Positions 1-64,000 of a DNA stretch of 64,000 nucleotides are shown one piece after another (within the stretch, counting starts at the first letter, position 1; each line of letters begins with the position of its first letter). The notes beneath the pieces are model-generated. The model was not told where the DNA came from, did not search any database, and saw nothing but the letters and a program-made list of their open reading frames with translations. Source of the stretch: Peribacillus frigoritolerans (lineage in GTDB: Bacteria > Bacillota > Bacilli > Bacillales > DSM-1321); contig NZ_KV440950.1 in the NCBI RefSeq assembly GCF_001636405.1, positions 3,700,778 to 3,764,777 on the forward strand, given 5' to 3'. The translations under genes and the position numbers were made by a program.

Positions 1-75
1 TTCCCCTCCGACCACTTTGGGTATCGGTATGACCTTAAACGAGAAGCTATGAAACTCAAAAGAGTTTTTCAATAG
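1..75 (+). CDS. C-terminal end of an EEP-family (endonuclease/exonuclease/phosphatase) protein, partial
   Basis: The window opens inside a reading frame that stops at 73-75 (TAG). The last 24 residues contain PSDHFGYRYDL near the start. SDHFG/SDHFP is the usual C-terminal motif of the endonuclease/exonuclease/phosphatase superfamily, where its Asp and His help catalysis. Only this tail is visible, so the substrate cannot be assigned. The next gene is a cytochrome P450 with its own ribosome binding site. Confidence 0.4.
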   Translation, partial: FPSDHFGYRYDLKREAMKLKRVFQ

Positions 76-236
76 GTGGTGAATCAAATATTCCGAGTCA
101 TTACTTTCTTCTTATTGAAAAATATCTCAATTTATGTCAATTGAAACCAAATTATGAGTTTGTTATCTTAGTTAATGAACAGGTCATGACTAGTTTATGT
201 ATGAATATTAGTCACAATAAAAGGAGAGATGAAACC

Positions 237-1457
237 ATGACACAAGTACGTAACTCAACAAGCGCAGTGGAGCAGTATGCTAATCTCATCCCCATGAGCG
301 AAATTGCTTCGAACGCAGATCAATTATTTCCTTTTCCAATCTTTAATAGTTTACGACAAAAAACTCCTGTAAGGTACGACGAGGCTCGAAGCTGCTGGGA
401 TGTGTTTCGATATGAGGACGTTCATTATATTCTAAAAAATCCAAAACTGTTTTCTTCGGAACGAGGGTCTGGAACTCTTCAAGGAAGCATTTTGACAATG
501 GACCCTCCTAGACACACAAAAATGAGAAACTTAGTGAACAAGGCATTCACTCCTAAAGCAGTGAAGGATTTAAAAAATAAAATCGAAGAGGTGACACTTT
601 ACCTTCTCGATCAAGTTAATGAGAAGGGGACTATGGATCTCGTTCATAACCTTGCTGGTCCGTTGCCTGTCATAATAATTGCCGAATTATTGGGGGTCCC
701 TGCTAAGGATCGGGATCTTTTTAAAACCTATTCTGATGTTCTCGTGGCAGGCGCCAAAGATAATTCAAATGAAGCCTTTCAAAGAATGGCACAGAAACGT
801 AAGGAAGGAAGTGAGTTTCTTAAAGAATATTTCAAAAAAATAATTTTAGAGAGAAAGGTAAATCCTGAAGAAGATTTAATTTCGCTATTATTAGCAGCAA
901 AAATTGATGGGGAAAAATTAACAGAAGAAGAGGTACTATCTTTCTGTGTTTTATTATTAGTTGCGGGAAATGAAACAACAACTAATTTGATTACAAATGC
1001 CGTACGTTATATGACAGAAGATAAAAACATTCTAGAACAAGCTAGGACAAATCTGCCTTTAATACCAAAATTGGTAGAAGAAACACTACGCTTTTATCCT
1101 CCAATACAGGCAATTGGCCGTGTTACAAAGGAACAAGTCAAAGTTGGGGGCAAAACAATCCAAAAGGGGGAACAAGTAATTTGCTGGGTCGCTTCGGCAA
1201 ATCGGGATGCACAAAAGTTTGCAGAGCCTAATCGGTTCACGTTAGAAAGGAAATTAAATCCTCATTTGAGTTTCGGGTTTGGTATTCATTTTTGTTTAGG
1301 TGCCCCGCTTGCACGTCTAGAAGCAGAAGTAGCTCTCGTGACACTATTAAGTACATTTGCAAAATTGGAAGGTGTAAAAGGGACTGAGCTTGAGGCGATT
1401 CCAAGTCCGTTCGTTTTTGGAGTGAAAAGACTTCCTTTAAAATTTACAAGACAATGA
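237..1457 (+). CDS. Cytochrome P450
   Basis: This is a 406-aa soluble bacterial P450 of the length usual for the CYP107/CYP102-unrelated class I enzymes. It would be a haem monooxygenase needing a separate ferredoxin and reductase, none of which is encoded nearby. Visible motifs are the I-helix oxygen-activation motif AGNETT (residues 243-248), the K-helix ExxR as ETLR (282-285), and the haem-binding loop FGFGIHFCLG (346-355) with Cys353 as the iron ligand. The frame is open upstream to 141, but the ATG at 237 follows AAGGAGAG and matches family N-termini, so it is preferred. The substrate is not predictable from sequence. Confidence 0.93.
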   Translation: MTQVRNSTSAVEQYANLIPMSEIASNADQLFPFPIFNSLRQKTPVRYDEARSCWDVFRYEDVHYILKNPKLFSSERGSGTLQGSILTMDPPRHTKMRNLVNKAFTPKAVKDLKNKIEEVTLYLLDQVNEKGTMDLVHNLAGPLPVIIIAELLGVPAKDRDLFKTYSDVLVAGAKDNSNEAFQRMAQKRKEGSEFLKEYFKKIILERKVNPEEDLISLLLAAKIDGEKLTEEEVLSFCVLLLVAGNETTTNLITNAVRYMTEDKNILEQARTNLPLIPKLVEETLRFYPPIQAIGRVTKEQVKVGGKTIQKGEQVICWVASANRDAQKFAEPNRFTLERKLNPHLSFGFGIHFCLGAPLARLEAEVALVTLLSTFAKLEGVKGTELEAIPSPFVFGVKRLPLKFTRQ

Positions 1458-1690
1458 GCCTTGCTGCCTAAGAATATATAGATTAGGTAATACAAAAACC
1501 TATCAATAACAAAAATGAATTTTTTTATATAACCTCAATGAAAAGGAAGTATATTAAAATTGAATATTCGTAAAGCATTTGTTGTATAGAAATGTTAAAC
1601 CCCATATTTATCCAGTTATTAAAAATTCCAATGTATTAGGTTTATAAAAACTTAATATATAATACGGAATTTATGACATAAAAAATACAG

Positions 1691-1731
1691 AAACAAAAAT
1701 GGAAATCACAAAATGAGTTCCATTTTTGTTT
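1691..1731. terminator. Rho-independent terminator-like hairpin
   Basis: An inverted repeat AAACAAAAATGGAA ... TTCCATTTTTGTTT is followed by a T-rich stretch. It lies about 230 nt past the P450 stop codon and is symmetrical enough to work from either strand. The 1458-1690 interval before it is AT-rich and shows no gene. Confidence 0.6.
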
Positions 1732-1806
1732 TGAGTACTATTTTGTTTTAGGGCACCTTCATGAAAGACTTTTCTTATCAAAATATACATAACCCTACTG
1801 CAAATA

Positions 1807-2071
1807 CTACTTTCCATATATTTCAAGAGGTGAATCATCCGGATCACAAAAAAAGGTAAACCTTTTTCCTGTTATCTCATCAACACGGATAGGTTCGACT
1901 GGAAATTTGGGCTATCAGGAAATGAGAACAATTCAAGCTAAATTTCCCCCCCGACCATTAAATCCAATTTATACGACTGCCTATCTGACCGATATGTCTC
2001 CTTCACGATATCACACCCTAATTTTTCATAATCGGAACAAATTATTGACATGATGTATTTTTTACCTTCAT
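1807..2071 (-). pseudogene. Decayed VOC-family (glyoxalase-like) gene
   Basis: Read on the minus strand, a start with a good GGGAGG site (ATG at 2071) gives MKVKNTS. A shifted frame then gives SIICSDYEKLG and YKLDLMVGGKFSL, typical of the N-terminal half of small VOC metalloenzymes. A third segment gives EPIRVDEITGKRFTFF and DPDDSPLEIYGK before a stop, typical of the C-terminal half. About 35-40 central residues and at least two frames are lost. This is a relic of a glyoxalase/lyase-like gene and cannot make a working protein. The following interval to 2585 contains no gene I can support. Confidence 0.7.
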
Positions 2072-2585
2072 TTCTTACCTCCCTAATAGCATTGGTTAGT
2101 TTTAAAAATTATTTTAACAAAGTTATCCATTAATAAAAACTTAGTTTTCAGTGCTTCCTTCGGAATATACTGCACCATACTGGTACATCCAATTCCCTTT
2201 CACCTGGATATAAGTCTTTACAAAGGGCGTATAATATAAGTTAATCTAAAAAAACGTATAATAAAAAAGGAGCCTTCCCCTCCTACTCTCTAGATCAATA
2301 ATATAGATTCCTAGAACGCTGATTATGTTAATTAACTTTGTATATTGGTGTACTTGGTTGTAGTTTAAAATAAAGTCGTTACGTTTTCTAGTTGTAAACC
2401 AACTCACACTTCCTCGCCAAATAAATTAAAGGGGATGTTTTGAATTACTGCCATTTTTCAGAGTGTTAACTATCATTCTCAAGCATATGCTTATATTTAC
2501 ATGCAGGATGTCCTTTTTGTTCGTATAATAGGACAAAGGGGAATTAAGATGAGTCTAATTTACAAGAAGAGGAGCAATTTGTTCT

Positions 2586-3119
2586 GTGGAAACAAAAGGC
2601 GAAGAAATAAACTGCTTAGCATTAAAGGTCAAAGAGATTATTCAATCTTCTGGCTGTCAAAATGAAGATGTAATCTTTCTTTGCATTGGTTCAGACCGAT
2701 CAGTTGGGGATTCATTAGGTCCTTTAGTCGGGACAATGCTTAAAGAACATACGGTGCCTTATCGTGTTTACGGTACTTTGGAAAATCCCGTTCATGCATT
2801 TAATTTAAAAGACACATTGAAAAAAATTAAAAAACAATTCAAAAAGCCTCTTATTTTTAGTGTGGATGCTTGTTTAGGGAATCAAAACCAGGTCGGTTAT
2901 GTTTTTTTGAAGGATGGACCTCTTGTCCCTGGGAAAGCTTTAAAAAAAGTATTGCCGGAAGTTGGAGATTATCATATTACAGGAATGGTCAATTATATAG
3001 ATCCGCTGCCAACGATGCAATTTTTAAATGATACTCGTCTATACACGGTTATGAACCTTGCGAAAACAATCGTAAAAATAATTACTCAAGCTAGCGGCGA
3101 GACTTCTGGAATTAAATAA
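2586..3119 (+). CDS. yyaC: Spore protease YyaC
   Basis: A 177-aa protein of the DUF1256/YyaC family, HybD-fold peptidases conserved in endospore formers and expressed in sporulation. Diagnostic segments are FLCIGSDRSVGDSLGPLVG (about residues 30-48) and YGTLENPVHAFNL (about 60-72), plus the conserved DACLG. It starts with GTG after AGAAGAGGAG. It is monocistronic, with a strong terminator immediately downstream. Its presence supports a spore-forming host. Confidence 0.9.
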   Translation: METKGEEINCLALKVKEIIQSSGCQNEDVIFLCIGSDRSVGDSLGPLVGTMLKEHTVPYRVYGTLENPVHAFNLKDTLKKIKKQFKKPLIFSVDACLGNQNQVGYVFLKDGPLVPGKALKKVLPEVGDYHITGMVNYIDPLPTMQFLNDTRLYTVMNLAKTIVKIITQASGETSGIK

Positions 3120-3125
3120 AAGAAT

Positions 3126-3170
3126 GGGCTGTGCCAAAACCACTAATAATAATTGGTTTTGGCACAGCCC
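3126..3170. terminator. Bidirectional terminator between yyaC and citM1
   Basis: A near-perfect stem GGGCTGTGCCAAAACCA / TGGTTTTGGCACAGCCC with T-rich flanks lies between the convergent yyaC and citrate-carrier genes. It probably serves both. Confidence 0.9.
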
Positions 3171-3212
3171 TACTTTGTTTAAGTTCGAAGAATTTATTAG
3201 ATAACATTGTAC

Positions 3213-4523
3213 TTAAATAATAGCCCCTGTCAAGATAGCAACAATGATAAGGACTAATGAACAAATTAGAGCCCATTTAAATGCATACCGCTGTAGTTCC
3301 CCGATATCCGTTTTTACCATCCCTACCAGTAAAAGAGTCGATGCCACGAGTGGACTTAAGAAATGTACAGGCTGGCCCAGTACGGAAGCTCTGGCAATTT
3401 CTAAAGGACTCACTCCATAAGCTTCTCCTGCTTCGGCAAGAATTGGCAAAACACCAAAGTAGTAAGCATCATTGGATAAAACGAACGTAAATGGCATGCT
3501 GGTTAACGCAACGACCATCGGTAAAAAAGAGCCTAAAGAATCCGGAATGATGGCCACTAATGAATTTGCAATGGCATCTACCATTTTCGTTCCGGAAAAG
3601 ATCCCTGTGAATATACCAGCCGCAAATACTAGTGTGACGACGGTAATAGCATTTCCTGCATGTGACACGATTCGCTCTTTTTGCTGTTCTAGATTAGGGT
3701 AATTAATGATCGAGGCAAGCACAAATCCGATTAGAAACAACACAGGTACCGGCACTAAGCCCATTACAAGAATGACCATAACCGTGAGCGTCAACAAAAG
3801 ATTGACCCATATTAATTTAGGGCGCTTTAAATCGTCTTGTATGGCGGAAGCTACCGCTGCTTCAGCTAGAGCTCCTTTCATTTCAGGTGCAGCTTTGATA
3901 TGAACAACACCAAGCCTTTTGCGCTCTTTTTTCCCAAGCACGTAAGCGGTAAAAAGAATAGCTGCTATTCCTGATAATAGTGTTGGGATAATCGGAACAA
4001 AGAATTCATTTGCATCGAGACCTAGAGATGCTATTGCTCTTGTTGCAGGTCCTCCCCAAGGAGTCATGCCACTCATAATACTTACAGCCAGCATAGAAAT
4101 AGTGGCAAGAATAAGTGGATTCATACCAAGGCGTAAGTAAAGAGGCAGCATAGCGGAAATCGTAATCATATGAGTCGTGGTACCATCACCATCCAAGGCA
4201 ACGGTCATTGCGATTACTGCTGTACCTATCGCTATTTTTACCGGATCCCCTTTTACGATTTTCAACATGGTTTTAATGAGTGGATCAAATAATCCAGCGT
4301 CAATCAGAACTCCGAAAAACAAAATAGCGAACAATAGCAAAGCGGCTGAAGGTGCGACAACCTTTATTCCATCGAGCATCATATCTCCGAGCTCTGGACC
4401 AAATCCGCCAATTAATGCAAAGATAATTGGAATGACCACTAGAGAATTAACAGGTGATAACCGTTTAGACATGATTAAATAAGTGAAGACAACGACCATT
4501 GAAATTCCAAGTAACGTAAGAAT
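3213..4523 (-). CDS. CitMHS-family citrate/metal-citrate:proton symporter (copy 1)
   Basis: A polytopic membrane carrier of the CitMHS family (B. subtilis CitM/CitH type), which takes up divalent-metal-citrate complexes with protons. Recognisable segments are [12 protein letters not shown] near the N-terminus, [28 protein letters not shown] and [18 protein letters not shown]. It is highly similar to the second copy at 11960-13282. The first ATG (4499) has no ribosome binding site. Alignment with copy 2 and a perfect GGAGGGG at 4530-4536 point to translation starting at ATT 4521-4523, where copy 2 has ATG TTT. A catabolite site and a LysR-type box lie upstream. It probably carries citrate, aconitate or tricarballylate, given its neighbours. 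Confidence 0.9.
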
Positions 4524-4541
4524 ATGAATCCCCTCCTATTA

Positions 4542-4557
4542 AAGAAACCGCTTACAA
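4542..4557 (-). promoter_or_regulatory. cre (CcpA) site upstream of citM1
   Basis: On the minus strand the sequence TTGTAAGCGGTTTCTT matches the cre consensus WTGNAARCGNWWWCAW except for the A of the final CA. It lies directly upstream of the ribosome binding site of citM1. B. subtilis citM is known to be CcpA-repressed. Confidence 0.6.
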
Positions 4558-4655
4558 ACCAAATGAAAAAGTTTGAATAGTTAAAAAATATTATATAATA
4601 TCTTCTGTTTCCCAGTTGCTTTGTTTTCTATTTTTAGAATAGTTCATATCATTAA

Positions 4656-4672
4656 ATAAGTGAAATACATAT
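4656..4672 (-). promoter_or_regulatory. Putative LysR-regulator box upstream of citM1
   Basis: Minus-strand sequence ATATGTATTTCACTTAT, the same 17-mer (one variable base) found at 5693-5709 and 11787-11803. It is a loose inverted repeat, as expected of LysR-type sites, and lies about 135 nt before the citM1 start. Confidence 0.65.
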
Positions 4673-4730
4673 TTTTTTTACTTTTTCGAAAAAAAAACTT
4701 ATAATCCATTTTATATTAAATAAGAAATCG

Positions 4731-4772
4731 AAAAAGCACAATGAAATTGTCAATGATTTCATTGTGCTTTTT
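4731..4772 (-). terminator. Terminator of LysR regulator 1
   Basis: Stem AAAAAGCACAATGAAA / TTTCATTGTGCTTTTT directly after the LysR1 stop codon. It separates that gene from citM1, which therefore needs its own promoter. Confidence 0.9.
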
Positions 4773-4774
4773 CG

Positions 4775-5638
4775 TTAAAGATTGGAATTTTTATTCAAGA
4801 AATCAATAAAGTTTTTCACAGTAGAGAGTTTTAAAGAATCCTGGTTATACATTAACCATGTATTTCTTAACACCGGCTGCCCATTTTTGTAGGATAACCC
4901 GTATGTATGCAAGTTATCTGAAGGCTGCAGGCATATTTCCGGCAGAATGGAAACACCAAGATCATTTTTGACCATCTCTTTGCACGTCTCCTGCCGATCT
5001 GTTTCCATAGTTACAAATGGTGGCTCCGGGAATCTATCATGCCACCAGCCATTTATTAAGTTTTTTAAAGAACTGTCGGTTTTATAATTTATGAATGGAA
5101 GTTCCGGCAAATTATCCAAGTCTACCTCTTTCTTAGAAATTAAACAAAGTCTTTCTTTATGCAGTAGCGATTTGATTCCATACCATTCATAGTTTCCACG
5201 CAGAATGCCTAATTGAACACTAGAGGAATCCAGAAGATGCATGATTTCTGTACTCCAGCCTGTATTCACATTAAATTGTACATGAGGATATTGTGTCGAG
5301 AACTTTTTCAATATTTCTGGTAGTTTATATTGGGCAAAGTTGCTGGAAACGCCAAGCCTTAACGTTCCTCTTACCTCTTTTTTCATATTCAGCATATAAT
5401 CTTTCGTTTTTTGCAACTTTTTCACCATTTCTTCCGCATAGCCCGCTAAATGTATCCCTTCGGAAGTGAACTCAATGCCTCCTTTTATTTTGAAAAATAA
5501 GTTTGTGCTAAATTCTTTTTCTAAATTTTTAAGCCGGTACGTTAACGCCGGCTGCGATATATATAAACGCTCTGCGGCACGGCTAATGTTTTTTTCTTCA
5601 TATAGTACCCTTATCGCAATCCAATCTTTTTCGTCCAC
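4775..5638 (-). CDS. LysR-family transcriptional regulator (copy 1)
   Basis: A 287-aa LTTR. The N-terminal winged helix-turn-helix is clear (AAERLYISQPALTYRLKNLE, residues 21-40), followed by a periplasmic-binding-like effector domain. It is a close paralogue of the regulator at 9524-10384 and shares the unusual start MDEKDW. It starts with GTG after GGGAGAT and is divergent from prpF. A shared 17-nt box between them at 5693-5709 suggests it controls prpF and the citrate carriers. The effector is probably a tricarboxylate, inferred only from context. Confidence 0.93.
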   Translation of the reverse strand: MDEKDWIAIRVLYEEKNISRAAERLYISQPALTYRLKNLEKEFSTNLFFKIKGGIEFTSEGIHLAGYAEEMVKKLQKTKDYMLNMKKEVRGTLRLGVSSNFAQYKLPEILKKFSTQYPHVQFNVNTGWSTEIMHLLDSSSVQLGILRGNYEWYGIKSLLHKERLCLISKKEVDLDNLPELPFINYKTDSSLKNLINGWWHDRFPEPPFVTMETDRQETCKEMVKNDLGVSILPEICLQPSDNLHTYGLSYKNGQPVLRNTWLMYNQDSLKLSTVKNFIDFLNKNSNL

Positions 5639-5692
5639 TTAACCATCTCCCGCCTTTTGATTATAAGTTTTTTTATCATTTTTATTAAAAAA

Positions 5693-5709
5693 ATATGTAT
5701 TTTACTTAT
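5693..5709 (+). promoter_or_regulatory. Putative LysR-regulator box between lysR1 and prpF
   Basis: ATATGTATTTTACTTAT lies in the divergent intergenic region, 78 nt before the prpF start codon. The same 17-mer, differing only at the central base, precedes both citrate carriers. Confidence 0.65.
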
Positions 5710-5786
5710 GAATGAACTTATCATACTATATTTTCAAAGGAACCGGTAGTGCTATAAATATTGATTTGAGAAAAGGTGGTTATACA

Positions 5787-6914
5787 ATGAAAGTACCAGT
5801 AGTTGTAATGCGCGGCGGAACAAGTAAAGGTGTGTTCCTTAACTTTGAACATATGCCTTCGAATCGCTCACTCTGGGAAGATTTCTTACTTGACGTGATG
5901 GGCAGTCCGGATCGGAGACAGATTGATGGTCTTGGAGGAGCGAATTCATTGACAAGTAAAGCAGCGATCATCAAAAAATCAGAATCACCGGAATTCGATG
6001 TGGAATATACATTTGCGCAAATCAGCATCGATAATCAAATGGTTGATTTTAAAGGAAATTGTGGGAATATTTCATCTGCTGTAGGACCTTACGCAATTGA
6101 GCACGGATTAGTTCCGGCAAAAGAACCTGTTACAACGGTGAGAATTTTTAACACGAATACACAGAAATTGATAATTGCAGAAGTAGAGGTTGAAAATGGA
6201 CAAGTGAAAAAAGAAGGCAGCTGCTCAATTCCAGGCGTGCCTGGTAAAGGATCACCTATCTATCTTTCTTTTACTCGTGCTGAAGGAGCAGTTACAGGAA
6301 AACTTTTCCCTACAGGAAATCCAATAGACATGATTAAAACGAAGGATCGACTGATTCAAGTTTCAATCATTGATGTTGCCAATCCACTTGTTTTTGTAAG
6401 GGCACAGGATATTGGTCTAAACGGAAGCGAATTGCCCACTGATTATTCACAGGAAAAATTAAATGAACTAGAAGAAATCCGGTCGATTGCAGCTGAAATG
6501 TGTCAATTTTCCGATAAGAAATCAGCGACTGTCAAATCTCCTGCTGTTCCTAAAATGACCCTAATTGCTCCTCCTATGGATTACGTAGACCTAAACGGAT
6601 CGGAAAGAAAAGCCTCAGAGATGGATTTGATGATCAGAATGATGTCAATGCAAAAGCCCCATCAAGCGCTTGCTATTACAGGAGCCATCTGTGCAACTGC
6701 AGGAGCTTACTTACAGGAAACGATTTTATCCGAGATGGTGAACATTAAACAGGAAATTTTTCGATTAGCCCACCCGGCAGGGATCATGGAAACAAAGGTT
6801 GATTTCTTGGCAGGACACATACGTGCTATTAAAGTGGTACGCACAGCGAGAATCATTTTAGAGGGATACGTGTACACGAAAAAAAATTACGAGCTTTCCT
6901 ATCAATTAGCTTGA
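5787..6914 (+). CDS. PrpF-family aconitate isomerase
   Basis: A 375-aa member of the PrpF/DUF453 family (2-methylaconitate isomerase, 4-oxalomesaconate tautomerase, aconitate isomerase), two-domain diaminopimelate-epimerase-fold enzymes. Diagnostic parts are VVMRGGTSKGVFL (about 5-17), the DGLGGANSLTSK loop and FKGNCGNISSAVGP, which carries the conserved catalytic Cys. The open frame runs back to 5712, but ATG 5787 follows AAAAGGTGG and begins like family members. Beside citrate carriers and a tricarballylate dehydrogenase-like gene, cis/trans-aconitate isomerisation is the likeliest role. No AcnD or propionate genes are nearby, so a methylcitrate role is less likely. Confidence 0.87.
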   Translation: MKVPVVVMRGGTSKGVFLNFEHMPSNRSLWEDFLLDVMGSPDRRQIDGLGGANSLTSKAAIIKKSESPEFDVEYTFAQISIDNQMVDFKGNCGNISSAVGPYAIEHGLVPAKEPVTTVRIFNTNTQKLIIAEVEVENGQVKKEGSCSIPGVPGKGSPIYLSFTRAEGAVTGKLFPTGNPIDMIKTKDRLIQVSIIDVANPLVFVRAQDIGLNGSELPTDYSQEKLNELEEIRSIAAEMCQFSDKKSATVKSPAVPKMTLIAPPMDYVDLNGSERKASEMDLMIRMMSMQKPHQALAITGAICATAGAYLQETILSEMVNIKQEIFRLAHPAGIMETKVDFLAGHIRAIKVVRTARIILEGYVYTKKNYELSYQLA

Positions 6915-6972
6915 TTTGAATTAATTTGCAAATTACAGCAAAAAAAATTATCTATCACTTGGAGGCTTTTCA

Positions 6973-7119
6973 ATGTGGGTCATCACTGTCTTTTTAAAAG
7001 GAAATATTAAAATTTTTGAATTTGACACAGAAAAAGAAGCGAAAGAACTATTCAAAAATATGAAAGGCACTAAAATTCTTTCCGAAATAGTTTACTTCAA
7101 TGATCCTTGTTTTTTATAA
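6973..7119 (+). CDS. Small 48-aa hypothetical protein downstream of prpF
   Basis: A short ORF starting MWVITVFLKGNIKIFEFD, preceded by TTGGAGG at ideal spacing, 58 nt after prpF and on the same strand. The composition (alternating beta-like hydrophobics, then a charged EKEAKELFKNM helix) looks like a folded small protein. Similar 45-50 aa Bacillus proteins are uncharacterised. Function unknown; it is probably co-transcribed with prpF. Confidence 0.65.
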   Translation: MWVITVFLKGNIKIFEFDTEKEAKELFKNMKGTKILSEIVYFNDPCFL

Positions 7120-7743
7120 GTGAGTTTTTCAATAGAGCCCAGACTATAATGTATCTCCAACTAACCGATGTCTACAAAATTCAATTGTAAAATAGGATTG
7201 AGAATAGATGAAAATTTTCCGGCAAGTTAGGATATACTGAATCCAGATTTTCATGGTTACTGGAGTATTTAACCAAAAAGAAAACTAATTGTTATCTATC
7301 ATCCTTGTTATAGGGAAAAAATTATTTATTGAATGGTATCCTTTTTCACAGGCTCAATTTTAGCATCAATCGGAGCATAGGAAGAACACCTATATAAATA
7401 TATCATACAAAATAGTTAATATCTGGTAACTGTTGATAAGTCAGCGCTGACTTCATGCGCGATAGTGCCCAGCTGATCCATTCAGCTGGTGCTAAAATTG
7501 AATAGCTATATATAATAGAAGAAAAATCATATTGTCTGGCCATCAGGACGCTTAAAGCTATACTCTAAAACTCATATCCCTATATGATATGTGTTTTAGT
7601 CAATGCATAAAGACTTTTAATATTTGAAGTACCAAACAGCCAAGAACTTTTTTTTAAGCCTTGGCTGTTTTTCATTCTTCTATTTAATGTATCCTAGATT
7701 TTTTGGACAAACTCTTATCTAATTAACTATGCAAGGAAAGGAC
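7120..7743. other. Intergenic region with minor remnants
   Basis: No intact gene. On the minus strand at about 7330-7405 a short tail (SSYAPIDAKIEPVKKDTIQ then stop) looks like the end of a lost gene. A 15-nt inverted repeat (GCTCAATTTTAGCA near 7352, TGCTAAAATTGA near 7489) encloses about 150 bp. A separate terminator lies at 7635-7669. Confidence 0.3.
7635..7669. terminator. Terminator downstream of the tcuA-like gene
   Basis: Stem AACAGCCAAG / CTTGGCTGTT with T-runs on both sides, about 75 nt beyond the minus-strand stop codon at 7744. Confidence 0.75.
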
Positions 7744-9255
7744 TCAATGATTATTGACCGCTTCAACCTTTTCTTGAATATAGTGGGCTGCGGATGAACC
7801 AGCTAATTTTCCAAAGACTGCTCCAGACATTAACCCGGATCCACCAGGATAGTTTTCATAAAAAATCCCTCCAATCATTTCACCAGCCGCAAAGAGACCT
7901 TTTATCGGTTGTTCTTCTTTGTTTAACACATGACCCGTTGTATCTACATGCAAACCGCCGAACGAGAACGTAATTCCGCACGTTACAGGGAAAGCATAGA
8001 ATGGCCCTTGCTCTATTCGAAGTGCCCAGTTGGATTTAGGAGGGGTAATTCCTTTCGTTCCTTTGCCATCTTTCTCTGCGGGTCTATACTCGCCATCTTG
8101 TACGGCACTGTTATACTCTTCGATCGTTTTAAGGAATTGTGTTTGATTGACCGGCAGTAAACTAGCCAACTCTCCAAGTGTATATGCTTTATAAATAGTC
8201 GCTTCTTCAAGGTCATATTCTTTACGCAGCATCGGGCGTACCTGTGCATCATAAATTTGATATGCCACATGTCCAGGCTGTTTTAATACCTCACGGCCGT
8301 ATTTGGCATAGGTGTAATTTCGCAAATCTGCTCCTTCATCAACAAAACGTTTTCCTTCATTATTAAGCATGACGCTGTACGGATAAGAATGCTTTTTAAA
8401 AATATCTCCCGGCTTCGTGAAGTCCCCTACTTTTGGCGCGTTATAATCTGTCCCAATCGAATGACATCCAGACCACTGCCCAAATTTTTGAGCCCCGACT
8501 GCCATAGCCATGGAAATGCCGTCTCCTGTGTTGAACTCGGTTCCACGAACAATTGCCGCTTCCCATTCTTCACCAATATTTTCACATCTCATTTTCTTAT
8601 TGGCTTCAAAGCCGCCACAAGCCAAAATCACACCGGATGTCTGAACTGTTACCATTGTTTGATCCTTCTCAACAACGACACCGGATATTGTGTTATTCTC
8701 TGATACAAGCTCCACAGCACGTGAATCGTACCAAACGTCAATGCCTATTTCTTCTGTCCGCGCAAAGAGCTGTCTCATTAAGCCCACGCCTTTATCTTCC
8801 GTTTTGATAGGCAGCCCCCCCCAGAAATTGCGCTTGCCATCTTGTACGAAAGATTGATTTTCATAATTCAATTCAAATTTTATTCCCTGATCGCGCATCC
8901 AAGCAATTGTTTCATACGATTTAGTAACCAGCTGTTTTGCTAATTCGGGATTACTTTGTCCACCTGTTACTCGCATTAAATCATTGTAATAGTCGGATTC
9001 CGTGTATTCAGGCATTACAATTAACTCGGATTCTTCATCTGTTAATTCAGGTATTATATTTCTGATTGCGTCTAAATTATTGTATGCTACACGAATGGCT
9101 CCATCCGTGAAGAAAGAGTTCCCTCCACGCTTTTCCAATGGTCCTCGTTCTAATACAAGAACTCTAGCACCTCCCTCTTTTGCTGAGATTGCGGCACATA
9201 AAGCTGCATTTCCTGCCCCTACTACAACTACATCATAATTTTGTGTATTTGACAT
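7744..9255 (-). CDS. tcuA: FAD-dependent tricarballylate dehydrogenase-like oxidoreductase
   Basis: A 503-aa flavoprotein of the fumarate reductase/succinate dehydrogenase flavoprotein family. The Rossmann FAD motif is VVVVGAGNAALCAAISA (about 9-25), followed by RGGNSFFTDGAIR. Segments such as VTGGQSNPELAKQLV, VRGTEFNTGDG and FPVTCGITFSFGG resemble TcuA, which oxidises tricarballylate to cis-aconitate. There is no haem or flavin-transferase domain and no signal peptide, so it is cytoplasmic. The Fe-S electron-transfer partner TcuB is not nearby. The open frame extends to 9291, but ATG 9255 has AGGAGGGG in front and is chosen. It is divergent from LysR2. Urocanate or fumarate reductase-like activity is the main alternative. 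Confidence 0.75.
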   Translation of the reverse strand: MSNTQNYDVVVVGAGNAALCAAISAKEGGARVLVLERGPLEKRGGNSFFTDGAIRVAYNNLDAIRNIIPELTDEESELIVMPEYTESDYYNDLMRVTGGQSNPELAKQLVTKSYETIAWMRDQGIKFELNYENQSFVQDGKRNFWGGLPIKTEDKGVGLMRQLFARTEEIGIDVWYDSRAVELVSENNTISGVVVEKDQTMVTVQTSGVILACGGFEANKKMRCENIGEEWEAAIVRGTEFNTGDGISMAMAVGAQKFGQWSGCHSIGTDYNAPKVGDFTKPGDIFKKHSYPYSVMLNNEGKRFVDEGADLRNYTYAKYGREVLKQPGHVAYQIYDAQVRPMLRKEYDLEEATIYKAYTLGELASLLPVNQTQFLKTIEEYNSAVQDGEYRPAEKDGKGTKGITPPKSNWALRIEQGPFYAFPVTCGITFSFGGLHVDTTGHVLNKEEQPIKGLFAAGEMIGGIFYENYPGGSGLMSGAVFGKLAGSSAAHYIQEKVEAVNNH

Positions 9256-9298
9256 TTTTACCCCTCCTGTTAAGTAGTGATAACTCTTCATGTAAATA

Positions 9299-9315
9299 AT
9301 AAGTGAAAATAATGA
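9299..9315 (-). promoter_or_regulatory. Variant LysR-regulator box upstream of tcuA-like gene
   Basis: On the minus strand TCATTATTTTCACTTAT keeps the right half (TTTCACTTAT) of the 17-mer found upstream of citM1, prpF and citM2, matching at 12 of 17 positions. A longer inverted repeat AATGAATAAAAA ... TTTTTATTCATT follows at about 9311-9343. Either may be the operator in this divergent region. Confidence 0.4.
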
Positions 9316-9523
9316 ATAAAAATAATATTGTTTTTTTATTCATTGCCATAGAAAAAATTTATGAAAGGATGTTGGAAAAGCAAAACTATAGTGAGTCTAT
9401 TGGTTTACATAAAAAGATAGATTTCCTTTTTCATTAGTTGTATTATACTTTTAGAAATCAAATAAATTATCATTATTTATAATTACCCATAAATATTTTT
9501 TATGGTTAAAGGAGAAAAATTTT

Positions 9524-10384
9524 ATGGATGAAAAAGACTGGCTTATTTTAATTACTCTTTACGAAGAAAGAAATATAACAAAAGCAGCACAACGACTATT
9601 TATTTCTCAGCCAGCTTTATCCTATCGTATAAAACAGCTGGAAAAAGAGTTCAAAACAAATTTAATCTCTAGAGGCAAAAGAGGTGTCGAGTTTACAGTT
9701 GAAGGGGAATACCTTGTACAATATTCGAAAAATATGCGTAAGCAATTAGGAGCTGCAAAAGAACACATCTCAAATTTGGATAAAAAAGTAAAAGGAACTT
9801 TGCGATTGGGTGTATCTGGCTTGTTTGCCCGTTATAAACTACCAGTATTATTAAAAGAATTTCTAACCCTATATCCAGATGTTGAAATTAGTTTGAAAAC
9901 TGGATGGAGTTCTCAAATTCATCAAATGCTTCAAAAAGAAGAAGCACACCTCGGGATCGTTAGAGGTCCTTACAAATGGCAGGAAAATAAAGTGTTGTTT
10001 CAAGAAGAAAAGATTTGTATTGCCTCCAGTAAAAAAATTGAATTAAAAGAACTTCCTTTTCTTCCTAGAGTTAATTATCAGACAGACCAATCGTTAAGAA
10101 ATACTATTGAAAACTGGTGGCAGGAAACCTTTACGTTACCACCTAAGATTTCAATGGAGGTAGATCGGATTGAAACATGTAAGGAACTGGTTCTTAATGG
10201 TTTAGGATATGCCATTTTACCAGAAATCTGTATTAAAGATGATGAACCACTGTATACTTTCCCCATTGTATTAAGCGATAATAGCTTTTTGCTTAGAGAA
10301 ACTTGGGTTTTTTACCGGGATGTGACTATGGATTTGGCACAAGTAAAAGCATTTATTGATTTTCTTAATGATTCTAAACAATAG
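9524..10384 (+). CDS. LysR-family transcriptional regulator (copy 2)
   Basis: A 286-aa LTTR paralogous to copy 1. It has the same MDEKDW start, a helix-turn-helix (AAQRLFISQPALSYRIKQLE) and an effector domain with the shared WWHDRF/WWQETF and VDRIETCKELV regions. ATG 9524 follows AAAGGAG. It is divergent from the tcuA-like gene and 48 nt upstream of an AbrB-family membrane protein, probably in one operon with it. Two related regulators and two related carriers suggest duplication of a regulator-carrier module. Confidence 0.93.
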   Translation: MDEKDWLILITLYEERNITKAAQRLFISQPALSYRIKQLEKEFKTNLISRGKRGVEFTVEGEYLVQYSKNMRKQLGAAKEHISNLDKKVKGTLRLGVSGLFARYKLPVLLKEFLTLYPDVEISLKTGWSSQIHQMLQKEEAHLGIVRGPYKWQENKVLFQEEKICIASSKKIELKELPFLPRVNYQTDQSLRNTIENWWQETFTLPPKISMEVDRIETCKELVLNGLGYAILPEICIKDDEPLYTFPIVLSDNSFLLRETWVFYRDVTMDLAQVKAFIDFLNDSKQ

Positions 10385-10431
10385 AAATAAGACGAATCGA
10401 AATAAAACTAGTACAAAGGAAGAGAATTAAC

Positions 10432-11556
10432 ATGAAAAAGTGGGATTTAAATGATGCAAGCAAGACAATCCAATTTTCGGCTGCACTTCTAACTGCTTTT
10501 ATTGGTGGCGGCCTTTTCTCTCTTATCAGGTTTCCAATCCCCTGGCTTCTTGGTCCAATGGCAGCCCTATTAATTGCATCACGTTTCAAAAACGTTAAAT
10601 TGATTTGGCCCGTTTCGATGAGAAATACTGGATTAATTATTGTAGGTTATTCAATAGGCATCTCCTTTACCAAGAGCTCACTGTCTGATATGATTAGTCA
10701 CCTTCCCTCAATGTTGATCCTTACAGCCTTAATTGTCCTTGTGTGTGCATGTTCTGCTTTTGTTATGTCGAAATATTCCGGCATTGACTATCCTACATCC
10801 TTAACGAGTAGTATTCCTGGAGGTTTGTCACAAATTGTTGTGTTTGCAGAAGAAATGAAAGGTATTGATATTACGACAGTAACCTTTTTCCATGTTACAA
10901 GAGTGATAATGGTGGTTTTCTTAGTTCCCCTTTTAATTATCAGTCCCCTGTTTGCAGCGAATCGTACCAATGATTCCTCTAAAATAATGGATAACGTTAT
11001 TCCAGAGTGGAGTGATTTATTTCCTCTAATCTTTCTGTTCGCCCTTATTTGTTTTCTCGCAGCTAGAGTAGGTAAAATATTCAAATTACCAGCTCCTTAC
11101 TTTTTAGGACCAGTATTCGCTGTTGCGGCAGTAGGCCTTTTTGGTTTGCAGGGACCACCACTTCCTCCTTCACTTCTTGATATATCTCAATTTATGGTTG
11201 GCGGTTATATCGGTTTACTATTAAAACCGGAACAACTTGACAACAAAAGAAAAACCTTATTATTTGCTTTGATGAACGGACTGATTTTGATCTGCACAAC
11301 AATGTTTTTTAGTTTTCTACTGACCCGGTATTATGATTTATCGACTATTACGGGTTTTTTAAGTTTAGCCCCTGGTGGAATGGATCAAATGGGAATCATT
11401 GCACAAGAAGTAAACGCTGATGTATCTACTGTTACCAGCTATCAACTATTTCGGATGGCTTTTATTTATGCCGCAGTGCCTCCATTACTAAGATTGGTAT
11501 TAAAATTAAGTTTAAGAAAAAAAGACAAGAACAGTAACGTTAAAACTAAATGTTAA
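10432..11556 (+). CDS. AbrB-family (COG3180/AmoA-type) membrane protein
   Basis: A 374-aa protein with about ten hydrophobic helices and an internal repeat. The two halves share the motifs FPIPWLLGPM / LPAPYFLGPV and SSIPGGLSQIVVFAEE / LSLAPGGMDQMGIIAQE. This is the AbrB membrane family (pfam05145), unrelated to the DNA-binding AbrB despite its database name. Its function is not established; a carrier role is usually suspected. Being in an operon with LysR2 beside tricarboxylate genes makes an organic-acid carrier or exporter plausible. The start at ATG 10432 has GGAAGAG upstream. Confidence 0.85.
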   Translation: MKKWDLNDASKTIQFSAALLTAFIGGGLFSLIRFPIPWLLGPMAALLIASRFKNVKLIWPVSMRNTGLIIVGYSIGISFTKSSLSDMISHLPSMLILTALIVLVCACSAFVMSKYSGIDYPTSLTSSIPGGLSQIVVFAEEMKGIDITTVTFFHVTRVIMVVFLVPLLIISPLFAANRTNDSSKIMDNVIPEWSDLFPLIFLFALICFLAARVGKIFKLPAPYFLGPVFAVAAVGLFGLQGPPLPPSLLDISQFMVGGYIGLLLKPEQLDNKRKTLLFALMNGLILICTTMFFSFLLTRYYDLSTITGFLSLAPGGMDQMGIIAQEVNADVSTVTSYQLFRMAFIYAAVPPLLRLVLKLSLRKKDKNSNVKTKC

Positions 11557-11610
11557 TTAAAAAAGGAGAGAGCTTTGCTCAAGGACACTGAAAAAGTCTG
11601 ATTTATAAAG

Positions 11611-11656
11611 AAAAGAAGGTCATCATTCACAATATTTAGATGATGACCTTCTTTTT
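11611..11656 (+). terminator. Terminator after the AbrB-family gene
   Basis: Stem AAAGAAGGTCATCAT / ATGATGACCTTCTTT followed by TTTTTAAAT, ending the lysR2 operon 55 nt past its last gene. Confidence 0.9.
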
Positions 11657-11786
11657 AAATACTAAAAAAAATAGCATTAAATTTTTAAAAATTTCTTTAT
11701 TGTATCACTTATCCTTTGCCTTTCTTTGTTCTCCTCCCTCCAATCTTTTTTTTAGAATAAATTATTTTGATACCAACACAAAAAAA

Positions 11787-11803
11787 ATATGTATTTAACT
11801 TAT
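11787..11803 (+). promoter_or_regulatory. Putative LysR-regulator box upstream of citM2
   Basis: ATATGTATTTAACTTAT, the third copy of the 17-mer also found at 4656-4672 and 5693-5709, 157 nt upstream of the citM2 start codon. Confidence 0.65.
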
Positions 11804-11922
11804 TGTTCTCCCTGTATTACCTTTAATAAAGAAAAGCGCATAAGCATAATGTAAAACTTATTAATCTACCAGTTAATTTTTTATGAAGACACGAAATTAA
11901 TTCTTAGTCATCCAGAGATCGA

Positions 11923-11938
11923 TTGAAAGCGCATTCAA
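11923..11938 (+). promoter_or_regulatory. cre (CcpA) site upstream of citM2
   Basis: TTGAAAGCGCATTCAA matches the cre consensus WTGNAARCGNWWWCAW at every position. It ends 21 nt before the citM2 start codon, just ahead of the GGGAGGGG ribosome binding site, a position suited to transcriptional roadblock. Confidence 0.8.
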
Positions 11939-11959
11939 TATTTGGGAGGGGATTTAATA

Positions 11960-13282
11960 ATGTTTCTTACAATTTTAGGCATCTCCATGGTTACCGTTTT
12001 TACCTATTTAATTATGTCCAAACGTTTATCACCCATTGTTGCTTTAACTTTAGTTCCGATCGTTTTTGCAGGAGTTGGTGGTTTTGGAAGCAAAATTGGC
12101 ACTATGATGATGGAAGGCATTAAGCTAGTCGCTCCTTCTGCAGCTCTATTATTATTCGCCATATTGTTTTTTGGCATTATGATAGATACGGGCTTATTTG
12201 ACCCACTTATCAAAAAGTTATTAGAAGTTGTCAAGGGAGATCCTGTCAAAATTTCGATGGGTACCACAATTCTTGCATTACTTGTGGCCCTAGATGGAGA
12301 CGGTACAACAACGTATATCATTACAGTTTCAGCTATGTATCCACTTTATAAACGAATCGGTATGAATCCATTGGTTTTAGCCACTGTAGCCATGCTGGCT
12401 TTAAGTGTTATGAGTGGTATGACCCCCTGGGGAGGACCTGCTACCCGAGCAATAGCAGTATTGGGACTTGATGCATCCGAATTTTTTGTTCCACTTATTC
12501 CTACCATGATCGGTGGTGCTCTTTGGGTTATTTTCGTCGCATTTATTTTAGGGAAAAGAGAACGTAAACGACTTGGTGTAATACACATAGAAGAGTTCAA
12601 AAATGAAATAGCTGCTACTGTTGAAAATGAAGCCACTGAAACATTTCCTCATATTGACATTAAACGTCCTCGTTTTTTGTGGGTTAACTTATTAATTGTT
12701 GTAAGCATTATGGTCATGCTTATTATGGGATTGGTTCCTTCCCCCATTTTATTTTTGGTCGGTTTCACTATTGCTTTAATGGTAAACTACCCCAATCTGG
12801 AAATGCAAAAAAGACGTATCTTAGCACATTCTGGAAACGCTTTAATTGTTGTTCTATTAGTTTTTGCGGCAGGAGTATTTGCAGGAATCTTTTCCGGTAC
12901 AAAAATGGTTGATGCTATCGCTAATGGACTGATTGCGATAATACCTGCTTCATTAGGACAGTTTTTTCCTGTCATTGTTGGCATTACAAGTATGCCATTC
13001 ACTTTTGTTTTATCGAATGATGCCTATTATTTTGGAGTTCTCCCTATTCTTGCAGAAGCAGCATCAGCCTATGGTATTAGCCCATTGGAAATTGCTCGTG
13101 CTTCTATATTGGGACAACCCGCTCATTTAATGAGTCCACTTGTTGCATCAACCATTCTATTAGTTGGCATGGTTGATAAAGACCTTGGAGAATATCAGAA
13201 ATTCGCATACAAATGGGCCATCTTGACAACGTTAATCTTAACAGTATTAGCTATTATTAGTGGTGCTATTTCTTTTATGTAA
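11960..13282 (+). CDS. CitMHS-family citrate/metal-citrate:proton symporter (copy 2)
   Basis: A 440-aa carrier starting MFLTILGISMVTVFTYLI, closely related to copy 1 along its whole length. CitMHS landmarks are [29 protein letters not shown] and [14 protein letters not shown]. About 11-12 membrane helices surround a charged cytoplasmic loop (KRERKRLGVIHIEEF and onward). ATG 11960 sits behind GGGAGGGG; an upstream in-frame start at 11942 lies before that site and is rejected. It is controlled by its own promoter with a LysR-type box and a perfect cre site, so it is probably induced by a tricarboxylate and repressed by good sugars. Confidence 0.93.
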   Translation: MFLTILGISMVTVFTYLIMSKRLSPIVALTLVPIVFAGVGGFGSKIGTMMMEGIKLVAPSAALLLFAILFFGIMIDTGLFDPLIKKLLEVVKGDPVKISMGTTILALLVALDGDGTTTYIITVSAMYPLYKRIGMNPLVLATVAMLALSVMSGMTPWGGPATRAIAVLGLDASEFFVPLIPTMIGGALWVIFVAFILGKRERKRLGVIHIEEFKNEIAATVENEATETFPHIDIKRPRFLWVNLLIVVSIMVMLIMGLVPSPILFLVGFTIALMVNYPNLEMQKRRILAHSGNALIVVLLVFAAGVFAGIFSGTKMVDAIANGLIAIIPASLGQFFPVIVGITSMPFTFVLSNDAYYFGVLPILAEAASAYGISPLEIARASILGQPAHLMSPLVASTILLVGMVDKDLGEYQKFAYKWAILTTLILTVLAIISGAISFM

Positions 13283-13288
13283 TTTATC

Positions 13289-13322
13289 AAAGTCCTTGTA
13301 TACTTGTTTGCAAGGACTTTTG
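13289..13322 (+). terminator. Terminator after citM2
   Basis: Stem AAAGTCCTTG / CAAGGACTTT followed by T-rich sequence, immediately after the citM2 stop codon. Confidence 0.9.
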
Positions 13323-13535
13323 TGGCATTTTTCAGCTAGATGGTTTTTTGATACAACATTGTTGTTAGGTAAAGTTCTATGATTGAAACCATGAAATATG
13401 ATTGGAAAACTGAAGTAATTACTGATATTATGTGGATCTATTGGATTAAAGAATGTAAATATTTTTATGATTCATTATGTTAATGTAAAGCATGTCCTTC
13501 CTTGACTTAATTACCAAGTTCCATTTCTTTTTCAA

Positions 13536-13866
13536 CCGTTCCACAAAACGCTCATTGATATAAGTACGGACAAACTGGTCCTTTTTCCAAATCGATGTCT
13601 TTTCTAATAAGGCTGTTTTCACATACTTTGTTGCTATTTACCAGGTAGTAAGTTGTGGTTGATTTCCCCTCCAGATGCTCGCTTTCCGCGGGGCGGGCGG
13701 TGAGCCTCCTCGGCGTAAACGCCTGTGGGGTCTCACCTGTCCCGTTGCTCCCGCAGGAGTCTCGCACTTCCGATCCAATCAACCTTAAATAGTTTCGTTT
13801 TAAAAACAACAATCTTTACGAAAAGAGCCTCTAAAAAAACACCCGCTTAAGGCGTTGATCCTCAGG
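13536..13866. repeat. Degenerate repeat block, copy 1 (interrupted)
   Basis: Sequence such as ATTGATATAAGTACGGACAA, AAATCGATGTCTTTT and AACACCCGCTTAAGGCGT recurs almost unchanged at about 22396-22505. In this copy the two halves are separated by about 200 nt that include the GC-rich palindrome at 13657-13784. The uninterrupted copy at 22.4 kb shows this is an insertion. The origin is unknown; it is probably debris of an old mobile element. Confidence 0.6.
13657..13784. repeat. GC-rich palindromic Bacillus interspersed repeat (REP-like)
   Basis: A 128-bp element bounded by GGTTGATT and AATCAACC. Its GC-rich core contains CTCGCTTTCCGCGGGGCG, GGTGAGCCTCCTCGGCG and GGGTCTCACCTGTCCCG, which can fold into several strong stems. 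Very similar elements are dispersed in many Bacillus genomes; I recognise the family from general knowledge but know no agreed function. The GC content is far above the surroundings. Confidence 0.7.
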
Positions 13867-13931
13867 CAAGTTGGACCATGCCTGGTTCGCCTCCTCTTCC
13901 AGTGAACTTTCAATCTTTCTCTGGATCACCA

Positions 13932-14102
13932 TCACTTGATAATACTAAAAAAGAGAATATATGGTAATCTACTAGAGTCCAATAGATTCTCATGCATTCT
14001 CATGTAATAGACTATATTCGGTTTTTTAATAGCAGATTCTGCTTCTGTGCGGTTGTTACTTGCTTGTAGCACTTTTACCATAGTAATAGCCACCATTTCC
14101 AT
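13932..14102 (-). CDS. Possible small 56-aa protein next to a zinc-ribbon ORF
   Basis: The ORF starts at MEMVAITMVKVLQASNN and ends at a stop at 13932. The frame stays open further upstream with amphipathic sequence (HIQQLTVKIET), suggesting a longer coiled-coil protein whose start is missing or overlaps the zinc-ribbon gene at 14155-14313. No clear ribosome binding site is visible. Low confidence; it could be a decayed fragment. Confidence 0.25.
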   Translation of the reverse strand: MEMVAITMVKVLQASNNRTEAESAIKKPNIVYYMRMHENLLDSSRLPYILFFSIIK

Positions 14103-14154
14103 GGTTTCAATTTTTACGGTTAATTGCTGAATGTGATTTTTTACTATGAGATTT

Positions 14155-14313
14155 TTATTTATGGCGGCAGTTTTTGCAGACTTTGATGGTTTGGTATGTT
14201 TCAGTTTTGTGCGGGTAGAGAAGCTTTACTCCTGTTCTTTCACACAGTGGGCATGTCCCTCTGCCATTTGAAGGCAAGTAGCTGATTGATTTTCCTCGGT
14301 TTCTTTTTGCCAT
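14155..14313 (-). CDS. Small 52-aa zinc-ribbon protein
   Basis: A complete short ORF beginning MAKRNRGKSISYLPSNG. It contains two CxxC pairs, CPLC (residues 21-24) and CKNC (46-49), separated by VKLLYPHKTETYQTIKV: a one-module zinc ribbon. The basic N-terminus suggests nucleic-acid binding. A GATGGGGA stretch just upstream may be the ribosome binding site. I do not recognise a characterised family. The spacing and intact frame argue it is a real gene in an otherwise decayed region. Confidence 0.55.
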   Translation of the reverse strand: MAKRNRGKSISYLPSNGRGTCPLCERTGVKLLYPHKTETYQTIKVCKNCRHK

Positions 14314-14756
14314 TCCCCATCATTCCTATTCATAATAATTCTTGTTTCTTTATTAAATGTTGGATTGGCACAAAGGTTGATAGGCATTTGATGGTTTTTA
14401 ACAATAGAGCCGCAATTCACATGAAATATATTACAACTTTCTTTTTACAAAATTAAACAAAAATCAACAATATTAAACAATTTTAAACAATAAAAACAGT
14501 TGATTACCAATATACAGTTTATAGGAATTATTATGGAATAAAATCTAGTAATTTTGTACTCCTAAAATTACTGGATTTCGTGTGGCGCAGTACTTTTTAA
14601 ATAGGAAAAACAGTCTAAAATTCAATCTTCTAAAATAAAGTATTATATTTTCTCAATAAAATTTTTGTAGAGTGGATTTTTAACTGCCCCTGATTTTACG
14701 ACAAGATATTAAGTACATTCAACTTACAATAAGCTTGTATTAAAATTTTCAGCATT
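14314..14756. other. AT-rich intergenic region
   Basis: No supported gene. It contains repeated TTAAACAA motifs around 14450-14500 and presumably the promoter of the carboxypeptidase gene. Confidence 0.4.
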
Positions 14757-14771
14757 TTGGGGGTGCAGTTT

Positions 14772-17178
14772 TTGACACAACAGAAAAAGCAGAAATGGAA
14801 AAGGAATTTAGTGGTGATGACTGCAATAACCGGACTAGGGTTCTCTACATTTTATACAGGCCTAAGTATTCCGGTTGCAGCGGTCGAACAACCTGACCAG
14901 CTGATTCCTAAGAAAGAATCGGTCTCAATTGTTCAACTTGTGGTACCAAATGATAAGGCAAAGGACAAGCTTCTTGAGCTTGGAATTGACCTTACCCACA
15001 GAATCGAAGCACACGACGGAGTCTATGAAGTGGATGCCGTTGTCACACCAACAGAAATTGCCATGTTAAAGACCTTTGGCATCAATGTAAAAGAGACCCT
15101 GATCACCGAAAATCAATGGAGCACACGCGTGGCAGAGCGGCAATCTACTGTCCAGCTGCAAGCCAGTCTGGCAGCTTCCGAGGATACACTTAAAGTCCTT
15201 AGGGCAAACCATTTTACCAATCAATCAGGCACCTTCCTATATCTCGAAGTAAAATCAAGCGCCGGTGCGACTGCTAGCACAGCACTTAAAGCAACTTGGA
15301 CCGAGAACGGTGAGGAAAAATCTGCTACACTTTCTAGATTGGTAGATTACGGTGAATATTTATATCACTATTTACTTCTACCAATTAGCGCCATTCCTTC
15401 ATCTGTTAAAATTGAAAGTAATCTTGGAGGAACAGCTACGAGCACCATTACTGAATGGTTAGGGAAAGAGCCGAAACATCCAAAAACAGATTATGTTACG
15501 GATTTTGTTGACCACTATATGGCACCAAATGAATTATATGAACGTGCCGAAAAACTTTCAAAAGAATTCCCGAACTTGGTAGAAATCATTGATATGCCAA
15601 ATAAAACAAATGGTTACAGACGTCTTGCCCAAGCAACTATCGGCGGCACGACCAACCTCGCAGTTGTTGTTTCCTCAAAAGCATGGGGGCATGAAGGCGG
15701 GAATGATGTATCGGTAGAATTCAAGAATCCGGGAACCAATAATGCACCACTAAAAGTGACTGTGGATGGTACCAGGATTTTTGTAGATTTAGCTACTGAT
15801 TCGTCAGGAAAGGCAACAAGTACTGCCGCACAAGTGGTTAAAGCACTGAATGAGAATGCTAGCCAACTTGTCACTGCGACTACATACCGCGGTAATACTG
15901 GTGCTGGTGTTGTCGCACCAACTACAAATGCTGCGATATTAACTGACGGCTTGAAAGCTGGGGCAGACGTTTCCCGTGATCCTTTCACAGTAAAAGCGAT
16001 CCGAATCGGCAAGCATCGTGACGGTTCTAAACCAGGTGTTCTTGGATATGCTCAGGAGCATGCCCGTGAATGGGTGACCCCACTCGTAACAATTGAAACG
16101 GCGGAAAGACTACTGCGAAACTATAATCAAGATAGTGAGACAAGAAAGCTTGTTGATAATCTTGATATATTCCTTGTACCTTCAGTAAACCCTGATGGTG
16201 CTAATTACAGCTTAAATGATTACAATATGCAGCGTAAAAATATGACCAATCACTGTGGTCCCACTGCCTCTGATCCTGGGTACCGTAATAATTGGGGAGT
16301 TGACCTTAACCGCAACCATTCTGTTGGTTCCGTTTTTGATGGCTATATTGGCGGAGGTACAAGTTGCACGGGAGATACTTACGCTGGACCAGCTGAAAAC
16401 TCTGAGCCTGAAGGAAGAAACCTTGTCTGGCTTGCTGACAAAAACCCAAATATTAAGTTTGCAATGAATATTCATAGTTATGGCGGCTACTTCATGTGGT
16501 CCCCTGGTGCCTACGATTCAAAACGTACAACACTGCCACGCCCATCAGCTGGTGAAGAAGCTTTTTACTGGGCAGCTTCTAATAACATCCTAAATGATAT
16601 TCAAGACCACCGCGGAACGGTCATTCTACCTAGTCGTACAGGTCCAATTCCTGACGTACTATACTCTGCTGCAGGTAACTCCGCGGACTACCTATGGTAT
16701 GAAAAGGGGATTTATGCCTGGAACTTCGAAGTAGGGGGCAGATTTATGGAATAAGGATACAAAAAGATGGCAGGCAGTTGGATTCCAGCCAGCCTTTGTA
16801 GAAGGTCATGAAGAAGCAATGGAATTTGCCAATGGGTTGATTGGCTTAATGAAAGTAGCCTACAACAGTGCAAAAGACCATCAGCCGCCTTCCTCAAAAT
16901 CTACACCTGGAAACGGTAAATACACAGGTCCGGTTGATGTTAAGATTGAAACAAGTGAGCCAGCCACGATTTATTATACGCTTGACGGCAGCCGCCCTAC
17001 CTTCCAATCAACTAAAATTAAATTAAGCGGCACCCGTGAATTTGCAGAAACATTAAAAATTGAAAAGACAACAACCATCAATTATTTCACTGTGGACGCC
17101 GCAGGAAACATTGAGAAAAACTTCAATCCACTTGGTAATGGGAAAAACTATAATTCTGTAACGCTTACAATAAAATAA
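14772..17178 (+). pseudogene. Secreted M14 zinc carboxypeptidase, frameshifted
   Basis: The product would be about 800 aa. It begins with a basic/hydrophobic signal peptide (start TTG 14772 behind GGGGGTG; an upstream TTG at 14757 is possible), then a pro-region. The peptidase M14 domain has the zinc motif HAREW (in AQEHAREWVTP), the third ligand in MNIHSYGG and the catalytic Glu in WNFEVG. The first frame ends at 16754 with GRFME. The +1 frame continues without a gap (LWNKDTKRWQ, VEGHEEAMEFANGL) and ends with a chitobiase-like beta domain (TIYYTLDGSRPTF). One extra G in the run at about 16734-16738 explains the break. All catalytic residues precede it, so a truncated enzyme may retain activity, or it may be a sequencing error. 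Confidence 0.85.
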
Positions 17179-17186
17179 CAGTTTGC

Positions 17187-17219
17187 AAGGGGTTGGCCTT
17201 ACGGGGTCAACTCCTTTTT
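17187..17219 (+). terminator. Terminator after the carboxypeptidase gene
   Basis: Imperfect stem AAGGGGTTGGCC / GGGTCAACTCCTT followed by TTTC, just past the stop codon at 17178. Confidence 0.6.
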
Positions 17220-17292
17220 CATTGGTATCTTAGAGATTATGCCGCCCATTCATAAACTATCATGGTCGTATGAACGGTTAAACATAATGACT

Positions 17293-17324
17293 AAACCCGT
17301 TTTGGATGTATCGGAAACGGGTTT
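17293..17324. terminator. Terminator-like hairpin
   Basis: Stem AAACCCGTTT / AAACGGGTTT between the convergent carboxypeptidase and MBL-fold genes; it may terminate either one. Confidence 0.65.
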
Positions 17325-17374
17325 TACAACATCAATCAAAGGCATTATAAGGCCCTTCAATGATTTAGTTGCAA

Positions 17375-18135
17375 TTAATGCCAAATTTCTTTCTCCATTT
17401 CCTTATTAATTTCCCCTTGTAATTCAAGATAATCTAGATAACCAATAATTTCAGACATAATATTGAAAAACTGCTTTTCATACTTTTCTTTATATCGTAA
17501 TTAGGCAATTCCACTTACGGTTGAAATTCCGGATTTAATAATGCTTATGTATTTGTTGGCTTTTTCATCAATCTCTTTTATTCTTTCTTTTAATAAATCA
17601 ACAGGATTTTCTATGATCATACCGTGACCTGAAAAAACGAGTTCAACATTCAAAGAAGAACATTTCTCTAATGACTGCTTTTGTTGGACCAAGGATTTTG
17701 TACGGATCCCATCATAATCTGGTTCAATGAAGGCATCGCTAGGAATATTTTCAATTAATAAATCTCCAGCAAATAGCCATTACACTCTTTGCCATAAAAG
17801 GCAACCTGGTCTGGAGCGTGCCCTGGGATTTCCAAAATATTAAAGCCAAAAAGTTGGTTATTGATAATTTCGTGGATTTCGCTATGGATTTTTTTATCCT
17901 CACCTAGAATAATAGGATTGCGTAAATTAACCACTTGTTTATCCCCGATTTCCCCACATCCCATCTCCTTGTATAGTTTTCTGAAAAACTCTATTCTCAT
18001 TTTCGTATAGTCTTTATCTCTTTTCAGTACAAGTATGGCATTTGGATGAGCGTATACAGGAATGGAATGCGTAGAAACAATTCGGTTGACTAAACCAATA
18101 TGGTCCAGATGAATTGTTATATTAACCTCTACTGA
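17375..18135 (-). pseudogene. Decayed metallo-beta-lactamase-fold hydrolase gene
   Basis: Minus-strand fragments in order give TIHLDHIGLVNRIV (part of the HxHxDH metal motif), YAHPNAILVLKRDKDYTK, then MRIEFFRKLYKEMG through LEIPGHAPDQVAFYG. After a frameshift near 17770 come FAGDLLIENIPSDAF and LNVELVFSGHGMI, and after an in-frame stop near 17502 a C-terminal tail. These are the landmarks of MBL-fold hydrolases, with ligand His in GHAPDQ and SGHG and Asp in AGD. The N-terminal third is missing. At least three lesions make it non-functional. Confidence 0.8.
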
Positions 18136-18411
18136 AGATGCTGAAGTGTCAATTTTACCTCATCTGTATCAAGTGTATTCGCCGGACTTTTCTTTTGCGA
18201 AAACATCAGAGGATGAATTTAATGCAACTATCTTCGGCATCAATTAAGAACAAAAATAAGTAATGGGACTGGTTCCATTAAATTTATCAAAGCAAGAACC
18301 AACTTCTCTCTATCTACGAATGGAGATAGGTTCCAGAGATATGGAATGAACCCAGCAAGAATTATTTATCCAACTGGACAAGAAACTGCTTATGCATTTT
18401 AATTAGAAACT
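18136..18411 (+). other. Unidentified coding remnants
   Basis: Two short plus-strand frames end in stops without a start: one ends DEFNATIFGIN (stop near 18245), the other ends ARIIYPTGQETAYAF (stop near 18402). They look like tails of genes lost by deletion. I do not recognise either family. Confidence 0.3.
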
Positions 18412-18438
18412 AGGAAGGAGGGGATACCTTCCTTTTTC
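18412..18438 (+). terminator. Short terminator
   Basis: Stem AGGAAGG / CCTTCCT followed by TTTTTCTT, directly after the coding remnant ending near 18402. Confidence 0.6.
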
Positions 18439-18744
18439 TTATTTCAAATACAAATAAATATCTGTGGTATAACCATATGTGATTATTGAGGAAACAAATT
18501 ACTAACATTTTCACAATATGTTACTCCGCAATCTGGCCCTTTAACGGAGGAACTTATTGTCACTCATCCGTTCCTTAATTGATCTTTTAAAAATACCCCT
18601 TTAGATAACCATATCCAAGGGGTAAAACGTTGCATCTTTTTTATAAACGGCACGACTTATTTAAAAGCTACAGAAAGAACACTTTCGTGAATAAGATTAA
18701 ATGAAAAAGAGAAGATTTTCTGAGGTGGGAAGCTATAAATTTAT

Positions 18745-19035
18745 TCCTGAGTTTTACTTCAAGGCGGGTTCTGGGAATTCACCTCGTCTAAAAATGTCAC
18801 CATGCGGGGGAGAGGCACCCCTACCTCTCATAATTTTTTAGTGATCACTTTTGAGTTGAGCTATAAAGGCTAACTGGGGTATAAACTCAAGGATATGTTA
18901 CGAACCTGGAGAATTCAAAAGGTTGAAGCCCTTTGTGTGAGCTGAGTACAGTCTTTGTAGGACTCAGGAGGTAGAAACTACTGTTCAGACGCTCTTAGGA
19001 AGATTGCTAAGTGAATGGATAACGCTGTAGATTAA
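18745..19035 (+). ncRNA. Possible group II intron 5' ribozyme fragment
   Basis: This stretch is non-coding on both strands but rich in short complementary motifs and purine runs: GCTAACTGGGGTATAAACTC, ACGAACCTGGAG, AGTACAGTCTTTGTAGGACT, and GTGAATGGATAACGCTGTAG. The style and several motifs recall domain I of bacterial group II introns, in particular the ACTAACTGGGGATA region of Ll.LtrB. No intron-encoded protein or domain V was found, so at most a fragment. It lies just downstream of the DUF4365 gene. Confidence 0.3.
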
Positions 19036-19054
19036 AAAGAATTTTCTGGTCATT

Positions 19055-20338
19055 TTAATGTCCTTCAACTTTCCCCAATTCATAATTGAGAACAAGTAAT
19101 TGCTCATATAGCTCACGTTCTCTAGACTCCACGAAATATTTATTATTCATATTTGGCTTTATTTCTGACACAAAGTTAGATAATTCAGTGTAACTATCCA
19201 TTAATGCATTATTTAAGTCTTTACATTCATAAGGTGTGTAACCTTCATCAGAAAGTGATATATACATATCATCAATTTCTTTCGAGTTTTCTTCTATAAA
19301 GGTATTGAAGCTGTTATTTTCATTACTATAAATCAGCCTATTAATCTCAAGAAATACTGAGTTGATATAATTTATAAAGGGAAGCATTTTTTCAAAGTAT
19401 TCTCTTTTGGAAATGGAATTATATTTTATATTGTCGTTCAGCGTTCTATAATCTTCATACCATTTTACTCTAATATTTTCTTCCACTATCTCCGTATCAA
19501 ATCTGTCTTTAAAAACAATAAACTCATCTTTAATGTCATTAACCCATTCAGTTCTACAAAATGGGAGACCATGATTTAGGTGAACAATATCATCATAAAA
19601 ATAAAGCCATATGTAATCAGGGGTATCATTTAAAGTAATACCTTTAAAAATTTTTTTATTGAAGTTGTTCTCATAAATTTTATTATTTATCTTTCTGACT
19701 AGTTCAATCATAGAATCCTTCGAGGTGGCAAAAGAACGTTCTACGTATATACGAGCACTTAATCTACGCTTTTGTAGGGTTGAGTTATCTTGCTCTTCCA
19801 AGATTGTATAATAATATTCACTTGTATTCTGCTTTCTTAACTGCTGAATAATGTTAACCCCATGAGTTGCAATACTTTCTATTTCTGAATAGAAGTTAAC
19901 CTCTTTTTCAACTTTATTGGAAATTGGAATTCTAATTCTGACAGTCTTGCTGTTTGCCCTCCACATTGAATTGTCATTCTCCAGCACAGTTGAAATGTAC
20001 TGCTGAGTCCATAGCCAAAAAGCTCTTTCAATTTCCACATCATATACAATGATAGCCACTGGAATATCACAAACATCACAAAAGTTTAAAAACTTAACAG
20101 GGCAATCAAAGAGAACTGAATCACCATCAATTTTTAGGTTTGTTGTAGCTTTTAATTGAACTTTAAGTAATTTAGCTGTTGTTTCCCTCTCCTCGGTGAA
20201 AACCTCTATTTCCCCATCTATATCGTTATCGTTTTCTTGTTCTCTGTACTTCCAACCATTCCTAATGATAACTCCTTCTACAAAGTGTTTAGATAAATCT
20301 TCATAATGCTTGTTTAAATCATTAAGTGAACGTTTCAA
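19055..20338 (-). CDS. DUF4365-domain protein (predicted PD-(D/E)xK nuclease fold)
   Basis: A 427-aa protein whose N-terminal 150 residues form a DUF4365 domain. The nuclease-fold signature is visible as DNDIDGEIEVFTE (about 37-49) followed by LKVQLKAT (about 58-65), i.e. D...E...QxK. The remainder, rich in Asn, Lys and Tyr, shows no further domain I recognise. DUF4365 proteins are often found in phage-defence or mobile regions. Here it stands alone with no partner helicase or methylase. It starts at TTG 20338 behind AAGGGGGC. It is AT-rich and sits between a possible intron fragment and a recombinase stub, suggesting horizontal acquisition. A defence nuclease role is inferred, not shown. Confidence 0.75.
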   Translation of the reverse strand: MKRSLNDLNKHYEDLSKHFVEGVIIRNGWKYREQENDNDIDGEIEVFTEERETTAKLLKVQLKATTNLKIDGDSVLFDCPVKFLNFCDVCDIPVAIIVYDVEIERAFWLWTQQYISTVLENDNSMWRANSKTVRIRIPISNKVEKEVNFYSEIESIATHGVNIIQQLRKQNTSEYYYTILEEQDNSTLQKRRLSARIYVERSFATSKDSMIELVRKINNKIYENNFNKKIFKGITLNDTPDYIWLYFYDDIVHLNHGLPFCRTEWVNDIKDEFIVFKDRFDTEIVEENIRVKWYEDYRTLNDNIKYNSISKREYFEKMLPFINYINSVFLEINRLIYSNENNSFNTFIEENSKEIDDMYISLSDEGYTPYECKDLNNALMDSYTELSNFVSEIKPNMNNKYFVESRERELYEQLLVLNYELGKVEGH

Positions 20339-20521
20339 GCACTTCAGCCCCCTTTATATTTTTAATTAAATTATACACTTTATTAGGAAACATAAATAAA
20401 AAAGCCAGATCCCTAAGGAACCTGTTCATTAATCTTCACCTAGGCAGCTTCTCCTCAACAAGTGCCTTCCGAAGTCTTTCAAACTGTTTAGGATACTTCT
20501 CAAGTGTAACTGCACTTGACT

Positions 20522-20846
20522 AGGGTAAATGATGGGGCCACCCCTCTTTCCAACCGCGCCATCTAGGCTTTAGTAAAGAAATACACGAAAGCCTTTAAGT
20601 CCAATAATTCCAAGTCCCTACACAAAATTAGGCAAACCTATGGGACGAATATAATGGACCAATCAGGAGATATTCATTTGTTGATGACTCAACTTGGTCA
20701 TAATTCAACCACAACGGCTGTACTATATACAAACCCTGGGCAGGAGAAGTCTAAAAAGGCCGCAAAACAGATGGGAGAGAGAAGAACAAATTATCGTGAA
20801 AAGAATTTAAAAAGGAGAAGATTTCTAATCTTCTCCTTTTTAGTTT
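20522..20846 (+). pseudogene. C-terminal stub of a tyrosine recombinase (XerS-like)
   Basis: Plus-strand fragments in shifted frames include LGHNSTTTAVLYTNPGQE, where GHxS...Y is the catalytic C-terminal motif of tyrosine recombinases, then KKAAKQMGERRTN. A nearly identical but longer stub lies at 30683-31216. The N-terminal catalytic part is absent and frames are broken. The preceding minus-strand sequence (about 20438-20515, YPKQFERLRKALVEEKLPR) is another unassigned fragment joined here. Confidence 0.7.
20811..20845 (+). terminator. Terminator after the recombinase stub
   Basis: Stem AAAAAGGAGAAGATT / AATCTTCTCCTTTTT followed by T's. Confidence 0.8.
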
Positions 20847-21059
20847 GAGAGCACATAACAATGCCAAGTATAGTATAGTACTCCCTTATAGAGACACCTA
20901 CCATTCTACATAATGGGCTACATTAAGATGTCCTAACGACTATTATTATGCCCTCACTAAATCCAGTTATTTAATTAGGCCTCCAATGGAAAGGAGTCTA
21001 TATTCATCTTGTAGTTTTACCATTACGAATGCTTAACTTTACTCTTCAGCATACTAGGT

Positions 21060-21878
21060 TTATTTTTTCTCAGAAAATAACAGGGATTTAATCCGGATCC
21101 AGGGACGCTCATTCTCCCATTCTACTTTGACTGGGACACAAAAGGTCTTTTCCAATAATGATTCGGTTAATACTTCCCTCTTTTCTCCTTTATCCATAAC
21201 GTTCCCCGAATTGATTAACATAGCATGGGTTATAGATGGTACGATTTCTTCAATATGATGTGTAACATATAAAATGGTTGGGCCGTTCGGTGCAGCAGTC
21301 ATATCTTCAATAGATGCTAACAGCTCTTCTTTAGAGTAAATATCCAGTCCATTGCAAGGCTCATCTAAGATTAATAATTGCGGTGAAGACATGAGGGCCC
21401 TTGCAATCATTACTTTTCTTTTTTCACCTTGAGAGAGTGTGTGGATAAATTGGTTAGACAAAAGTTTGATTCTGAATTGGTCAAGTAATGCTTTTGCTTT
21501 CTTCACATCATCCTCTGTAAATTCGTCATATAATCCAATTGAAGCAAATTTTCCGCTTAAAACTACTTCAAGTGCTGTATCATTTGGGCGAGACTGATAT
21601 TCCTGATCTAATGAGGAACTGACCCAGCCGATGGATTTCCGCAGTTCAGGAATATTCGTTTTCCCAAAAAGATTTCCTAAAACGGACACTTCACCACTAT
21701 TCGGCCATTGATAACCTGTAATCATTTTTAAAAGAGATGTCTTCCCTGATCCATTTAGTCCTAGAAGTGCCCAATGTTCCCCTTTTTGGACCTCCCATGA
21801 AACCCCATTCAATAACAGCTTTCCATTTCGCTTCCAGGTAATATTTTTAAGTGAAATGATGCTTTTCGTTCGACTCAC
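21060..21878 (-). CDS. ylmA: ABC transporter ATP-binding protein YlmA
   Basis: A 272-aa single ABC ATPase domain. Walker A is GLNGSGKTS (about 39-47), the signature is LSQGEKRK, Walker B is LLILDEPCNGLD, and the switch His is in YVTHH. The KGEHWALLGLNG and CNGLDIYSKE segments are typical of the YlmA subfamily, stand-alone ATPases of unknown function in Bacillus. No permease is adjacent, as usual for YlmA. It starts with GTG 21878 behind AAGGAGGC. Confidence 0.88.
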   Translation of the reverse strand: MSRTKSIISLKNITWKRNGKLLLNGVSWEVQKGEHWALLGLNGSGKTSLLKMITGYQWPNSGEVSVLGNLFGKTNIPELRKSIGWVSSSLDQEYQSRPNDTALEVVLSGKFASIGLYDEFTEDDVKKAKALLDQFRIKLLSNQFIHTLSQGEKRKVMIARALMSSPQLLILDEPCNGLDIYSKEELLASIEDMTAAPNGPTILYVTHHIEEIVPSITHAMLINSGNVMDKGEKREVLTESLLEKTFCVPVKVEWENERPWIRIKSLLFSEKK

Positions 21879-22395
21879 TTTTTCGCCTCCTTAAGGTATT
21901 AAAGCCTTTTACAAACGGTTTTCCCATGTCCAAAATTTTTAAAGTGTTTGCTTGGTCCCTTGCTATGTTAGTAGACAATAACCAATGTCCCCTAGCAATC
22001 AAGGTTAGTGTAAAAACCAAATTAACTGAATAATGTAATTATATTAAAATTTTAACGTTTTGTAATTTTTTCCTTAGCATTGTTTTGATTTTTTTTATTT
22101 TTTTGTTGATCCCCTTCACCCAAGGGGTAAAACTAGTAGACATATATATCATGTATATCCCAACCTAGTCAGAAAGCAAAGACACGTAAATAGCTAAAAA
22201 AAAGAAAGAAATGGTGGTAAATGAAATACAAAACAATAAATGAAGATTTAATTCTTATATTTATTGGGGGCGCTTATGTTTGGTTATTGGAATTATGGCA
22301 CCTTCTCACCGTAAAGATGAAATTCTGTCATGTCTGTGAAGCATTTTGATTTGGCATTGTTGCCTTAAGGCACGCTCGAGAATATTGGACGCTAC
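21879..22395. other. Intergenic region with one very small ORF
   Basis: The ylmA promoter must lie here. A 42-codon plus-strand ORF at 22221-22349 (MKYKTINEDLILIFIGG..., hydrophobic centre, GGTGG upstream) may be chance or a remnant; there is no other support for it. Confidence 0.25.
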
Positions 22396-22505
22396 GAAAT
22401 TACCAAAACGTTCATTGATATAGTACGGACAAACTGACCCTTTTTTCTCCAAATCGATGTCTTTTAAAAAAAACACCCTCTTAAGGCGTGATCCTCCGGC
22501 AAGTA
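22396..22505. repeat. Degenerate repeat block, copy 2 (uninterrupted)
   Basis: Shares TTCATTGATATAGTACGGAC, CCAAATCGATGTCTTTT, and ACACCCTCTTAAGGCGTGAT with the block at 13536-13866, without the palindromic insertion present there. Confidence 0.6.
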
Positions 22506-22590
22506 AGTTTGCTCTCCCCTATTCTACCTTCAATAACAGATTGTTGAAGGACCTGCAACAGACACTTTCATCCATACATTATAAAAAAAA

Positions 22591-22632
22591 GAGAAGTTGA
22601 TTATCTACATAATAGTAGGTTATCAACTTCCG
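22591..22632 (-). terminator. Terminator after gntP
   Basis: Stem GAAGTTGATTA / TATCAACTTC with A/T-rich flanks, just downstream of the minus-strand gntP stop codon. Confidence 0.75.
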
Positions 22633-22649
22633 TCCCCTCGTTTACGGTT

Positions 22650-24101
22650 TTATGCCTTTATATCCCCCAAAGCGTTTCTTTTATCCTTAGATCGGTCAAA
22701 CATACTGAAATATATTGCTACTATACTAATGAGAATTATTACTCCTCCAGAGATAATTAAGGATGCATCTAATAATAAAATAAACCCTAATCCCGCTACA
22801 GAAGTAATAGTGGAAAGTATTGTCCATGTTAAAAACGTTTCCTTCATGCTTAACCCAAAATATTCTTTAATCATCCAAAATCCTGCATCATTAACATGCG
22901 AGCAAATTGAGCTGCCTGCCCCAGTTGCAAGAGTTACTAAGGCTAAATTAACATCGTATTGAGCCAACATTGGAATTACTAATCCTGCAGTGGACATAGC
23001 TGCAACTGTGGCTGATCCTAAAGATAACCGTAATATCGCAGCAACTAACCAAGCAAGTATGATCGGTGACATTGAAGTTCCTGTAAATAATTCCGCTACA
23101 TAATCCCCTACACCACCATCAATCAGTACTTGCTTGAAAGCACCGCCACCTCCAATAATTAATAGCATCATACCAATTGCAGCAATTGATGACGTACAAG
23201 AATCCATCACTTCTTTTATTGGAGTATTTCTTGCTATTCCCATTGTATAGAATGCAAGAATTAAAGATATCAACATTGCAGAAGAAGGGTTTCCTATAAG
23301 ACGAACAATTTCTAATAATGTATTCCCTTCAAATCCAATTGATTTTTGAATCATATCAACAATTGTAGATATAGCCATTAATAAAACGGGGAACATTGCA
23401 GTCAATACACTTATACCGAAAGCTGGTGTTTCTTCAAGCTGGAATGTTTTTTGTTCGCCTAAAGAAGCTATATTACCTGTTTTGTTGAATGCATCAGGTA
23501 CAATCTTTTTAGCCACCTTAGTATATAGAGGGCCTGCTATAATGACGGTTGGTATTGCGACAATAATACCGTAAAGTAAAACTAATCCAATATCTGCACC
23601 ATATTCACCAGCTATTACTGTTGGCCCTGGATGTGGAGGTAAGAAACTATGAGTTGCTAATAAGGCTGCAGCCATAGGAATACCTAGGTGCAAAATAGAA
23701 ACTCTTAATTCTTTCGCAATTGAAAATACAATTGGAATCAATAAAACTAACCCTACTTCGAAAAATAGTGCTATACCCACAATAAACGAAGCAGCTACAA
23801 CAGCCCACTGAATTCTTTTTTCTCCAAATTTATTAATTAAGGTCATTGCAATACGCTGGGCTCCCCCTGCATCAGCAATTAACCTACCAAGCATTGCACC
23901 AAGTCCAAATATTAAAGCTATATGACCAAGTGTACCTCCTAACCCACCTTCAATCGATGCAACAACATTTTCAAGCGGCATTCCCAGGGCTAAAGATACA
24001 ATAAAAGATACAATAATTAATGAAACAAATGTATTTAATTTGAATCCAGTAATCAAAATTAGCAACAGGATAATCCCAATCGCTACAATAAGTAATGGCA
24101 T
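22650..24101 (-). CDS. GntP-family gluconate/aldonate:H+ symporter
   Basis: A 483-aa membrane protein with about 13 hydrophobic helices. GntP-family landmarks are [21 protein letters not shown] (read from about residue 53), [19 protein letters not shown] and [18 protein letters not shown]. This family imports gluconate and related aldonates with protons. Being next to a YjhG-type xylonate dehydratase makes D-xylonate or another pentonate the probable substrate. ATG 24101 follows TTTGGAGG. It has its own upstream region with a near-consensus cre site, 277 nt past the dehydratase gene on the same strand. Confidence 0.92.
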
Positions 24102-24251
24102 ATTAAACCTCCAAAAAAATAATTAAAATATTTCTATTTGCTCAACTTACAAAAAGACCGAACCTATATTTTAATTAGTAAGTAACTCTAGGATGCTTAT
24201 GCTATTTTGTTTACTAGTCATAAAGTGTAGATATTTGAAAAAACGAAATAT

Positions 24252-24267
24252 AGTAATCGCTTTCATT
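24252..24267 (-). promoter_or_regulatory. Near-consensus cre site upstream of gntP
   Basis: Minus-strand AATGAAAGCGATTACT matches WTGNAARCGNWWWCAW except for the A of the final CA. It lies about 150 nt upstream of the gntP start. Confidence 0.5.
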
Positions 24268-24378
24268 TGAAGCAATTACAAAATTTAGCGTGCACTACTA
24301 TTTAATAAAATGGGATAATAAACGATTAAGTTTAAAAAGTAAGGTCTTAAGTGTGCTTTAAAGCTGCGCAATTATAGA

Positions 24379-26367
24379 TTAATTTTGAACTAGTGTTTTT
24401 TCTTCACCTAATGCTTTTACTCCCGCATTTAGAACTTCAATAATTCGATCTGTATCATAGATATTTCCGCGCCAGGTTCCTCCACTTACTGATTGAAGCG
24501 CAGCCCATAAACGAGTATCATCTGGAAGACCAGGATCCGGTTTGAGGTCTGGATGAAGGTCACGTTCTTTCAAGACTTTAGTTGCCTTTTCTAAAGAAAA
24601 TCTTTCATTCTCAGTTCCAACAAAATTAACGGAACCCACTAACTGATTGCGGTCAACAATGATTTCAATAACGTCTCCATCACGCAATTTCCCAATTGCT
24701 CCCCCAGCCAATGCCTCAGGTCCAATATGTCCAATGCATGCGCCAGTAGAAACACCCGAAAAACGCGCATCTGTAATCAGGGAGACATATTTGCCAAAAG
24801 ACAAATGTTTTAATGCCGATGTTAGTTGATATGTTTCCTCCATCCCGGTTCCTGAAGGACCACCGCCCATAACAACCATTATATCTCCTGCTTCAATACC
24901 CCCTGTTTTAATAGCTTTTATAGCTGTCTTTTCTGAAGTGAAGACTTTAGCTTTTCCTGTATGTCGATACACTCCGTCTTCTCCTACTACAGATGAATCA
25001 ATGGAGGTTGATTTTATTACTGATCCTTCAGGAGCAATATTTCCTTTCGGGAATGTAACAGTAGAAGTTAGACCTTTTTCTTTTGCTTTGACTGGATCCA
25101 TGATAATATCATCAGGATTAATTCCATCAATTTCCAACAATTGTTTTTTCATCATTGTACGTCTTTCTGATTTTTCCCACCAATCGAGGTTTGCACCAAG
25201 GGTTTCTCCAGTAACGGTTAGTACATCTTCATACAACACACCTAATTTTCTTAGATGAAGCATAACCTCTGGAACCCCACCTGCTAGGAATACTTTAACG
25301 GTTGTGTGACCAACAGGACCATTTGGTAGTACATCGACTAAGCGAGGAACTTTCTTATTGATTCTAGTCCAATCTTCAACAGTGGGTATCTTACAATTAG
25401 CTGCATGAGCAATTGCTGGGATATGAAGTAATAAATTTGTTGAACCTCCGAAAGCTGCGTGAATCACCATAGCATTTTCTATCGCTTTATCCGTAACAAT
25501 ATCTTTGGTATAGATCTTTTTCTTCTCCAACTCTAAAGCTGCACGTGCTGATTGCCTAGCCATCTCCATCCATATTGGCTGACCTGAAGGTGCCAGTGCC
25601 GAGTGAGGTAAGGCCATTCCAATAGCTTCAGCAACTACTTGGGAGGTGCCAGCTGTACCAAGAAATTGACATCCTCCTCCCGGTGTAGCACAAGCACGAC
25701 ATCCGAGATCAGCAGCTTCTTGTAAAGTAATTTCGTTGTTTGCGTATCTTGCCCCAATTGTTTGAATCTTTCCTGCGTCTTCTCCATTTGTAGGTGGAAG
25801 AGTAACACCTCCAGGGACAATGACAGTTGGCAAGTTGTGCATTGACGCTAGAGCTACCATCATGGCTGGAAGACCTTTATCACACGTAGCTACCCCAATA
25901 ATTGCACGACGCGTAGGCAATGATCGAATTAATCTTCGATAAACTATAGCTGCATCGTTTCGAAAAGGAAGGGAATCAAACATACCGGTAGTTCCTTGAG
26001 AACGACCATCACATGGATCACTTACGAATCCTGCAAAAGGAACCCCTCCTTGTCTACTAATCTCTTCAGCTGACGCCTTCATTAATAAACCTATTTCCCA
26101 ATGGCCAGTATGATACCCTAACGCAATTGGAGTACCATCATGATTCCTAATTCCACCTTGAGTACCGAGGATTAGAACTTGTTTTCCAAGGAGGTTTGAA
26201 GGTGCCCATCCCATTCCAACATTTTGGGATAATCCAAAAAGGTCACCACTTGGTGAATCTAGCAACATTTCTGATGTAAGTGGGAGTGAACCATCTGCCC
26301 CTTTTGAATGAGTTTGAACTTTGTAAAAAGATACATCCTCTTCGCCAAATATCGATTGTAATGACAT
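24379..26367 (-). CDS. yjhG: D-xylonate dehydratase, YjhG/YagF type (IlvD/EDD family)
   Basis: A 662-aa dehydratase. The length and segments such as [21 protein letters not shown] (from about residue 69), [17 protein letters not shown] and [13 protein letters not shown] place it in the YjhG/YagF branch of the IlvD/EDD superfamily rather than IlvD itself. The Fe-S ligands are probably the Cys residues in [13 protein letters not shown] and ATPGGGCQF. The reaction is D-xylonate (or a similar pentonate) to 2-keto-3-deoxy-pentonate, the first Weimberg step after aldonate entry. ATG 26367 follows ACGGAGGA. It is divergent from the IclR gene, with an operator palindrome 206 nt upstream. Confidence 0.92.
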
Positions 26368-26572
26368 ATGTATTCCTCCGTTAATAAGATTTTTTTATTT
26401 CAAAAAAAGAAATATAATTATGTTGCTCACATAATTAACTGCTAATTTTTGACCTATATTTATTGCAATTACTATCATGCTTCCTACTGCTATTTGGATT
26501 TTTATAATCTGAAATATTGAATATTCTTAGGACTGTTTATCTTGTATACTCTCTATAAAAACCTCTCCTTTA

Positions 26573-26589
26573 GTTTTATAATATAAAAC
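26573..26589. promoter_or_regulatory. IclR operator palindrome (yjhG side)
   Basis: Perfect 17-nt palindrome GTTTTATAATATAAAAC, identical to those at 27826-27842 and 34837-34853. It lies in the yjhG/iclR divergent intergenic region. Confidence 0.75.
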
Positions 26590-26986
26590 GCAGTTCATCT
26601 ATATTGAACTTTGGTTGCCATTTAAAATAATCACATTTTTTCTGAAAAGTCAATCAACTTTCCAAAGCTAATTATAGAGTAGGATTTCATGTTTTTTACA
26701 ATAAACCTCTTATTTTACTCATATGTACGTAAGGAATCTAAAACAACAGAGGGTATAATTCTAAAAAAATACTAGTTTTTGTACAAGATATTAACTCCTA
26801 TTAATCTTACGTAGATAATTGTATGACTTAATAACTTCGCTTTGTAGAATGAGAATGATAAATGAATTCTTTATAATTTTTCTTTGGATAAAGGAGGAAA
26901 TCCATGTATTTAATTATGTTTCTTGACATTTTTAGAAAACTAGTATTATATTTGAATTGTAAGAATGTTTGTAATAGTAAAAACAG

Positions 26987-27003
26987 GTTTTATAATTTAA
27001 AAC
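26987..27003. promoter_or_regulatory. IclR operator palindrome (autoregulatory)
   Basis: GTTTTATAATTTAAAAC, one base from the perfect palindrome. It ends 15 nt before the iclR start codon, so binding there would block the regulator's own expression. Confidence 0.7.
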
Positions 27004-27018
27004 AAGTAGGTGAAATCC

Positions 27019-27786
27019 ATGCCTGTTATTCAATCGGTAGATCGTGCTCTTCGTATTCTTGATTTGTTTGACGAACATACAGCAGAATTGAAAATAACAG
27101 ATATAAGTAATCAGTTAGGACTTCATAAGAGCACTGTTCATTCTTTATTGAAAACGCTTTTAAATCACGGCTATATCAGTCAAAATCCTGAGAATGGGAA
27201 GTATGGTTTGGGAATGAAGCTCTTTGAAAGAGGAAACTATGTTATTCAGTCTTTAGACGTTAGAGAATTATCAAAAAAATACTTAATGGATTTATCGGTA
27301 AAAACCGGACAGACTGCCCACTTGGTTATACTAGACGGCAAAGAGGGAGTTTATATTGATAAAGTTGAAGGCCCTATGGCTGTTATTCTTTATTCAAAAA
27401 TAGGGAAAAGAATTCCACTACACTGCTCCGCTGTTGGTAAAGCTTTAATAGCTTTTAAAGATCAGGAAGAAATTAAAAAAATTCTAAATGAATATGTCTA
27501 TTTTAAACAAACTGAATATACCATTACAGGTGAATCTGAATTTTTGCGTGAGCTTCAACAAGTTCAATCTCAAGGGTACGCAGTTGATAATCAGGAAAAC
27601 GAGCCAGGTGTTCGCTGTATTGCAGCACCTATTCGAAATCATGAGAATAAAGTTATTGCAGCTATTAGCCTTTCTACACTTATAGCTCGTATAGATGAGG
27701 CTCAGCTAGAAACTTTTATTGAACAACTGGAACAGGCGGCTTTCCAATTATCAGAACAAATGGGAAATGGGATACCAATTTCATAG
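27019..27786 (+). CDS. IclR-family transcriptional regulator of the aldonate cluster
   Basis: A 255-aa IclR protein. It has an N-terminal winged helix (ITDISNQLGLHKSTVHSLLK, about 31-50) and a C-terminal effector domain with the family's LHCSAVGKALIAF and GVRCIAAPIRN segments. ATG 27019 behind AAGTAGGTGA is preferred; a GTG at 27010 is in frame but overlaps that site. It sits between the divergent yjhG operon and the downstream dehydratase/dehydrogenase genes. The palindromes in front of all three units are probably its binding sites, with a 2-keto-3-deoxy acid or aldonate as likely inducer (inferred). Confidence 0.93.
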   Translation: MPVIQSVDRALRILDLFDEHTAELKITDISNQLGLHKSTVHSLLKTLLNHGYISQNPENGKYGLGMKLFERGNYVIQSLDVRELSKKYLMDLSVKTGQTAHLVILDGKEGVYIDKVEGPMAVILYSKIGKRIPLHCSAVGKALIAFKDQEEIKKILNEYVYFKQTEYTITGESEFLRELQQVQSQGYAVDNQENEPGVRCIAAPIRNHENKVIAAISLSTLIARIDEAQLETFIEQLEQAAFQLSEQMGNGIPIS

Positions 27787-27825
27787 AGATGGTTCCCTTC
27801 TCTTTTGTCTATATATGAAAACCCA

Positions 27826-27842
27826 GTTTTATAATATAAAAC
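27826..27842. promoter_or_regulatory. IclR operator palindrome (before KDX dehydratase)
   Basis: Perfect copy of GTTTTATAATATAAAAC ending 17 nt before the start codon at 27860, just upstream of its TTAGGAGG ribosome binding site. Confidence 0.75.
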
Positions 27843-27859
27843 ATTAGGAGGCTATTTTT

Positions 27860-28753
27860 ATGCGTATTATCCGATATTTAAATGAGCATTCAAAAGCAAC
27901 TCTAGCAGCTGTTACAAATGAGGGAAAAGTATACCCTCTTCCTCAAGAAGGATTGATTGAATTAATCCAACAGGCAAACGAACAAAATGTTTCTCCCCTC
28001 TCTTTTATAGAATTTACTATTTCCAAGTCAAAGCCTATTCCATACTCTGTAGAAGATTTATCGTTACTTGTTCCTATTGAAGCTGAAGAAGTATGGGCTT
28101 CCGGTGTTACATATGAGCGTAGTCGCGATGCACGTAATTATGAAGCAACAGGTGGAAAGTTTGATGCAACTACTTTCTATGACAAGATATATGAGGCTGA
28201 ACGGCCAGAAATTTTCTTTAAGTCTACGGCTGCTCGTACGGTTGGTCCAGGACAGGACGTTTACATACGCAGTGATTCTAATTGGCAAATTCCTGAGCCA
28301 GAAGTGGGCATTGTTATTAATCGTGATGGTGAAATCCTTGGATATACGATTGGAAATGATATGAGTTGTCGTGACATTGAAGGAGAGAACCCTCTTTATC
28401 TACCACAAGCAAAAATGTGGAAAAATTCTTGTTCCATTGGACCGGCAATTATCCTTGCAGAGTCCGTGGAAGATCCCTACAATTTTGACATCACATGCCG
28501 AATCTACCGCAATGACGAGCTTAAAGTAGAGGGAAAAGCGAATACTAGCCAGTTAAAAAGAAAATTTGATGAATTAATATCTTTCCTCATACGCGACAAC
28601 GAAATTTTTGACGGTACTGTATTATTGACTGGTACATGTATAATTCCACCAAATGACTTTACCTTATTAGATGGCGATGAGATTGAAATTGAAGTCTCTA
28701 ATATTGGTGTCTTGAAAAATAGTGTAAAGTTACCAAAGCACATATTGGTTTGA
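27860..28753 (+). CDS. 2-keto-3-deoxy-pentonate dehydratase (fumarylacetoacetase family)
   Basis: A 297-aa FAH-fold protein. It has the SGVTYERSRDAR segment (about 76-87), the acidic metal-binding region PEPEVGIVINRDG, and GYTIGNDMSCRDIEGENP, a variant of the family's NDxSxRD motif. In Weimberg-type clusters this branch dehydrates 2-keto-3-deoxy-D-xylonate or arabinonate to 2-oxoglutarate semialdehyde. Position between a xylonate dehydratase/IclR pair and a semialdehyde dehydrogenase supports this. ATG 27860 follows TTAGGAGG. Confidence 0.88.
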   Translation: MRIIRYLNEHSKATLAAVTNEGKVYPLPQEGLIELIQQANEQNVSPLSFIEFTISKSKPIPYSVEDLSLLVPIEAEEVWASGVTYERSRDARNYEATGGKFDATTFYDKIYEAERPEIFFKSTAARTVGPGQDVYIRSDSNWQIPEPEVGIVINRDGEILGYTIGNDMSCRDIEGENPLYLPQAKMWKNSCSIGPAIILAESVEDPYNFDITCRIYRNDELKVEGKANTSQLKRKFDELISFLIRDNEIFDGTVLLTGTCIIPPNDFTLLDGDEIEIEVSNIGVLKNSVKLPKHILV

Positions 28754-28909
28754 GTAAAACCGATAACACACTAATCATGCAGAAAAATACTCATTGAATT
28801 CTAGGAAAAACACTAGTTAACGAGAGTTCTCCTACTAAACCATAAAATTAACTTCAATAAGGACTTTGGCATTCAATGTTTCAGGATTAAGCAAACTGTT
28901 TCAAGGAAT

Positions 28910-30391
28910 ATGGGGGTATATAAGGTGAACGTAAAAACTGACGTAAAAACGTATTTAAACTATATCAATGGTAAATGGGTAACTGCTTCTATTCAAAAGG
29001 TTGATACTAGTATCAATCCAGCCAATCGTCATGAAATCATCGGTTATGTACAACAGTCTGAAAAAGGAGATTTAGATAACGCTGTTCTTGCTGCGAAGGA
29101 TGCTCAAGTTTTCTGGGGGAAGCTATCTGGTGCTGCCCGTGGAGAGTATTTGTATAAGGTCGCAAATGCACTCGAGCAACGTATTGATGAAATTGCGGAA
29201 ACGATGACTCGTGAAATGGGAAAAACATTTCTGGAAGCAAAAGGGGAAACAGCTAGAGGTGTCGCTATCCTTCGTTATTATGCAGGAGAAGGAATGAGAA
29301 AAATAGGCGATGTGATTCCCTCATCGGATTCTGAAGCACTGATGTTCACTACTCGTGCTCCCCTTGGAGTTGTAGGCGTTATCACACCTTGGAATTTCCC
29401 AGTGGCAATCCCCATCTGGAAAATAGCGCCGGCACTCATCTATGGAAATACTGTTATTCTTAAACCAGCTCAAGAAGCCGCAGTAACCGCAGCCAAAGTA
29501 ATAGAATGCTTTGACGAGGCAAGGCTTCCAATGGGTACTATTAATATGGTGACAGGCACTGGGTCTGTCATTGGTCAGGAGATTACTAACCACCCGGATA
29601 TTAATGGAATTACATTCACAGGATCTGATGCGGTTGGTAAATTAATTGGGCTAGGAGCTCTAAAGCGTGGTGCTAAGTATCAGTTAGAAATGGGTGGGAA
29701 GAATCCTGTCATTGTAGCCAATGACGCCGATTTAGAAGAGGCAGTAGAAGCAACTATTAGTGGAGGCCTCCGTTCTACGGGACAGAAATGTACAGCTACA
29801 AGTCGTGTAATCGTACAAAGTAAAGTTTACGAGCAGTTCAAAAATAAACTTATTGAAAAGATAAAGGAAATAAAAATTGGGAATGGTTTAAAAGAAGATA
29901 TATGGATGGGGCCATGTGCAAGTGAGAACCAGTTGAATACAGTACTTTCTTACGTAAAGCAAGGAATTGAAGAGGGCGCGACATTGATTTATGGCGGTAA
30001 ACGTTTGGAGGAAGATGAATTAGTCAATGGATTCTTTATGGAACCTACTGTCTTTGAAAATGTAAGTAATAGAATGTCTATTGCCCAAGAGGAAATTTTC
30101 GGACCAGTGCTTGCCCTTATCAAAGTTGAGACTTTAGAAGAAGCATTACAAATTGCAAACGACGTGAAATTTGGGCTAAGTGCTTCTATTTTCACTAAAA
30201 ATATTGGTCACATGCTTTCTTTTATTAATGAGATGGATGCTGGTCTCGTACGTATTAATGCTGAATCTGCTGGAGTTGAACTCCAAGCCCCATTCGGGGG
30301 AATGAAACAATCTAGCTCCCACTCTCGTGAGCAAGGAGAAGCTGCAATTGAGTTTTTCACTTCTATTAAAACCGTATTTGTAAAGCCATAA
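28910..30391 (+). CDS. 2-oxoglutarate semialdehyde (2,5-dioxopentanoate) dehydrogenase
   Basis: A 493-aa NAD(P)-dependent aldehyde dehydrogenase, very like B. subtilis YcbD. It has [19 protein letters not shown] (cofactor binding), the general base Glu in LEMGGKNP, and the nucleophile Cys in [10 protein letters not shown]. The C-terminus [20 protein letters not shown] is diagnostic of the KGSADH subgroup. It converts the Weimberg semialdehyde to 2-oxoglutarate, feeding the TCA cycle. ATG 28910 has AAGGA close upstream; GTG 28925 behind GGGGG is an alternative start. It is probably co-transcribed with the preceding dehydratase, 156 nt away. Confidence 0.93.
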
Positions 30392-30498
30392 ATGGATTTT
30401 TTAGAAGAATATATACCAGATATGTTTTAGCTAATAATTATGTTCTCATGAAATAAACCTTATAAGAACTAACCCTCAAAAACTTATAATTGATACTT

Positions 30499-30536
30499 AA
30501 AAAGTGCATAAAAGCTATAGCTTTTATGCACTTTTT
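30499..30536 (+). terminator. Terminator of the aldonate operon
   Basis: Perfect stem AAAAAGTGCATAAAAGC / GCTTTTATGCACTTTTT, 108 nt after the dehydrogenase stop. Confidence 0.92.
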
Positions 30537-30682
30537 ATAGTAGAGAACAGAACAAAGCTTGATAAATCAAGGATGTATAAAAACCTCCATAAATAAAAAA
30601 ATAAGGCGCATAAGTATTAATAAATTCATCCCCTTTATATTCATTCCCTTCCAATATTATTGAATTAATAGAATTAAAGGGT

Positions 30683-31216
30683 GTGAATTCAGAAAAAGAA
30701 TATTCCCTCTTCTTAGGCAGCGGCATCCGGGTGAATGAGTTATCCAATTTAAGGTTACGAGACTTAGATTTTGAGGAAAAACAGATACACGTTTTACGTA
30801 AGGGTGGTAAAAAGGATGTAGTGGCAGTCTCTCCTCCATCTATGCAGGACATAAAAGATTACCTAGCTGTGCGAACGGAACGTTATAGGGGCTCAAACGA
30901 TGATACGGACTATGTATTCTTGACTAGGGTGAATGATGGGGCCCCCCCCCCCCCTTTCCAACCGCGCCATCGAGGCTCTAGTAAAGAAATACACGAAGGC
31001 ATTTAAGATCAATAAATCGATGTCCCCACACAAACTTAGGCATACCTATGGGACGAATTTAATGGAACAGTCAGGGGCATTCATCTACTGATGCCTCAAC
31101 TTGGTCATACTTCAACTACAACGGCTGCCCTCTAAACAAACCCTGAGCAGGAGAAGGCTAAAAAGGCTGCGAAACTGCTGGGAGAGAAAAGAACCAATTA
31201 TCTTGAAAAGGATTAA
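30683..31216 (+). pseudogene. Broken tyrosine recombinase (XerS-like) gene
   Basis: The frame beginning near 30683 encodes LGSGIRVNELSNLRLRDLDF (first catalytic Arg region) and RKGGKKDVVAVSPPSMQDIK. It then breaks at a run of thirteen C's (30942-30954). The rest continues in other frames with PHKLRHTYGTNL (HxxR box), TQLGHTSTTTAA and a C-terminus like that of the 20.5 kb stub. There are further stops near 31070 and 31135. Both catalytic boxes are recognisable but the gene is dead. The N-terminal half is missing upstream. Confidence 0.75.
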
Positions 31217-31633
31217 AAAAAGGAGAACAACGGATTAGGCTTCATATAGCATAAATAGAACTTATATTACCATTTACTGCTTGGCCAAGATTATCAAGAA
31301 TCTTAGTGCTGCCGAAAATTTTATAGTTCATTGGAGCATAAGATACGTACCCATGCTTCGTCGGGTATCCTTTGGTGTTTTGATTGGCTTAAAGTCCTCA
31401 TGATTGGTGTATCAATGAAACCTTTCTTGTAGCAATATCTAATGAAGGCTCGCATAGTACGTATACCAATATTGACTGTCATAGGAGCTTATCTAATTAT
31501 AATGAGTTCGTGACGAAAATGTGCCCAATATTTATGACCCTCTAAGGGCAGACTAGCGGAATAAACTGCTATCTATCATAGCAGCTTATTTGATATTCTT
31601 ATGGGAATGAGCAGGATGGAACCCAAGAAAAAT
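31217..31633 (-). other. Recombinase and unidentified remnants
   Basis: A minus-strand ORF at 31321-31482 (MTVNIGIRTMRAFIRYCYKK) resembles the SAM-like core-binding domain of tyrosine recombinases. In an overlapping frame nearer 31246-31380, GYVSYAPMNYKIFGSTKIL ends in a stop and may be the tail of another lost gene. Nothing here is intact. Confidence 0.35.
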
Positions 31634-31665
31634 AAAAGTAGCCCATAGGACTACTTTTACTTTTT
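31634..31665. terminator. Terminator-like hairpin
   Basis: Stem AAAAGTAG / CTACTTTT followed by ACTTTTTGC. It is about 165 nt beyond the xylanase gene stop on the minus strand and could end that transcript. Confidence 0.55.
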
Positions 31666-31830
31666 GCTAACAATAAACCTTCTGGAGTTGATTGAATAAC
31701 ACCACTGTTTTTTTGAAATGCTTTAAAAGAGAGTTTGGCAATAAAAGGAGGTCATTTTTTATTGTGGACCTTCAATAGGCTGTTGCACTTTGTTTTGCTG
31801 TGCTGCGTGTTGCTGTTCAGCTTCTTGCTG

Positions 31831-34172
31831 CTACTCGTTCATAATATAGCATTTACGAATCTTGTTGTTGCCCTTAGTGTCCACATAAACCTTATATGGT
31901 CCCACCTGATAAACGTCTGCCGCGTTATTCCTGATTAGTACCTCTTCAATGAAAGGCTCCGCCGAATCATCGGAGTATTCTTCCGTAATGGTAACTGTCA
32001 GTCGTTTTTGATTACCATTGAGTTTCTTTACCGTAGCTGTTGGCGTCGCGCTGACGACAGTGACTACCGGGAGAATTACCACGCCAAGTATTTTGGAACC
32101 ATCATACACTACGACTGCATAATTCGCGCCGGCGTCAACATCGCTGCCTTTAACGCTGATCACCGCTTTGCCGTTTGCGAATATCGAGGAAGCGACTGAA
32201 ACGCCGTCCTTTTTCAACACCGCTTTGGAACCGTCAGGTACATCCGCCGTAATGGGGATATTGGCGTCACGCTCACTCACGATACGCTCCACCGGGTCGA
32301 GGCTTATTTCTGCGCCCAGACTCGTTAAGTCTTCATACGAATAGTCGGACACGTACTCATACAGCTTAACACGGCTAGCAGCTGCATAGTCCTCCAGAGG
32401 GGCCGTGCCTCCTTGGCCGACAAAACCGTTTTCGCTTCCGTGCAGCGCATAAGTGTAATTGTTTGAACCAGTATGGGAAAATAGCGTCGTCTCGCCGGTA
32501 TCGGGGTCTATACCCGTGTTAAACCATACCGCTCGATCTAATGCACTATCTCCAATAGTTGTGTCTGTGCGTAATGGAGCCGTCATGTCGCTGCTCAAAT
32601 CCCGCCACAAAATAGAGGGGGCCACAAGGCCACCGTGAACCAGACTTAACATCGTGTATCCAGTGTAACCATTCGCCCTTGTGTATGGTCCCGGATCGGG
32701 GCTGGTACTCTCATTAAAGATAAGTCTCGTATTGTCCTGGATCAGCTCCGGCGCTACAATAATGTCGTCAACTATGGTGACAGGCGTCCCCGCAAGCCCT
32801 CGTTTGGCGTTTGTAACACCGCCGGTCGCCGGGACAGATGTCACGTTCCTATTGGTCAGAGCCAGACCTGAGTTGGCGGATACAACGATATAAGTCTTAC
32901 CGGATTTGATAGTTTTGGCCAATCTCCAAAAATTTTCCGGGACAGTGAAGTCTGTAACACGCGCCTGATTAATCGGAGCCCAGTTCTGATCCCACAGAGA
33001 CTTCTTTAATTTCAATGTTTTCAAATGATCATCGTCTATACTACTATCTGTATTAATAGTGAGCTTACCACCTGTATGTTTTGGTAAGGGCTGGAATTCA
33101 TTACTGTTAAGCATTGCCAGTTTACCGTCGTCTCGATTATAGAACTCCTGAAACAGTTTGAATTGGGTTTCACCGTCGCTGAAGCGGATATTGACGGATG
33201 AGCGGAAGCCCGTATGCTGATCTCACACCCGGTTTCACTATAGACCTTTAAAACTTCCTCTAAATTATCTACATTGAGTCGGAGGTTGTAATGCCCCTGT
33301 ATCCCGATACCCTCGATCAGTTTCCTTCCGTTTACCTCAGGGTGCTCATTCGCGTATCTTTCGTTGAGCTCGTTGACCATTGAGGCAATCGCGATTGCCT
33401 TGTTGGCAAGTTCCTCGTCGTTAAAGTCATTGTAATACAGAATTGCGTCCGGGGCGGCCTCACGCGCAAACAGGAAGGCATCATAGATATAATCCCACCC
33501 GTTTCCGCCGTTAGCGTAAGCTTCAAACCATCTGGACGGCCGTTCCGTTGGTTGAATGCCGGAGCGAAGCGCGTTCCGCCAATCGGTCGGATTTTCCGGA
33601 TTATCCCTCATTGCTTCATTAACAACATCCCAGGTGTTGAGCTTATAAGGACCCTGACTATAGTGTCCGGCGATTGTAGAAATATACCTTTTCAAGCTGG
33701 CCCTTGCCTCGGTATAATTCTGATCACTTTGCGGCCAGCCAGCTGACTGATTATGCCACGCCAAGGCATGTCCAATCGTATAGAAACCGTCGGCTTTGAC
33801 TTGAGTTAACATGTTGTCGGCTGATGTGAATGACGGATCTCGAGTTGGGTTGGACCATATGGAGTCCGGCTTCGTAGCGTTTTCGGGCGTCAGCGCGTTA
33901 TAGTGGAACTTCATAAAATCATACTTTGCTGCATTCGTTAAGTCGGCCGGGCTAACAGTATTGCCGATAAGAAAATGGTCCTTGTAGACTTCTTTCAGCG
34001 ACACAACCTCTTTCGCTGAGGTTCCCGGAGCCTTCCCATTGACAACCTCTGCCGCTGAAGCATTGATGACCGGCAATACGGTAGTGGGAAAAGAACTCAA
34101 GGTAAAAACCAAAGCTAAAAAATATGTCAGTAGGTTTCTAGCTTTTTTCTTAAAAAAAGTCATTCCTTTCAT
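31831..34172 (-). pseudogene. Secreted multidomain GH10 endo-xylanase, frameshifted
   Basis: ATG 34172 (behind AGAAGGGA) starts a clear signal peptide (KKKARNLLTYFLALVFTLSS). A GH10 catalytic domain follows, with TPENATKPDSIW, GHALAWHNQ and the acid/base Glu in WDVVNEAM. Just after SETGCEIS, where the nucleophile motif ExD should come, the frame shifts near 33200-33220. The continuing frame (RFSDGETQFKLFQEF, then MLNSNEFQPLPK) encodes about 430 further residues of beta-rich C-terminal domains ending at 31831. Translated across the break, the nucleophile region reads SSVNIRF rather than ELDIRF, so the second catalytic Glu seems lost. It is visibly GC-richer than its neighbours, suggesting transfer from a Paenibacillus-like donor. 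Confidence 0.82.
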
Positions 34173-34232
34173 AACTTTGATCCCTTCTTTTTTGTTATTT
34201 GGTGTTTGATGGTACATCACTAATAGATACAA

Positions 34233-34789
34233 TAATTCATTCCGATAGTTCCATCATAATTTGGATTTATACGAATACTCTGGTTGATTATATATACAAA
34301 TACACCATGAACCACTTACATTCTTGTACTCATGCATACACTCTCTAAAAAGATATTTCTGCATATCCGTATTTACCTCCCTTCTGGTTTACGTAGTGTC
34401 AAAATACTAAATGAATTTTGACTAATACCTTTATTTCTCTGGCTTTCACCAGTTGTTTCTAACCTCCACCCGTAACGGCTGCAAATCTTTCAAGCTGCAT
34501 ACTTTATGGGTGTTTCATTGTGTGAAAGGTGTTTTATTCCTTTGTGGTCTCCAGCTCTAAGTGGTGTTGTTTTGAGCCTTTAGGGTGCTATTTTCCCTGT
34601 CTTGTCCAATGCAAGCATCAAGTCCCTACATGACATGTCCTTTGTCTTTCCATCATTAGCCACCACTTTACCATTCGTGAGTTCAGGCACACTAGACTTT
34701 TACAAATACAGTTTTAATAGAGGTAAAAATTCAAAAGCGGCCTCCTCCTCTTAAGTTTTGTGACCGCTTTCATTCGGCTGAAACCCATT
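34233..34789. other. Intergenic region upstream of xylanase with an IS-like remnant
   Basis: On the minus strand about 34590-34690, VPELTNGKVVANDG then KTKDMSCRDLMLALDKTGK resembles the N-terminal DUF4338-like part of some transposases, ending in a stop. No intact gene is present. Confidence 0.3.
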
Positions 34790-34806
34790 GTTTTATATTA
34801 TAAATT
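34790..34806. promoter_or_regulatory. Imperfect copy of the IclR operator
   Basis: GTTTTATATTATAAATT resembles the 17-nt palindrome of the aldonate cluster (three mismatches), 31 nt before a perfect copy. Confidence 0.4.
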
Positions 34807-34836
34807 TTCAGGATTTTTCTTTTTAAGAGAATAATT

Positions 34837-34853
34837 GTTTTATAATATAAAAC
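34837..34853. promoter_or_regulatory. Orphan perfect copy of the IclR operator palindrome
   Basis: GTTTTATAATATAAAAC, identical to the sites at 26573 and 27826, about 7 kb away from the IclR gene. It lies 665 nt upstream of the minus-strand xylanase start, with no intact gene directly next to it. It may mark a regulon gene deleted from here, or control the xylanase. Confidence 0.6.
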
Positions 34854-35155
34854 TGTGTTTTTTATTAATGAACTATCTGCTTTCAATACTAGCTCAGTGT
34901 CCAATTTGTGTCAATATTATTTACTGAATCTTTCGATTATTCAATTAATTGTTATTCTAGAATTATTTATTCTGATTTGGGGCTTATTTAATTTGATAAT
35001 AATCACTTATTGTATTCCAAAACTTAGCATAAATTTGCTGCATATCTCCATCTTTATTTTTATAAAACCAACCTTCGGTAAAGAGCCAATTAGCTTATAT
35101 CCTGCATGAATCTCAAACTCTTTTTATAAAAACTGTATATTCTCTTGGATGATTC
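34854..35155. other. Intergenic region, no gene seen
   Basis: AT-rich and without a supported coding frame on either strand. An 84-codon plus-strand frame from 34855 has no ribosome binding site or recognisable protein. Confidence 0.3.
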
Positions 35156-35532
35156 TTACGATAGTTTAAAATCATACTTATGGTTGACGACGTCTACAAC
35201 AAAATCTTGCTCCATTGATAATGATTGATCTTCAGAAACATAATTAGGGAAGCAAGTCTGTCCTCTTGTTTGCGTTGTGGAACGCATGACTTTTTGAAAT
35301 GGATTCGAATAAGGCTGCAGCCTTTTCATGAACATCATTCTCGAAAACAGTTTGTCTAGGTCTGTTCACTGCAGAATCAAGGAGACCTGGATCTTTCACC
35401 CCGATTTGTTCAGTAGGAGAATAAACTTTTATTTTAATGGCATTGATAGCAATAATTTGATTAGTGGAAAGATAGAACTGGAAACGTAATAGTCAAGCTA
35501 TTTCCGACTTTATTTAATTTCCTAATGGCCAT
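35156..35532 (-). pseudogene. Fused remnant of a MazE-like antitoxin and Doc toxin
   Basis: ATG 35532 behind GAAGGAGGA begins MAIRKLNKVGNSLTITFP, the swapped-hairpin start of MazE/AbrB-type antitoxins. It is cut off after about 17 residues. The next frame gives IIAINAIKIKVYSPTEQ, GVKDPGLLDSAVNRPRQTVF and HAFHNANKRT, the Fic-fold HxFxxxNKR motif of death-on-curing (Doc) toxins. Further frameshifts lead to YQWS and DFVVDVVNHKYDFKLS. A deletion joined the antitoxin start to the toxin, and two later shifts destroy the toxin. A dead toxin-antitoxin module. Confidence 0.75.
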
Positions 35533-35686
35533 TATTCATTCCTCCTTCAAAAGAAAGTTATCATTGTAATCTGGAATCTGTTATTTTTGATTACACAAAA
35601 AAAGCTTGCAGATTTAATCCCTAAAAGGGACCTTATCCTAGAAACCGGGATCGGTTCTCAGGATCCCCATTATGAAAGCTTTTGTC

Positions 35687-36796
35687 CTATTGATGATTCG
35701 ATGTTCCTATGCCCTTAATTTTTGTTTTTACATGTATGTTTATTTTTGATTTTGCCAGAGTGTTCCCCCAGTTTTCTTCTACTTTTTTCCACTCTTGATA
35801 AGTGTAGGCTCTTGCATACAGGCCAAGCCCTAAAGGATCAATTTGAGACTTTTGTATTTTTTGAATTAATTGATTGGTTTCATTCTCAAGCTCATTTGTA
35901 ATGCTTTTTTCAAGCTTTGCATAATCTTTTTGGACATCGAATGGAAAGAGTTGTTCGGATATCGAGATTTGTAAATCTACATTAATATCAAATACAAAGC
36001 GTCCATTGAACTTTACTTTCTTCTTTACTTTCAAATCTGAAATGGAGAAGCTGATGTATGGTTTGCCTTTACTGGCGGATTCCATAGAAACCGGAATAGT
36101 TATGGAATAATCACCTTTTTTTTTACCTTCTAAAATATTTAATAATTGATTTTCTTCAGGTGTTATTGTTATTTTATACTGGCCGGACTGAGCTAGCAGT
36201 GCGGAGCCTGTTAGCTCGATTCTTTTTTTCTTTTTGATTTGGGTGATCCACGCCGTTCTCCCTTTGTCCTCCATTTGGCTGTGAAAATCCTGTAGGGTCG
36301 TTTCTTTCACAATATTCCTCTTGGCGGCAGCATCAATTAAACTTGTTAAATATAGAGATAGTCGTGGTTTATCTGCTGGTTTATTGAATATAACCTCTGC
36401 AACAGATCCATCTACAGCGACAACACGCGCGGTTACTGTATTTTTAGGATCTCTGAAGAAAGGATCGAGATAGTCAAACCAATCCTTCTTTTTAAGCAAT
36501 CGTTTTCCCACCAAAAACAATTGCGTTTTACTTCCTGATGTTAATCCTATTACCCTCGCATCAAATTTTTCTCTTGAATGTCGGAGGGTATATGATTTAA
36601 CTTCATACACTTCTTCCTTATCTTTTGCCTCTTTACTAAATATCGGGCTTGACATATACACTAATAAATTATCCTCTTCATCTAAATCGAGGCCTAAAAT
36701 AAGTGAGACGCTAACTTCCTCTATTGGTGTAGCATCCATACACCCAGAGAGTATCATTACAAGGATTAAAAGACACACTCCTATTTTTCGGCTCAT
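35687..36796 (-). CDS. Ger(x)C-family spore germination lipoprotein (gerAC type)
   Basis: A 369-aa lipoprotein. The signal peptide ends in the lipobox LSGC (Cys19), and the rest matches Ger(x)C proteins: PIEEVSVSLILGLDLDEE, then the long alpha/beta C-subunit domain with KSQIDPLGLG near the end. It is the outer-face lipoprotein subunit of a nutrient germinant receptor in the spore inner membrane. It overlaps the B-subunit gene by 4 nt (ATGA) and is the last gene of the A-B-C operon. Confidence 0.93.
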   Translation of the reverse strand: MSRKIGVCLLILVMILSGCMDATPIEEVSVSLILGLDLDEEDNLLVYMSSPIFSKEAKDKEEVYEVKSYTLRHSREKFDARVIGLTSGSKTQLFLVGKRLLKKKDWFDYLDPFFRDPKNTVTARVVAVDGSVAEVIFNKPADKPRLSLYLTSLIDAAAKRNIVKETTLQDFHSQMEDKGRTAWITQIKKKKRIELTGSALLAQSGQYKITITPEENQLLNILEGKKKGDYSITIPVSMESASKGKPYISFSISDLKVKKKVKFNGRFVFDINVDLQISISEQLFPFDVQKDYAKLEKSITNELENETNQLIQKIQKSQIDPLGLGLYARAYTYQEWKKVEENWGNTLAKSKINIHVKTKIKGIGTSNHQ

Positions 36797-37893
36797 GAAA
36801 ATCTCCTCCGTGAAAATTTCTCATATCCCCAACTGTAAATCCATAAAAAAACGGGAAACACATATGCTACCGCAATCCCGGCATTCGAAGCCCATTTTTG
36901 CCAGGTTGTTACTTGCATCCATGTTGGTTGAACAAAAAATGTGCCTATGACGAGTAAACCTAACAAAACGGGCACATATAAACTATGATCCTGCTTATTC
37001 ATTAATTGACTGAAACTAAAGACCGTACAGTACATGTACAAGATCCAGGATCTTGAGGAAAAAAGGATCAAAATATTCAATATAACCACGTCAAGACGCT
37101 CAATAAACGGGAATTCAATCACTTTGAGCATACTTAGGACAGGCTGATTAAAATCGGTAATGCTATCCGGACTAAAGAACACAAAACAGCTAATGGTTAC
37201 AAAGAGATAAAAGAACATCGATAAGGTGTTGGCAATAATAATTCCATGAATGGCATATTGCTTTTTCTTTAAGAAAGGATAAAAGAAAAAGACAAGCTCA
37301 AACCCTAGGAACGAATAAATGACCGGCGGCAGGGTAGCTGAAATTGACTTCCAACCAACTTTAAACAATGGAAGTAAATTCAAGAAACTTCCATCTTTTA
37401 ATGGAAACAAAAGAACTACCGGGAGCCACATCGTCATATAGAAAATCAATTCATTATATCTTCCAATAACACGGAGACCATTCCTGACTATAAATAATAC
37501 CGGGATTGAAAATAACATTACAATTAAGTAATCAGGTGTATTGGGAAGAAACCATGCTTTTATATAAAGAAAAGTGTTAATAAATATGATCAAAGAAAAG
37601 CTTAAAGTGTATCCAAGAATAATGAAAATAGCCACTTTACCTAGTATTTTTCCGAAAAATCGGATAAGAAGATCGTAAAGCGTGTCATTTGGGAACTTCT
37701 TAGCCGTTTTCACCATAATAATACTGGAAGCAACACTTAATATCCAACCAATGATGATGCCCATCCAGCCGTCTGTTCCACCCTTTTCAGCAACAACTCT
37801 AGGAAGCGACAAAAAACCGACCCCCATTTGGGTCCCAACAATTAAAAAAATATATTGCAGGATGGTGATTTCATTATGAGTGTATTTTTTCAT
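36793..37893 (-). CDS. GerAB-family spore germination permease subunit
   Basis: A 366-aa protein with about ten transmembrane helices. The GerAB family (APC superfamily) landmark is IVGTQMGVGFLSLPRVVAEKG in the first helix. In germinant receptors the B subunit binds the amino-acid or sugar germinant. ATG 37893 behind AAGGTG is preferred over an in-frame GTG at 37902. It lies immediately after the A-subunit gene and overlaps the C-subunit gene. Confidence 0.93.
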   Translation of the reverse strand: MKKYTHNEITILQYIFLIVGTQMGVGFLSLPRVVAEKGGTDGWMGIIIGWILSVASSIIMVKTAKKFPNDTLYDLLIRFFGKILGKVAIFIILGYTLSFSLIIFINTFLYIKAWFLPNTPDYLIVMLFSIPVLFIVRNGLRVIGRYNELIFYMTMWLPVVLLFPLKDGSFLNLLPLFKVGWKSISATLPPVIYSFLGFELVFFFYPFLKKKQYAIHGIIIANTLSMFFYLFVTISCFVFFSPDSITDFNQPVLSMLKVIEFPFIERLDVVILNILILFSSRSWILYMYCTVFSFSQLMNKQDHSLYVPVLLGLLVIGTFFVQPTWMQVTTWQKWASNAGIAVAYVFPVFLWIYSWGYEKFSRRRFS

Positions 37894-37903
37894 TTTCCTC
37901 ACC

Positions 37904-39478
37904 TTATCTTTTAGGCTTTCCCTGACGATTGGATTGAATTGTCCTTACACTTTTTGGTCTTGTAATCATTTTCCATAAAGGAAAACGAATAAATGAGTCC
38001 TTCATATCAGCAAACCGGAAAGGAGCTAATGGGCTTGCATACGGAGTTCCCAGCGATTCAAGACTAATTAAATGCGCAATCAACGTCATGGCACCAATCA
38101 TGATTCCGGTACTTCCAAACATGACTGCTAATAACATCATTGGAAATCGCAGCATTCGGATAGCCGTCCCCATGTCATAACTTGGAATGATAAATGAGCC
38201 GATTGCCGTTGCAGAAACGATAATCACCATAATATTGCTTACTATACCTGCCTGAACAGCTGCCTGTCCGATCACAATTCCTCCCACAATACCAACCGTT
38301 TGGCCTATTGGAGCCGGAAGACGAACGCCTGCTTCTCTCATCATTTCAATGGTAACCTCCATCAGGAGTGCTTCTATGATTGGCGGAAAGGGCACAACCA
38401 CCCGTGATTCGGCTATGGATAAAAAAAGCTTTAACGGAATGACTTCATAATTATAGGATATAATGGCTACATATGTTGAAGGTAGAAATAATGTGATCAT
38501 AAAAGCGAAAAAGCGCAGCAACCGTATCAATGATGCAGCTAACCAGCGTGTGCTGTAATCATCAATACTCTGAAGAAAAGACATTACTGTTACCGGAGCA
38601 ATTAAAACAGATGGCGAACGATCGACGATAACGGCAAATCGACCTTGAAGAATTTGTGAAGCTGCTGCGTCCGGCCTCTCGGTTAATATAAACTGAGGAA
38701 ACGGGGAATATGGGTTATCTTCAATGAGTTCAGATAGTTCACCAGTATTAATTATCACGTCCATTTGAATTTGTTTGATTCTGTCTTCAAGTTCCTGCAG
38801 TACTTCTTCACTAGCAACATCTCCCAAATAAACGATAAAGACCTTTGACTTTCCGCGAACACCGACTGTAAGTTCCTTTATGATCAATTCTCGGTTAGGA
38901 ATATACCTTCGCAACATTGCTACATTCTGACTTCCGGTCTCTACAAATCCCTGGTGGGCACCTTTCAGTGATGTTTCTAACTTCGGATCATCAATCGCTC
39001 TTTGAGGCCATCCTTTTGTATCCAAAAGAAATGCTTTAGTTTCCCCTTGGATGAATAAGGCACTGTCACCTGCAAAAAGTGCATGTTCAATGGATATCCA
39101 TGAATGGACGTCTTCAACATCCCCTACAGTTGTAGGCAATCCCTTCTTTGGGTCGAAAGAGGATTGCATCAGGGCACTTAGAACGTTATTGCTTATTGAA
39201 TTTTTATCTGTTAAACCATCTACGTATACTAGAACTGCCTTTGTTCCCTTTCCGGCGAATTCGAAGTGGCGAATCACCAAATCCGGAGCATGGTGAAACA
39301 TCTGTTGAAGTACTTGTATATTCATCGATAAATCAGGATACAGCGGAAAATGATCTATCGAACTAAGTTTTTCTGAATAAACATTTTGGTTTGTTTGCTG
39401 GTATTTTGAATAACGTTTCCTTTTAAATAAACCGGAGAAAAAAATATGAAACGCCCCCCTTTCTCTCAGATTTATCAT
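37904..39478 (-). CDS. GerAA-family spore germination protein
   Basis: A 524-aa A subunit. It has a cytoplasmic N-terminal domain (FEFAGKGTKAVLVYVDGL region) and a membrane domain with the family signature EALLMEVTIEMMREAGVRLP (about 363-382), followed by QTVGIVGGIVIGQAAV. It is the first gene of an A-B-C germinant receptor operon, transcribed in the forespore and working in the spore inner membrane. ATG 39478 has only a weak upstream site. No clear sigma-G promoter was identified by eye. Confidence 0.93.
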   Translation of the reverse strand: MINLRERGAFHIFFSGLFKRKRYSKYQQTNQNVYSEKLSSIDHFPLYPDLSMNIQVLQQMFHHAPDLVIRHFEFAGKGTKAVLVYVDGLTDKNSISNNVLSALMQSSFDPKKGLPTTVGDVEDVHSWISIEHALFAGDSALFIQGETKAFLLDTKGWPQRAIDDPKLETSLKGAHQGFVETGSQNVAMLRRYIPNRELIIKELTVGVRGKSKVFIVYLGDVASEEVLQELEDRIKQIQMDVIINTGELSELIEDNPYSPFPQFILTERPDAAASQILQGRFAVIVDRSPSVLIAPVTVMSFLQSIDDYSTRWLAASLIRLLRFFAFMITLFLPSTYVAIISYNYEVIPLKLFLSIAESRVVVPFPPIIEALLMEVTIEMMREAGVRLPAPIGQTVGIVGGIVIGQAAVQAGIVSNIMVIIVSATAIGSFIIPSYDMGTAIRMLRFPMMLLAVMFGSTGIMIGAMTLIAHLISLESLGTPYASPLAPFRFADMKDSFIRFPLWKMITRPKSVRTIQSNRQGKPKR

Positions 39479-39526
39479 TTCTCGTCTAAGAAAAAATATA
39501 CTCTATGCTGTAAAATTAGACTAAGA

Positions 39527-39845
39527 TGCTGCAGAAGGAGACGACCCGCTCTTTACGACCAATACCGGCCGTGCCAACTCTACCTCTTATTTGTCTCAAT
39601 ACATCACAAAAGCCATTAAAGAGAGTGGATTTCTTTTTTTGAAGTTTCGTTCCTCTTCCATTGGTCCTCATACATTCAGGCATGCTTTCGCCATCATTTC
39701 TCACTTAAATGGAGTTGATGTCTATCAGATTTTGAAGAGTCTGGGCCACGAGCAGCTATCCACTACAGAAATTTATTTGGAAAAGGGTTTCGAAAAAGAA
39801 CGCCATGCGATTCATTTGTGGAAAATAGATGTGTTTGGGGAGTAA
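39527..39845 (+). pseudogene. C-terminal fragment of a tyrosine recombinase/integrase
   Basis: The plus-strand frame DPLFTTNTGRANSTSYLSQY, then IGPHTFRHAFAIIS (HxxR box), ILKSLGHEQLSTTEIYLEK (GH...Y box) and a stop at 39845. It contains the His, Arg, His and nucleophile Tyr but lacks the first catalytic Arg and the core-binding domain, so it is a stub. It is a different subfamily from the XerS-like stubs at 20.5 and 30.7 kb. Confidence 0.75.
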
Positions 39846-40431
39846 TAAATAGAAGTAAGTCGTCCTATTCAAAGTTTTTGCTGAATTTTCGGACTCTAAT
39901 TGACTTAAAAGACCCATTTCTAAAATGGTTTAAAGATTGAAGATATGAAAAAAGGTCGAGATTTAATAAAAGATATTTCCACACCTACATCTAATTCATG
40001 TATGTTTACTTACCTCCCTCTTTTTTAGAATACCTTAGATAGGCATGACGAAGGAATGATAGGGCATGGGAGGGAAAGCCTCCAGGGCGGCGTGGAGAAT
40101 GCGTGCAGTATATGTAATAGTATGGGATTTTTAACAGATCCCCTATTTCATTCTGCCCTCATCTTATCAAAACGGTACTATCTCTTTCGTAAATCTAAAG
40201 TATCTTTGAGCCCCTCAATCCCAGATTCTTTTGTAGCTGTAGCTTTTTAAATTTATAATATTCCATTAGGAGCCGGACTTTTTATTGAAAAAAACTAGGG
40301 AAATAAGTTGAAAATATCTTGAGATTATTCACTTGTCGCTGCTGAGCTTGGCTCCAGAATTGCTCATGAATACCATCATTTCCTGTTAACCCTCCACTTA
40401 TAACAGGCTACTATATGAAGTAAAAGATTAG
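39846..40431. other. Intergenic region, no gene seen
   Basis: No coding frame with a plausible start and recognisable protein was found. A 64-codon plus-strand frame from 40056 has no family resemblance and is not called. Confidence 0.3.
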
Positions 40432-40461
40432 AGGATACAGTATGTACTGTATCCCCTTTTT
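40432..40461. terminator. Terminator hairpin
   Basis: Stem GGATACAGTA / TACTGTATCC followed by CCTTTTTAA, about 140 nt past the TIM-barrel gene stop on the minus strand. Confidence 0.7.
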
Positions 40462-40480
40462 AATTCCCTTATTAAATTAA

Positions 40481-40507
40481 CCTGCCCCTTTAGTCCCATA
40501 AGAAAGT
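40481..40507. repeat. Partial modular repeat (AACTAACGGG family)
   Basis: CCTGCCCCTTTAGTCCCATA followed by AGAA matches the end module of the repeats at 59624, 60814 and 61706. Only this portion is present. Confidence 0.5.
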
Positions 40508-40598
40508 GTTGCGTATCAACCCTATTGTTAAACTCAAGCACTCTTCTGCAAAATAAATAGGGAGATTATTCCCGAAAGAACCCCTCCCTGTTTTTTAT

Positions 40599-41549
40599 TT
40601 AGCGGCAGTATTTATCCCTTAAAGCAAGTGCATATCTAACCGATTGCTCTGCACCTTTTTCTTGATCCTCAATCATTTGTTCTAGAAGTTCTGCTGGCGG
40701 ATAATAGTAATCCAATGGTTTAATTACATTTAAATCATAAGGAGATTGTTCCACCTTAAATGCTCCTTCGCCTACTGCAAAGACTCCGCCTGTACCAGGC
40801 TCTCTCTTAAAATGGATGGCATATGGGAAGCACATTTCAACGTTGATTCTAGTCAACATTGAATTCTCAATCAATATTTTAAAAGATTCTTCCAAATCGA
40901 TATTCCCAGTCCCAGCAGGTACGCCACATACCCTGTAATCTTCGCCATCATGGACGATAATATGATCCTTAAAATGCGTTGTAAAGGCATATGGTGCTAA
41001 TTTTCTTACAGCTTCAACCGGGTCCTCCCATGCCATCATTGCATTCCCGAAATCACAATGAGCACCAACCCAAGGGCTGTTGATTTCCTTAATGATTTGA
41101 ATCACTTCATCCGTTAACTCTTCCTCGTGATTTTCAACAGCAAGCTTGATTCTATATTTCTTTAATAATGGTACAATTTGTTTAATGTCTTCAGGAGCTC
41201 TTCTCAATCTGTCTTGATCATATTCTCCCATGCAGGTATACGTACGAATGACATCCGCTCCAATTCTATGCGCGGCCACAATGACCTCAGTTAGATGTTT
41301 CGGATCGGTTCCATTTGTATCGATTTCAGCGAAAAATCCATACTTTTGAATTTCTTTTTTCACCTTGTCTAAGTATTCTGGTTCAAATGATTCTAACGTA
41401 CCACTTCCTGGTAACTCTGGCCATGGAACAATATTGATCATGACTCCATCTAATCCCAATTCGGCTGTTTTTCTGATAAAACCGAAAATATCCATTCGAC
41501 CTGTAATAAACTGCAAGTGAAAGCTTTCTGTCTCTAATCCAATTTTCAT
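40599..41549 (-). CDS. Sugar phosphate isomerase/epimerase family (TIM barrel) protein
   Basis: A 316-aa xylose-isomerase-like TIM barrel (AP endonuclease 2 superfamily). Likely metal ligands are in LAVENHEEE (Glu), VGAHCDFGNAM (Asp) and TTHFKDHI (His). The substrate is unknown; the family covers keto-sugar epimerases, inosose dehydratases and related enzymes. ATG 41549 follows AAGGGAG. It is 42 nt downstream of an MFS carrier on the same strand, suggesting import and isomerisation of one compound. Confidence 0.88.
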   Translation of the reverse strand: MKIGLETESFHLQFITGRMDIFGFIRKTAELGLDGVMINIVPWPELPGSGTLESFEPEYLDKVKKEIQKYGFFAEIDTNGTDPKHLTEVIVAAHRIGADVIRTYTCMGEYDQDRLRRAPEDIKQIVPLLKKYRIKLAVENHEEELTDEVIQIIKEINSPWVGAHCDFGNAMMAWEDPVEAVRKLAPYAFTTHFKDHIIVHDGEDYRVCGVPAGTGNIDLEESFKILIENSMLTRINVEMCFPYAIHFKREPGTGGVFAVGEGAFKVEQSPYDLNVIKPLDYYYPPAELLEQMIEDQEKGAEQSVRYALALRDKYCR

Positions 41550-41590
41550 GTCTTACACTCCCTTATGTCAATTTATCTTTTGATATAAAA

Positions 41591-42895
41591 TTAAGCATTG
41601 ATTTGGTTGCCCTCCAGATTTTGTTGGAGTTCTTTTTTCTTGTTAACGATTTTTACTAAATAGCTACTAATAAGCAAACCGATAACTGCAAATGCAATCA
41701 TGGTCAAAAAGACATGTCGATATCCTTCCAGTCCTGGTGATCGATCTAACATGCTTCCATATAGAGTAAAGGCAAACATGGAAGGAGCATATCCTACTAA
41801 GCAGGCAATAGAAACTGCGGCACCACTTATTTCTCTTGGGATTCCTACTTCTTCAATAGGAGCAAAGAATACCGCTCTTTGCGAAAAGATGATGGCACCG
41901 TAAGCGAGTGTAAAGGTTACACCAACATAAACATTCAGATGTTGATGGGGCAACAGAATAAAGATAATCATTCCAATGATAGATGCTGCAAAAGCCACCC
42001 GCAAATATTTTGATGGAGATTTAAACTTTTTGTCAGCCAGGAATCCCCCTATAGGTCCGCCTAACATTTTTAAACCGTATGCGTTAATGATCCCATATAC
42101 CCCTATTAAAGCAACAGGTACTCCATAGATGTCTTTTAAGAATGGAACAAAGTACGTCAAACCAATATAAACGGAATATACTGAAAATATAGTGAATGCA
42201 ACTACCCATATTTCTGGCATTTTTATCGCTTTTAATGCACCTTTTAATGCTACCTTATTTTTGTTAACTTTTTCGCCTTGCTCATCTACCTCTTTAATTT
42301 CATCCTCTTCAAGGAGGAAATACAAAATAATAGCAATCACAATCATGGTGATCGAAAAGAAGAGGATGGCACCTCTGAAACCTGCCGCCCCTTCTCCTAA
42401 CCATTTAAAGATTCCAAGGGCAGCAAACGCTATAACAGTATCTACGATTCCTCTTCCTGCTTCTAGGTAACCAAACATTCTCCCCTGTTCATTTGAATCC
42501 CCTAGTAATCTTACAGATTTGATCAAGACGGGCCAAAAAGCAATTTCTGCAAATAAAGCGAAAAGTCCCCAAATGACTAATATTTCGTAATAACTTGGAA
42601 ATGTTGTCAAGTAAAATCCCGTTCCTCCAATCCCAATTAATGCAACCGGCATCAACTTTTTCTTGGAAAATCGATCTGCTACATACATAGATATGAGGTA
42701 ACCAAAGGTCTGGATAAAAGCGTAAACAGACAGGGTAAAACCAATTTGTGTGTGTGTCAAATGGAAATAATCCATCATAGGGATATAAAAAGCATCTTTT
42801 AACCAAGGGAGTTTAAAAACCGTTCCTCCACCCAGAATTAATACGGCAAGCGTAAACCATTTTTTTTTGTTGTTATTTTGATTAGTCAATAGCAT
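41591..42895 (-). CDS. MFS transporter
   Basis: A 434-aa, 12-helix major facilitator with the cytoplasmic motif DRFSKKKLMPV after helix 2 and ADKKFKSPSKYL in the second half. The frame is open to 42937, but the upstream part runs into a MITE-like repeat. ATG 42895 sits only 3 nt behind AGGAGG, and TTG 42889 (spacing 9) may be the true start. The substrate is unknown; the TIM-barrel partner suggests a sugar or polyol acid. Confidence 0.87.
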   Translation of the reverse strand: MLLTNQNNNKKKWFTLAVLILGGGTVFKLPWLKDAFYIPMMDYFHLTHTQIGFTLSVYAFIQTFGYLISMYVADRFSKKKLMPVALIGIGGTGFYLTTFPSYYEILVIWGLFALFAEIAFWPVLIKSVRLLGDSNEQGRMFGYLEAGRGIVDTVIAFAALGIFKWLGEGAAGFRGAILFFSITMIVIAIILYFLLEEDEIKEVDEQGEKVNKNKVALKGALKAIKMPEIWVVAFTIFSVYSVYIGLTYFVPFLKDIYGVPVALIGVYGIINAYGLKMLGGPIGGFLADKKFKSPSKYLRVAFAASIIGMIIFILLPHQHLNVYVGVTFTLAYGAIIFSQRAVFFAPIEEVGIPREISGAAVSIACLVGYAPSMFAFTLYGSMLDRSPGLEGYRHVFLTMIAFAVIGLLISSYLVKIVNKKKELQQNLEGNQINA

Positions 42896-42936
42896 ATCCC
42901 TCCTAAATATAGATGCTTTAAGAGGTACAGACAACA

Positions 42937-43184
42937 TTTCGGAAAAAATGTACGTTAAGGCTACAAACCTTGATATAAAAGTGAAGCAACCTAACGTTCG
43001 TTTTTGATGCTGGATCTAGCAAAGCTACTTTTTATTTGAAAATAGCTGGTTTTCATACCCAAAACTCAATACCAAAAACAAAGTTTCAATAATTTGGACT
43101 GATACCGTTTTTGGGAAGGGCTTAACGTACATAAAAATAGCAAAATCATTGCTGAAATTCGCTTAGCGTACAAAATTTCCGAAA
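42937..43184. mobile_element. MITE-like element with 23-bp terminal inverted repeats
   Basis: The left end TTTCGGAAAAAATGTACGTTAAG and the reverse complement of the right end TTTCGGAAATTTTGTACGCTAAG match at 18 of 23 positions (written here as separate ends). A further internal CTTAACGTACAT lies near 43122. The 248-bp element has no coding capacity, as expected of a MITE, and lies in the promoter region of the MFS gene. Confidence 0.6.
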
Positions 43185-43304
43185 TCTTGGCGAGACCCCT
43201 TTAAGTAGAAAAATAGAATGAAAAGGCTTACACAAATGGTTAAATTAAACGGTTTTTCACCCCCTTGCGCGATGATATTTTAATAGGATTATTTAAATGT
43301 ACTA

Positions 43305-43688
43305 CTAATTATTTGGTACACATGCAATGACTTCGATTTCCACTAAAGCCTCTTTTGGTAAGCGAGCAACCTCTACTGCACTTCTAGCCGGATAATTTTC
43401 AGTAAAGTACGATTTATATACTTCATTCATTTTCGTAAACGTATTTATATCTTTTAAAAATACAGTTGTTTTTAAGATATGTTGTAAATCGCTTCCAGCA
43501 GCTTCTAGAATGGCTTTTACATTTTCTAATGATTGCTTCGTTTGTTCTGCAACGGATTCCGGCATTTCATTTGTACTTGGGTTAATCGGAAGTTGTCCAG
43601 AAACAAAAAGAAAGTCTCCCATTTTTACGGCTTGAGAATAAGGTCCAATGGCACCTGGTGCATTGTTCGTTGAAATAGCGTTTTTCAT
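43305..43688 (-). CDS. RidA-family enamine/imine deaminase
   Basis: A 127-aa RidA/YjgF protein covering the full family length. It has the N-terminal [23 protein letters not shown], read from about residue 12, and the C-terminal [20 protein letters not shown] with the conserved Arg that binds the substrate carboxylate. It hydrolyses reactive enamines released by PLP enzymes. ATG 43688 follows CAGGAGG. Divergent from a YheO-type regulator, which probably controls it; this pairing is common in amino-acid catabolism. Confidence 0.93.
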
Positions 43689-43841
43689 CGTAATTGCCTC
43701 CTGTAATAAAAAATTATTATGATGATTTTATTTTATTATAATGTATAATTATTATTACAACAACTAAATTTTTAGTAAAGTTGAAATTTTAAAAATATTT
43801 GTTAAAATAAAATTAACAAATGGAAATTGAAGGTGCGATGA

Positions 43842-44522
43842 GTGATGGTAGTGACAAATGTCGAAAAGCTGAAACAGTATATTCCCATGGTGCACTTTAT
43901 TGCTGACATAATGGGGGAAAATTGTGAGGTTGTTTTACACGATGTAACAAACCCTGATCATTCCATTATTGAAATAGTGAATGGACATGTTAGTGAAAGA
44001 AAGATTAATAGTCCCATTACGGATCTTGCTTTGAAAATATTAAAAGATGAAAGTTATAAAGATCGAGATTATATCTGCAATTATAAAAGTAGATCAAAAA
44101 AGAATAAGACGCTCCGTTCTTCGAGCTATTTTATTAAAGATGAAACGAACAAAATCATTGGCATGATTTGTGTTAACATGGATATTTCCGATGTTATAAA
44201 CGCTCGCAACATTTTGGATCAATTCATCATGATTGACAAACCCAAAAATGATCCTGTCGAGTCATCAAAGCCTACCTTTGATACACATCTTTTTGAGAAT
44301 TTTGAAGAAAATATTGAGGAACTTCTTTTATCTCTTATTAAAGGGGTTTTAGCAGAGTATGACATTCCACCTGAACGGATGTCACCGCAAGAAAAAATTG
44401 AAGTGGTCAAAATACTGAATGAAAAGGGAGCTTTTTTACTTAAAGGCGGCGTAAGCGAGGTAGCCAAATATTTAGACGTATCCGAAGCCACTATTTATAG
44501 ATATTTAAATAAAATCAAATAA
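43842..44522 (+). CDS. YheO-like PAS/HTH transcriptional regulator
   Basis: A 226-aa YheO/DauR-type regulator. The N-terminal PAS-like domain (GENCEVVLHDVTNPDHSII, about 24-42) is followed by a linker and a C-terminal helix-turn-helix (GGVSEVAKYLDVSEATIYRY, about 203-222). DauR relatives control D-amino-acid or related catabolism. The start is GTG 43842 or ATG 43845 behind AAGGTG. Divergent from RidA, and the likely regulator of the RidA/MFS/TIM-barrel group. Confidence 0.85.
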   Translation: MMVVTNVEKLKQYIPMVHFIADIMGENCEVVLHDVTNPDHSIIEIVNGHVSERKINSPITDLALKILKDESYKDRDYICNYKSRSKKNKTLRSSSYFIKDETNKIIGMICVNMDISDVINARNILDQFIMIDKPKNDPVESSKPTFDTHLFENFEENIEELLLSLIKGVLAEYDIPPERMSPQEKIEVVKILNEKGAFLLKGGVSEVAKYLDVSEATIYRYLNKIK

Positions 44523-44647
44523 TCTGTCTGGATGTTTAGGGAAAACCTAAAAGATTCGGAGGATTCACTATGCGGTATGTTGTGAATTATTTATGATCTA
44601 TCGGTTGAGGTACATTTTCTAAATTACCCCCCTCCCATATTCATACT

Positions 44648-44695
44648 TCCTATATTGCGGGTAGTGACAGCTTCGCTGGTAGTACCCGCAATATG
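44648..44695. repeat. Strong non-coding hairpin
   Basis: CCTATATTGCGGGTA and TACCCGCAATATGG pair into a 14-bp stem around the loop GTGACAGCTTCGCTGG. There is no T-run, so a simple terminator is unlikely. It lies about 90 nt from the truncated end of the first IS110-family element. Confidence 0.5.
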
Positions 44696-44783
44696 GAAAT
44701 GTCAAGATTACAATAAGTTATTTAATTTTATTACTTCAAACATACATACCCCCGTCCTTATTTAGATGGGAGTAAATGAGTTG

Positions 44784-45949
44784 TTAAATTATTTTATAAT
44801 GAAGAAGTTTATTCATACAGGCAACAATCGCCACTTTGGCTAGCTTTCCTTCCGATTTTTTCTTATCAAAGAAAGCTTTAAGCTTTTTGTTCCTTGAACT
44901 CCTTATGCCGCATAGTACGGCAAGATACAGAGAATGACGTAGTCTGCTCGAACCTCTTTTCGTAATACGATTAATGGTTGCCGTAAACTTACCTGATGAG
45001 TGAACACTTGGATCTACTCCAGCGAAGGCAACTAGTTTTTTCGGGTGATTAAACCGATCGATTTCACCAATTTCAGAGATAATCGTGGCTGCGATTTTCT
45101 CTCCGATACCGGGAATCGATTGGATAATCTTATATTCTTCCAGTTCATTTGCCAGGGCCACTATACGATCTTCCAAATCAGAGAGGTGTCCCTGGTAATG
45201 AAAAAGCAACTCAATATACATACGAAGATTGATTACGTGACTTTGATACACGTTTATTTGAAATGGATTTCGAGACGCGGAGTCCATTTTTTTTTTGCTT
45301 TTTCCCATGCCCATTGACCCGATCGGCTAGGACAGAACTCTATAACACTCTCTGCTAGTTTACTTTCCCCGGCTGTTAATACCGCCTCTGAAGTGGGATA
45401 TTCCTTTAATATCAATAAAGAAACCCTTGAATATAGATCACCAAAAACCTTCCGGTATTCAGGAAACACTTGATCTAAAATGGTGTGAAACTGAAGTTTA
45501 GCTTCCACATACATATTCGTTACGATTTCCTGTTGTCTGGACAAATTCCGAAGGTCTAATAGCTGAATTCCTCTAATTTTATGAGGTTTTAAATCCTCTT
45601 TGTAATACAGCACACACAACTGGGTACGCATCGATAGCATCCGTTTTCACCTTCCGTAGCTGGACTTCTTTGCCTGATAAGAAATAATCGGATTTAGTAA
45701 GATATATGGAATCCCTTGTTCCTCCAGGTATTGAATAACAGGAGAATGGTAATGCCCTGTAGATTCTAAAATGGCCATAGGCATTTGCCCTGTCACCTCT
45801 TCAATTTCTTTTAGAAATTCTAAAAAGTGATCTAACTCCTCTTTGATATGCTTCATTGAAAAGCTCTTCCCATACGGTTTAGATTGATCTAAAAATGCCT
45901 GAACTTGGCTCTCTCCTTTTGCCACATCCAGACCAACAACTGGATTCAT
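44784..45949 (-). pseudogene. IS110-family transposase, copy 1 (broken)
   Basis: The minus-strand product begins MNPVVGLDVAKGESQVQAFL (RuvC-like DEDD domain) and contains the C-terminal transposase_20 region IIQSIPGIGEKIAATIISE and VDPSVHSSGKFTA with the catalytic Ser. Compared with copy 2 (62255-63433) it has a 1-nt deletion near 45655, a 1-nt insertion near 45630 and a 1-nt loss in the A-run near 45292. Its last residues (KLLHYKII) differ because the element is truncated near 44805. Non-functional. Confidence 0.88.
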
Positions 45950-46212
45950 TGTTTTTTCCTCCTCTACTTACTAACCAGTACCCCTAGGCCTCCATGTAGT
46001 GTCATAGCTTCGCTTGTTATTCGAGATCTGCGTCCCAACCAGCCTCAAACATGTTTCTACAAGTAGGGGGCGGACAGTTTAGTTCACGGGATCAAGTTCC
46101 ACGCACCCGTATCCTACCCTGGCTACTGATATAATAGATTCTATTAAAAAAAGGTCAACCAATAAAAACTGGCTAACCTTATATTACGAACGCACCCGTT
46201 AGTTTAAGTACA
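45950..46212 (-). ncRNA. Non-coding leader of IS110 copy 1; candidate bridge-RNA locus
   Basis: The 260 nt upstream of the transposase are almost identical to 63434-63692 of copy 2 although they encode no protein. IS110-family elements of the IS110 group encode a bridge RNA between the element's left end and the transposase. The segment includes stem-forming motifs (GTCATAGCTTCGCTTGTTAT, GTAGGGGGCGGACAG) and ends at a CGCACCCGTTAG box after a GGTCAACCA ... TGGCTAACC hairpin. Confidence 0.45.
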
Positions 46213-46288
46213 TTTCTTCACAAACTTTTTAGTATTTCAGTTAATACAGGAATGCTCCTGTTACTTGAAGAAGAACATGTATATAAAA

Positions 46289-46558
46289 CTACCACAGTGC
46301 ACTTCCCAACAAAATCATGCCAATAAATCCATATACAACAGTAACTCCCAAACCATACAAAAATAAGTTATCCTTTTTAAATAGTCTGATCATTTCAAAG
46401 AAAGAAATTACAATCCGTATAACCAACAACAGTCCAAATATACTTAATAATGACATTCCAATAGTCATTGGAATCTCTGTCACTAACCTCATACCATCTG
46501 ACTTATCATTTGAGATTATCCCAATCCCCATTCCAATATAAATCCACAAAAATGACCT
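46289..46558 (-). CDS. Small hydrophobic membrane protein, unknown
   Basis: From ATG 46558 it encodes about 89 aa with three hydrophobic segments (MRSFLWIYIGMGIGIIS, MTIGMSLLSIFGLLLVIRI, and LYGLGVTVVYGFIGMILLG). The frame is open to 46654, and an overlapping frame (46558-46803) holds a Lys-rich start (MKRKKKKKKK) that may belong to the same gene via a frameshift. No good ribosome binding site is visible. It resembles small orphan membrane proteins of immunity-gene regions. Confidence 0.45.
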   Translation of the reverse strand, partial: RSFLWIYIGMGIGIISNDKSDGMRLVTEIPMTIGMSLLSIFGLLLVIRIVISFFEMIRLFKKDNLFLYGLGVTVVYGFIGMILLGSALW

Positions 46559-46840
46559 CATATCAATGTAAAGAATAAAATGTAATAACGATGAACAGTA
46601 GGTGCCGAAGAAGAATCCACAGACGTTATCCATTTTATAAAATACTTGATACATAACCTACACGAAATAATAGGATGTAACCACGCAAATATAAAATCTG
46701 TTTCATCGTCCTTAACATAAGAATTCTTTCCAAATGTCATTTTAATTTTATTTGATTCGTTTTTCTTCTTTTTCTTCTTTTTCTTCCTTTTCATTTTCAA
46801 CAACCAATCTAATAGTTATAGTATAATTCGATAGTTGCAA

Positions 46841-46900
46841 AAAGAAAAAGCTGCCTTAGAGACAGCTCCGATCTTCAGATAAAGAACCCGTTTGTTTAAG
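46841..46900. repeat. Modular repeat with terminator hairpin
   Basis: AAAAAGCTGCCTTAGAGACAG, i.e. the hairpin AGCTGCCTTAGAGACAGCT, then CGATCTTCAGATAAAGAACC and CGTTTGTTTAAG. It matches the repeat units at 59624, 60814 and 61706, and lies at the 3' end of the minus-strand cassette 46950-47820, where it can act as terminator. Confidence 0.6.
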
Positions 46901-46949
46901 TGATTTTATTCACAATATTTCAGTGTAAAAATAAAATTCTTATTTATTA

Positions 46950-47156
46950 CTACTTTACAAAAAATGCAATAACCCCTAGGATTATGCACAAAACCCCACC
47001 CGAAAATTGTCCTAATCCTGATGCTTCTCCCATTAGTAATAAATTAAATATATTCTTACTTTTTTGATTTTTTCCGAATAAACCATCGTCAGTTTTCATA
47101 CGATAAATACCCCAAACTATAAAAACTGCCCCAAAAATAAATAATATAATCTGCAT
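46950..47156 (-). CDS. Small two-helix membrane protein, unknown
   Basis: 68 aa with two transmembrane segments (IILFIFGAVFIVWGIYRM and GGVLCIILGVIAFFVK) around a polar loop. ATG 47156 has AACGGAGGAT upstream. It is in one operon with an XRE regulator and a broken membrane-protein gene. I do not recognise the family. Confidence 0.65.
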   Translation of the reverse strand: MQIILFIFGAVFIVWGIYRMKTDDGLFGKNQKSKNIFNLLLMGEASGLGQFSGGVLCIILGVIAFFVK

Positions 47157-47204
47157 TTAAAATCCTCCGTTGTTTGTTTAATATGTGCATCTTTTTAAAA
47201 TGGA

Positions 47205-47408
47205 TTATTTGTCATCCTCATCAAAAATAAAAGTTTCTTCAATTGATAAATTAAAAACTGAAGCTATTTTATACGCAAGTAGCACAGATGGATTATACTG
47301 TTGTTTTTCTAATGAGATGATTGTTCTAGAAGATACACTTACTTTATCAGCTAATTCTTGTTGTGTTATTTCATGTTCTATTCGTAATTCTTTTACTCTA
47401 TTTTTCAT
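47205..47408 (-). CDS. XRE-family transcriptional regulator (YozG/YgzD-like)
   Basis: 67 aa, essentially one Cro/C1-type helix-turn-helix: ITQQELADKVSVSSRTIISL (residues 14-33) then PSVLLAYKIASVFN. Short XRE proteins of this type are commonly paired with multi-helix membrane proteins, as here. ATG 47408 follows AGGGGG. The repeated motif at 47863-47899 upstream of the operon is its probable operator. Confidence 0.88.
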   Translation of the reverse strand: MKNRVKELRIEHEITQQELADKVSVSSRTIISLEKQQYNPSVLLAYKIASVFNLSIEETFIFDEDDK

Positions 47409-47471
47409 AAATCCCCCTAATTAAAGGAAATGATTATAATATTTTCTAGCCCAAAATTCACTAATTATTAA

Positions 47472-47820
47472 TTATACTAAGACAACAAACAATACAGTAT
47501 TTGTTGCGATTACCACAAAATTAGTTAAAAACATAAGAATAAAGATTTCGTATATCAGAATTTGCAAAGAAAAGCGAGCAACTTTTCCATCAATTAAAGC
47601 GTCTCTTTCATCATATTCCTTTGCTAATTCCTTTTCTAGAGATTTATTCTTTCGGGATTTAATATAAGAAATTGTTGAGGAAACCAAGATTATTCCCCCT
47701 AAGAATAATATGAAATACCCAAAATTAAATCCTACTGATTTTATCGAGAGTTATTTGAATGATTCCCAATACAATTATCAAGATTGATACAAAAAAGCGC
47801 TGTATGAATAGATTTTTCAA
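47472..47820 (-). pseudogene. Frameshifted membrane protein gene paired with the XRE regulator
   Basis: TTG 47820 behind AGAGAGGT starts MKNLFIQRFFVSILIIVLGI and runs to SRI then stop. The next frame continues NFGYFILFLGGIILVSST, the charged EKELAKEYDERDALIDGK loop and a final helix. The pattern (two helices, a YDERD loop, two helices) is that of DUF2178-like membrane proteins encoded beside short XRE regulators. One frameshift near 47730 breaks the gene. Confidence 0.6.
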
Positions 47821-47862
47821 ACATACCTCTCTTAACCTAAATTTTCCTGAAGTGAAGTTTGT

Positions 47863-47899
47863 TTCACATGAAGTTATCTTCACATGAAGTTAACTTCAT
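47863..47899. promoter_or_regulatory. Probable XRE operator, repeated
   Basis: Two direct copies of TTCACATGAAGTTA(T/A)CTTCA, the second containing the perfect palindrome ATGAAGTTAACTTCAT. They lie 43 nt upstream of the first gene of the XRE cassette. Confidence 0.55.
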
Positions 47900-48149
47900 A
47901 TTAATCATTCTCAAAGCAAAAGTCAATAAGTAAATGTTGATTATTAAAATCATTTTAGTTTTCATTGTGTTGAACTAACCTCCCTCAATAAACTAAACAA
48001 AATCTCACGATTGCTCAAGAATTCTTCGAATTTCATGGTCATGTCATTAACAGTTATTTATGTAAGATCGGCATCACTCCTCAAGGTTAGTGATTTATCG
48101 AAAAAAGTGTATGCTAAACTAGCCAATTATAGGAAAAAATTGGTTTAAT

Positions 48150-48380
48150 CAATTTTATAACCGCACTTTAGGATATCCACATGTCTCATGGAGGTCAACC
48201 CTCCCATGTCTCACAGAGTCGATGCTCCTACATTCCTTCGTTCAACCTTTCCATGAGGCGGATGTCGGTCATGCTGCCCCACAGGATCTAAGCCCTCACG
48301 TTAGTTGCTTTGCCGACTAATCCGTACTTCACTTTTAAATGAGTATTAATTAAATGACCGTGTAACCTAAATTCGATGAA
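48150..48380 (-). ncRNA. Non-coding end of a second IS110-family element
   Basis: Downstream of the transposase lie repeated and complementary motifs such as CATGTCTCATGGAGG, CTCCCATGTCTCACAG and CATGAGGCGGATGTCGG, with no open frame. IS1111-group relatives encode the bridge RNA at this end. Assignment is tentative. Confidence 0.3.
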
Positions 48381-49675
48381 CTATGCGACTGTTTGATGTA
48401 CCATAAATGTTGCCATATAAGGGATATCCATTAACATCTTGTCTTCTTGAAACGTAAATTGTTTTTTACCGATTGAAAACAGAATTCGAATAAGCTTGTT
48501 ACACAAGGCTATCAGAGATTGCATTTTTTTTAATGGATTCTGAGCACGTGTTGTGTAATATATATGGAGAGCTTTAAAAGCCTTGTTCTTTGCCACCAGT
48601 ATCATGGCTGCCCGGAATAAGAGAGCCCTCAATTTCTTTCGTCCCCGTTTGGTAATCTTAGTCTGACCTTTGTGCTTTCCGGATGTGTTTTCTTTTAAAC
48701 TTAAACCTGCTAATTTTACGATTTGGCGAAGATGTTGATAGTCTCTGAGGTCGCCGACCTCTGCGAAAAACCCTGCTACAGTATCTCGACCAATCCCTGA
48801 CACCTCTAACATCTGTGTGACACCTGGGATATGGTCTAATAACTGATCTAATTGATAATCTAATTCTTCGAATTTCATTTGAATAAAATTATACTTCTCT
48901 AATAAGGCTCTCAACTCTAATTTCGCCATAGCTGCCCCTTGACGAATACCAATCGAACGATTGGCTGCTTCTTTAAGTGCTCGTATCTTCTTTAAGCCTA
49001 TACTGCGTTTTACCACTTGTCTTAAGGAAAGTAAGAGCTCTTCATCCGTATATTAACAAGTTCATATGGCAAGGCTTCTAGCTTTAGAAAATGAATAGCT
49101 GCCTTGCCTTCCCAACTTTTGAACACCGTCAAAAATTCGGGAAAGTAACGATCAAGCCAGTTATGAACTTGTCCCTGAACGACCTGTAAGTCAACGTTGA
49201 GAAGATCGCGAAGTTTTTTTGCCACTCGGAGTTCCGCATAATTTCCTTGTGGAATTGTTGGTTCGGCGTATCTTCCGTCCTTGACTAACTGTGCGATGAC
49301 TTTTGCATCTTTCACGTCATTTTTTGTAGGTGAATTATCGTCTAATTCTTTACTTCGTTTAACATGTAGTGGATTGACAGATACGAACTTAATATTATTC
49401 TCTTTTAGAAGATGAGCTAGATTTAACCAGTAATGACCAGTGGGCTCCATGCCTACAATCACTTGATTTAGCTTACACTCTTTAACAAGTTGATTAATCC
49501 AATCTAGAAACGAATGAAATCCTGCTTTCGTATTTTCAAAGAAACACGTTTTACCCAGTTCCAATCCTCTAAAATCTTGTGCTCTCGCGACATGATTGTG
49601 CTTGGCGATGTCAACTCCGACAATTAAGGTTTCAGAAGTAATTTGAGTGATTTTATGATTTTGGTTATAATTCAT
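48381..49675 (-). pseudogene. IS110-family transposase, second type, frameshifted
   Basis: The N-terminal frame (49022-49675) has the DEDD domain start TLIVGVDIAKHNHVARAQDF, VGMEPTGHYWLNLAHLL and KNDVKDAKVIAQLVKDGRY. It ends with SSYFP. A frame change near 49040 restores ELLLSLRQVVKRSIG, and the second frame (to 48381) has LEVSGIGRDTVAGFFAEVGD and KLAGLSLKENTSGKHKG with the catalytic Ser. A single-base loss explains the break. Protein sequence differs clearly from the other IS110-type elements in the window. Confidence 0.87.
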
Positions 49676-50035
49676 TGTGAGGCCTCCGATAGATGTTTTT
49701 GTCCTTTTTAGCTGGCCAGCTCAGGACACATTCATCTTATCAAGAGGTCTTTTTTCGTTCAAACCTCATTTTCAGTTATTACAGGAATGCTGCCCCGATA
49801 GTTCCATTAGGAAAGGGGTTGCTGCAACTCCTGTAATGAAGTAGAGAGCCTTTTAGCTAAAAAAGGGTCATTGGAAGATTAATTGAAGGCTGTTTTCGAA
49901 AAAACTGTTGAAGAAAAAAATCGGCTATTTATTTTTGTAGTATGATGTAAGAACGTTTTTTCAACAACCGAGGAAGTTTGTACAAGAAAGAGCCGGTAGA
50001 TCAAATAATAATTAAACATTTATGAGGTGAACTTT
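49676..50035. other. IS left flank and repeat remnants
   Basis: It contains the upstream end of the IS110-type element and CAGGAATGCTGCCCCGATAG then TTCCATTAGG (about 49775-49803), a relative of the modular repeats further right. It then carries the promoter of the SUKH gene (TTTTTGTAGTATGATG near 49935 may be part of it). Confidence 0.35.
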
Positions 50036-51043
50036 TTGGTAAAAAGTATATGGGAACAAAGTAATGACGAGTATATGTTACAACCATTAACAGGAGAAAT
50101 TGTAAAAAAGGCAGAAGAGTTATTTAATGTAACGTTACCAAACTCCTACATTGCTATTCTTAAGCAACAAAATGGTGGACAACCAATCTGTAATGCTCAT
50201 CCGTCTCCTGTTCCTACCGTCTGGGGTGAATCTTTTGTTATAGTGGAACACATTAAAGGGATTGGTTCCGGACACGGAATTCTTGAAAATGATTATTACA
50301 TAAAAGAGTGGGAACTGCCGGAAGGACTTATTTTATTCAATGGAGACGGTCATACTTGGCTCGCATTTGATTACCGCGATGCCACGTCTGCTCCCCCCAT
50401 TGTTTATGTAGACGTTGATTTGGAACAAACCATACAAATCGCAGATAGCTTTGATGAATTTCTAAAAAACCTATACCTTGAAAATGAGGAATTTGATTTT
50501 GAGGGAATGGAGGTAAAGGTATACAGTAAACAAGAATTTGAAACGTTTATACAAGAAGATAATGTAGAGGAATTAATATATGCTATACCTGACTTAGCAC
50601 AAGGCGATGTGGATTTGAAGTGGTTTGGAAATCAACTTTTAACGTTAAGCAAGTATCACGACCGATTTGTGAGAAGTTGGGTTGCTACCAGTGTTTGGAA
50701 TTCTCTTACATATAGATTGGATGAGGAAATTCTCCATTCATTGATAGAAAATTTTAAGAAGGATGTCGATAGTGATGTTCGAATGATGGCAGAACTTATT
50801 CTTGAAAAGGTGAACTACTCCTTCGAACAATTTAAAGAGGATGTATATAACGGTGAAAGGGTCAGTCTTGCTTTTCAAGATAAACTTTATCACGTTAGTG
50901 AAGAATCCAATCAATGGCATCTAGCTGACTACGAAACAGAGACACAACAGTCGTTTGATTCAGCAGATGAATTATTAGAGAAATCCAGGATCGACGGGAA
51001 GTCTTTACAAGAAGGATGGAGCCATATTAAAAAGGCTTATTAG
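50036..51043 (+). CDS. SMI1/KNR4 (SUKH) family immunity-type protein
   Basis: A 335-aa protein. The first 150 residues are a SUKH domain: VKKAEELFNVTLPNSYIAIL with KQQNGG, then ILFNGDGHTWLAFDYRD and ADSFDEFLKNL. The C-terminal half (WVATSVWNSLTYRLDEEILH region) is helical and has no domain I can name. SUKH proteins are usually immunity proteins against polymorphic toxins. No toxin gene is adjacent, so it is an orphan immunity gene. TTG 50036 behind GAGGTGAA is preferred over an in-frame GTG at 50027 that overlaps this site. Confidence 0.85.
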   Translation: MVKSIWEQSNDEYMLQPLTGEIVKKAEELFNVTLPNSYIAILKQQNGGQPICNAHPSPVPTVWGESFVIVEHIKGIGSGHGILENDYYIKEWELPEGLILFNGDGHTWLAFDYRDATSAPPIVYVDVDLEQTIQIADSFDEFLKNLYLENEEFDFEGMEVKVYSKQEFETFIQEDNVEELIYAIPDLAQGDVDLKWFGNQLLTLSKYHDRFVRSWVATSVWNSLTYRLDEEILHSLIENFKKDVDSDVRMMAELILEKVNYSFEQFKEDVYNGERVSLAFQDKLYHVSEESNQWHLADYETETQQSFDSADELLEKSRIDGKSLQEGWSHIKKAY

Positions 51044-51123
51044 GCTATTCGTTATCTGTTGGCTAAGTCTCTCTATCGAATTAGTCTTAAGTCACTGTGG
51101 TAAATGTTGATACTTGATCAAAC

Positions 51124-51156
51124 AAAAAAGCTGTCCGGTTCCGGAGAGCTTTTTCT
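51124..51156 (+). terminator. Terminator after the SUKH gene
   Basis: Stem AAAAAGCT..CCGG / CCGG..AGCTTTTT followed by CTT, 80 nt after the stop codon. Confidence 0.85.
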
Positions 51157-51307
51157 TATGGTTTATAATAAGTACATAATCATTAATAGAGCTTAAGAAA
51201 TTGACCGAAATAAACAATTATTTTTGTAAGTCTTAATGAACTAAAGCACCTTTTAGTTCTATAAGAAAAGCGATTCTTATTAAAGAATCGCGCCCTATTA
51301 CGGAAGA

Positions 51308-51703
51308 TTAATTTAATATATTTATAAGCATTAAGTAAATATAATTTACTTTGTTAAAATTAATCTTTATATCATCACCAACTCCTAGCAAGCAGTCTTG
51401 CCGGTCTTTAACCGGAGCAAAAATCATTACATATTCGTAATCTTCACCTGCTACTTCAGTCTTACTAAAAATGGGTTCAACTTTTTCACCAGCTGATTTT
51501 AAAAATACACCAGATTTTTTACACTCAACACTTTAACCGTGTTCTTTATCATGTTTCCTTGCATTAAGGAGTTTATGTTCCAGTTTGCTTAATACTTTGT
51601 ATTTCATCCCACTCTCATCTGTTAGGAGTTTCGTGTCAGATTTAGTAACGACAATTCTTGTTTCTAATGGTGAAAACTCTACCCTTTTAATCTTGTATGT
51701 TTT
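51308..51703 (-). pseudogene. Fragment of a DUF5643-like surface/anti-sigma-type protein
   Basis: The minus-strand frame KTYKIKRVEFSPLETRIVVT, GMKYKVLSKLEHKLLNARK, a stop, then SGVFLKSAGEKVEPIFSKTE and YEYVMIFAPVKDRQD. It has the beta-rich character of DUF5643/DUF4179-linked proteins but is truncated at both ends with an internal stop. Family assignment is tentative. Confidence 0.4.
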
Positions 51704-51915
51704 ATTTTCCGAAATTGAATTCCTTATTTATTTTTACTGTTACTCTTTCTAGGATTGCCCTTTGATTAAGCATGAAACCGAGTGTCCATATTATTTTTAC
51801 TTTACGAGTCTCGTGGTCATCATATATTGTTAAATTTTTTTATTTCTAAACGAATATCTTATCCTTCATATTCTTTTATTTATTCAAACTGCAACTTCAG
51901 CTATGAATCATATCT
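51704..51915. other. Short AT-rich spacer
   Basis: No gene seen. It lies downstream of the lyase gene on the minus strand; no strong terminator is visible. Confidence 0.3.
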
Positions 51916-53451
51916 TTAAAATTGCAAAGGACCGATTTTTGCTTCTACATGCTTTACAATTTCTGCTGAATGAACCAGTTCCGCAGCTGTACGCATGTCT
52001 TTGTATAAAATTCTGTCCTGCTCAAGGCGAGGCACATATTTTCTAAACAAATCGCAGGCTGCAGTCGTTCCTGTTCCAGGCTGTAACGGCTGATGGAATT
52101 CAATCCCTTGGCAGCTGCACATCCATTCGATCCCAATCACTTTTTCGGTATTGGCGATTACTTTCAGTGCCTTTAAAGCTGCAGATGTCCCCATGCTTAC
52201 ATGATCTTCCTGACCCCCGGTTGTCGGAATGGAATCCACAGACGACGGATGTGAATAAACCTTATTGTTAGAAACCAATGACGCCGCGACATATTGAGGA
52301 ATCATATAGCCCGAGTTAAGCCCACTTTGCTCGATCAAATACGGGGGCAGCTCGCTATGCTGAGGCGAGACGAGTCTAAAAATCCTTCGTTCAGAAATAT
52401 TGGCCAATTCAGATAGAGAGATTGCCAGAAAGTCCATGGCTAAGGCTATCGCTTCTCCATGACAATTGGAAGAGGATATCGCTCTTGCACCCTCTTGATC
52501 ATCAAACACCAACGGATTATCTGAGGCTGAATTCATTTCTCTCTCCACAATCGTCCGAACGTAATCAACAGCGTCTTTACAAGCTCCATGCACTTGTGGA
52601 ATGGATCTAATACTAAGAGCATCTTGTGTGCGGTAATCTTTAAATTTTTCCGTGATCTCACTGTTTTCTATCAGCTTATGAATATTATCAGTTGTCTTTT
52701 TTTGTCCAGGATGACGTTTTACTTTACTAATTTTGGGATCAAAGGCATAGTATGTACCTTTCAGCGCCTCAAAACTGATTATCGAAACAATGTCTGCCGC
52801 CTTAAGAACATTAATGGCATCATAAACGGCCAGAGCGCCAATTGCAGTCATATCTACCGTGCCATTAATCAAAGAAAGCCCTTCCTTTTCATGCAGTTCG
52901 ATTGGCTTGATTCCGGCCTTCTTCAAAGCCGTCTCGCCATCTGTTAGTACGCCCTGATTATAGGCCTCACCCATACCCAAAAGGACCAAACTGATATGTG
53001 CCTGATGATTTAAGTAACCTAGGGAACCTTCTCGAGGGACGAATGGTATGACATCTTTATTCACCATCTCTGCTAATCTCTCTACCGTTTCAAGTCTTAC
53101 ACCAGAATAACCAAGGGATAAATTTTTGATCATCATCACCATAATTGCCCTTACTATTTCCTTCTCCAACGGATCGCCCATACCGCAAGCATGACTCATA
53201 ATTATATTTTTTTGCAATTCTCTCGAATCAGAGGCTGAAATTTTTATTTTTGAATTCTCTCCTACTCCGGTCGTAATTCCGTATATGACTCGCTCTTCCT
53301 CGACAAAACGCTCGACTATATCCCTTCCTTGGCTAATTCTTTTCTTTACACTCATAGACAGCTCCAAAGGGGCATGATACCTTGCTACTGAAATCAAATC
53401 CCCGATACTAAAATCATCTTCAGTTATCATTACTTTTTCTTGTGTTTTCAT
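51916..53451 (-). CDS. Aromatic amino acid/histidine ammonia-lyase homologue lacking the MIO triad
   Basis: A 511-aa member of the HAL/PAL fold by length and motifs: VIYGITTGVGENS (catalytic Tyr loop, about 55-67), LSLINGTVDMTAIGAL, QDALSIRSIPQVHGAC and MNSASDNPLVF. At the site where HutH-type enzymes have GSVGASGDLAPL, this protein reads GSLGYLNHQAHI. The Ala-Ser-Gly that cyclises to the MIO electrophile is replaced by Tyr-Leu-Asn (146-148). A classical MIO-dependent deamination is therefore unlikely. The frame is intact and other active-site segments are conserved, so it is probably a functional enzyme with different chemistry. ATG 53451 follows AGGAGATG. It is downstream of an MFS carrier and an AraC-type regulator. 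Confidence 0.85.
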   Translation of the reverse strand: MKTQEKVMITEDDFSIGDLISVARYHAPLELSMSVKKRISQGRDIVERFVEEERVIYGITTGVGENSKIKISASDSRELQKNIIMSHACGMGDPLEKEIVRAIMVMMIKNLSLGYSGVRLETVERLAEMVNKDVIPFVPREGSLGYLNHQAHISLVLLGMGEAYNQGVLTDGETALKKAGIKPIELHEKEGLSLINGTVDMTAIGALAVYDAINVLKAADIVSIISFEALKGTYYAFDPKISKVKRHPGQKKTTDNIHKLIENSEITEKFKDYRTQDALSIRSIPQVHGACKDAVDYVRTIVEREMNSASDNPLVFDDQEGARAISSSNCHGEAIALAMDFLAISLSELANISERRIFRLVSPQHSELPPYLIEQSGLNSGYMIPQYVAASLVSNNKVYSHPSSVDSIPTTGGQEDHVSMGTSAALKALKVIANTEKVIGIEWMCSCQGIEFHQPLQPGTGTTAACDLFRKYVPRLEQDRILYKDMRTAAELVHSAEIVKHVEAKIGPLQF

Positions 53452-53581
53452 AATAAACTCATCTCCTATATTGTGCAGCTTGACAAAACATTAACTTTTA
53501 TAATGTTTAAGCCTTTGGATTATTAAAATTTCGCAACGAGACCTCTCTTTCGAGAATTGGAGAGGTACTCCTTTTTTCATG

Positions 53582-54946
53582 TCAATTAATCTTCTTATGG
53601 TTCAAGGGGATTAAGTTTGAATTACTTGCTTCATTAAAAGGATTACTTGCCTCGCTTAAAGAGAGTGACTTTGTCTCCGGTGCCCAGGCAATCGAAATGA
53701 TAGTACCAATTAACAGAATAGCCGTCATTCCAATCATCGAGGCATCCAACCCTATAGTGTTCATACTAAGGGGCAGGAGGAATGTCCCGATAGCAGAACC
53801 AATTCGGCTGAACGCTGTCACAAAACCAACCCCAGATGCGCGAATTTCGGTTGGGAAAAGTTCGGCCGGATATGTTAGCGTAAGATTTGAATTTGCTGAT
53901 AATATAAAAGTAAAAGCCAGAAAAATCGGAATTACTAAAATTTTAGGTTCGTGAAAAATGCTAAGCATAAGCAAGCAGACGGTCAGGATTGCAAACGTAC
54001 TAATCGTGAAACCTCTGCGAGAAAATTTCTCCATAAGCCAAAGACCAGAAATCGAACCCAAGATTAGGAATATGTTTAACCACAAGTCTACAGTGAAGTT
54101 TTCTGCTAAACCCATACTTTTTAAGATAGACGGTAGGAATGTGTAGATGGCAAAGTACGGAATGACAATACAGACATAAAATAGACTACCAAAAGCTGTT
54201 CGCTTCCGAAATTTTTTGTTAAAAAGAGCACGAAAGCCATTTTTATTGTGAGTCTCAATAATAGTTTCGTCGATTTCCGCATTAGGCCCGATATACTTCT
54301 TTACGATATGGCGTGCTTCATCAATACGTCCCATGCTGATGAGCCATTGTGGTGATTCAGGCGTTCCGATTCGCAGTAGCAGCACAATGAATGCAGGGAT
54401 TGCAGCACTAGCAAGCATCCAACGCCATGATTCGGGACCAGCTTGTCCTAAATAATATCCGACAATGGTTGCAGAGACGTAACCTACCGTCCAGAGTACA
54501 TTTAGAGAAGCCAGTAAGAACCCCCTATACTTTCTAGGCGCGAACTCGGCAAGTAAAGTCGATCCGACTGCATAATCGCCTCCGAGAGCAAAACCTATCA
54601 GTAACCGCAAAATTAACAACTCTACGGGACCATCCACAAATAGTTGCAGCAACGAAGCTATAGTGACCAATAAGAAGTTAAGCAGGAATATTTTCTGTCT
54701 GCCTATGCGGTCAGATAACCCTCCAAGTACTAGACTACCGAAAAAGAGTCCGATCAAAGCAGAACTTCCAATTAGTCCTACCCACATCGAATTGAGTTCC
54801 ATTTGTGGGCTAAGGAGAGTAAGAGCCACTCCAATAATCCCAAGAGCATACCCATCAGAGAAATTCGAGCCAAAAGTAAGCGCTGTAATTTTCATATGGA
54901 ACTTGTTAAGTGGAGCGTCATCCATCTTAAAATTTTTTTCGGTCAT
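53582..54946 (-). CDS. MFS transporter (sugar/aromatic acid porter type)
   Basis: A 454-aa, 12-helix MFS protein with GGLSDRIGRQKIFLL after helix 2, LRLLIGFALGGDYAVG in helix 4 and PTEIRASGVGFVTAFSRIG in the second half, typical of the SP/AAHS porters. The central loop runs from PESPQWL to NAEIDETIIE. ATG 54946 behind AAGGGGAAAG is chosen; an upstream TTG (54967) lies before that site. It is encoded 130 nt upstream of the lyase homologue on the same strand, so it probably imports the lyase substrate. Confidence 0.9.
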   Translation of the reverse strand: MTEKNFKMDDAPLNKFHMKITALTFGSNFSDGYALGIIGVALTLLSPQMELNSMWVGLIGSSALIGLFFGSLVLGGLSDRIGRQKIFLLNFLLVTIASLLQLFVDGPVELLILRLLIGFALGGDYAVGSTLLAEFAPRKYRGFLLASLNVLWTVGYVSATIVGYYLGQAGPESWRWMLASAAIPAFIVLLLRIGTPESPQWLISMGRIDEARHIVKKYIGPNAEIDETIIETHNKNGFRALFNKKFRKRTAFGSLFYVCIVIPYFAIYTFLPSILKSMGLAENFTVDLWLNIFLILGSISGLWLMEKFSRRGFTISTFAILTVCLLMLSIFHEPKILVIPIFLAFTFILSANSNLTLTYPAELFPTEIRASGVGFVTAFSRIGSAIGTFLLPLSMNTIGLDASMIGMTAILLIGTIISIAWAPETKSLSLSEASNPFNEASNSNLIPLNHKKIN

Positions 54947-55075
54947 AAGCGTCTTTCCCCTTTTCAATATTTGATTTTTGGGACACTTCCTACTTCTCTA
55001 GTTTAGAGAAGGAAAGCGATTGAAAACAGACGTCTATTTTTTGAATTTTTCTAATTTTTTTCGAATTTAAAGTGT

Positions 55076-55094
55076 AATGTAAAACGCTTACATT
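55076..55094. promoter_or_regulatory. Cre-like palindrome upstream of the MFS/lyase operon
   Basis: AATGTAAAACGCTTACATT has 7-nt arms around a 5-nt centre. It resembles cre but with one extra base between the half-sites. It lies about 130 nt upstream of the MFS gene and could bind CcpA weakly or the AraC-type regulator. Confidence 0.4.
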
Positions 55095-55119
55095 TGAAAA
55101 CTACAATTATTTTAGATTT

Positions 55120-56616
55120 TTATACTTTTTTACGATTTCTAAATGAACGAGGGGTTGTACCGGTTTTTTCTTTAAAAATTTTGCTAAAGTAATTTGCATT
55201 TATAAATCCTGTTTTATCTGCTACATCTTGAATCGAGAGTTTTGTATCTATCAATAGACGCTGCGCTTCGTTTATCCGTGTCTTTGTTAATAGCTGTCGG
55301 AACGAGCTTCCTTGTTTTTTTGTTAAGAGCGAGCTAAAATACGCTGCGCTTCTGTTTACTTGGTTCGCAACGTCCTCAAGCCTTAGCTCAGGGTTAGTAA
55401 AATTCTCCTCAATGTACCGGATGGCCTGCTCAATCACATCTGTACGAGCGTTTTCTTGATTGTTATTTGCCCGATCAAGAACTTCATATAAGAACAGCAA
55501 TAACTCCTGGACGATCCGATATAGAATCGGATTGTATAGGATGGATTCAAATACTTGATGATAACGTCTCTCAAGCATCCCTTCGTCAAGGTAAAATGAC
55601 TTCATGAAGCGTCGGACTTGGGCTAATAAGCTTGTTAACCGGGTTCGCAATAAACCTGGCTCGGGATAGGGATCTTCCTTATTCAAAAATTCTTTATACA
55701 TCCACTGCTTAATTTTGTCCCTGTCACCTTCGTTCAGCATGTCAATCCATTCGCGCTGTTCAGACGGGGTTAAAAACGGATCGATCATAACCCAGTTCAC
55801 CTTATCCTCAATGACCGAAAGCTGCCGATATCCTTTGAAAAAACGAATTTCTAGCGCTTGCTTCGCATGAAGATATTTTTCATTTAACGAAAGCAACGGG
55901 TCATTAGTATCATATAAAACTAGTGACATGGGCTCCGAAAACTGCTCTTCCCATTCGGTTAGAATCCGATTGCCTATGTGCTTTAATTGTTTGAGTGGCT
56001 GTGGCTGCTGGTTATCGAATGAAAAAACAGAAACGATCATGTCGCTTAACGGCAATACAACCGGTCGGTTCTTAAATGGATACTCTTGTAAAAAAGATAG
56101 CAGTATAGGTTGTTTCTTCGAATTTTCCAACTGCATCAGCATTAATCGGAAATTGGCGCCTAACGTTTCTTGATGCACGAATAGAGAACTGTAAGATACG
56201 GAAGGAACCTCAATTTGAGCCGATGGCTCTTGTTTCTCCTCAGTTTTTGAAACGGCCTTGCAACATTGGGTTAATACTCGTTTGATATGGTCGGGCGACT
56301 GAGGTTTTACCCATAGATCATAGGCATGAAGCTCGATGCCTTGAAGCGCACGTTCAAATGTGGCTTCAGCCGTCATGACGATGACCTTTTGTATGTACCG
56401 TTTGGTCAGCTCCTTAAAGCTGTCCCATGTATCCTTTGGAATCATATCGAGTTCAATGCAAACAACATCTGGTACTTCGGCCTCTATTAGATGAAATACC
56501 TCAGATACTGAGCCTGCTAATAGAATGTGATCAAATGGAATCGAAAACGAAGAAACTAGCCAGCCAATTCCTGTTCGTTCATTTTGATCGCGATCAGCAA
56601 TTAACAATTTAACCAT
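55120..56616 (-). CDS. AraC-type response regulator (YesN-like)
   Basis: A 498-aa protein with a CheY-like receiver (MVKLLIADRDQNERTGIGWL at the start, CIELDM around the phospho-acceptor region). A long central domain follows, then a C-terminal AraC/XylS pair of helix-turn-helix motifs (LEDVANQVNRSAAYFSSLLT and IQDVADKTGFINANYFSKIF). The receiver keeps an Asp pair near residue 8 and an acidic ELD near 56, but no sensor kinase is encoded nearby. It is upstream of and co-directional with the MFS and lyase genes, so it probably controls them. ATG 56616 follows AAGGGAG. Confidence 0.88.
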   Translation of the reverse strand: MVKLLIADRDQNERTGIGWLVSSFSIPFDHILLAGSVSEVFHLIEAEVPDVVCIELDMIPKDTWDSFKELTKRYIQKVIVMTAEATFERALQGIELHAYDLWVKPQSPDHIKRVLTQCCKAVSKTEEKQEPSAQIEVPSVSYSSLFVHQETLGANFRLMLMQLENSKKQPILLSFLQEYPFKNRPVVLPLSDMIVSVFSFDNQQPQPLKQLKHIGNRILTEWEEQFSEPMSLVLYDTNDPLLSLNEKYLHAKQALEIRFFKGYRQLSVIEDKVNWVMIDPFLTPSEQREWIDMLNEGDRDKIKQWMYKEFLNKEDPYPEPGLLRTRLTSLLAQVRRFMKSFYLDEGMLERRYHQVFESILYNPILYRIVQELLLFLYEVLDRANNNQENARTDVIEQAIRYIEENFTNPELRLEDVANQVNRSAAYFSSLLTKKQGSSFRQLLTKTRINEAQRLLIDTKLSIQDVADKTGFINANYFSKIFKEKTGTTPRSFRNRKKV

Positions 56617-56786
56617 ACAGGTACTCCCTTAATGATAGATTTCTTCTTATTAATTATCGCCAAACCAAGCTTATTTTCATCACTACAGTGTCATTCAGAT
56701 TAAGGGTTCTGGTGCTCTCAGTACAGGAATGCTGTACTGTTAGTACGAATTTAAGCACGATTAAAAGTTCCCTTCATACTCTATAA

Positions 56787-57260
56787 TTACCAGACAGGTC
56801 TTAACCTCGATGATAGTTTATCTTCATTTTCTTCATAAACTAATTTTGTTAAATCCTCTTTGAGTATTTGCAGGCGTTCAGCACCTATGATTTCAATCCA
56901 ACGTTGCTCAATCTCAGTTAGTATCTTCTCTTTTGCTTTCACTACTAACCAACCTCGTTCGGTCAAAACAATAATTTTCCCTCTCTTATCAGTGGGATGA
57001 GCTTTGCGCATTACATAGCCACTTTTCTCAAGATAATCCACCATTTTACTCACAGCTTGCTTTGTAATTCCTAAATAATCGGCTAGTTCTATACCTGTTG
57101 CTCCATTGGGATTGATGCATTTAAACATAAAACCATGTACAGGTCTAATATCTCCAAATCCCAATTCACTCAATCTGTCATGTAATTCATTAATTGATGT
57201 ACTAAAGGATAATGATAAAAGTGATGTAAGATCCAATTCACTAAATACTTCATGATTCAT
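56787..57260 (-). CDS. MarR-family transcriptional regulator
   Basis: 157 aa. The winged helix is IELADYLGITKQAVSKMVDY (about 61-80) with the wing KAHPTDKRGKIIVLTERG. ATG 57260 behind AAGGAGGT is preferred over the upstream in-frame start at 57287. Divergent from the DUF3238/azoreductase genes. Two similar palindromes (AGTCAA...TTGACT) lie in the shared intergenic region, as expected for a repressor of quinone/electrophile-stress genes. There is one Cys-poor region and no obvious redox Cys cluster, so the signal is unknown. Confidence 0.92.
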   Translation of the reverse strand: MNHEVFSELDLTSLLSLSFSTSINELHDRLSELGFGDIRPVHGFMFKCINPNGATGIELADYLGITKQAVSKMVDYLEKSGYVMRKAHPTDKRGKIIVLTERGWLVVKAKEKILTEIEQRWIEIIGAERLQILKEDLTKLVYEENEDKLSSRLRPVW

Positions 57261-57280
57261 ACATAAAACCTCCTTAAATA

Positions 57281-57299
57281 AAGTCAATTAGGTTGACTT
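57281..57299. promoter_or_regulatory. MarR operator 1
   Basis: AAGTCAATTAGGTTGACTT: 7-nt inverted arms, lying 20 nt upstream of the marR start codon (autoregulatory position). Confidence 0.7.
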
Positions 57300-57329
57300 C
57301 ATTTGAAATCCATTGTACTATACACCATA

Positions 57330-57348
57330 TAGTCAATCAAGTTGACTA
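57330..57348. promoter_or_regulatory. MarR operator 2
   Basis: TAGTCAATCAAGTTGACTA: the same inverted arms as operator 1, 31 nt away, in front of the first DUF3238 gene. Confidence 0.7.
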
Positions 57349-57411
57349 TAGTTCAATTATAAAAGAAATTGGATTCACCGAAACAAAATTAATACATTAT
57401 GGAGGGTTCTC

Positions 57412-57991
57412 ATGGCTAACATCGTTAAAATTAGAGGAAGTGTATTTGCACCGTATGCTTGGTTGGAACCTATTAAAGATCCTGCAACAGAAAAGATATT
57501 CAAATACACTGGTGATGCACGTGAATTTACACCAAACGCTGTAAACACTATGCGGTCAAGATTAGAGCAAGAAGTGATTATTGATTTTTATAAAAAAGAA
57601 ATTTTCACATATACAAATGCTTGTACCGTAACTGTAAAAGTTACAAATCCAGATGGTTCTATTGATTATAAAAAAGGAAAAACAAGTACAGAAAATATTG
57701 TATGTACTAATGTTATGTGGGGCACTGATGAAGTTTCTTTTGAAATGATGGCAAGTGCAAGCAACCCTTTAAATGCAGCAGCACCTGCGGCTGATTATTA
57801 CTATACATGTTAGCAAGAGTGGTGTTGCACAAATTGAAGGTGCACATGATGGGTTCCCCTGCTATGAATTTTATAAACAAACAGATTTTGGTCCATTTGA
57901 ATTAATATATACACATGATTTCAGAAAAACTGGTGACACTCCAGCAGCGCTAGCTGGGGAAATGGAATACAGTTTTAAAACGACAATCTAG
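57412..57991 (+). pseudogene. DUF3238-family protein, copy 1 (frameshifted)
   Basis: ATG 57412 behind TGGAGGG starts MANIVKIRGSVFAPYAWLEP, and the frame runs through EFTPNAVNTMRSRLEQEV to DYYYTC then stops at 57813. The shifted frame resumes HVSKSGVAQIEGAHDGFPC and ends at 57991. A deletion of a few bases near 57805 breaks it compared with the intact copy 2. DUF3238 is a Bacillus family of unknown function with a conserved GAHDGFPCYEFYKQ segment. Confidence 0.85.
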
Positions 57992-58133
57992 ATATAAATA
58001 CTAAGTAGAAGTTTACAAGCAGCAAATATTAAAGGAAAAGCAATAATTTATACGAAAGAAATTGCGATCTGTTTTGCTCAATGGCTCAATAATATTTTCC
58101 AAAATAAAATTAAAAATCATAGAGGTATGTCTC

Positions 58134-58718
58134 ATGACTAATATCGTTAAAGTTAGAGCAAGTGTATTTATTCCAATGTCTTGGACTGAACCTAAGAAGG
58201 ATACTCAAACAGGAAACGTGATTCAATTCGAAGGTGACTCACGTGAATTTACACCATATGCTGTAAACGCTATGCGTTCCAGAATTGAACAAGAAGTAGT
58301 TGTAGATTTTTATAAAAAAGAAATTTTTACATATGCGAATACTGGCATAACAACAGAAAGAATCATAACTCCTGATGGTTCCGTTAATATAAAAACAGGA
58401 AAAGCTAGTACGGAAGGTATTTTGTGCACTGATGTTGTATGGATGTCAGATGACGTCAAATTTCAAATGAGTGCTAGTGCTAGCAACCCATTAAATGTAT
58501 ATGCACCTCCCGTTGATTATCTATTAACGGTACATGTCAAAAAAGATGGAACTCTCGATATTCAAGGTGCACATGACGGATTCCCTTGTTATGAATTTTA
58601 TAAGCAAGTTAACTTTGGTCCGTTTGAAAAGATTCATACACATGATTTCAGAGAAACTGGTGATACAGCTGAAGCTCTAGGTGGAGACATGGAATATAGT
58701 TTTAAAAAGATATTGTAA
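58134..58718 (+). CDS. DUF3238-family protein, copy 2
   Basis: 194 aa, starting MTNIVKVRASVFIPMSWTEP behind AGAGGTATG. It aligns end to end with copy 1 and carries the intact C-terminal GAHDGFPCYEFYK and THDFRETGDTAEALGGDMEY. It has no signal peptide. Function unknown. Position between a MarR gene and an azoreductase, in one direction, suggests a role in electrophile or quinone stress. The tandem duplicates probably arose locally. Confidence 0.88.
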   Translation: MTNIVKVRASVFIPMSWTEPKKDTQTGNVIQFEGDSREFTPYAVNAMRSRIEQEVVVDFYKKEIFTYANTGITTERIITPDGSVNIKTGKASTEGILCTDVVWMSDDVKFQMSASASNPLNVYAPPVDYLLTVHVKKDGTLDIQGAHDGFPCYEFYKQVNFGPFEKIHTHDFRETGDTAEALGGDMEYSFKKIL

Positions 58719-58789
58719 AGACAATAGGATTCCCTTTTTAGTGAATAAATATATAACAACATAAGAGTAAGTAACAGGAGGAAAAGAGA

Positions 58790-59416
58790 ATGAGAACAGT
58801 TTTATTTGTAAAAGCAAACAATCGCCCCGCAAACCAATCGGTGAGTGTGAAATTATATGAGGCTTTTTTAGCAAGCTATAAAGAATCACATCCAAATGAT
58901 ACAGTGGTAGAACTTGATTTATACAAGGAAGAATTGCCATATATAGGAGTAGATATGATTAACGGTACATTTAAGGCTAGTAGAGGACTTGATTTAACAG
59001 TAGAAGAAGCAAAAGCAGTAACTGTTGCTGATAAATATTTAGAACAATTCCTTGCAGCTGATAAAGTAGTGTTTGGATTCCCATTATGGAACTTAACAAT
59101 TCCGGCTGTACTACACACATATATTGATTATTTAAACCGCGCGGGCAAAACATTTAAATATACGCCAGAAGGTCCAGTAGGTCTGATTGGAGATAAGAAA
59201 ATTGTATTATTAAACGCAAGTGGCGGTGTGTATTCTAAAGGACAAGCAGCTGAAGTAGAAATGGCTGTTAAATATGTTGCAAGTATTATGGGCTTTTTCG
59301 GTGTAAAAGATATAGAGAAAATAGTGATTGAAGGTCACAACCAATTCGCAGATAAAGCAGAAGAAATTATTGCTGAAGGGCTTGAAAAAGCTGTTAAAGT
59401 AGCAAGTACGTTTTAA
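58790..59416 (+). CDS. azoR: FMN-dependent NADH-azoreductase (AzoR family)
   Basis: 208 aa of the AzoR/AcpD flavodoxin-fold family. It has MRTVLFVKANNRPANQSVS (phosphate-binding loop), FGFPLWNLTIPAVLHTYID (FMN contact) and LLNASGGVYSKG. It reduces quinones and azo compounds with NADH and protects against electrophile stress. In B. subtilis such genes are repressed by MarR-type regulators, matching the divergent MarR gene and operators here. ATG 58790 follows CAGGAGG. Confidence 0.93.
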   Translation: MRTVLFVKANNRPANQSVSVKLYEAFLASYKESHPNDTVVELDLYKEELPYIGVDMINGTFKASRGLDLTVEEAKAVTVADKYLEQFLAADKVVFGFPLWNLTIPAVLHTYIDYLNRAGKTFKYTPEGPVGLIGDKKIVLLNASGGVYSKGQAAEVEMAVKYVASIMGFFGVKDIEKIVIEGHNQFADKAEEIIAEGLEKAVKVASTF

Positions 59417-59438
59417 TTAATAAGAAACTTGTCACTAT

Positions 59439-59479
59439 AGCAGTACCAACACTTTTATAGTGGTGGTACTGCTTTTTTT
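59439..59479 (+). terminator. Terminator after azoR
   Basis: Stem AGCAGTACCA / TGGTACTGCT followed by TTTTTTT. Confidence 0.92.
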
Positions 59480-59623
59480 ATTTGCTTATCTTGCTACTTT
59501 GGGAGGAGTTAGAACCCAATTGATGTAATAATTCCATTTTAATCTTATAAAACGATAGAAAGAAGGATTGCATTACAATGAAAAGTTGATGGACAAAATA
59601 TATATAAACTTGATTTCCTTATT

Positions 59624-59785
59624 CAACTAACCTGCCCCTTTAGTTCCATAAGAAAAAGCTGCCTTATAGACAGCTCCGATCTTCAGCTAACGCACCCGTT
59701 CGTATTATAAGGTCAACCAGAAAATATTTCTGGTTGACCATTTTTTATATCGATATATGATAACCGGGTAGAACGTCCAACCCGT
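59624..59785. repeat. Modular repeat array with two hairpins
   Basis: Read on the minus strand it runs: AACTAACGGGTTGGACG, the hairpin GGTCAACCAG ... CTGGTTGACC, ACGAACGGGTGCGTTAGC, the hairpin AGCTGTC ... GGCAGCT with a T-run, and finally AACTAAAGGGGCAGGTTAGT. Each AACTAACGGG-like box separates a hairpin. It is at the 3' end of the 59803-60213 gene, so the hairpins can terminate that transcript. Confidence 0.65.
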
Positions 59786-59802
59786 TAGTTGATTAAGAAA
59801 AT

Positions 59803-60213
59803 TCATTTTTCAAATCTAACTAACGTTTTTTCGGGAATTTCAATCTGGTCAATATCAAAGTTATTGATTTGGAGGGTTATCTCACCATCTCGCTTTTCAT
59901 CTTCTTCTCCTACCCAACAACTATACAGTTCAAAAAAATCACCTTTTTCAAGGTAACTGTCCATAATTTCACATAGTTCTATTAGCTTCTTCTTCGATTC
60001 GGCACACGTTCTTGGGTTCATATATTTTGAAATCTCAATTCCCCAATGACTTGATACTTCATAAACGTAAGGAGTAGTAAACTGATATTCCTTTACATTT
60101 AGCAATTCAAACTCACCGGCAAAACAACCGCCAATATAAAGAAATTCATCTGAATATTCATCATCATTAATCGGTATTTCTATATTACACCCAATATAGG
60201 AAGCCAAACTCAT
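59803..60213 (-). CDS. Small acidic protein, probable immunity-type
   Basis: About 136 aa, starting MSLASYIGCNIEIPINDDEY at ATG 60213 behind AAGGAG (the frame is open two codons further). It is acidic, without a signal peptide, and has the alternating beta/aromatic style of toxin-immunity proteins such as the Imm70 group. Family assignment is tentative. It is flanked by modular repeats and stands alone as a one-gene cassette. Confidence 0.6.
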   Translation of the reverse strand: MSLASYIGCNIEIPINDDEYSDEFLYIGGCFAGEFELLNVKEYQFTTPYVYEVSSHWGIEISKYMNPRTCAESKKKLIELCEIMDSYLEKGDFFELYSCWVGEEDEKRDGEITLQINNFDIDQIEIPEKTLVRFEK

Positions 60214-60269
60214 TTCCACTCACTCCTTGTTATTCCTTCTTTAACTACCTGTTAGTTGATGAAGGGACA

Positions 60270-60655
60270 CTATTTTTCATTTATTAGTTTTCCGCCTTTT
60301 GACTGATTAGCTCTCAAAGACTTTCCTTGTTCAGTTTGTGGATAATACTCTACTTCACAGTAGTAGTTACCTTCTTCTACACGCTGATAATTCTTAGGAA
60401 ACATAATGCTATACTTTCCAAAGTTAGCCTCTGTATGTCCCCCTCTTGTAATATCGAATATGACGATCTCACAATCCCCTTTATATTGTTTCGTCTTATC
60501 AGCTAAAACTTAGGAAGGTCTAACAAAGAATAAACAAACAGGAATCCTGATAGGAGCAATAAAAAGGCGACTCCCAGAATGTCCTTGATCGGTATCTTAT
60601 ACGAATCTCCGTTTTTCTTTTTCAATTTATAAAAATGCCTAAAATAAGCCGACAT
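60270..60655 (-). pseudogene. Membrane-anchored small protein gene, frameshifted
   Basis: ATG 60655 gives MSAYFRHFYKLKKKNGDSY, a helix (ILGVAFLLLLSGFLFVYSLL) and DLPKF before a stop near 60510. The other frame continues ADKTKQYKGDCEIVIFDITR, GGHTEANFGKYSIMFPKNY and ends GGKLINEK at 60270. A one-base loss joins them. An N-terminal helix with an outer beta domain is a common cassette-gene design. I do not know the family. Confidence 0.55.
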
Positions 60656-60813
60656 TCCCACAAGCATTACAAATTACAAGATTAGTAATGAGAAATACTG
60701 TGCCAATTTCCTTCAATTCCTTTTTTATAGTTTTTATACGTTCCCGAATCAATGATGTTTCAATTCACCCGTTGCCAAATTAACCCAAAAAAGAATGAAA
60801 CCTTATGGAACTA

Positions 60814-60895
60814 TACTGCCCCGTTAGTTCCATAAGAAAAAGCTGTCTTAAAGACAGCTCCGATCTTCAGCTAACGCACCGTTTAGTTGAACAAC
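60814..60895. repeat. Modular repeat with terminator hairpin
   Basis: CTGCCCCGTTAGTTCCATAA, the hairpin AGCTGTCTTAAAGACAGCT preceded by A's, CGATCTTCAGCTAACGCACC, then GTTTAGTTG. This is the most regular copy of the family: two inverted-orientation AACTAACGGG boxes around one hairpin that would terminate minus-strand transcripts. Confidence 0.7.
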
Positions 60896-61107
60896 TCCAG
60901 GGCTTATTTAAACTGTTCATAATTTCCTTTGGGTTAGAGATACCGTTCTCAATAAAAATAGTTACCTATCCTTAAACAATTTCATATAAGCTTCTTCAAT
61001 CATATTTGAATTTAGGTGGGCTACTAGGCATACATCCAATCCAAGCTTTGACCCTGAACATAAACTTGGATATAAATCTAATTTCAATAAGGAGTGAACC
61101 TCGAATT

Positions 61108-61347
61108 ATGGTATATACACGACAAATGCCATCTGCCCTGAGTCCCTGGGGTCTTCAAAATTGTTTGTATCGTTTTACGTACTTGTGGCTTAGAAACGGA
61201 GACAATTTCTGGTTTTATTTGACGACTGTCGGGGAATCAAGAGTTTATGGATATAGATTTTTCGGCGGAAGATGGAATAATTATTCGGTTGCTTTAAGAG
61301 ATATTGTTAACTTCCATTGTTCTCCTCCGACTCCAACTCTATATTAA
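61108..61347 (+). CDS. Small aromatic-rich Bacillus protein, unknown
   Basis: 79 aa from ATG 61108, with AAGGAGTG upstream. An open frame to 61006 exists but lacks a site. The sequence LYRFTYLWLRNGDNFWFYLT then VYGYRFFGGRWNNYSVALRD recalls a family of small Bacillus proteins with a WLRNG...FW(F/Y)YPT...GYRW pattern. No enzymatic motif is visible. Function unknown; it is the only plus-strand gene of this cassette region. Confidence 0.6.
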   Translation: MVYTRQMPSALSPWGLQNCLYRFTYLWLRNGDNFWFYLTTVGESRVYGYRFFGGRWNNYSVALRDIVNFHCSPPTPTLY

Positions 61348-61705
61348 AACACTGTGACTGACCCTCGTAATCGTATCGTTCAGTCTTACTTTAAAAGCGT
61401 CTGTGCTTTCGCATAATCAGAGATCGTTTTTTTGAATCGAATACTGTGATCACCAGATATCCGCCACCTGCATGTTCTCATCCATCATGTATAGAACATT
61501 AATCATTTCGGTTAGCGTTCTTTATACTGAGATTAGACTAAAATCCAAAACGAACATAAGTTTAATCCTGAGGCTGCGTTAAACTGCACTTTAGTGGATA
61601 AGAAAAAAAACCGTCGCAGTGACAATCATCTTGTTCCTAAGCACCCGTTAGCCTACATTAAAAATTCAATTTGTTATTTATTCTAGGGTTGGTTAAAGTA
61701 CTCCT
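61348..61705. other. Intergenic region with a repeat module
   Basis: No gene seen. At 61612-61655 a partial module (TTCCTAAGCACCCGTTAGCC) of the AACTAACGGG family is present. Confidence 0.35.
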
Positions 61706-61795
61706 TCTTCAACAAACCTGCCCCGTCAGTTGCATAAAGAAAGAGCTGCCTTAAAGACAGCTCTGATCTTCAGCTAAAGCACCGTTAGCTCTATT
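61706..61795. repeat. Modular repeat with terminator hairpin
   Basis: CTGCCCCGTCAGTTGCATAA, the hairpin AGCTGCCTTAAAGACAGCT, then CTGATCTTCAGCTAAAGCAC and CGTTAGCT. It overlaps the end of the small gene at 61751-61960, whose last 14 codons are read from the repeat. Confidence 0.65.
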
Positions 61796-61960
61796 CTGAC
61801 TAACCACTTCACCAAATGTTCTTATTAAGCGAATCATCATTCTTGGTATAAACATTAAGATGTTCCAAGCCACTTCAAAAAAGATTGAATCCCTAAGCTC
61901 AATTAGGATTTCTTTAAAAAAGCTGTTCTGCTTTTCTTTTTTTCTTTTTTTATTTTTCAT
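61751..61960 (-). CDS. Small membrane-associated protein, unknown
   Basis: 69 aa from ATG 61960 behind TGGGAG. A Lys-rich start (MKNKKRKKEKQ) is followed by one amphipathic/hydrophobic stretch (IFFEVAWNILMFIPRMMIRL). The C-terminus NRANGALAEDQSCL is encoded by the modular repeat, so the original end has been replaced. Similar short proteins accompany immunity cassettes in Bacillus; function unknown. Confidence 0.5.
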   Translation of the reverse strand: MKNKKRKKEKQNSFFKEILIELRDSIFFEVAWNILMFIPRMMIRLIRTFGEVVSQNRANGALAEDQSCL

Positions 61961-62059
61961 CTGTCTAACTCCCAATCACTCAATTCTTGTTGCAATAAAT
62001 AGTTTGACACTCCTTTACTTCATATATTAATCCATCAGCAAGGTCTCAATCTTTGTTTA

Positions 62060-62112
62060 ACTATTCTGCCCCGATAATTCCATAACAAAAAGAGCTGCCA
62101 AAGCAACTCTCT
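62060..62112. repeat. Partial modular repeat
   Basis: CTGCCCCGATAATTCCATAA then AAAAGAGCTGCCAAAGCAACT: the right-end module and a weakened hairpin of the same family. Confidence 0.5.
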
Positions 62113-62254
62113 TATTGAAGTAAACCAGCTAATAGGATGTCAATATCTTTCTCTAATATTTTCATTTCCCTTATGATATACCATTTTTGGCCATGCCAAA
62201 TACCCCTCCAAAACCATTTTGGAAGGATTTTTCTCTGTTTCACAAAACCGTTAA

Positions 62255-63433
62255 TTAGGCTAAATCTAGGAACGTTTCTTTTCTGCTTAATAAAGCGTAA
62301 ATCCATTGAAGCAACTTATTCATACAGGCAACGATTGACACTTTCGCAGGTTTTCCTTCTGATTTTTTCTTATCATAGAAAGCTTTAAGCTTTTTGTTCC
62401 TTGAACTTCTTATGCCGCATAGTACGGCAAGATACAGAGAATGACGTAATCTACTTGAACCTCTTTTAGTAATACGGTTAATGGTTGCCGTAAACTTACC
62501 CGATGAGTGAACACTTGGATCCACTCCAGCGAAGGCAACCAGTTTTTTCGGATGATTAAACTCATCGATTTCACCAATTTCAGAGATAATCGTGGCTGCG
62601 ATTTTTTCTCCTATACCGGGAATCGATTGGATGATCTTATATTCTTCCAGTTCATTTGCCAGGGCCACTATTTGATCTTCCAAATCAGAGGGGTGTCCCT
62701 GGTAATGAAAAAGCAACTCAATATACATACGAAGATTGATTACGTGACTTTGATACACGTTTTTTTTGAATGGATTTCGAGATGCGGAGTCCATTATTTT
62801 TTTTGCTTTTTCCCATGCCCATTGACCCGATCGGCTAGGACAGAACTCTATAACACTCTCTGCTAGTTTACTTTCCCCGGCTGTTAATACCGCCTCTGAA
62901 GTGGGATATTCCTTTAATATCAATAAAGAAACCCTTGTATATAGATCCCCAAAAACCTTCCGGTATTCAGGAAACACTTGATCTAAAATGGTGTGAAACT
63001 GAAGTTTAGCTTCCACATACATATTCGTTACGATTTCCTGTTGTCTGGACAAATTCCGAAGGTCTAATAGCTGAATTCCTCTAATTTTATGAGGTTCTAA
63101 ATCCTCTTTGTAATACAGCACACACAACTGGTACGTATCGATAGCGTCCGTTTTCACCTTCCGTAAGCTGGACTTCTTTGCCTGATAAGAAATAATCGGA
63201 TTTAGTAAGATATATGGAATCCCTTGTTCCTCCAGGTATTGAATAACAGGAGAATGGTAATGCCCTGTAGATTATAAAATGACCATAGGCATTTGCCCTG
63301 TCACCTCTTCAATTTCTTTTAGAAATTCTAAAAAATGATCTAACTCCTCTTTGATATACGGTTTAGATTGATCTAAAAATGCCTGAACTTGGCTCTCTCC
63401 TTTTGCCACATCCAGACCAACAACTGGATTCAT
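62255..63433 (-). pseudogene. IS110-family transposase, copy 2 (nonsense mutation)
   Basis: Closely matches copy 1 at 44784-45949 but keeps the full C-terminus (ACMNKLLQWIYALLSRKETF). It starts MNPVVGLDVAKGESQVQAFL at 63433. Relative to copy 1 it has an in-frame 24-nt deletion near 63357, and a Glu codon changed to TAA near 63273 (TTA on the plus strand), which stops translation. From 63157 down the frame is open, with KTDAIDTYQL, IQSIPGIGEKIAATIISE and VDPSVHSSGK. It was probably active recently. Confidence 0.88.
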
Positions 63434-63692
63434 TGTTTTTTCCTCCTCTACTTACTAACCAGTACCCCTAGGCCTCCATGTAGTGTCATAGCTTCGCTTG
63501 TTATTCGAGATCTGCGTCCCAACCAGCCTCAAACATGTTTCTACAAGTAGGGGGCGGACAGTTTAGTTCACGGGATCAAGTCCCACGCACCCGTACGTCC
63601 TACCCTGGCTACTGATATAATAGATTCTATTAAAAAAAGGTCAACCAGTAAAAACTGGCTAACCTTATAATACGAACGCACCCGTTAGCCAT
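63434..63692 (-). ncRNA. Non-coding leader of IS110 copy 2; candidate bridge-RNA locus
   Basis: Nearly identical to 45950-46212, with a 4-nt insertion (CGTC after CACCCGTA). Both copies end at the same CGCACCCGTTAG box, after which the sequences diverge, marking the element boundary. Conservation without coding capacity fits a bridge RNA of the IS110 group. Confidence 0.45.
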
Positions 63693-63699
63693 CCATGAA

Positions 63700-63947
63700 G
63701 CGCAAAAATCAGCGCTTCACCACAGAGAATGAAAATGGTTCAGAACGGTCAATTCTGATTCTACGGCTGGGAGAGGAAGGTCGATGAACTATGGTGCGTT
63801 AGAGCCCATCCGTTAGTCTGACTCCAACGACCAAGGTGCACCACTGACTGTCGCTCCCTTACGGGAAGCACACATGGTAGATTAATCCTATTCTGGTTTT
63901 TGCACCAGCCTCCAATTGTATTGAGAGCCGTAGAAAGGATGTTTTCA
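63700..63947 (+). ncRNA. Non-coding leader of a third IS110-family element
   Basis: About 250 nt directly upstream of a new IS110-type start contain several self-complementary segments (GCGCAAAAATCAGCGC, GCTCCCTTACGGGAAGC) and no frame of its own on the plus strand. A bridge RNA is expected here for the IS110 group. A 78-codon minus-strand frame is judged spurious. Confidence 0.4.
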
Positions 63948-64000
63948 ATGGAAGTAGTCATTGAAAGAGCATGTGGTATGGATGTCCATAAGGACAATAT
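63948..64000 (+). CDS. IS110-family transposase, 5' end only
   Basis: ATG 63948 behind GAAAGGATG encodes MEVVIERACGMDVHKDN before the window ends. The ER(C/A)CG(M/L)DVHKD start is typical of IS110-family (IS116/IS110/IS902) transposases, with the first DEDD Asp in MDVHKD. It is a third, distinct IS110-type element on the opposite strand. Confidence 0.8.
   Translation, partial: MEVVIERACGMDVHKDN

What the first reader, a model, noticed from the sequence alone, without database searches (positions are those of the whole stretch)
44784..46212. Two copies of one IS110 element with a conserved non-coding leader
The upstream regions 45950-46212 and 63434-63692 are almost identical although both transposases are broken. 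Both end at a CGCACCCGTTAG box, so the box may be part of the element end or of its target. IS110-family elements carry a bridge RNA that selects target and donor DNA, and this leader is the natural place for it.
Basis: partly seen in the sequence, partly recalled or inferred. Interest (0 to 1): 0.5.

Follow-up and report, generated by a model that had tools for sequence, protein, structure and literature searches.

The report
RNA-guided transposons in cassette-border boxes
Two damaged copies of one jumping gene in a soil Bacillus relative carry an RNA guide beside the gene, and the short box where both copies end is the landing site that the guide spells out, a site that also marks the borders of genes which seem to be reshuffled between related species.

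Summary
Observation confirmed: leaders 45950-46202 and 63434-63688 agree in 250 of 255 columns, and both transposases are broken. In 52 divergent leaders it folds as a closing stem, a target loop and a donor loop with compensatory pairs, and its left guide changes in step with the insertion target. The CGCACCCGTTAG box is not an element end but part of the target: element ends are TTCGTATTAT and CTATTAGCTGGT at a TT core, and IS-free sites carry the box. Beyond the finding: the target is a quasi-palindromic box that brackets a terminator in repeats (77-107 in three 160-180 kb stretches; 339 of 340 on one strand of their array) between genes of Peribacillus chromosomes. Homologous genes of four species often have different neighbours there, and repeat identity breaks inside the boxes. 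This resembles an integron array, but no integron integrase passes its cut-off in 43 genomes and the attC consensus is not met. Three IS110 lineages of the window abut such boxes. The IS is a new member of a known kind; the array is unusual, its recombinase unknown.

The parts
62124..63676 (-). IS110 element 'IS-A', copy 2, both ends present, transposase interrupted
   Evidence: junctions compared with 80 fetched loci; tblastn
44796..46190 (-). IS-A copy 1, right end lost, transposase frameshifted (low end approximate: limit of homology)
63459..63614 (-). predicted bridge RNA of copy 2 (outer limits = closing stem of the consensus fold)
   Evidence: no transcript tested
45975..46128 (-). predicted bridge RNA of copy 1
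   Evidence: same alignment position by 98% identity
63586..63594 (-). left target guide ACGGGTGCG, copy 2
   Evidence: covariation with left target
46102..46110 (-). left target guide ACGGGTGCG, copy 1
63562..63569 (-). right target guide GAACTAAA, copy 2
   Evidence: wider set; not significant within Peribacillus alone
46078..46085 (-). right target guide GAACTAAA, copy 1
63637..63666 (-). terminator-like hairpin ahead of the bridge RNA
   Evidence: pattern scan; helix 1
63617..63644 (-). promoter-like TTGACC-16-TATTAT ahead of the bridge RNA
   Evidence: pattern only
63677..63688 (+). box CGCACCCGTTAG: target half beside copy 2, also directly beside IS-B
46191..46202 (+). box CGCACCCGTTAG: target half beside copy 1
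62052..62123 (+). other half of the interrupted target repeat at the right end of copy 2, with terminator and second box
   Evidence: (3762829-3762900)
60803..60894 (+). uninterrupted box-terminator-box repeat
61705..61792 (+). uninterrupted box-terminator-box repeat
63689..64000 (+). left end and gene start of a second IS110 lineage, IS-B, abutting the same box (runs out of the window)
   Evidence: reading; copies
48381..49789 (-). third IS110 lineage, IS-C, two ORFs, abutting a CTGCCCC-type box at about 49789 (low end of the element not determined)

Best explanation
IS-A is an IS110-group insertion sequence of about 1.55-1.62 kb whose upstream non-coding leader makes a bridge RNA: a closing stem, a target loop with left guide ACGGGTGCG and right guide GAACTAAA, and a conserved donor loop. 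By inference from published IS110 work, the element circularises, the joined ends form a promoter (TTGACA-18-TATTAT), and recombinase plus RNA pair with the two halves of a box of the type AACTAACGGGTGCG-TT-AGTTCAATAAG and insert at the TT core. That box is one of two quasi-palindromic boxes that bracket a terminator in repeats lying between genes of large, strictly oriented arrays in Peribacillus chromosomes. IS-A has thus become specialised on gene-unit borders, and both window copies are dead insertions of this kind. Shown: ends, core, target, guide-target covariation, fold covariation, IS-free sites, array orientation, identity breaks inside boxes. Inferred: transcription, RNP function, transposition, and site-specific recombination as the cause of the shuffled genes.
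For: Fold: 34 pairs in 52 leaders, 98.8% of cells paired, 10 pairs with changes on both sides, 0 of 500 shuffles reach any of five measures, slid structures pair 28-49%. Guide: one diagonal of leader columns follows the left target at 1.456 against mean 0.022, sd 0.143 over diagonals; 6.53 of 8 bases against 4.24 permuted in 51 further elements, and right guide 3.54 of 5 against 2.71 in 57. Ends and core; IS-free contexts for 23 of 133 element ends. DEDD and Transposase_20 domains. Circle-junction promoter pattern in 52 of 54 elements. Array: 339 of 340 repeats on one strand of their array; identity breaks in boxes.
Against: No transcript, protein or transposition was tested, and both window copies are dead. 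In one search the wrong-strand control also beat its 100 permutations (0.478 against at most 0.371), so permutation is not calibrated for relatedness, and the right guide was not significant there (8 of 100). In the CTGCCCC subfamily the left guide fits with a shift of one base. The fold set was 52 of 62 picked leaders; I left out ten, in part because they looked degraded. The donor loop hardly varies, so donor pairing rests on identity alone.
Confidence: 0.88

Rival explanations
1. The leader is conserved only because the copies are recent duplicates, and the box is a terminal repeat of the element.
For: The two window copies are 98.0% identical in the leader and 93.1% in the coding part.
Against: The fold holds with compensatory changes across many genera. 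Flanks beyond the box differ between copies, the box varies with the guide, and IS-free relatives hold the box.
Confidence: 0.03
2. The leader RNA is a regulatory leader (attenuator) of the transposase gene and not a guide.
For: A terminator-like hairpin and two promoter-like patterns lie in it.
Against: The guide columns follow the target in 68 and in 51 elements; an attenuator need not match the insertion site. The hairpin may still regulate.
Confidence: 0.04
3. The gene arrays are shuffled by the IS110 elements themselves, either by homologous recombination between copies sitting in boxes or by their recombinase, and no separate cassette recombinase exists.
For: Three IS110 lineages of the window abut box centres, where identity also breaks.
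Against: Genomes list 0-20 leader matches each, fragments included, but up to at least 94 repeats. The repeat middle travels with neither neighbour. Other IS110 lineages were not counted.
Confidence: 0.15
4. The repeats are ordinary REP-like terminator repeats; gene neighbourhoods differ through usual gain, loss and rearrangement, with breaks in intergenic regions.
For: Gene order is partly kept (rho 0.45, 0.41, 0.88 for the three best-covered pairs); about 65% of block edges are not within 30 bases of a detected repeat or box; leading-strand gene bias could align terminators.
Against: 339 of 340 repeats share one strand of their array although 49 of 275 intervals have their largest ORF on the other strand. 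Co-inheritance changes sharply between the two arms of a box. Boxes without a terminator occur: 124 box matches lie outside detected repeats, an upper figure because this looser cut also hits control sequence.
Confidence: 0.35

Closest known systems
IS621 and IS110-group bridge-RNA elements (Durrant et al. 2024, PMC11208160; passages read)
   Same: DEDD transposase, long upstream non-coding end, RNA with target loop and donor loop, left guide like the left target and right guide complementary to the right target, target in repeats.
   Different: Core TT here (CT in IS621, as their analysis selects CT core guides); target is a box of gene-array repeats instead of E. coli REP; a terminator-like hairpin precedes the RNA.
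seekRNA elements ISKpn4, ISPst6, ISPa11 and ISEc21 (Siddiquee et al. 2024, PMC11187229; abstract and passages read)
   Same: RNA from the non-coding region selects the target; ISKpn4 and ISPst6 target one end of attC sites of integron cassettes, the closest ecological match; circle junction makes a promoter.
   Different: Those attC-targeting elements are IS1111 type with the non-coding region downstream of the gene; here it is upstream and the boxes are not canonical attC sites.
Sedentary chromosomal integrons and CALIN (PMC9024848, PMC8618304; passages read)
   Same: Long arrays of mostly single genes in one orientation, each followed by a repeat with two arm-spacer-arm boxes around a variable hairpin.
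   Different: No integron integrase above cut-off in 43 genomes, attC consensus not met, both boxes look like exchange points.
pdif modules of Acinetobacter plasmids (recalled, no call)
   Same: Genes bracketed by short two-arm sites with a variable central spacer.
   Different: Chromosomal here, one orientation, different arms; no Xer link shown.

Membership tests
IS110 family, IS110 group | DEDD (RuvC-like) domain plus Transposase_20 domain | tested here: met
   PF01548 and PF02371 in the pieces of copy 1 and in copy 2 (one piece of copy 1 scores below the PF01548 cut-off)
IS110 family, IS110 group | Long non-coding region upstream of the transposase gene | tested here: met
   about 240 bases from element edge to start codon, conserved in relatives
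IS110 family, IS110 group | Bridge RNA fold with two loops | tested here: met
   the donor loop has almost no variation and hence little covariation support
IS110 family, IS110 group | Left guide matches left target; right guide complementary to right target | tested here: met
   left; right: (not significant)
IS110 family, IS110 group | Promoter formed at the circle junction | tested here: met
   pattern in 52 of 54 elements, 48 with exact TTGACA; circles themselves not testable here
IS110 family, IS110 group | RNA-guided transposition | not testable with these tools
   needs a bench assay
Integron | Integron integrase IntI (TIGR02249 over cut-off) | tested here: not met
   0 of 43 family genomes over cut-off, weaker matches in all 43
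Integron | attC core sites RYYYAAC and GTTRRRY (consensus recalled) | tested here: not met
   GTTRRRY in 1 of 253, RYYYAAC in 7 of 219 repeats with letters at those columns
Integron | Foldable attC-like single strand with unpaired central spacers | tested here: inconclusive
   the consensus folds so; of four single repeats shown mostly separate hairpins; mean z -2.6 top, -1.7 bottom strand over 40 repeats
Integron | Array of oriented gene cassettes | tested here: met
   339 of 340 repeats on one strand of their array; median one ORF per interval, 226 of 275 largest ORFs in repeat orientation
Integron | Cassettes move by recombination at the site | tested here: inconclusive
   identity breaks in boxes, but no strain-level event and no enzyme

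The most novel reading that the evidence does not exclude
Peribacillus chromosomes hold an undescribed integron-like cassette system. Gene units and a terminator unit are delimited by palindromic boxes (arms CTTATTGAACTAAC / GTTAGTTCAATAAG around a GC-rich 6-7 base spacer) at which an unidentified site-specific recombinase exchanges partners; a nearly genus-wide 280-aa XerA/XerC-like tyrosine recombinase is a weak candidate. Several IS110 lineages have reprogrammed their bridge RNAs to each spacer variant of these boxes and live in the system as RNA-guided parasites.
Probability: 0.45. Interest if true: 0.9.

Novelty: new variant of a known kind. Interest (0 to 1): 0.68.

Why it matters
It gives a natural series of bridge RNAs whose guides follow their targets across many genera, with mapped ends, core and IS-free sites, useful for choosing and testing programmable recombinases. 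It also points to large, apparently shuffled gene arrays in a Bacillus relative, in a phylum where complete integrons are reported as extremely rare (PMC9024848, passages). If a recombinase is found, that is a new way in which these bacteria exchange genes, and the IS110 elements are markers for its sites.

Tried and rejected
Rfam gathering scan of the window: no match. Right-target test within Peribacillus: not significant, 8 of 100 permutations; repeated on a wider set that also contains Peribacillus loci. The first consensus fold of the repeat gave only three pairs because hairpins were misaligned, so model R1 is in effect a sequence profile. DNA folding of repeats: not taken as proof. Search for the recombinase: own-genome tyrosine recombinases over about 280 aa are XerC, XerD, a 326-aa one and XerA/XerC-like ones (five proteins scanned). 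Mini-elements: 4 pattern hits, one unrelated gene, one inside an ordinary leader, two shortened elements of 505 and 397 bases (L051, L053). Which neighbour the box spacer travels with: undecided, intervals too wide. Papers: four box strings as text gave 0 papers; searches on integron/Peribacillus, integron-like cassettes in Bacillus, superintegron/Bacillus, attC-like repeats in Bacillus and IS110/Bacillus repeats listed nothing whose title or abstract start describes this system; the library holds only open-licence papers.

Full report
What is there. The window lies at 3.70-3.76 Mb of a 5.46-Mb genome. The closest named relatives of the transposase are mostly Peribacillus, so I take the genus to be Peribacillus; this is inference. 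The two copies agree in 250 of 255 leader columns and 1083 of 1163 coding columns. Their pieces carry the IS110 domains PF01548 and PF02371. Copy 1 is frameshifted and has lost its right end; copy 2 keeps both ends and one frame but is interrupted.

Ends and target. Of the 43 genomes searched for the family, 38 hold leader relatives. I fetched 80 loci, a part of the matches. Aligned junctions give fixed ends: TTCGTATTATAAGG at the start and CTATTAGCTGGT at the end, with a TT core; both ends were recognised at full element length in 54 of the 82 rows, the rest being truncated, cut by contigs or not recognised. The left half of the target varies: ACTAACGGGTGCG for the window's subfamily, CTGCCCC for one with about 79% similar leaders, and CGCACCC, CGCCCCC, AGCGCCC, CTGGCCC or CCCGCCC in others. 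IS-free relatives of the flanks were found for 23 of 133 element ends (43 contexts), most but not all with a full box, for example AACTAACGGGTGC-GTTAGTTGATTAAG at 98% flank identity.

The leader is a bridge RNA. I picked 62 non-redundant leaders and aligned 52 of them. RNAalifold gives a closing stem, a target loop whose two strands hold the left and right guides, a donor loop, and a 5' terminator-like hairpin. Of 34 pairs 10 have changes on both sides; 98.8% of cells pair; none of 500 shuffles reaches any of the five measures; slid structures pair 28-49%. Strong cases are columns 87/255 (GC 23, AU 21), 101/150 (AU 42, GC 10) and 119/132 (AU 34, GC 12). [quoted passage not shown] I scanned all leader columns without assuming the guide's place: identity to the left target peaks on one diagonal at 1.456, against mean 0.022 and sd 0.143 over diagonals and at most 0.468 in 100 permutations (68 non-redundant of 79 elements). 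The wrong-strand control also beat its permutations (0.478 against 0.371), so permutation alone is not calibrated; the margin over that control is what counts. The right target was not significant there (8 of 100). In the loci from genome contigs 61 of 80 were usable; in the 51 with number L241 or above, nearly all from other genera, the left guide matches 6.53 of 8 bases (better of two registers) against 4.24 permuted (at most 4.88 in 2000); in 57 of the 61 the right guide matches 3.54 of 5 against 2.71 (0 of 5000). Telling cases: L117, right target TTTTAGCAAC and right guide GTTGCTAAAA; L138, CGCCCCTG in both; L263, TTTTCTTCA in both. Several window-type elements sit at targets with two or more mismatches to their guide.

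Expression, inferred only. The joined ends would form TTGACA-18-TATTAT in 52 of 54 elements, near matches to the first hexamer allowed, 48 with exact TTGACA. A second promoter-like pair, TTGACC-16-TATTAT, sits just before the RNA, overlapping the 3' arm of the hairpin.

What the target belongs to. ACGCACCCGTTAG occurs 16 times in the genome, in two clusters, each on one strand. Two copies are the IS-A ends; most of the other 14 belong to a repeat: AACTAACGGGTGCGTTAGCTGAAG, a terminator hairpin, then TTATGGAACTAACGGGGCAGGTTAGTTGAA. A profile at E 0.01 finds 77 copies in 160 kb of the first cluster, 20 in 244 kb of the second, and 80, 107 and 56 in stretches of G008 (180 kb), G031 (160 kb) and G025 (60 kb), chosen because hits were dense there; 339 of 340 lie on one strand of their array. 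The model finds the repeat in 41 of 43 family genomes at 1e-4, 64 or more copies in 16 (at most 94 candidates scored each, so lower bounds), and in 20 of 249 sampled order genomes at 1e-6 (16 candidates scored each). In intervals of 150-4000 bases there is a median of one ORF, and the largest ORF runs in repeat orientation in 226 of 275. Ten genes picked by eye gave two GNAT acetyltransferases, two small multidrug-type proteins, a VanZ-like protein, a hydrolase, a PhzF-like protein, two DUFs and one without a hit.

Shuffling. Among five array regions of four species there are 141 non-redundant homologous blocks, 134 on the same strand. Of 66 pairs of blocks within 1.5 kb in one genome, 20 are also neighbours in the other. 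Order is partly kept (rho 0.45, 0.41 and 0.88 for the three best-covered pairs), so these are gene clusters within a shared backbone, not random order. Chance-corrected identity of repeats at block edges (48 pairs at 3' edges, 50 at 5' edges): at 3' edges 0.74 before box 1, 0.57 (0.36 to 0.77) in its left arm, then 0.03, -0.04 and 0.00 in spacer, right arm and middle; at 5' edges 0.01 in the left arm of box 2, 0.23 in its spacer, 0.35 (0.19 to 0.50) in its right arm and 0.62 after it. Against a clean picture: at 3' edges the right arm of box 2 also shows 0.27 (0.09 to 0.49), some far segments are below zero, and the box 1 spacer interval is too wide to place the exchange point. Only 4 repeat pairs lie inside a kept block. 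About 35% of block edges lie within 30 bases of a repeat or box, against 13% of random positions, so most edges are not explained by boxes. Boxes with at most three arm mismatches number 373 in these regions against 7 in the reversed sequence.

Is it an integron? The plan is alike, but the integrase test fails (0 of 43 over cut-off) and so does the attC consensus (consensus recalled). IntegronFinder 2.0 reports one complete integron in Firmicutes and a few CALIN (PMC9024848, passages). I do not file it as an integron; it may work like one. A 280-aa tyrosine recombinase is near genus-wide, but does not follow repeat number strictly.

Several IS110 lineages share the boxes. IS-B abuts copy 2 in the same box, and in most of the 18 contexts printed its left end follows GCACCC, CTGCCCC or GCCCCC boxes. 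The leader side of IS-C at about 49.8 kb abuts a CTGCCCC-type box; matching ends appear beside L114, L123, L125 and L131.

A side result. Insertion makes the left target half and the left guide a direct repeat about 91 bases apart. In 5 of 16 truncated loci fetched (L306-L310) the stretch between them is missing exactly, at four different flanks (L308 and L310 share one). This looks like a built-in weak point of such elements.

Noticed in passing
G000:C1 1.019-1.172 Mb (L142-L149) and 3.741-3.909 Mb (L150-L158, window); L176-L195 in relatives: Oriented arrays of gene plus box-terminator-box repeat with partly shuffled gene order between species, integron-like in plan but without a recognised integron integrase.
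   Followed up: partly
L306-L310: Exact loss of the stretch between the left target half and the left guide, which form a direct repeat after insertion; four different flanks among 16 truncated loci fetched.
   Followed up: partly
window 59691-59799: Remnant of another element of this family: its left end after a CGCACCCG box, then a jump from the guide region straight to TTAGTTGATTAAG, the far half of a target.
   Followed up: no
window 63677-63688; L089, L236, L241, L244: Two different IS110 lineages, IS-A and IS-B, sit back to back in one and the same box, seen in several genomes.
   Followed up: partly
G000:C1:5458554-5459363; 3624580-3625428; 3853435-3854283: A 280-aa XerA/XerC-like tyrosine recombinase with relatives in 31 of 36 genomes of the genus, and two nearly identical 283-aa relatives in the own genome.
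   Followed up: partly
L247-L305: Relatives in Paenibacillus, Lysinibacillus, Neobacillus, Alicyclobacillus and others sit in box-like targets with other spacers (GCGCCC, TGGCCC, GCACCC, GCCCCC), so box-like sites may be widespread in Bacillales.
   Followed up: partly
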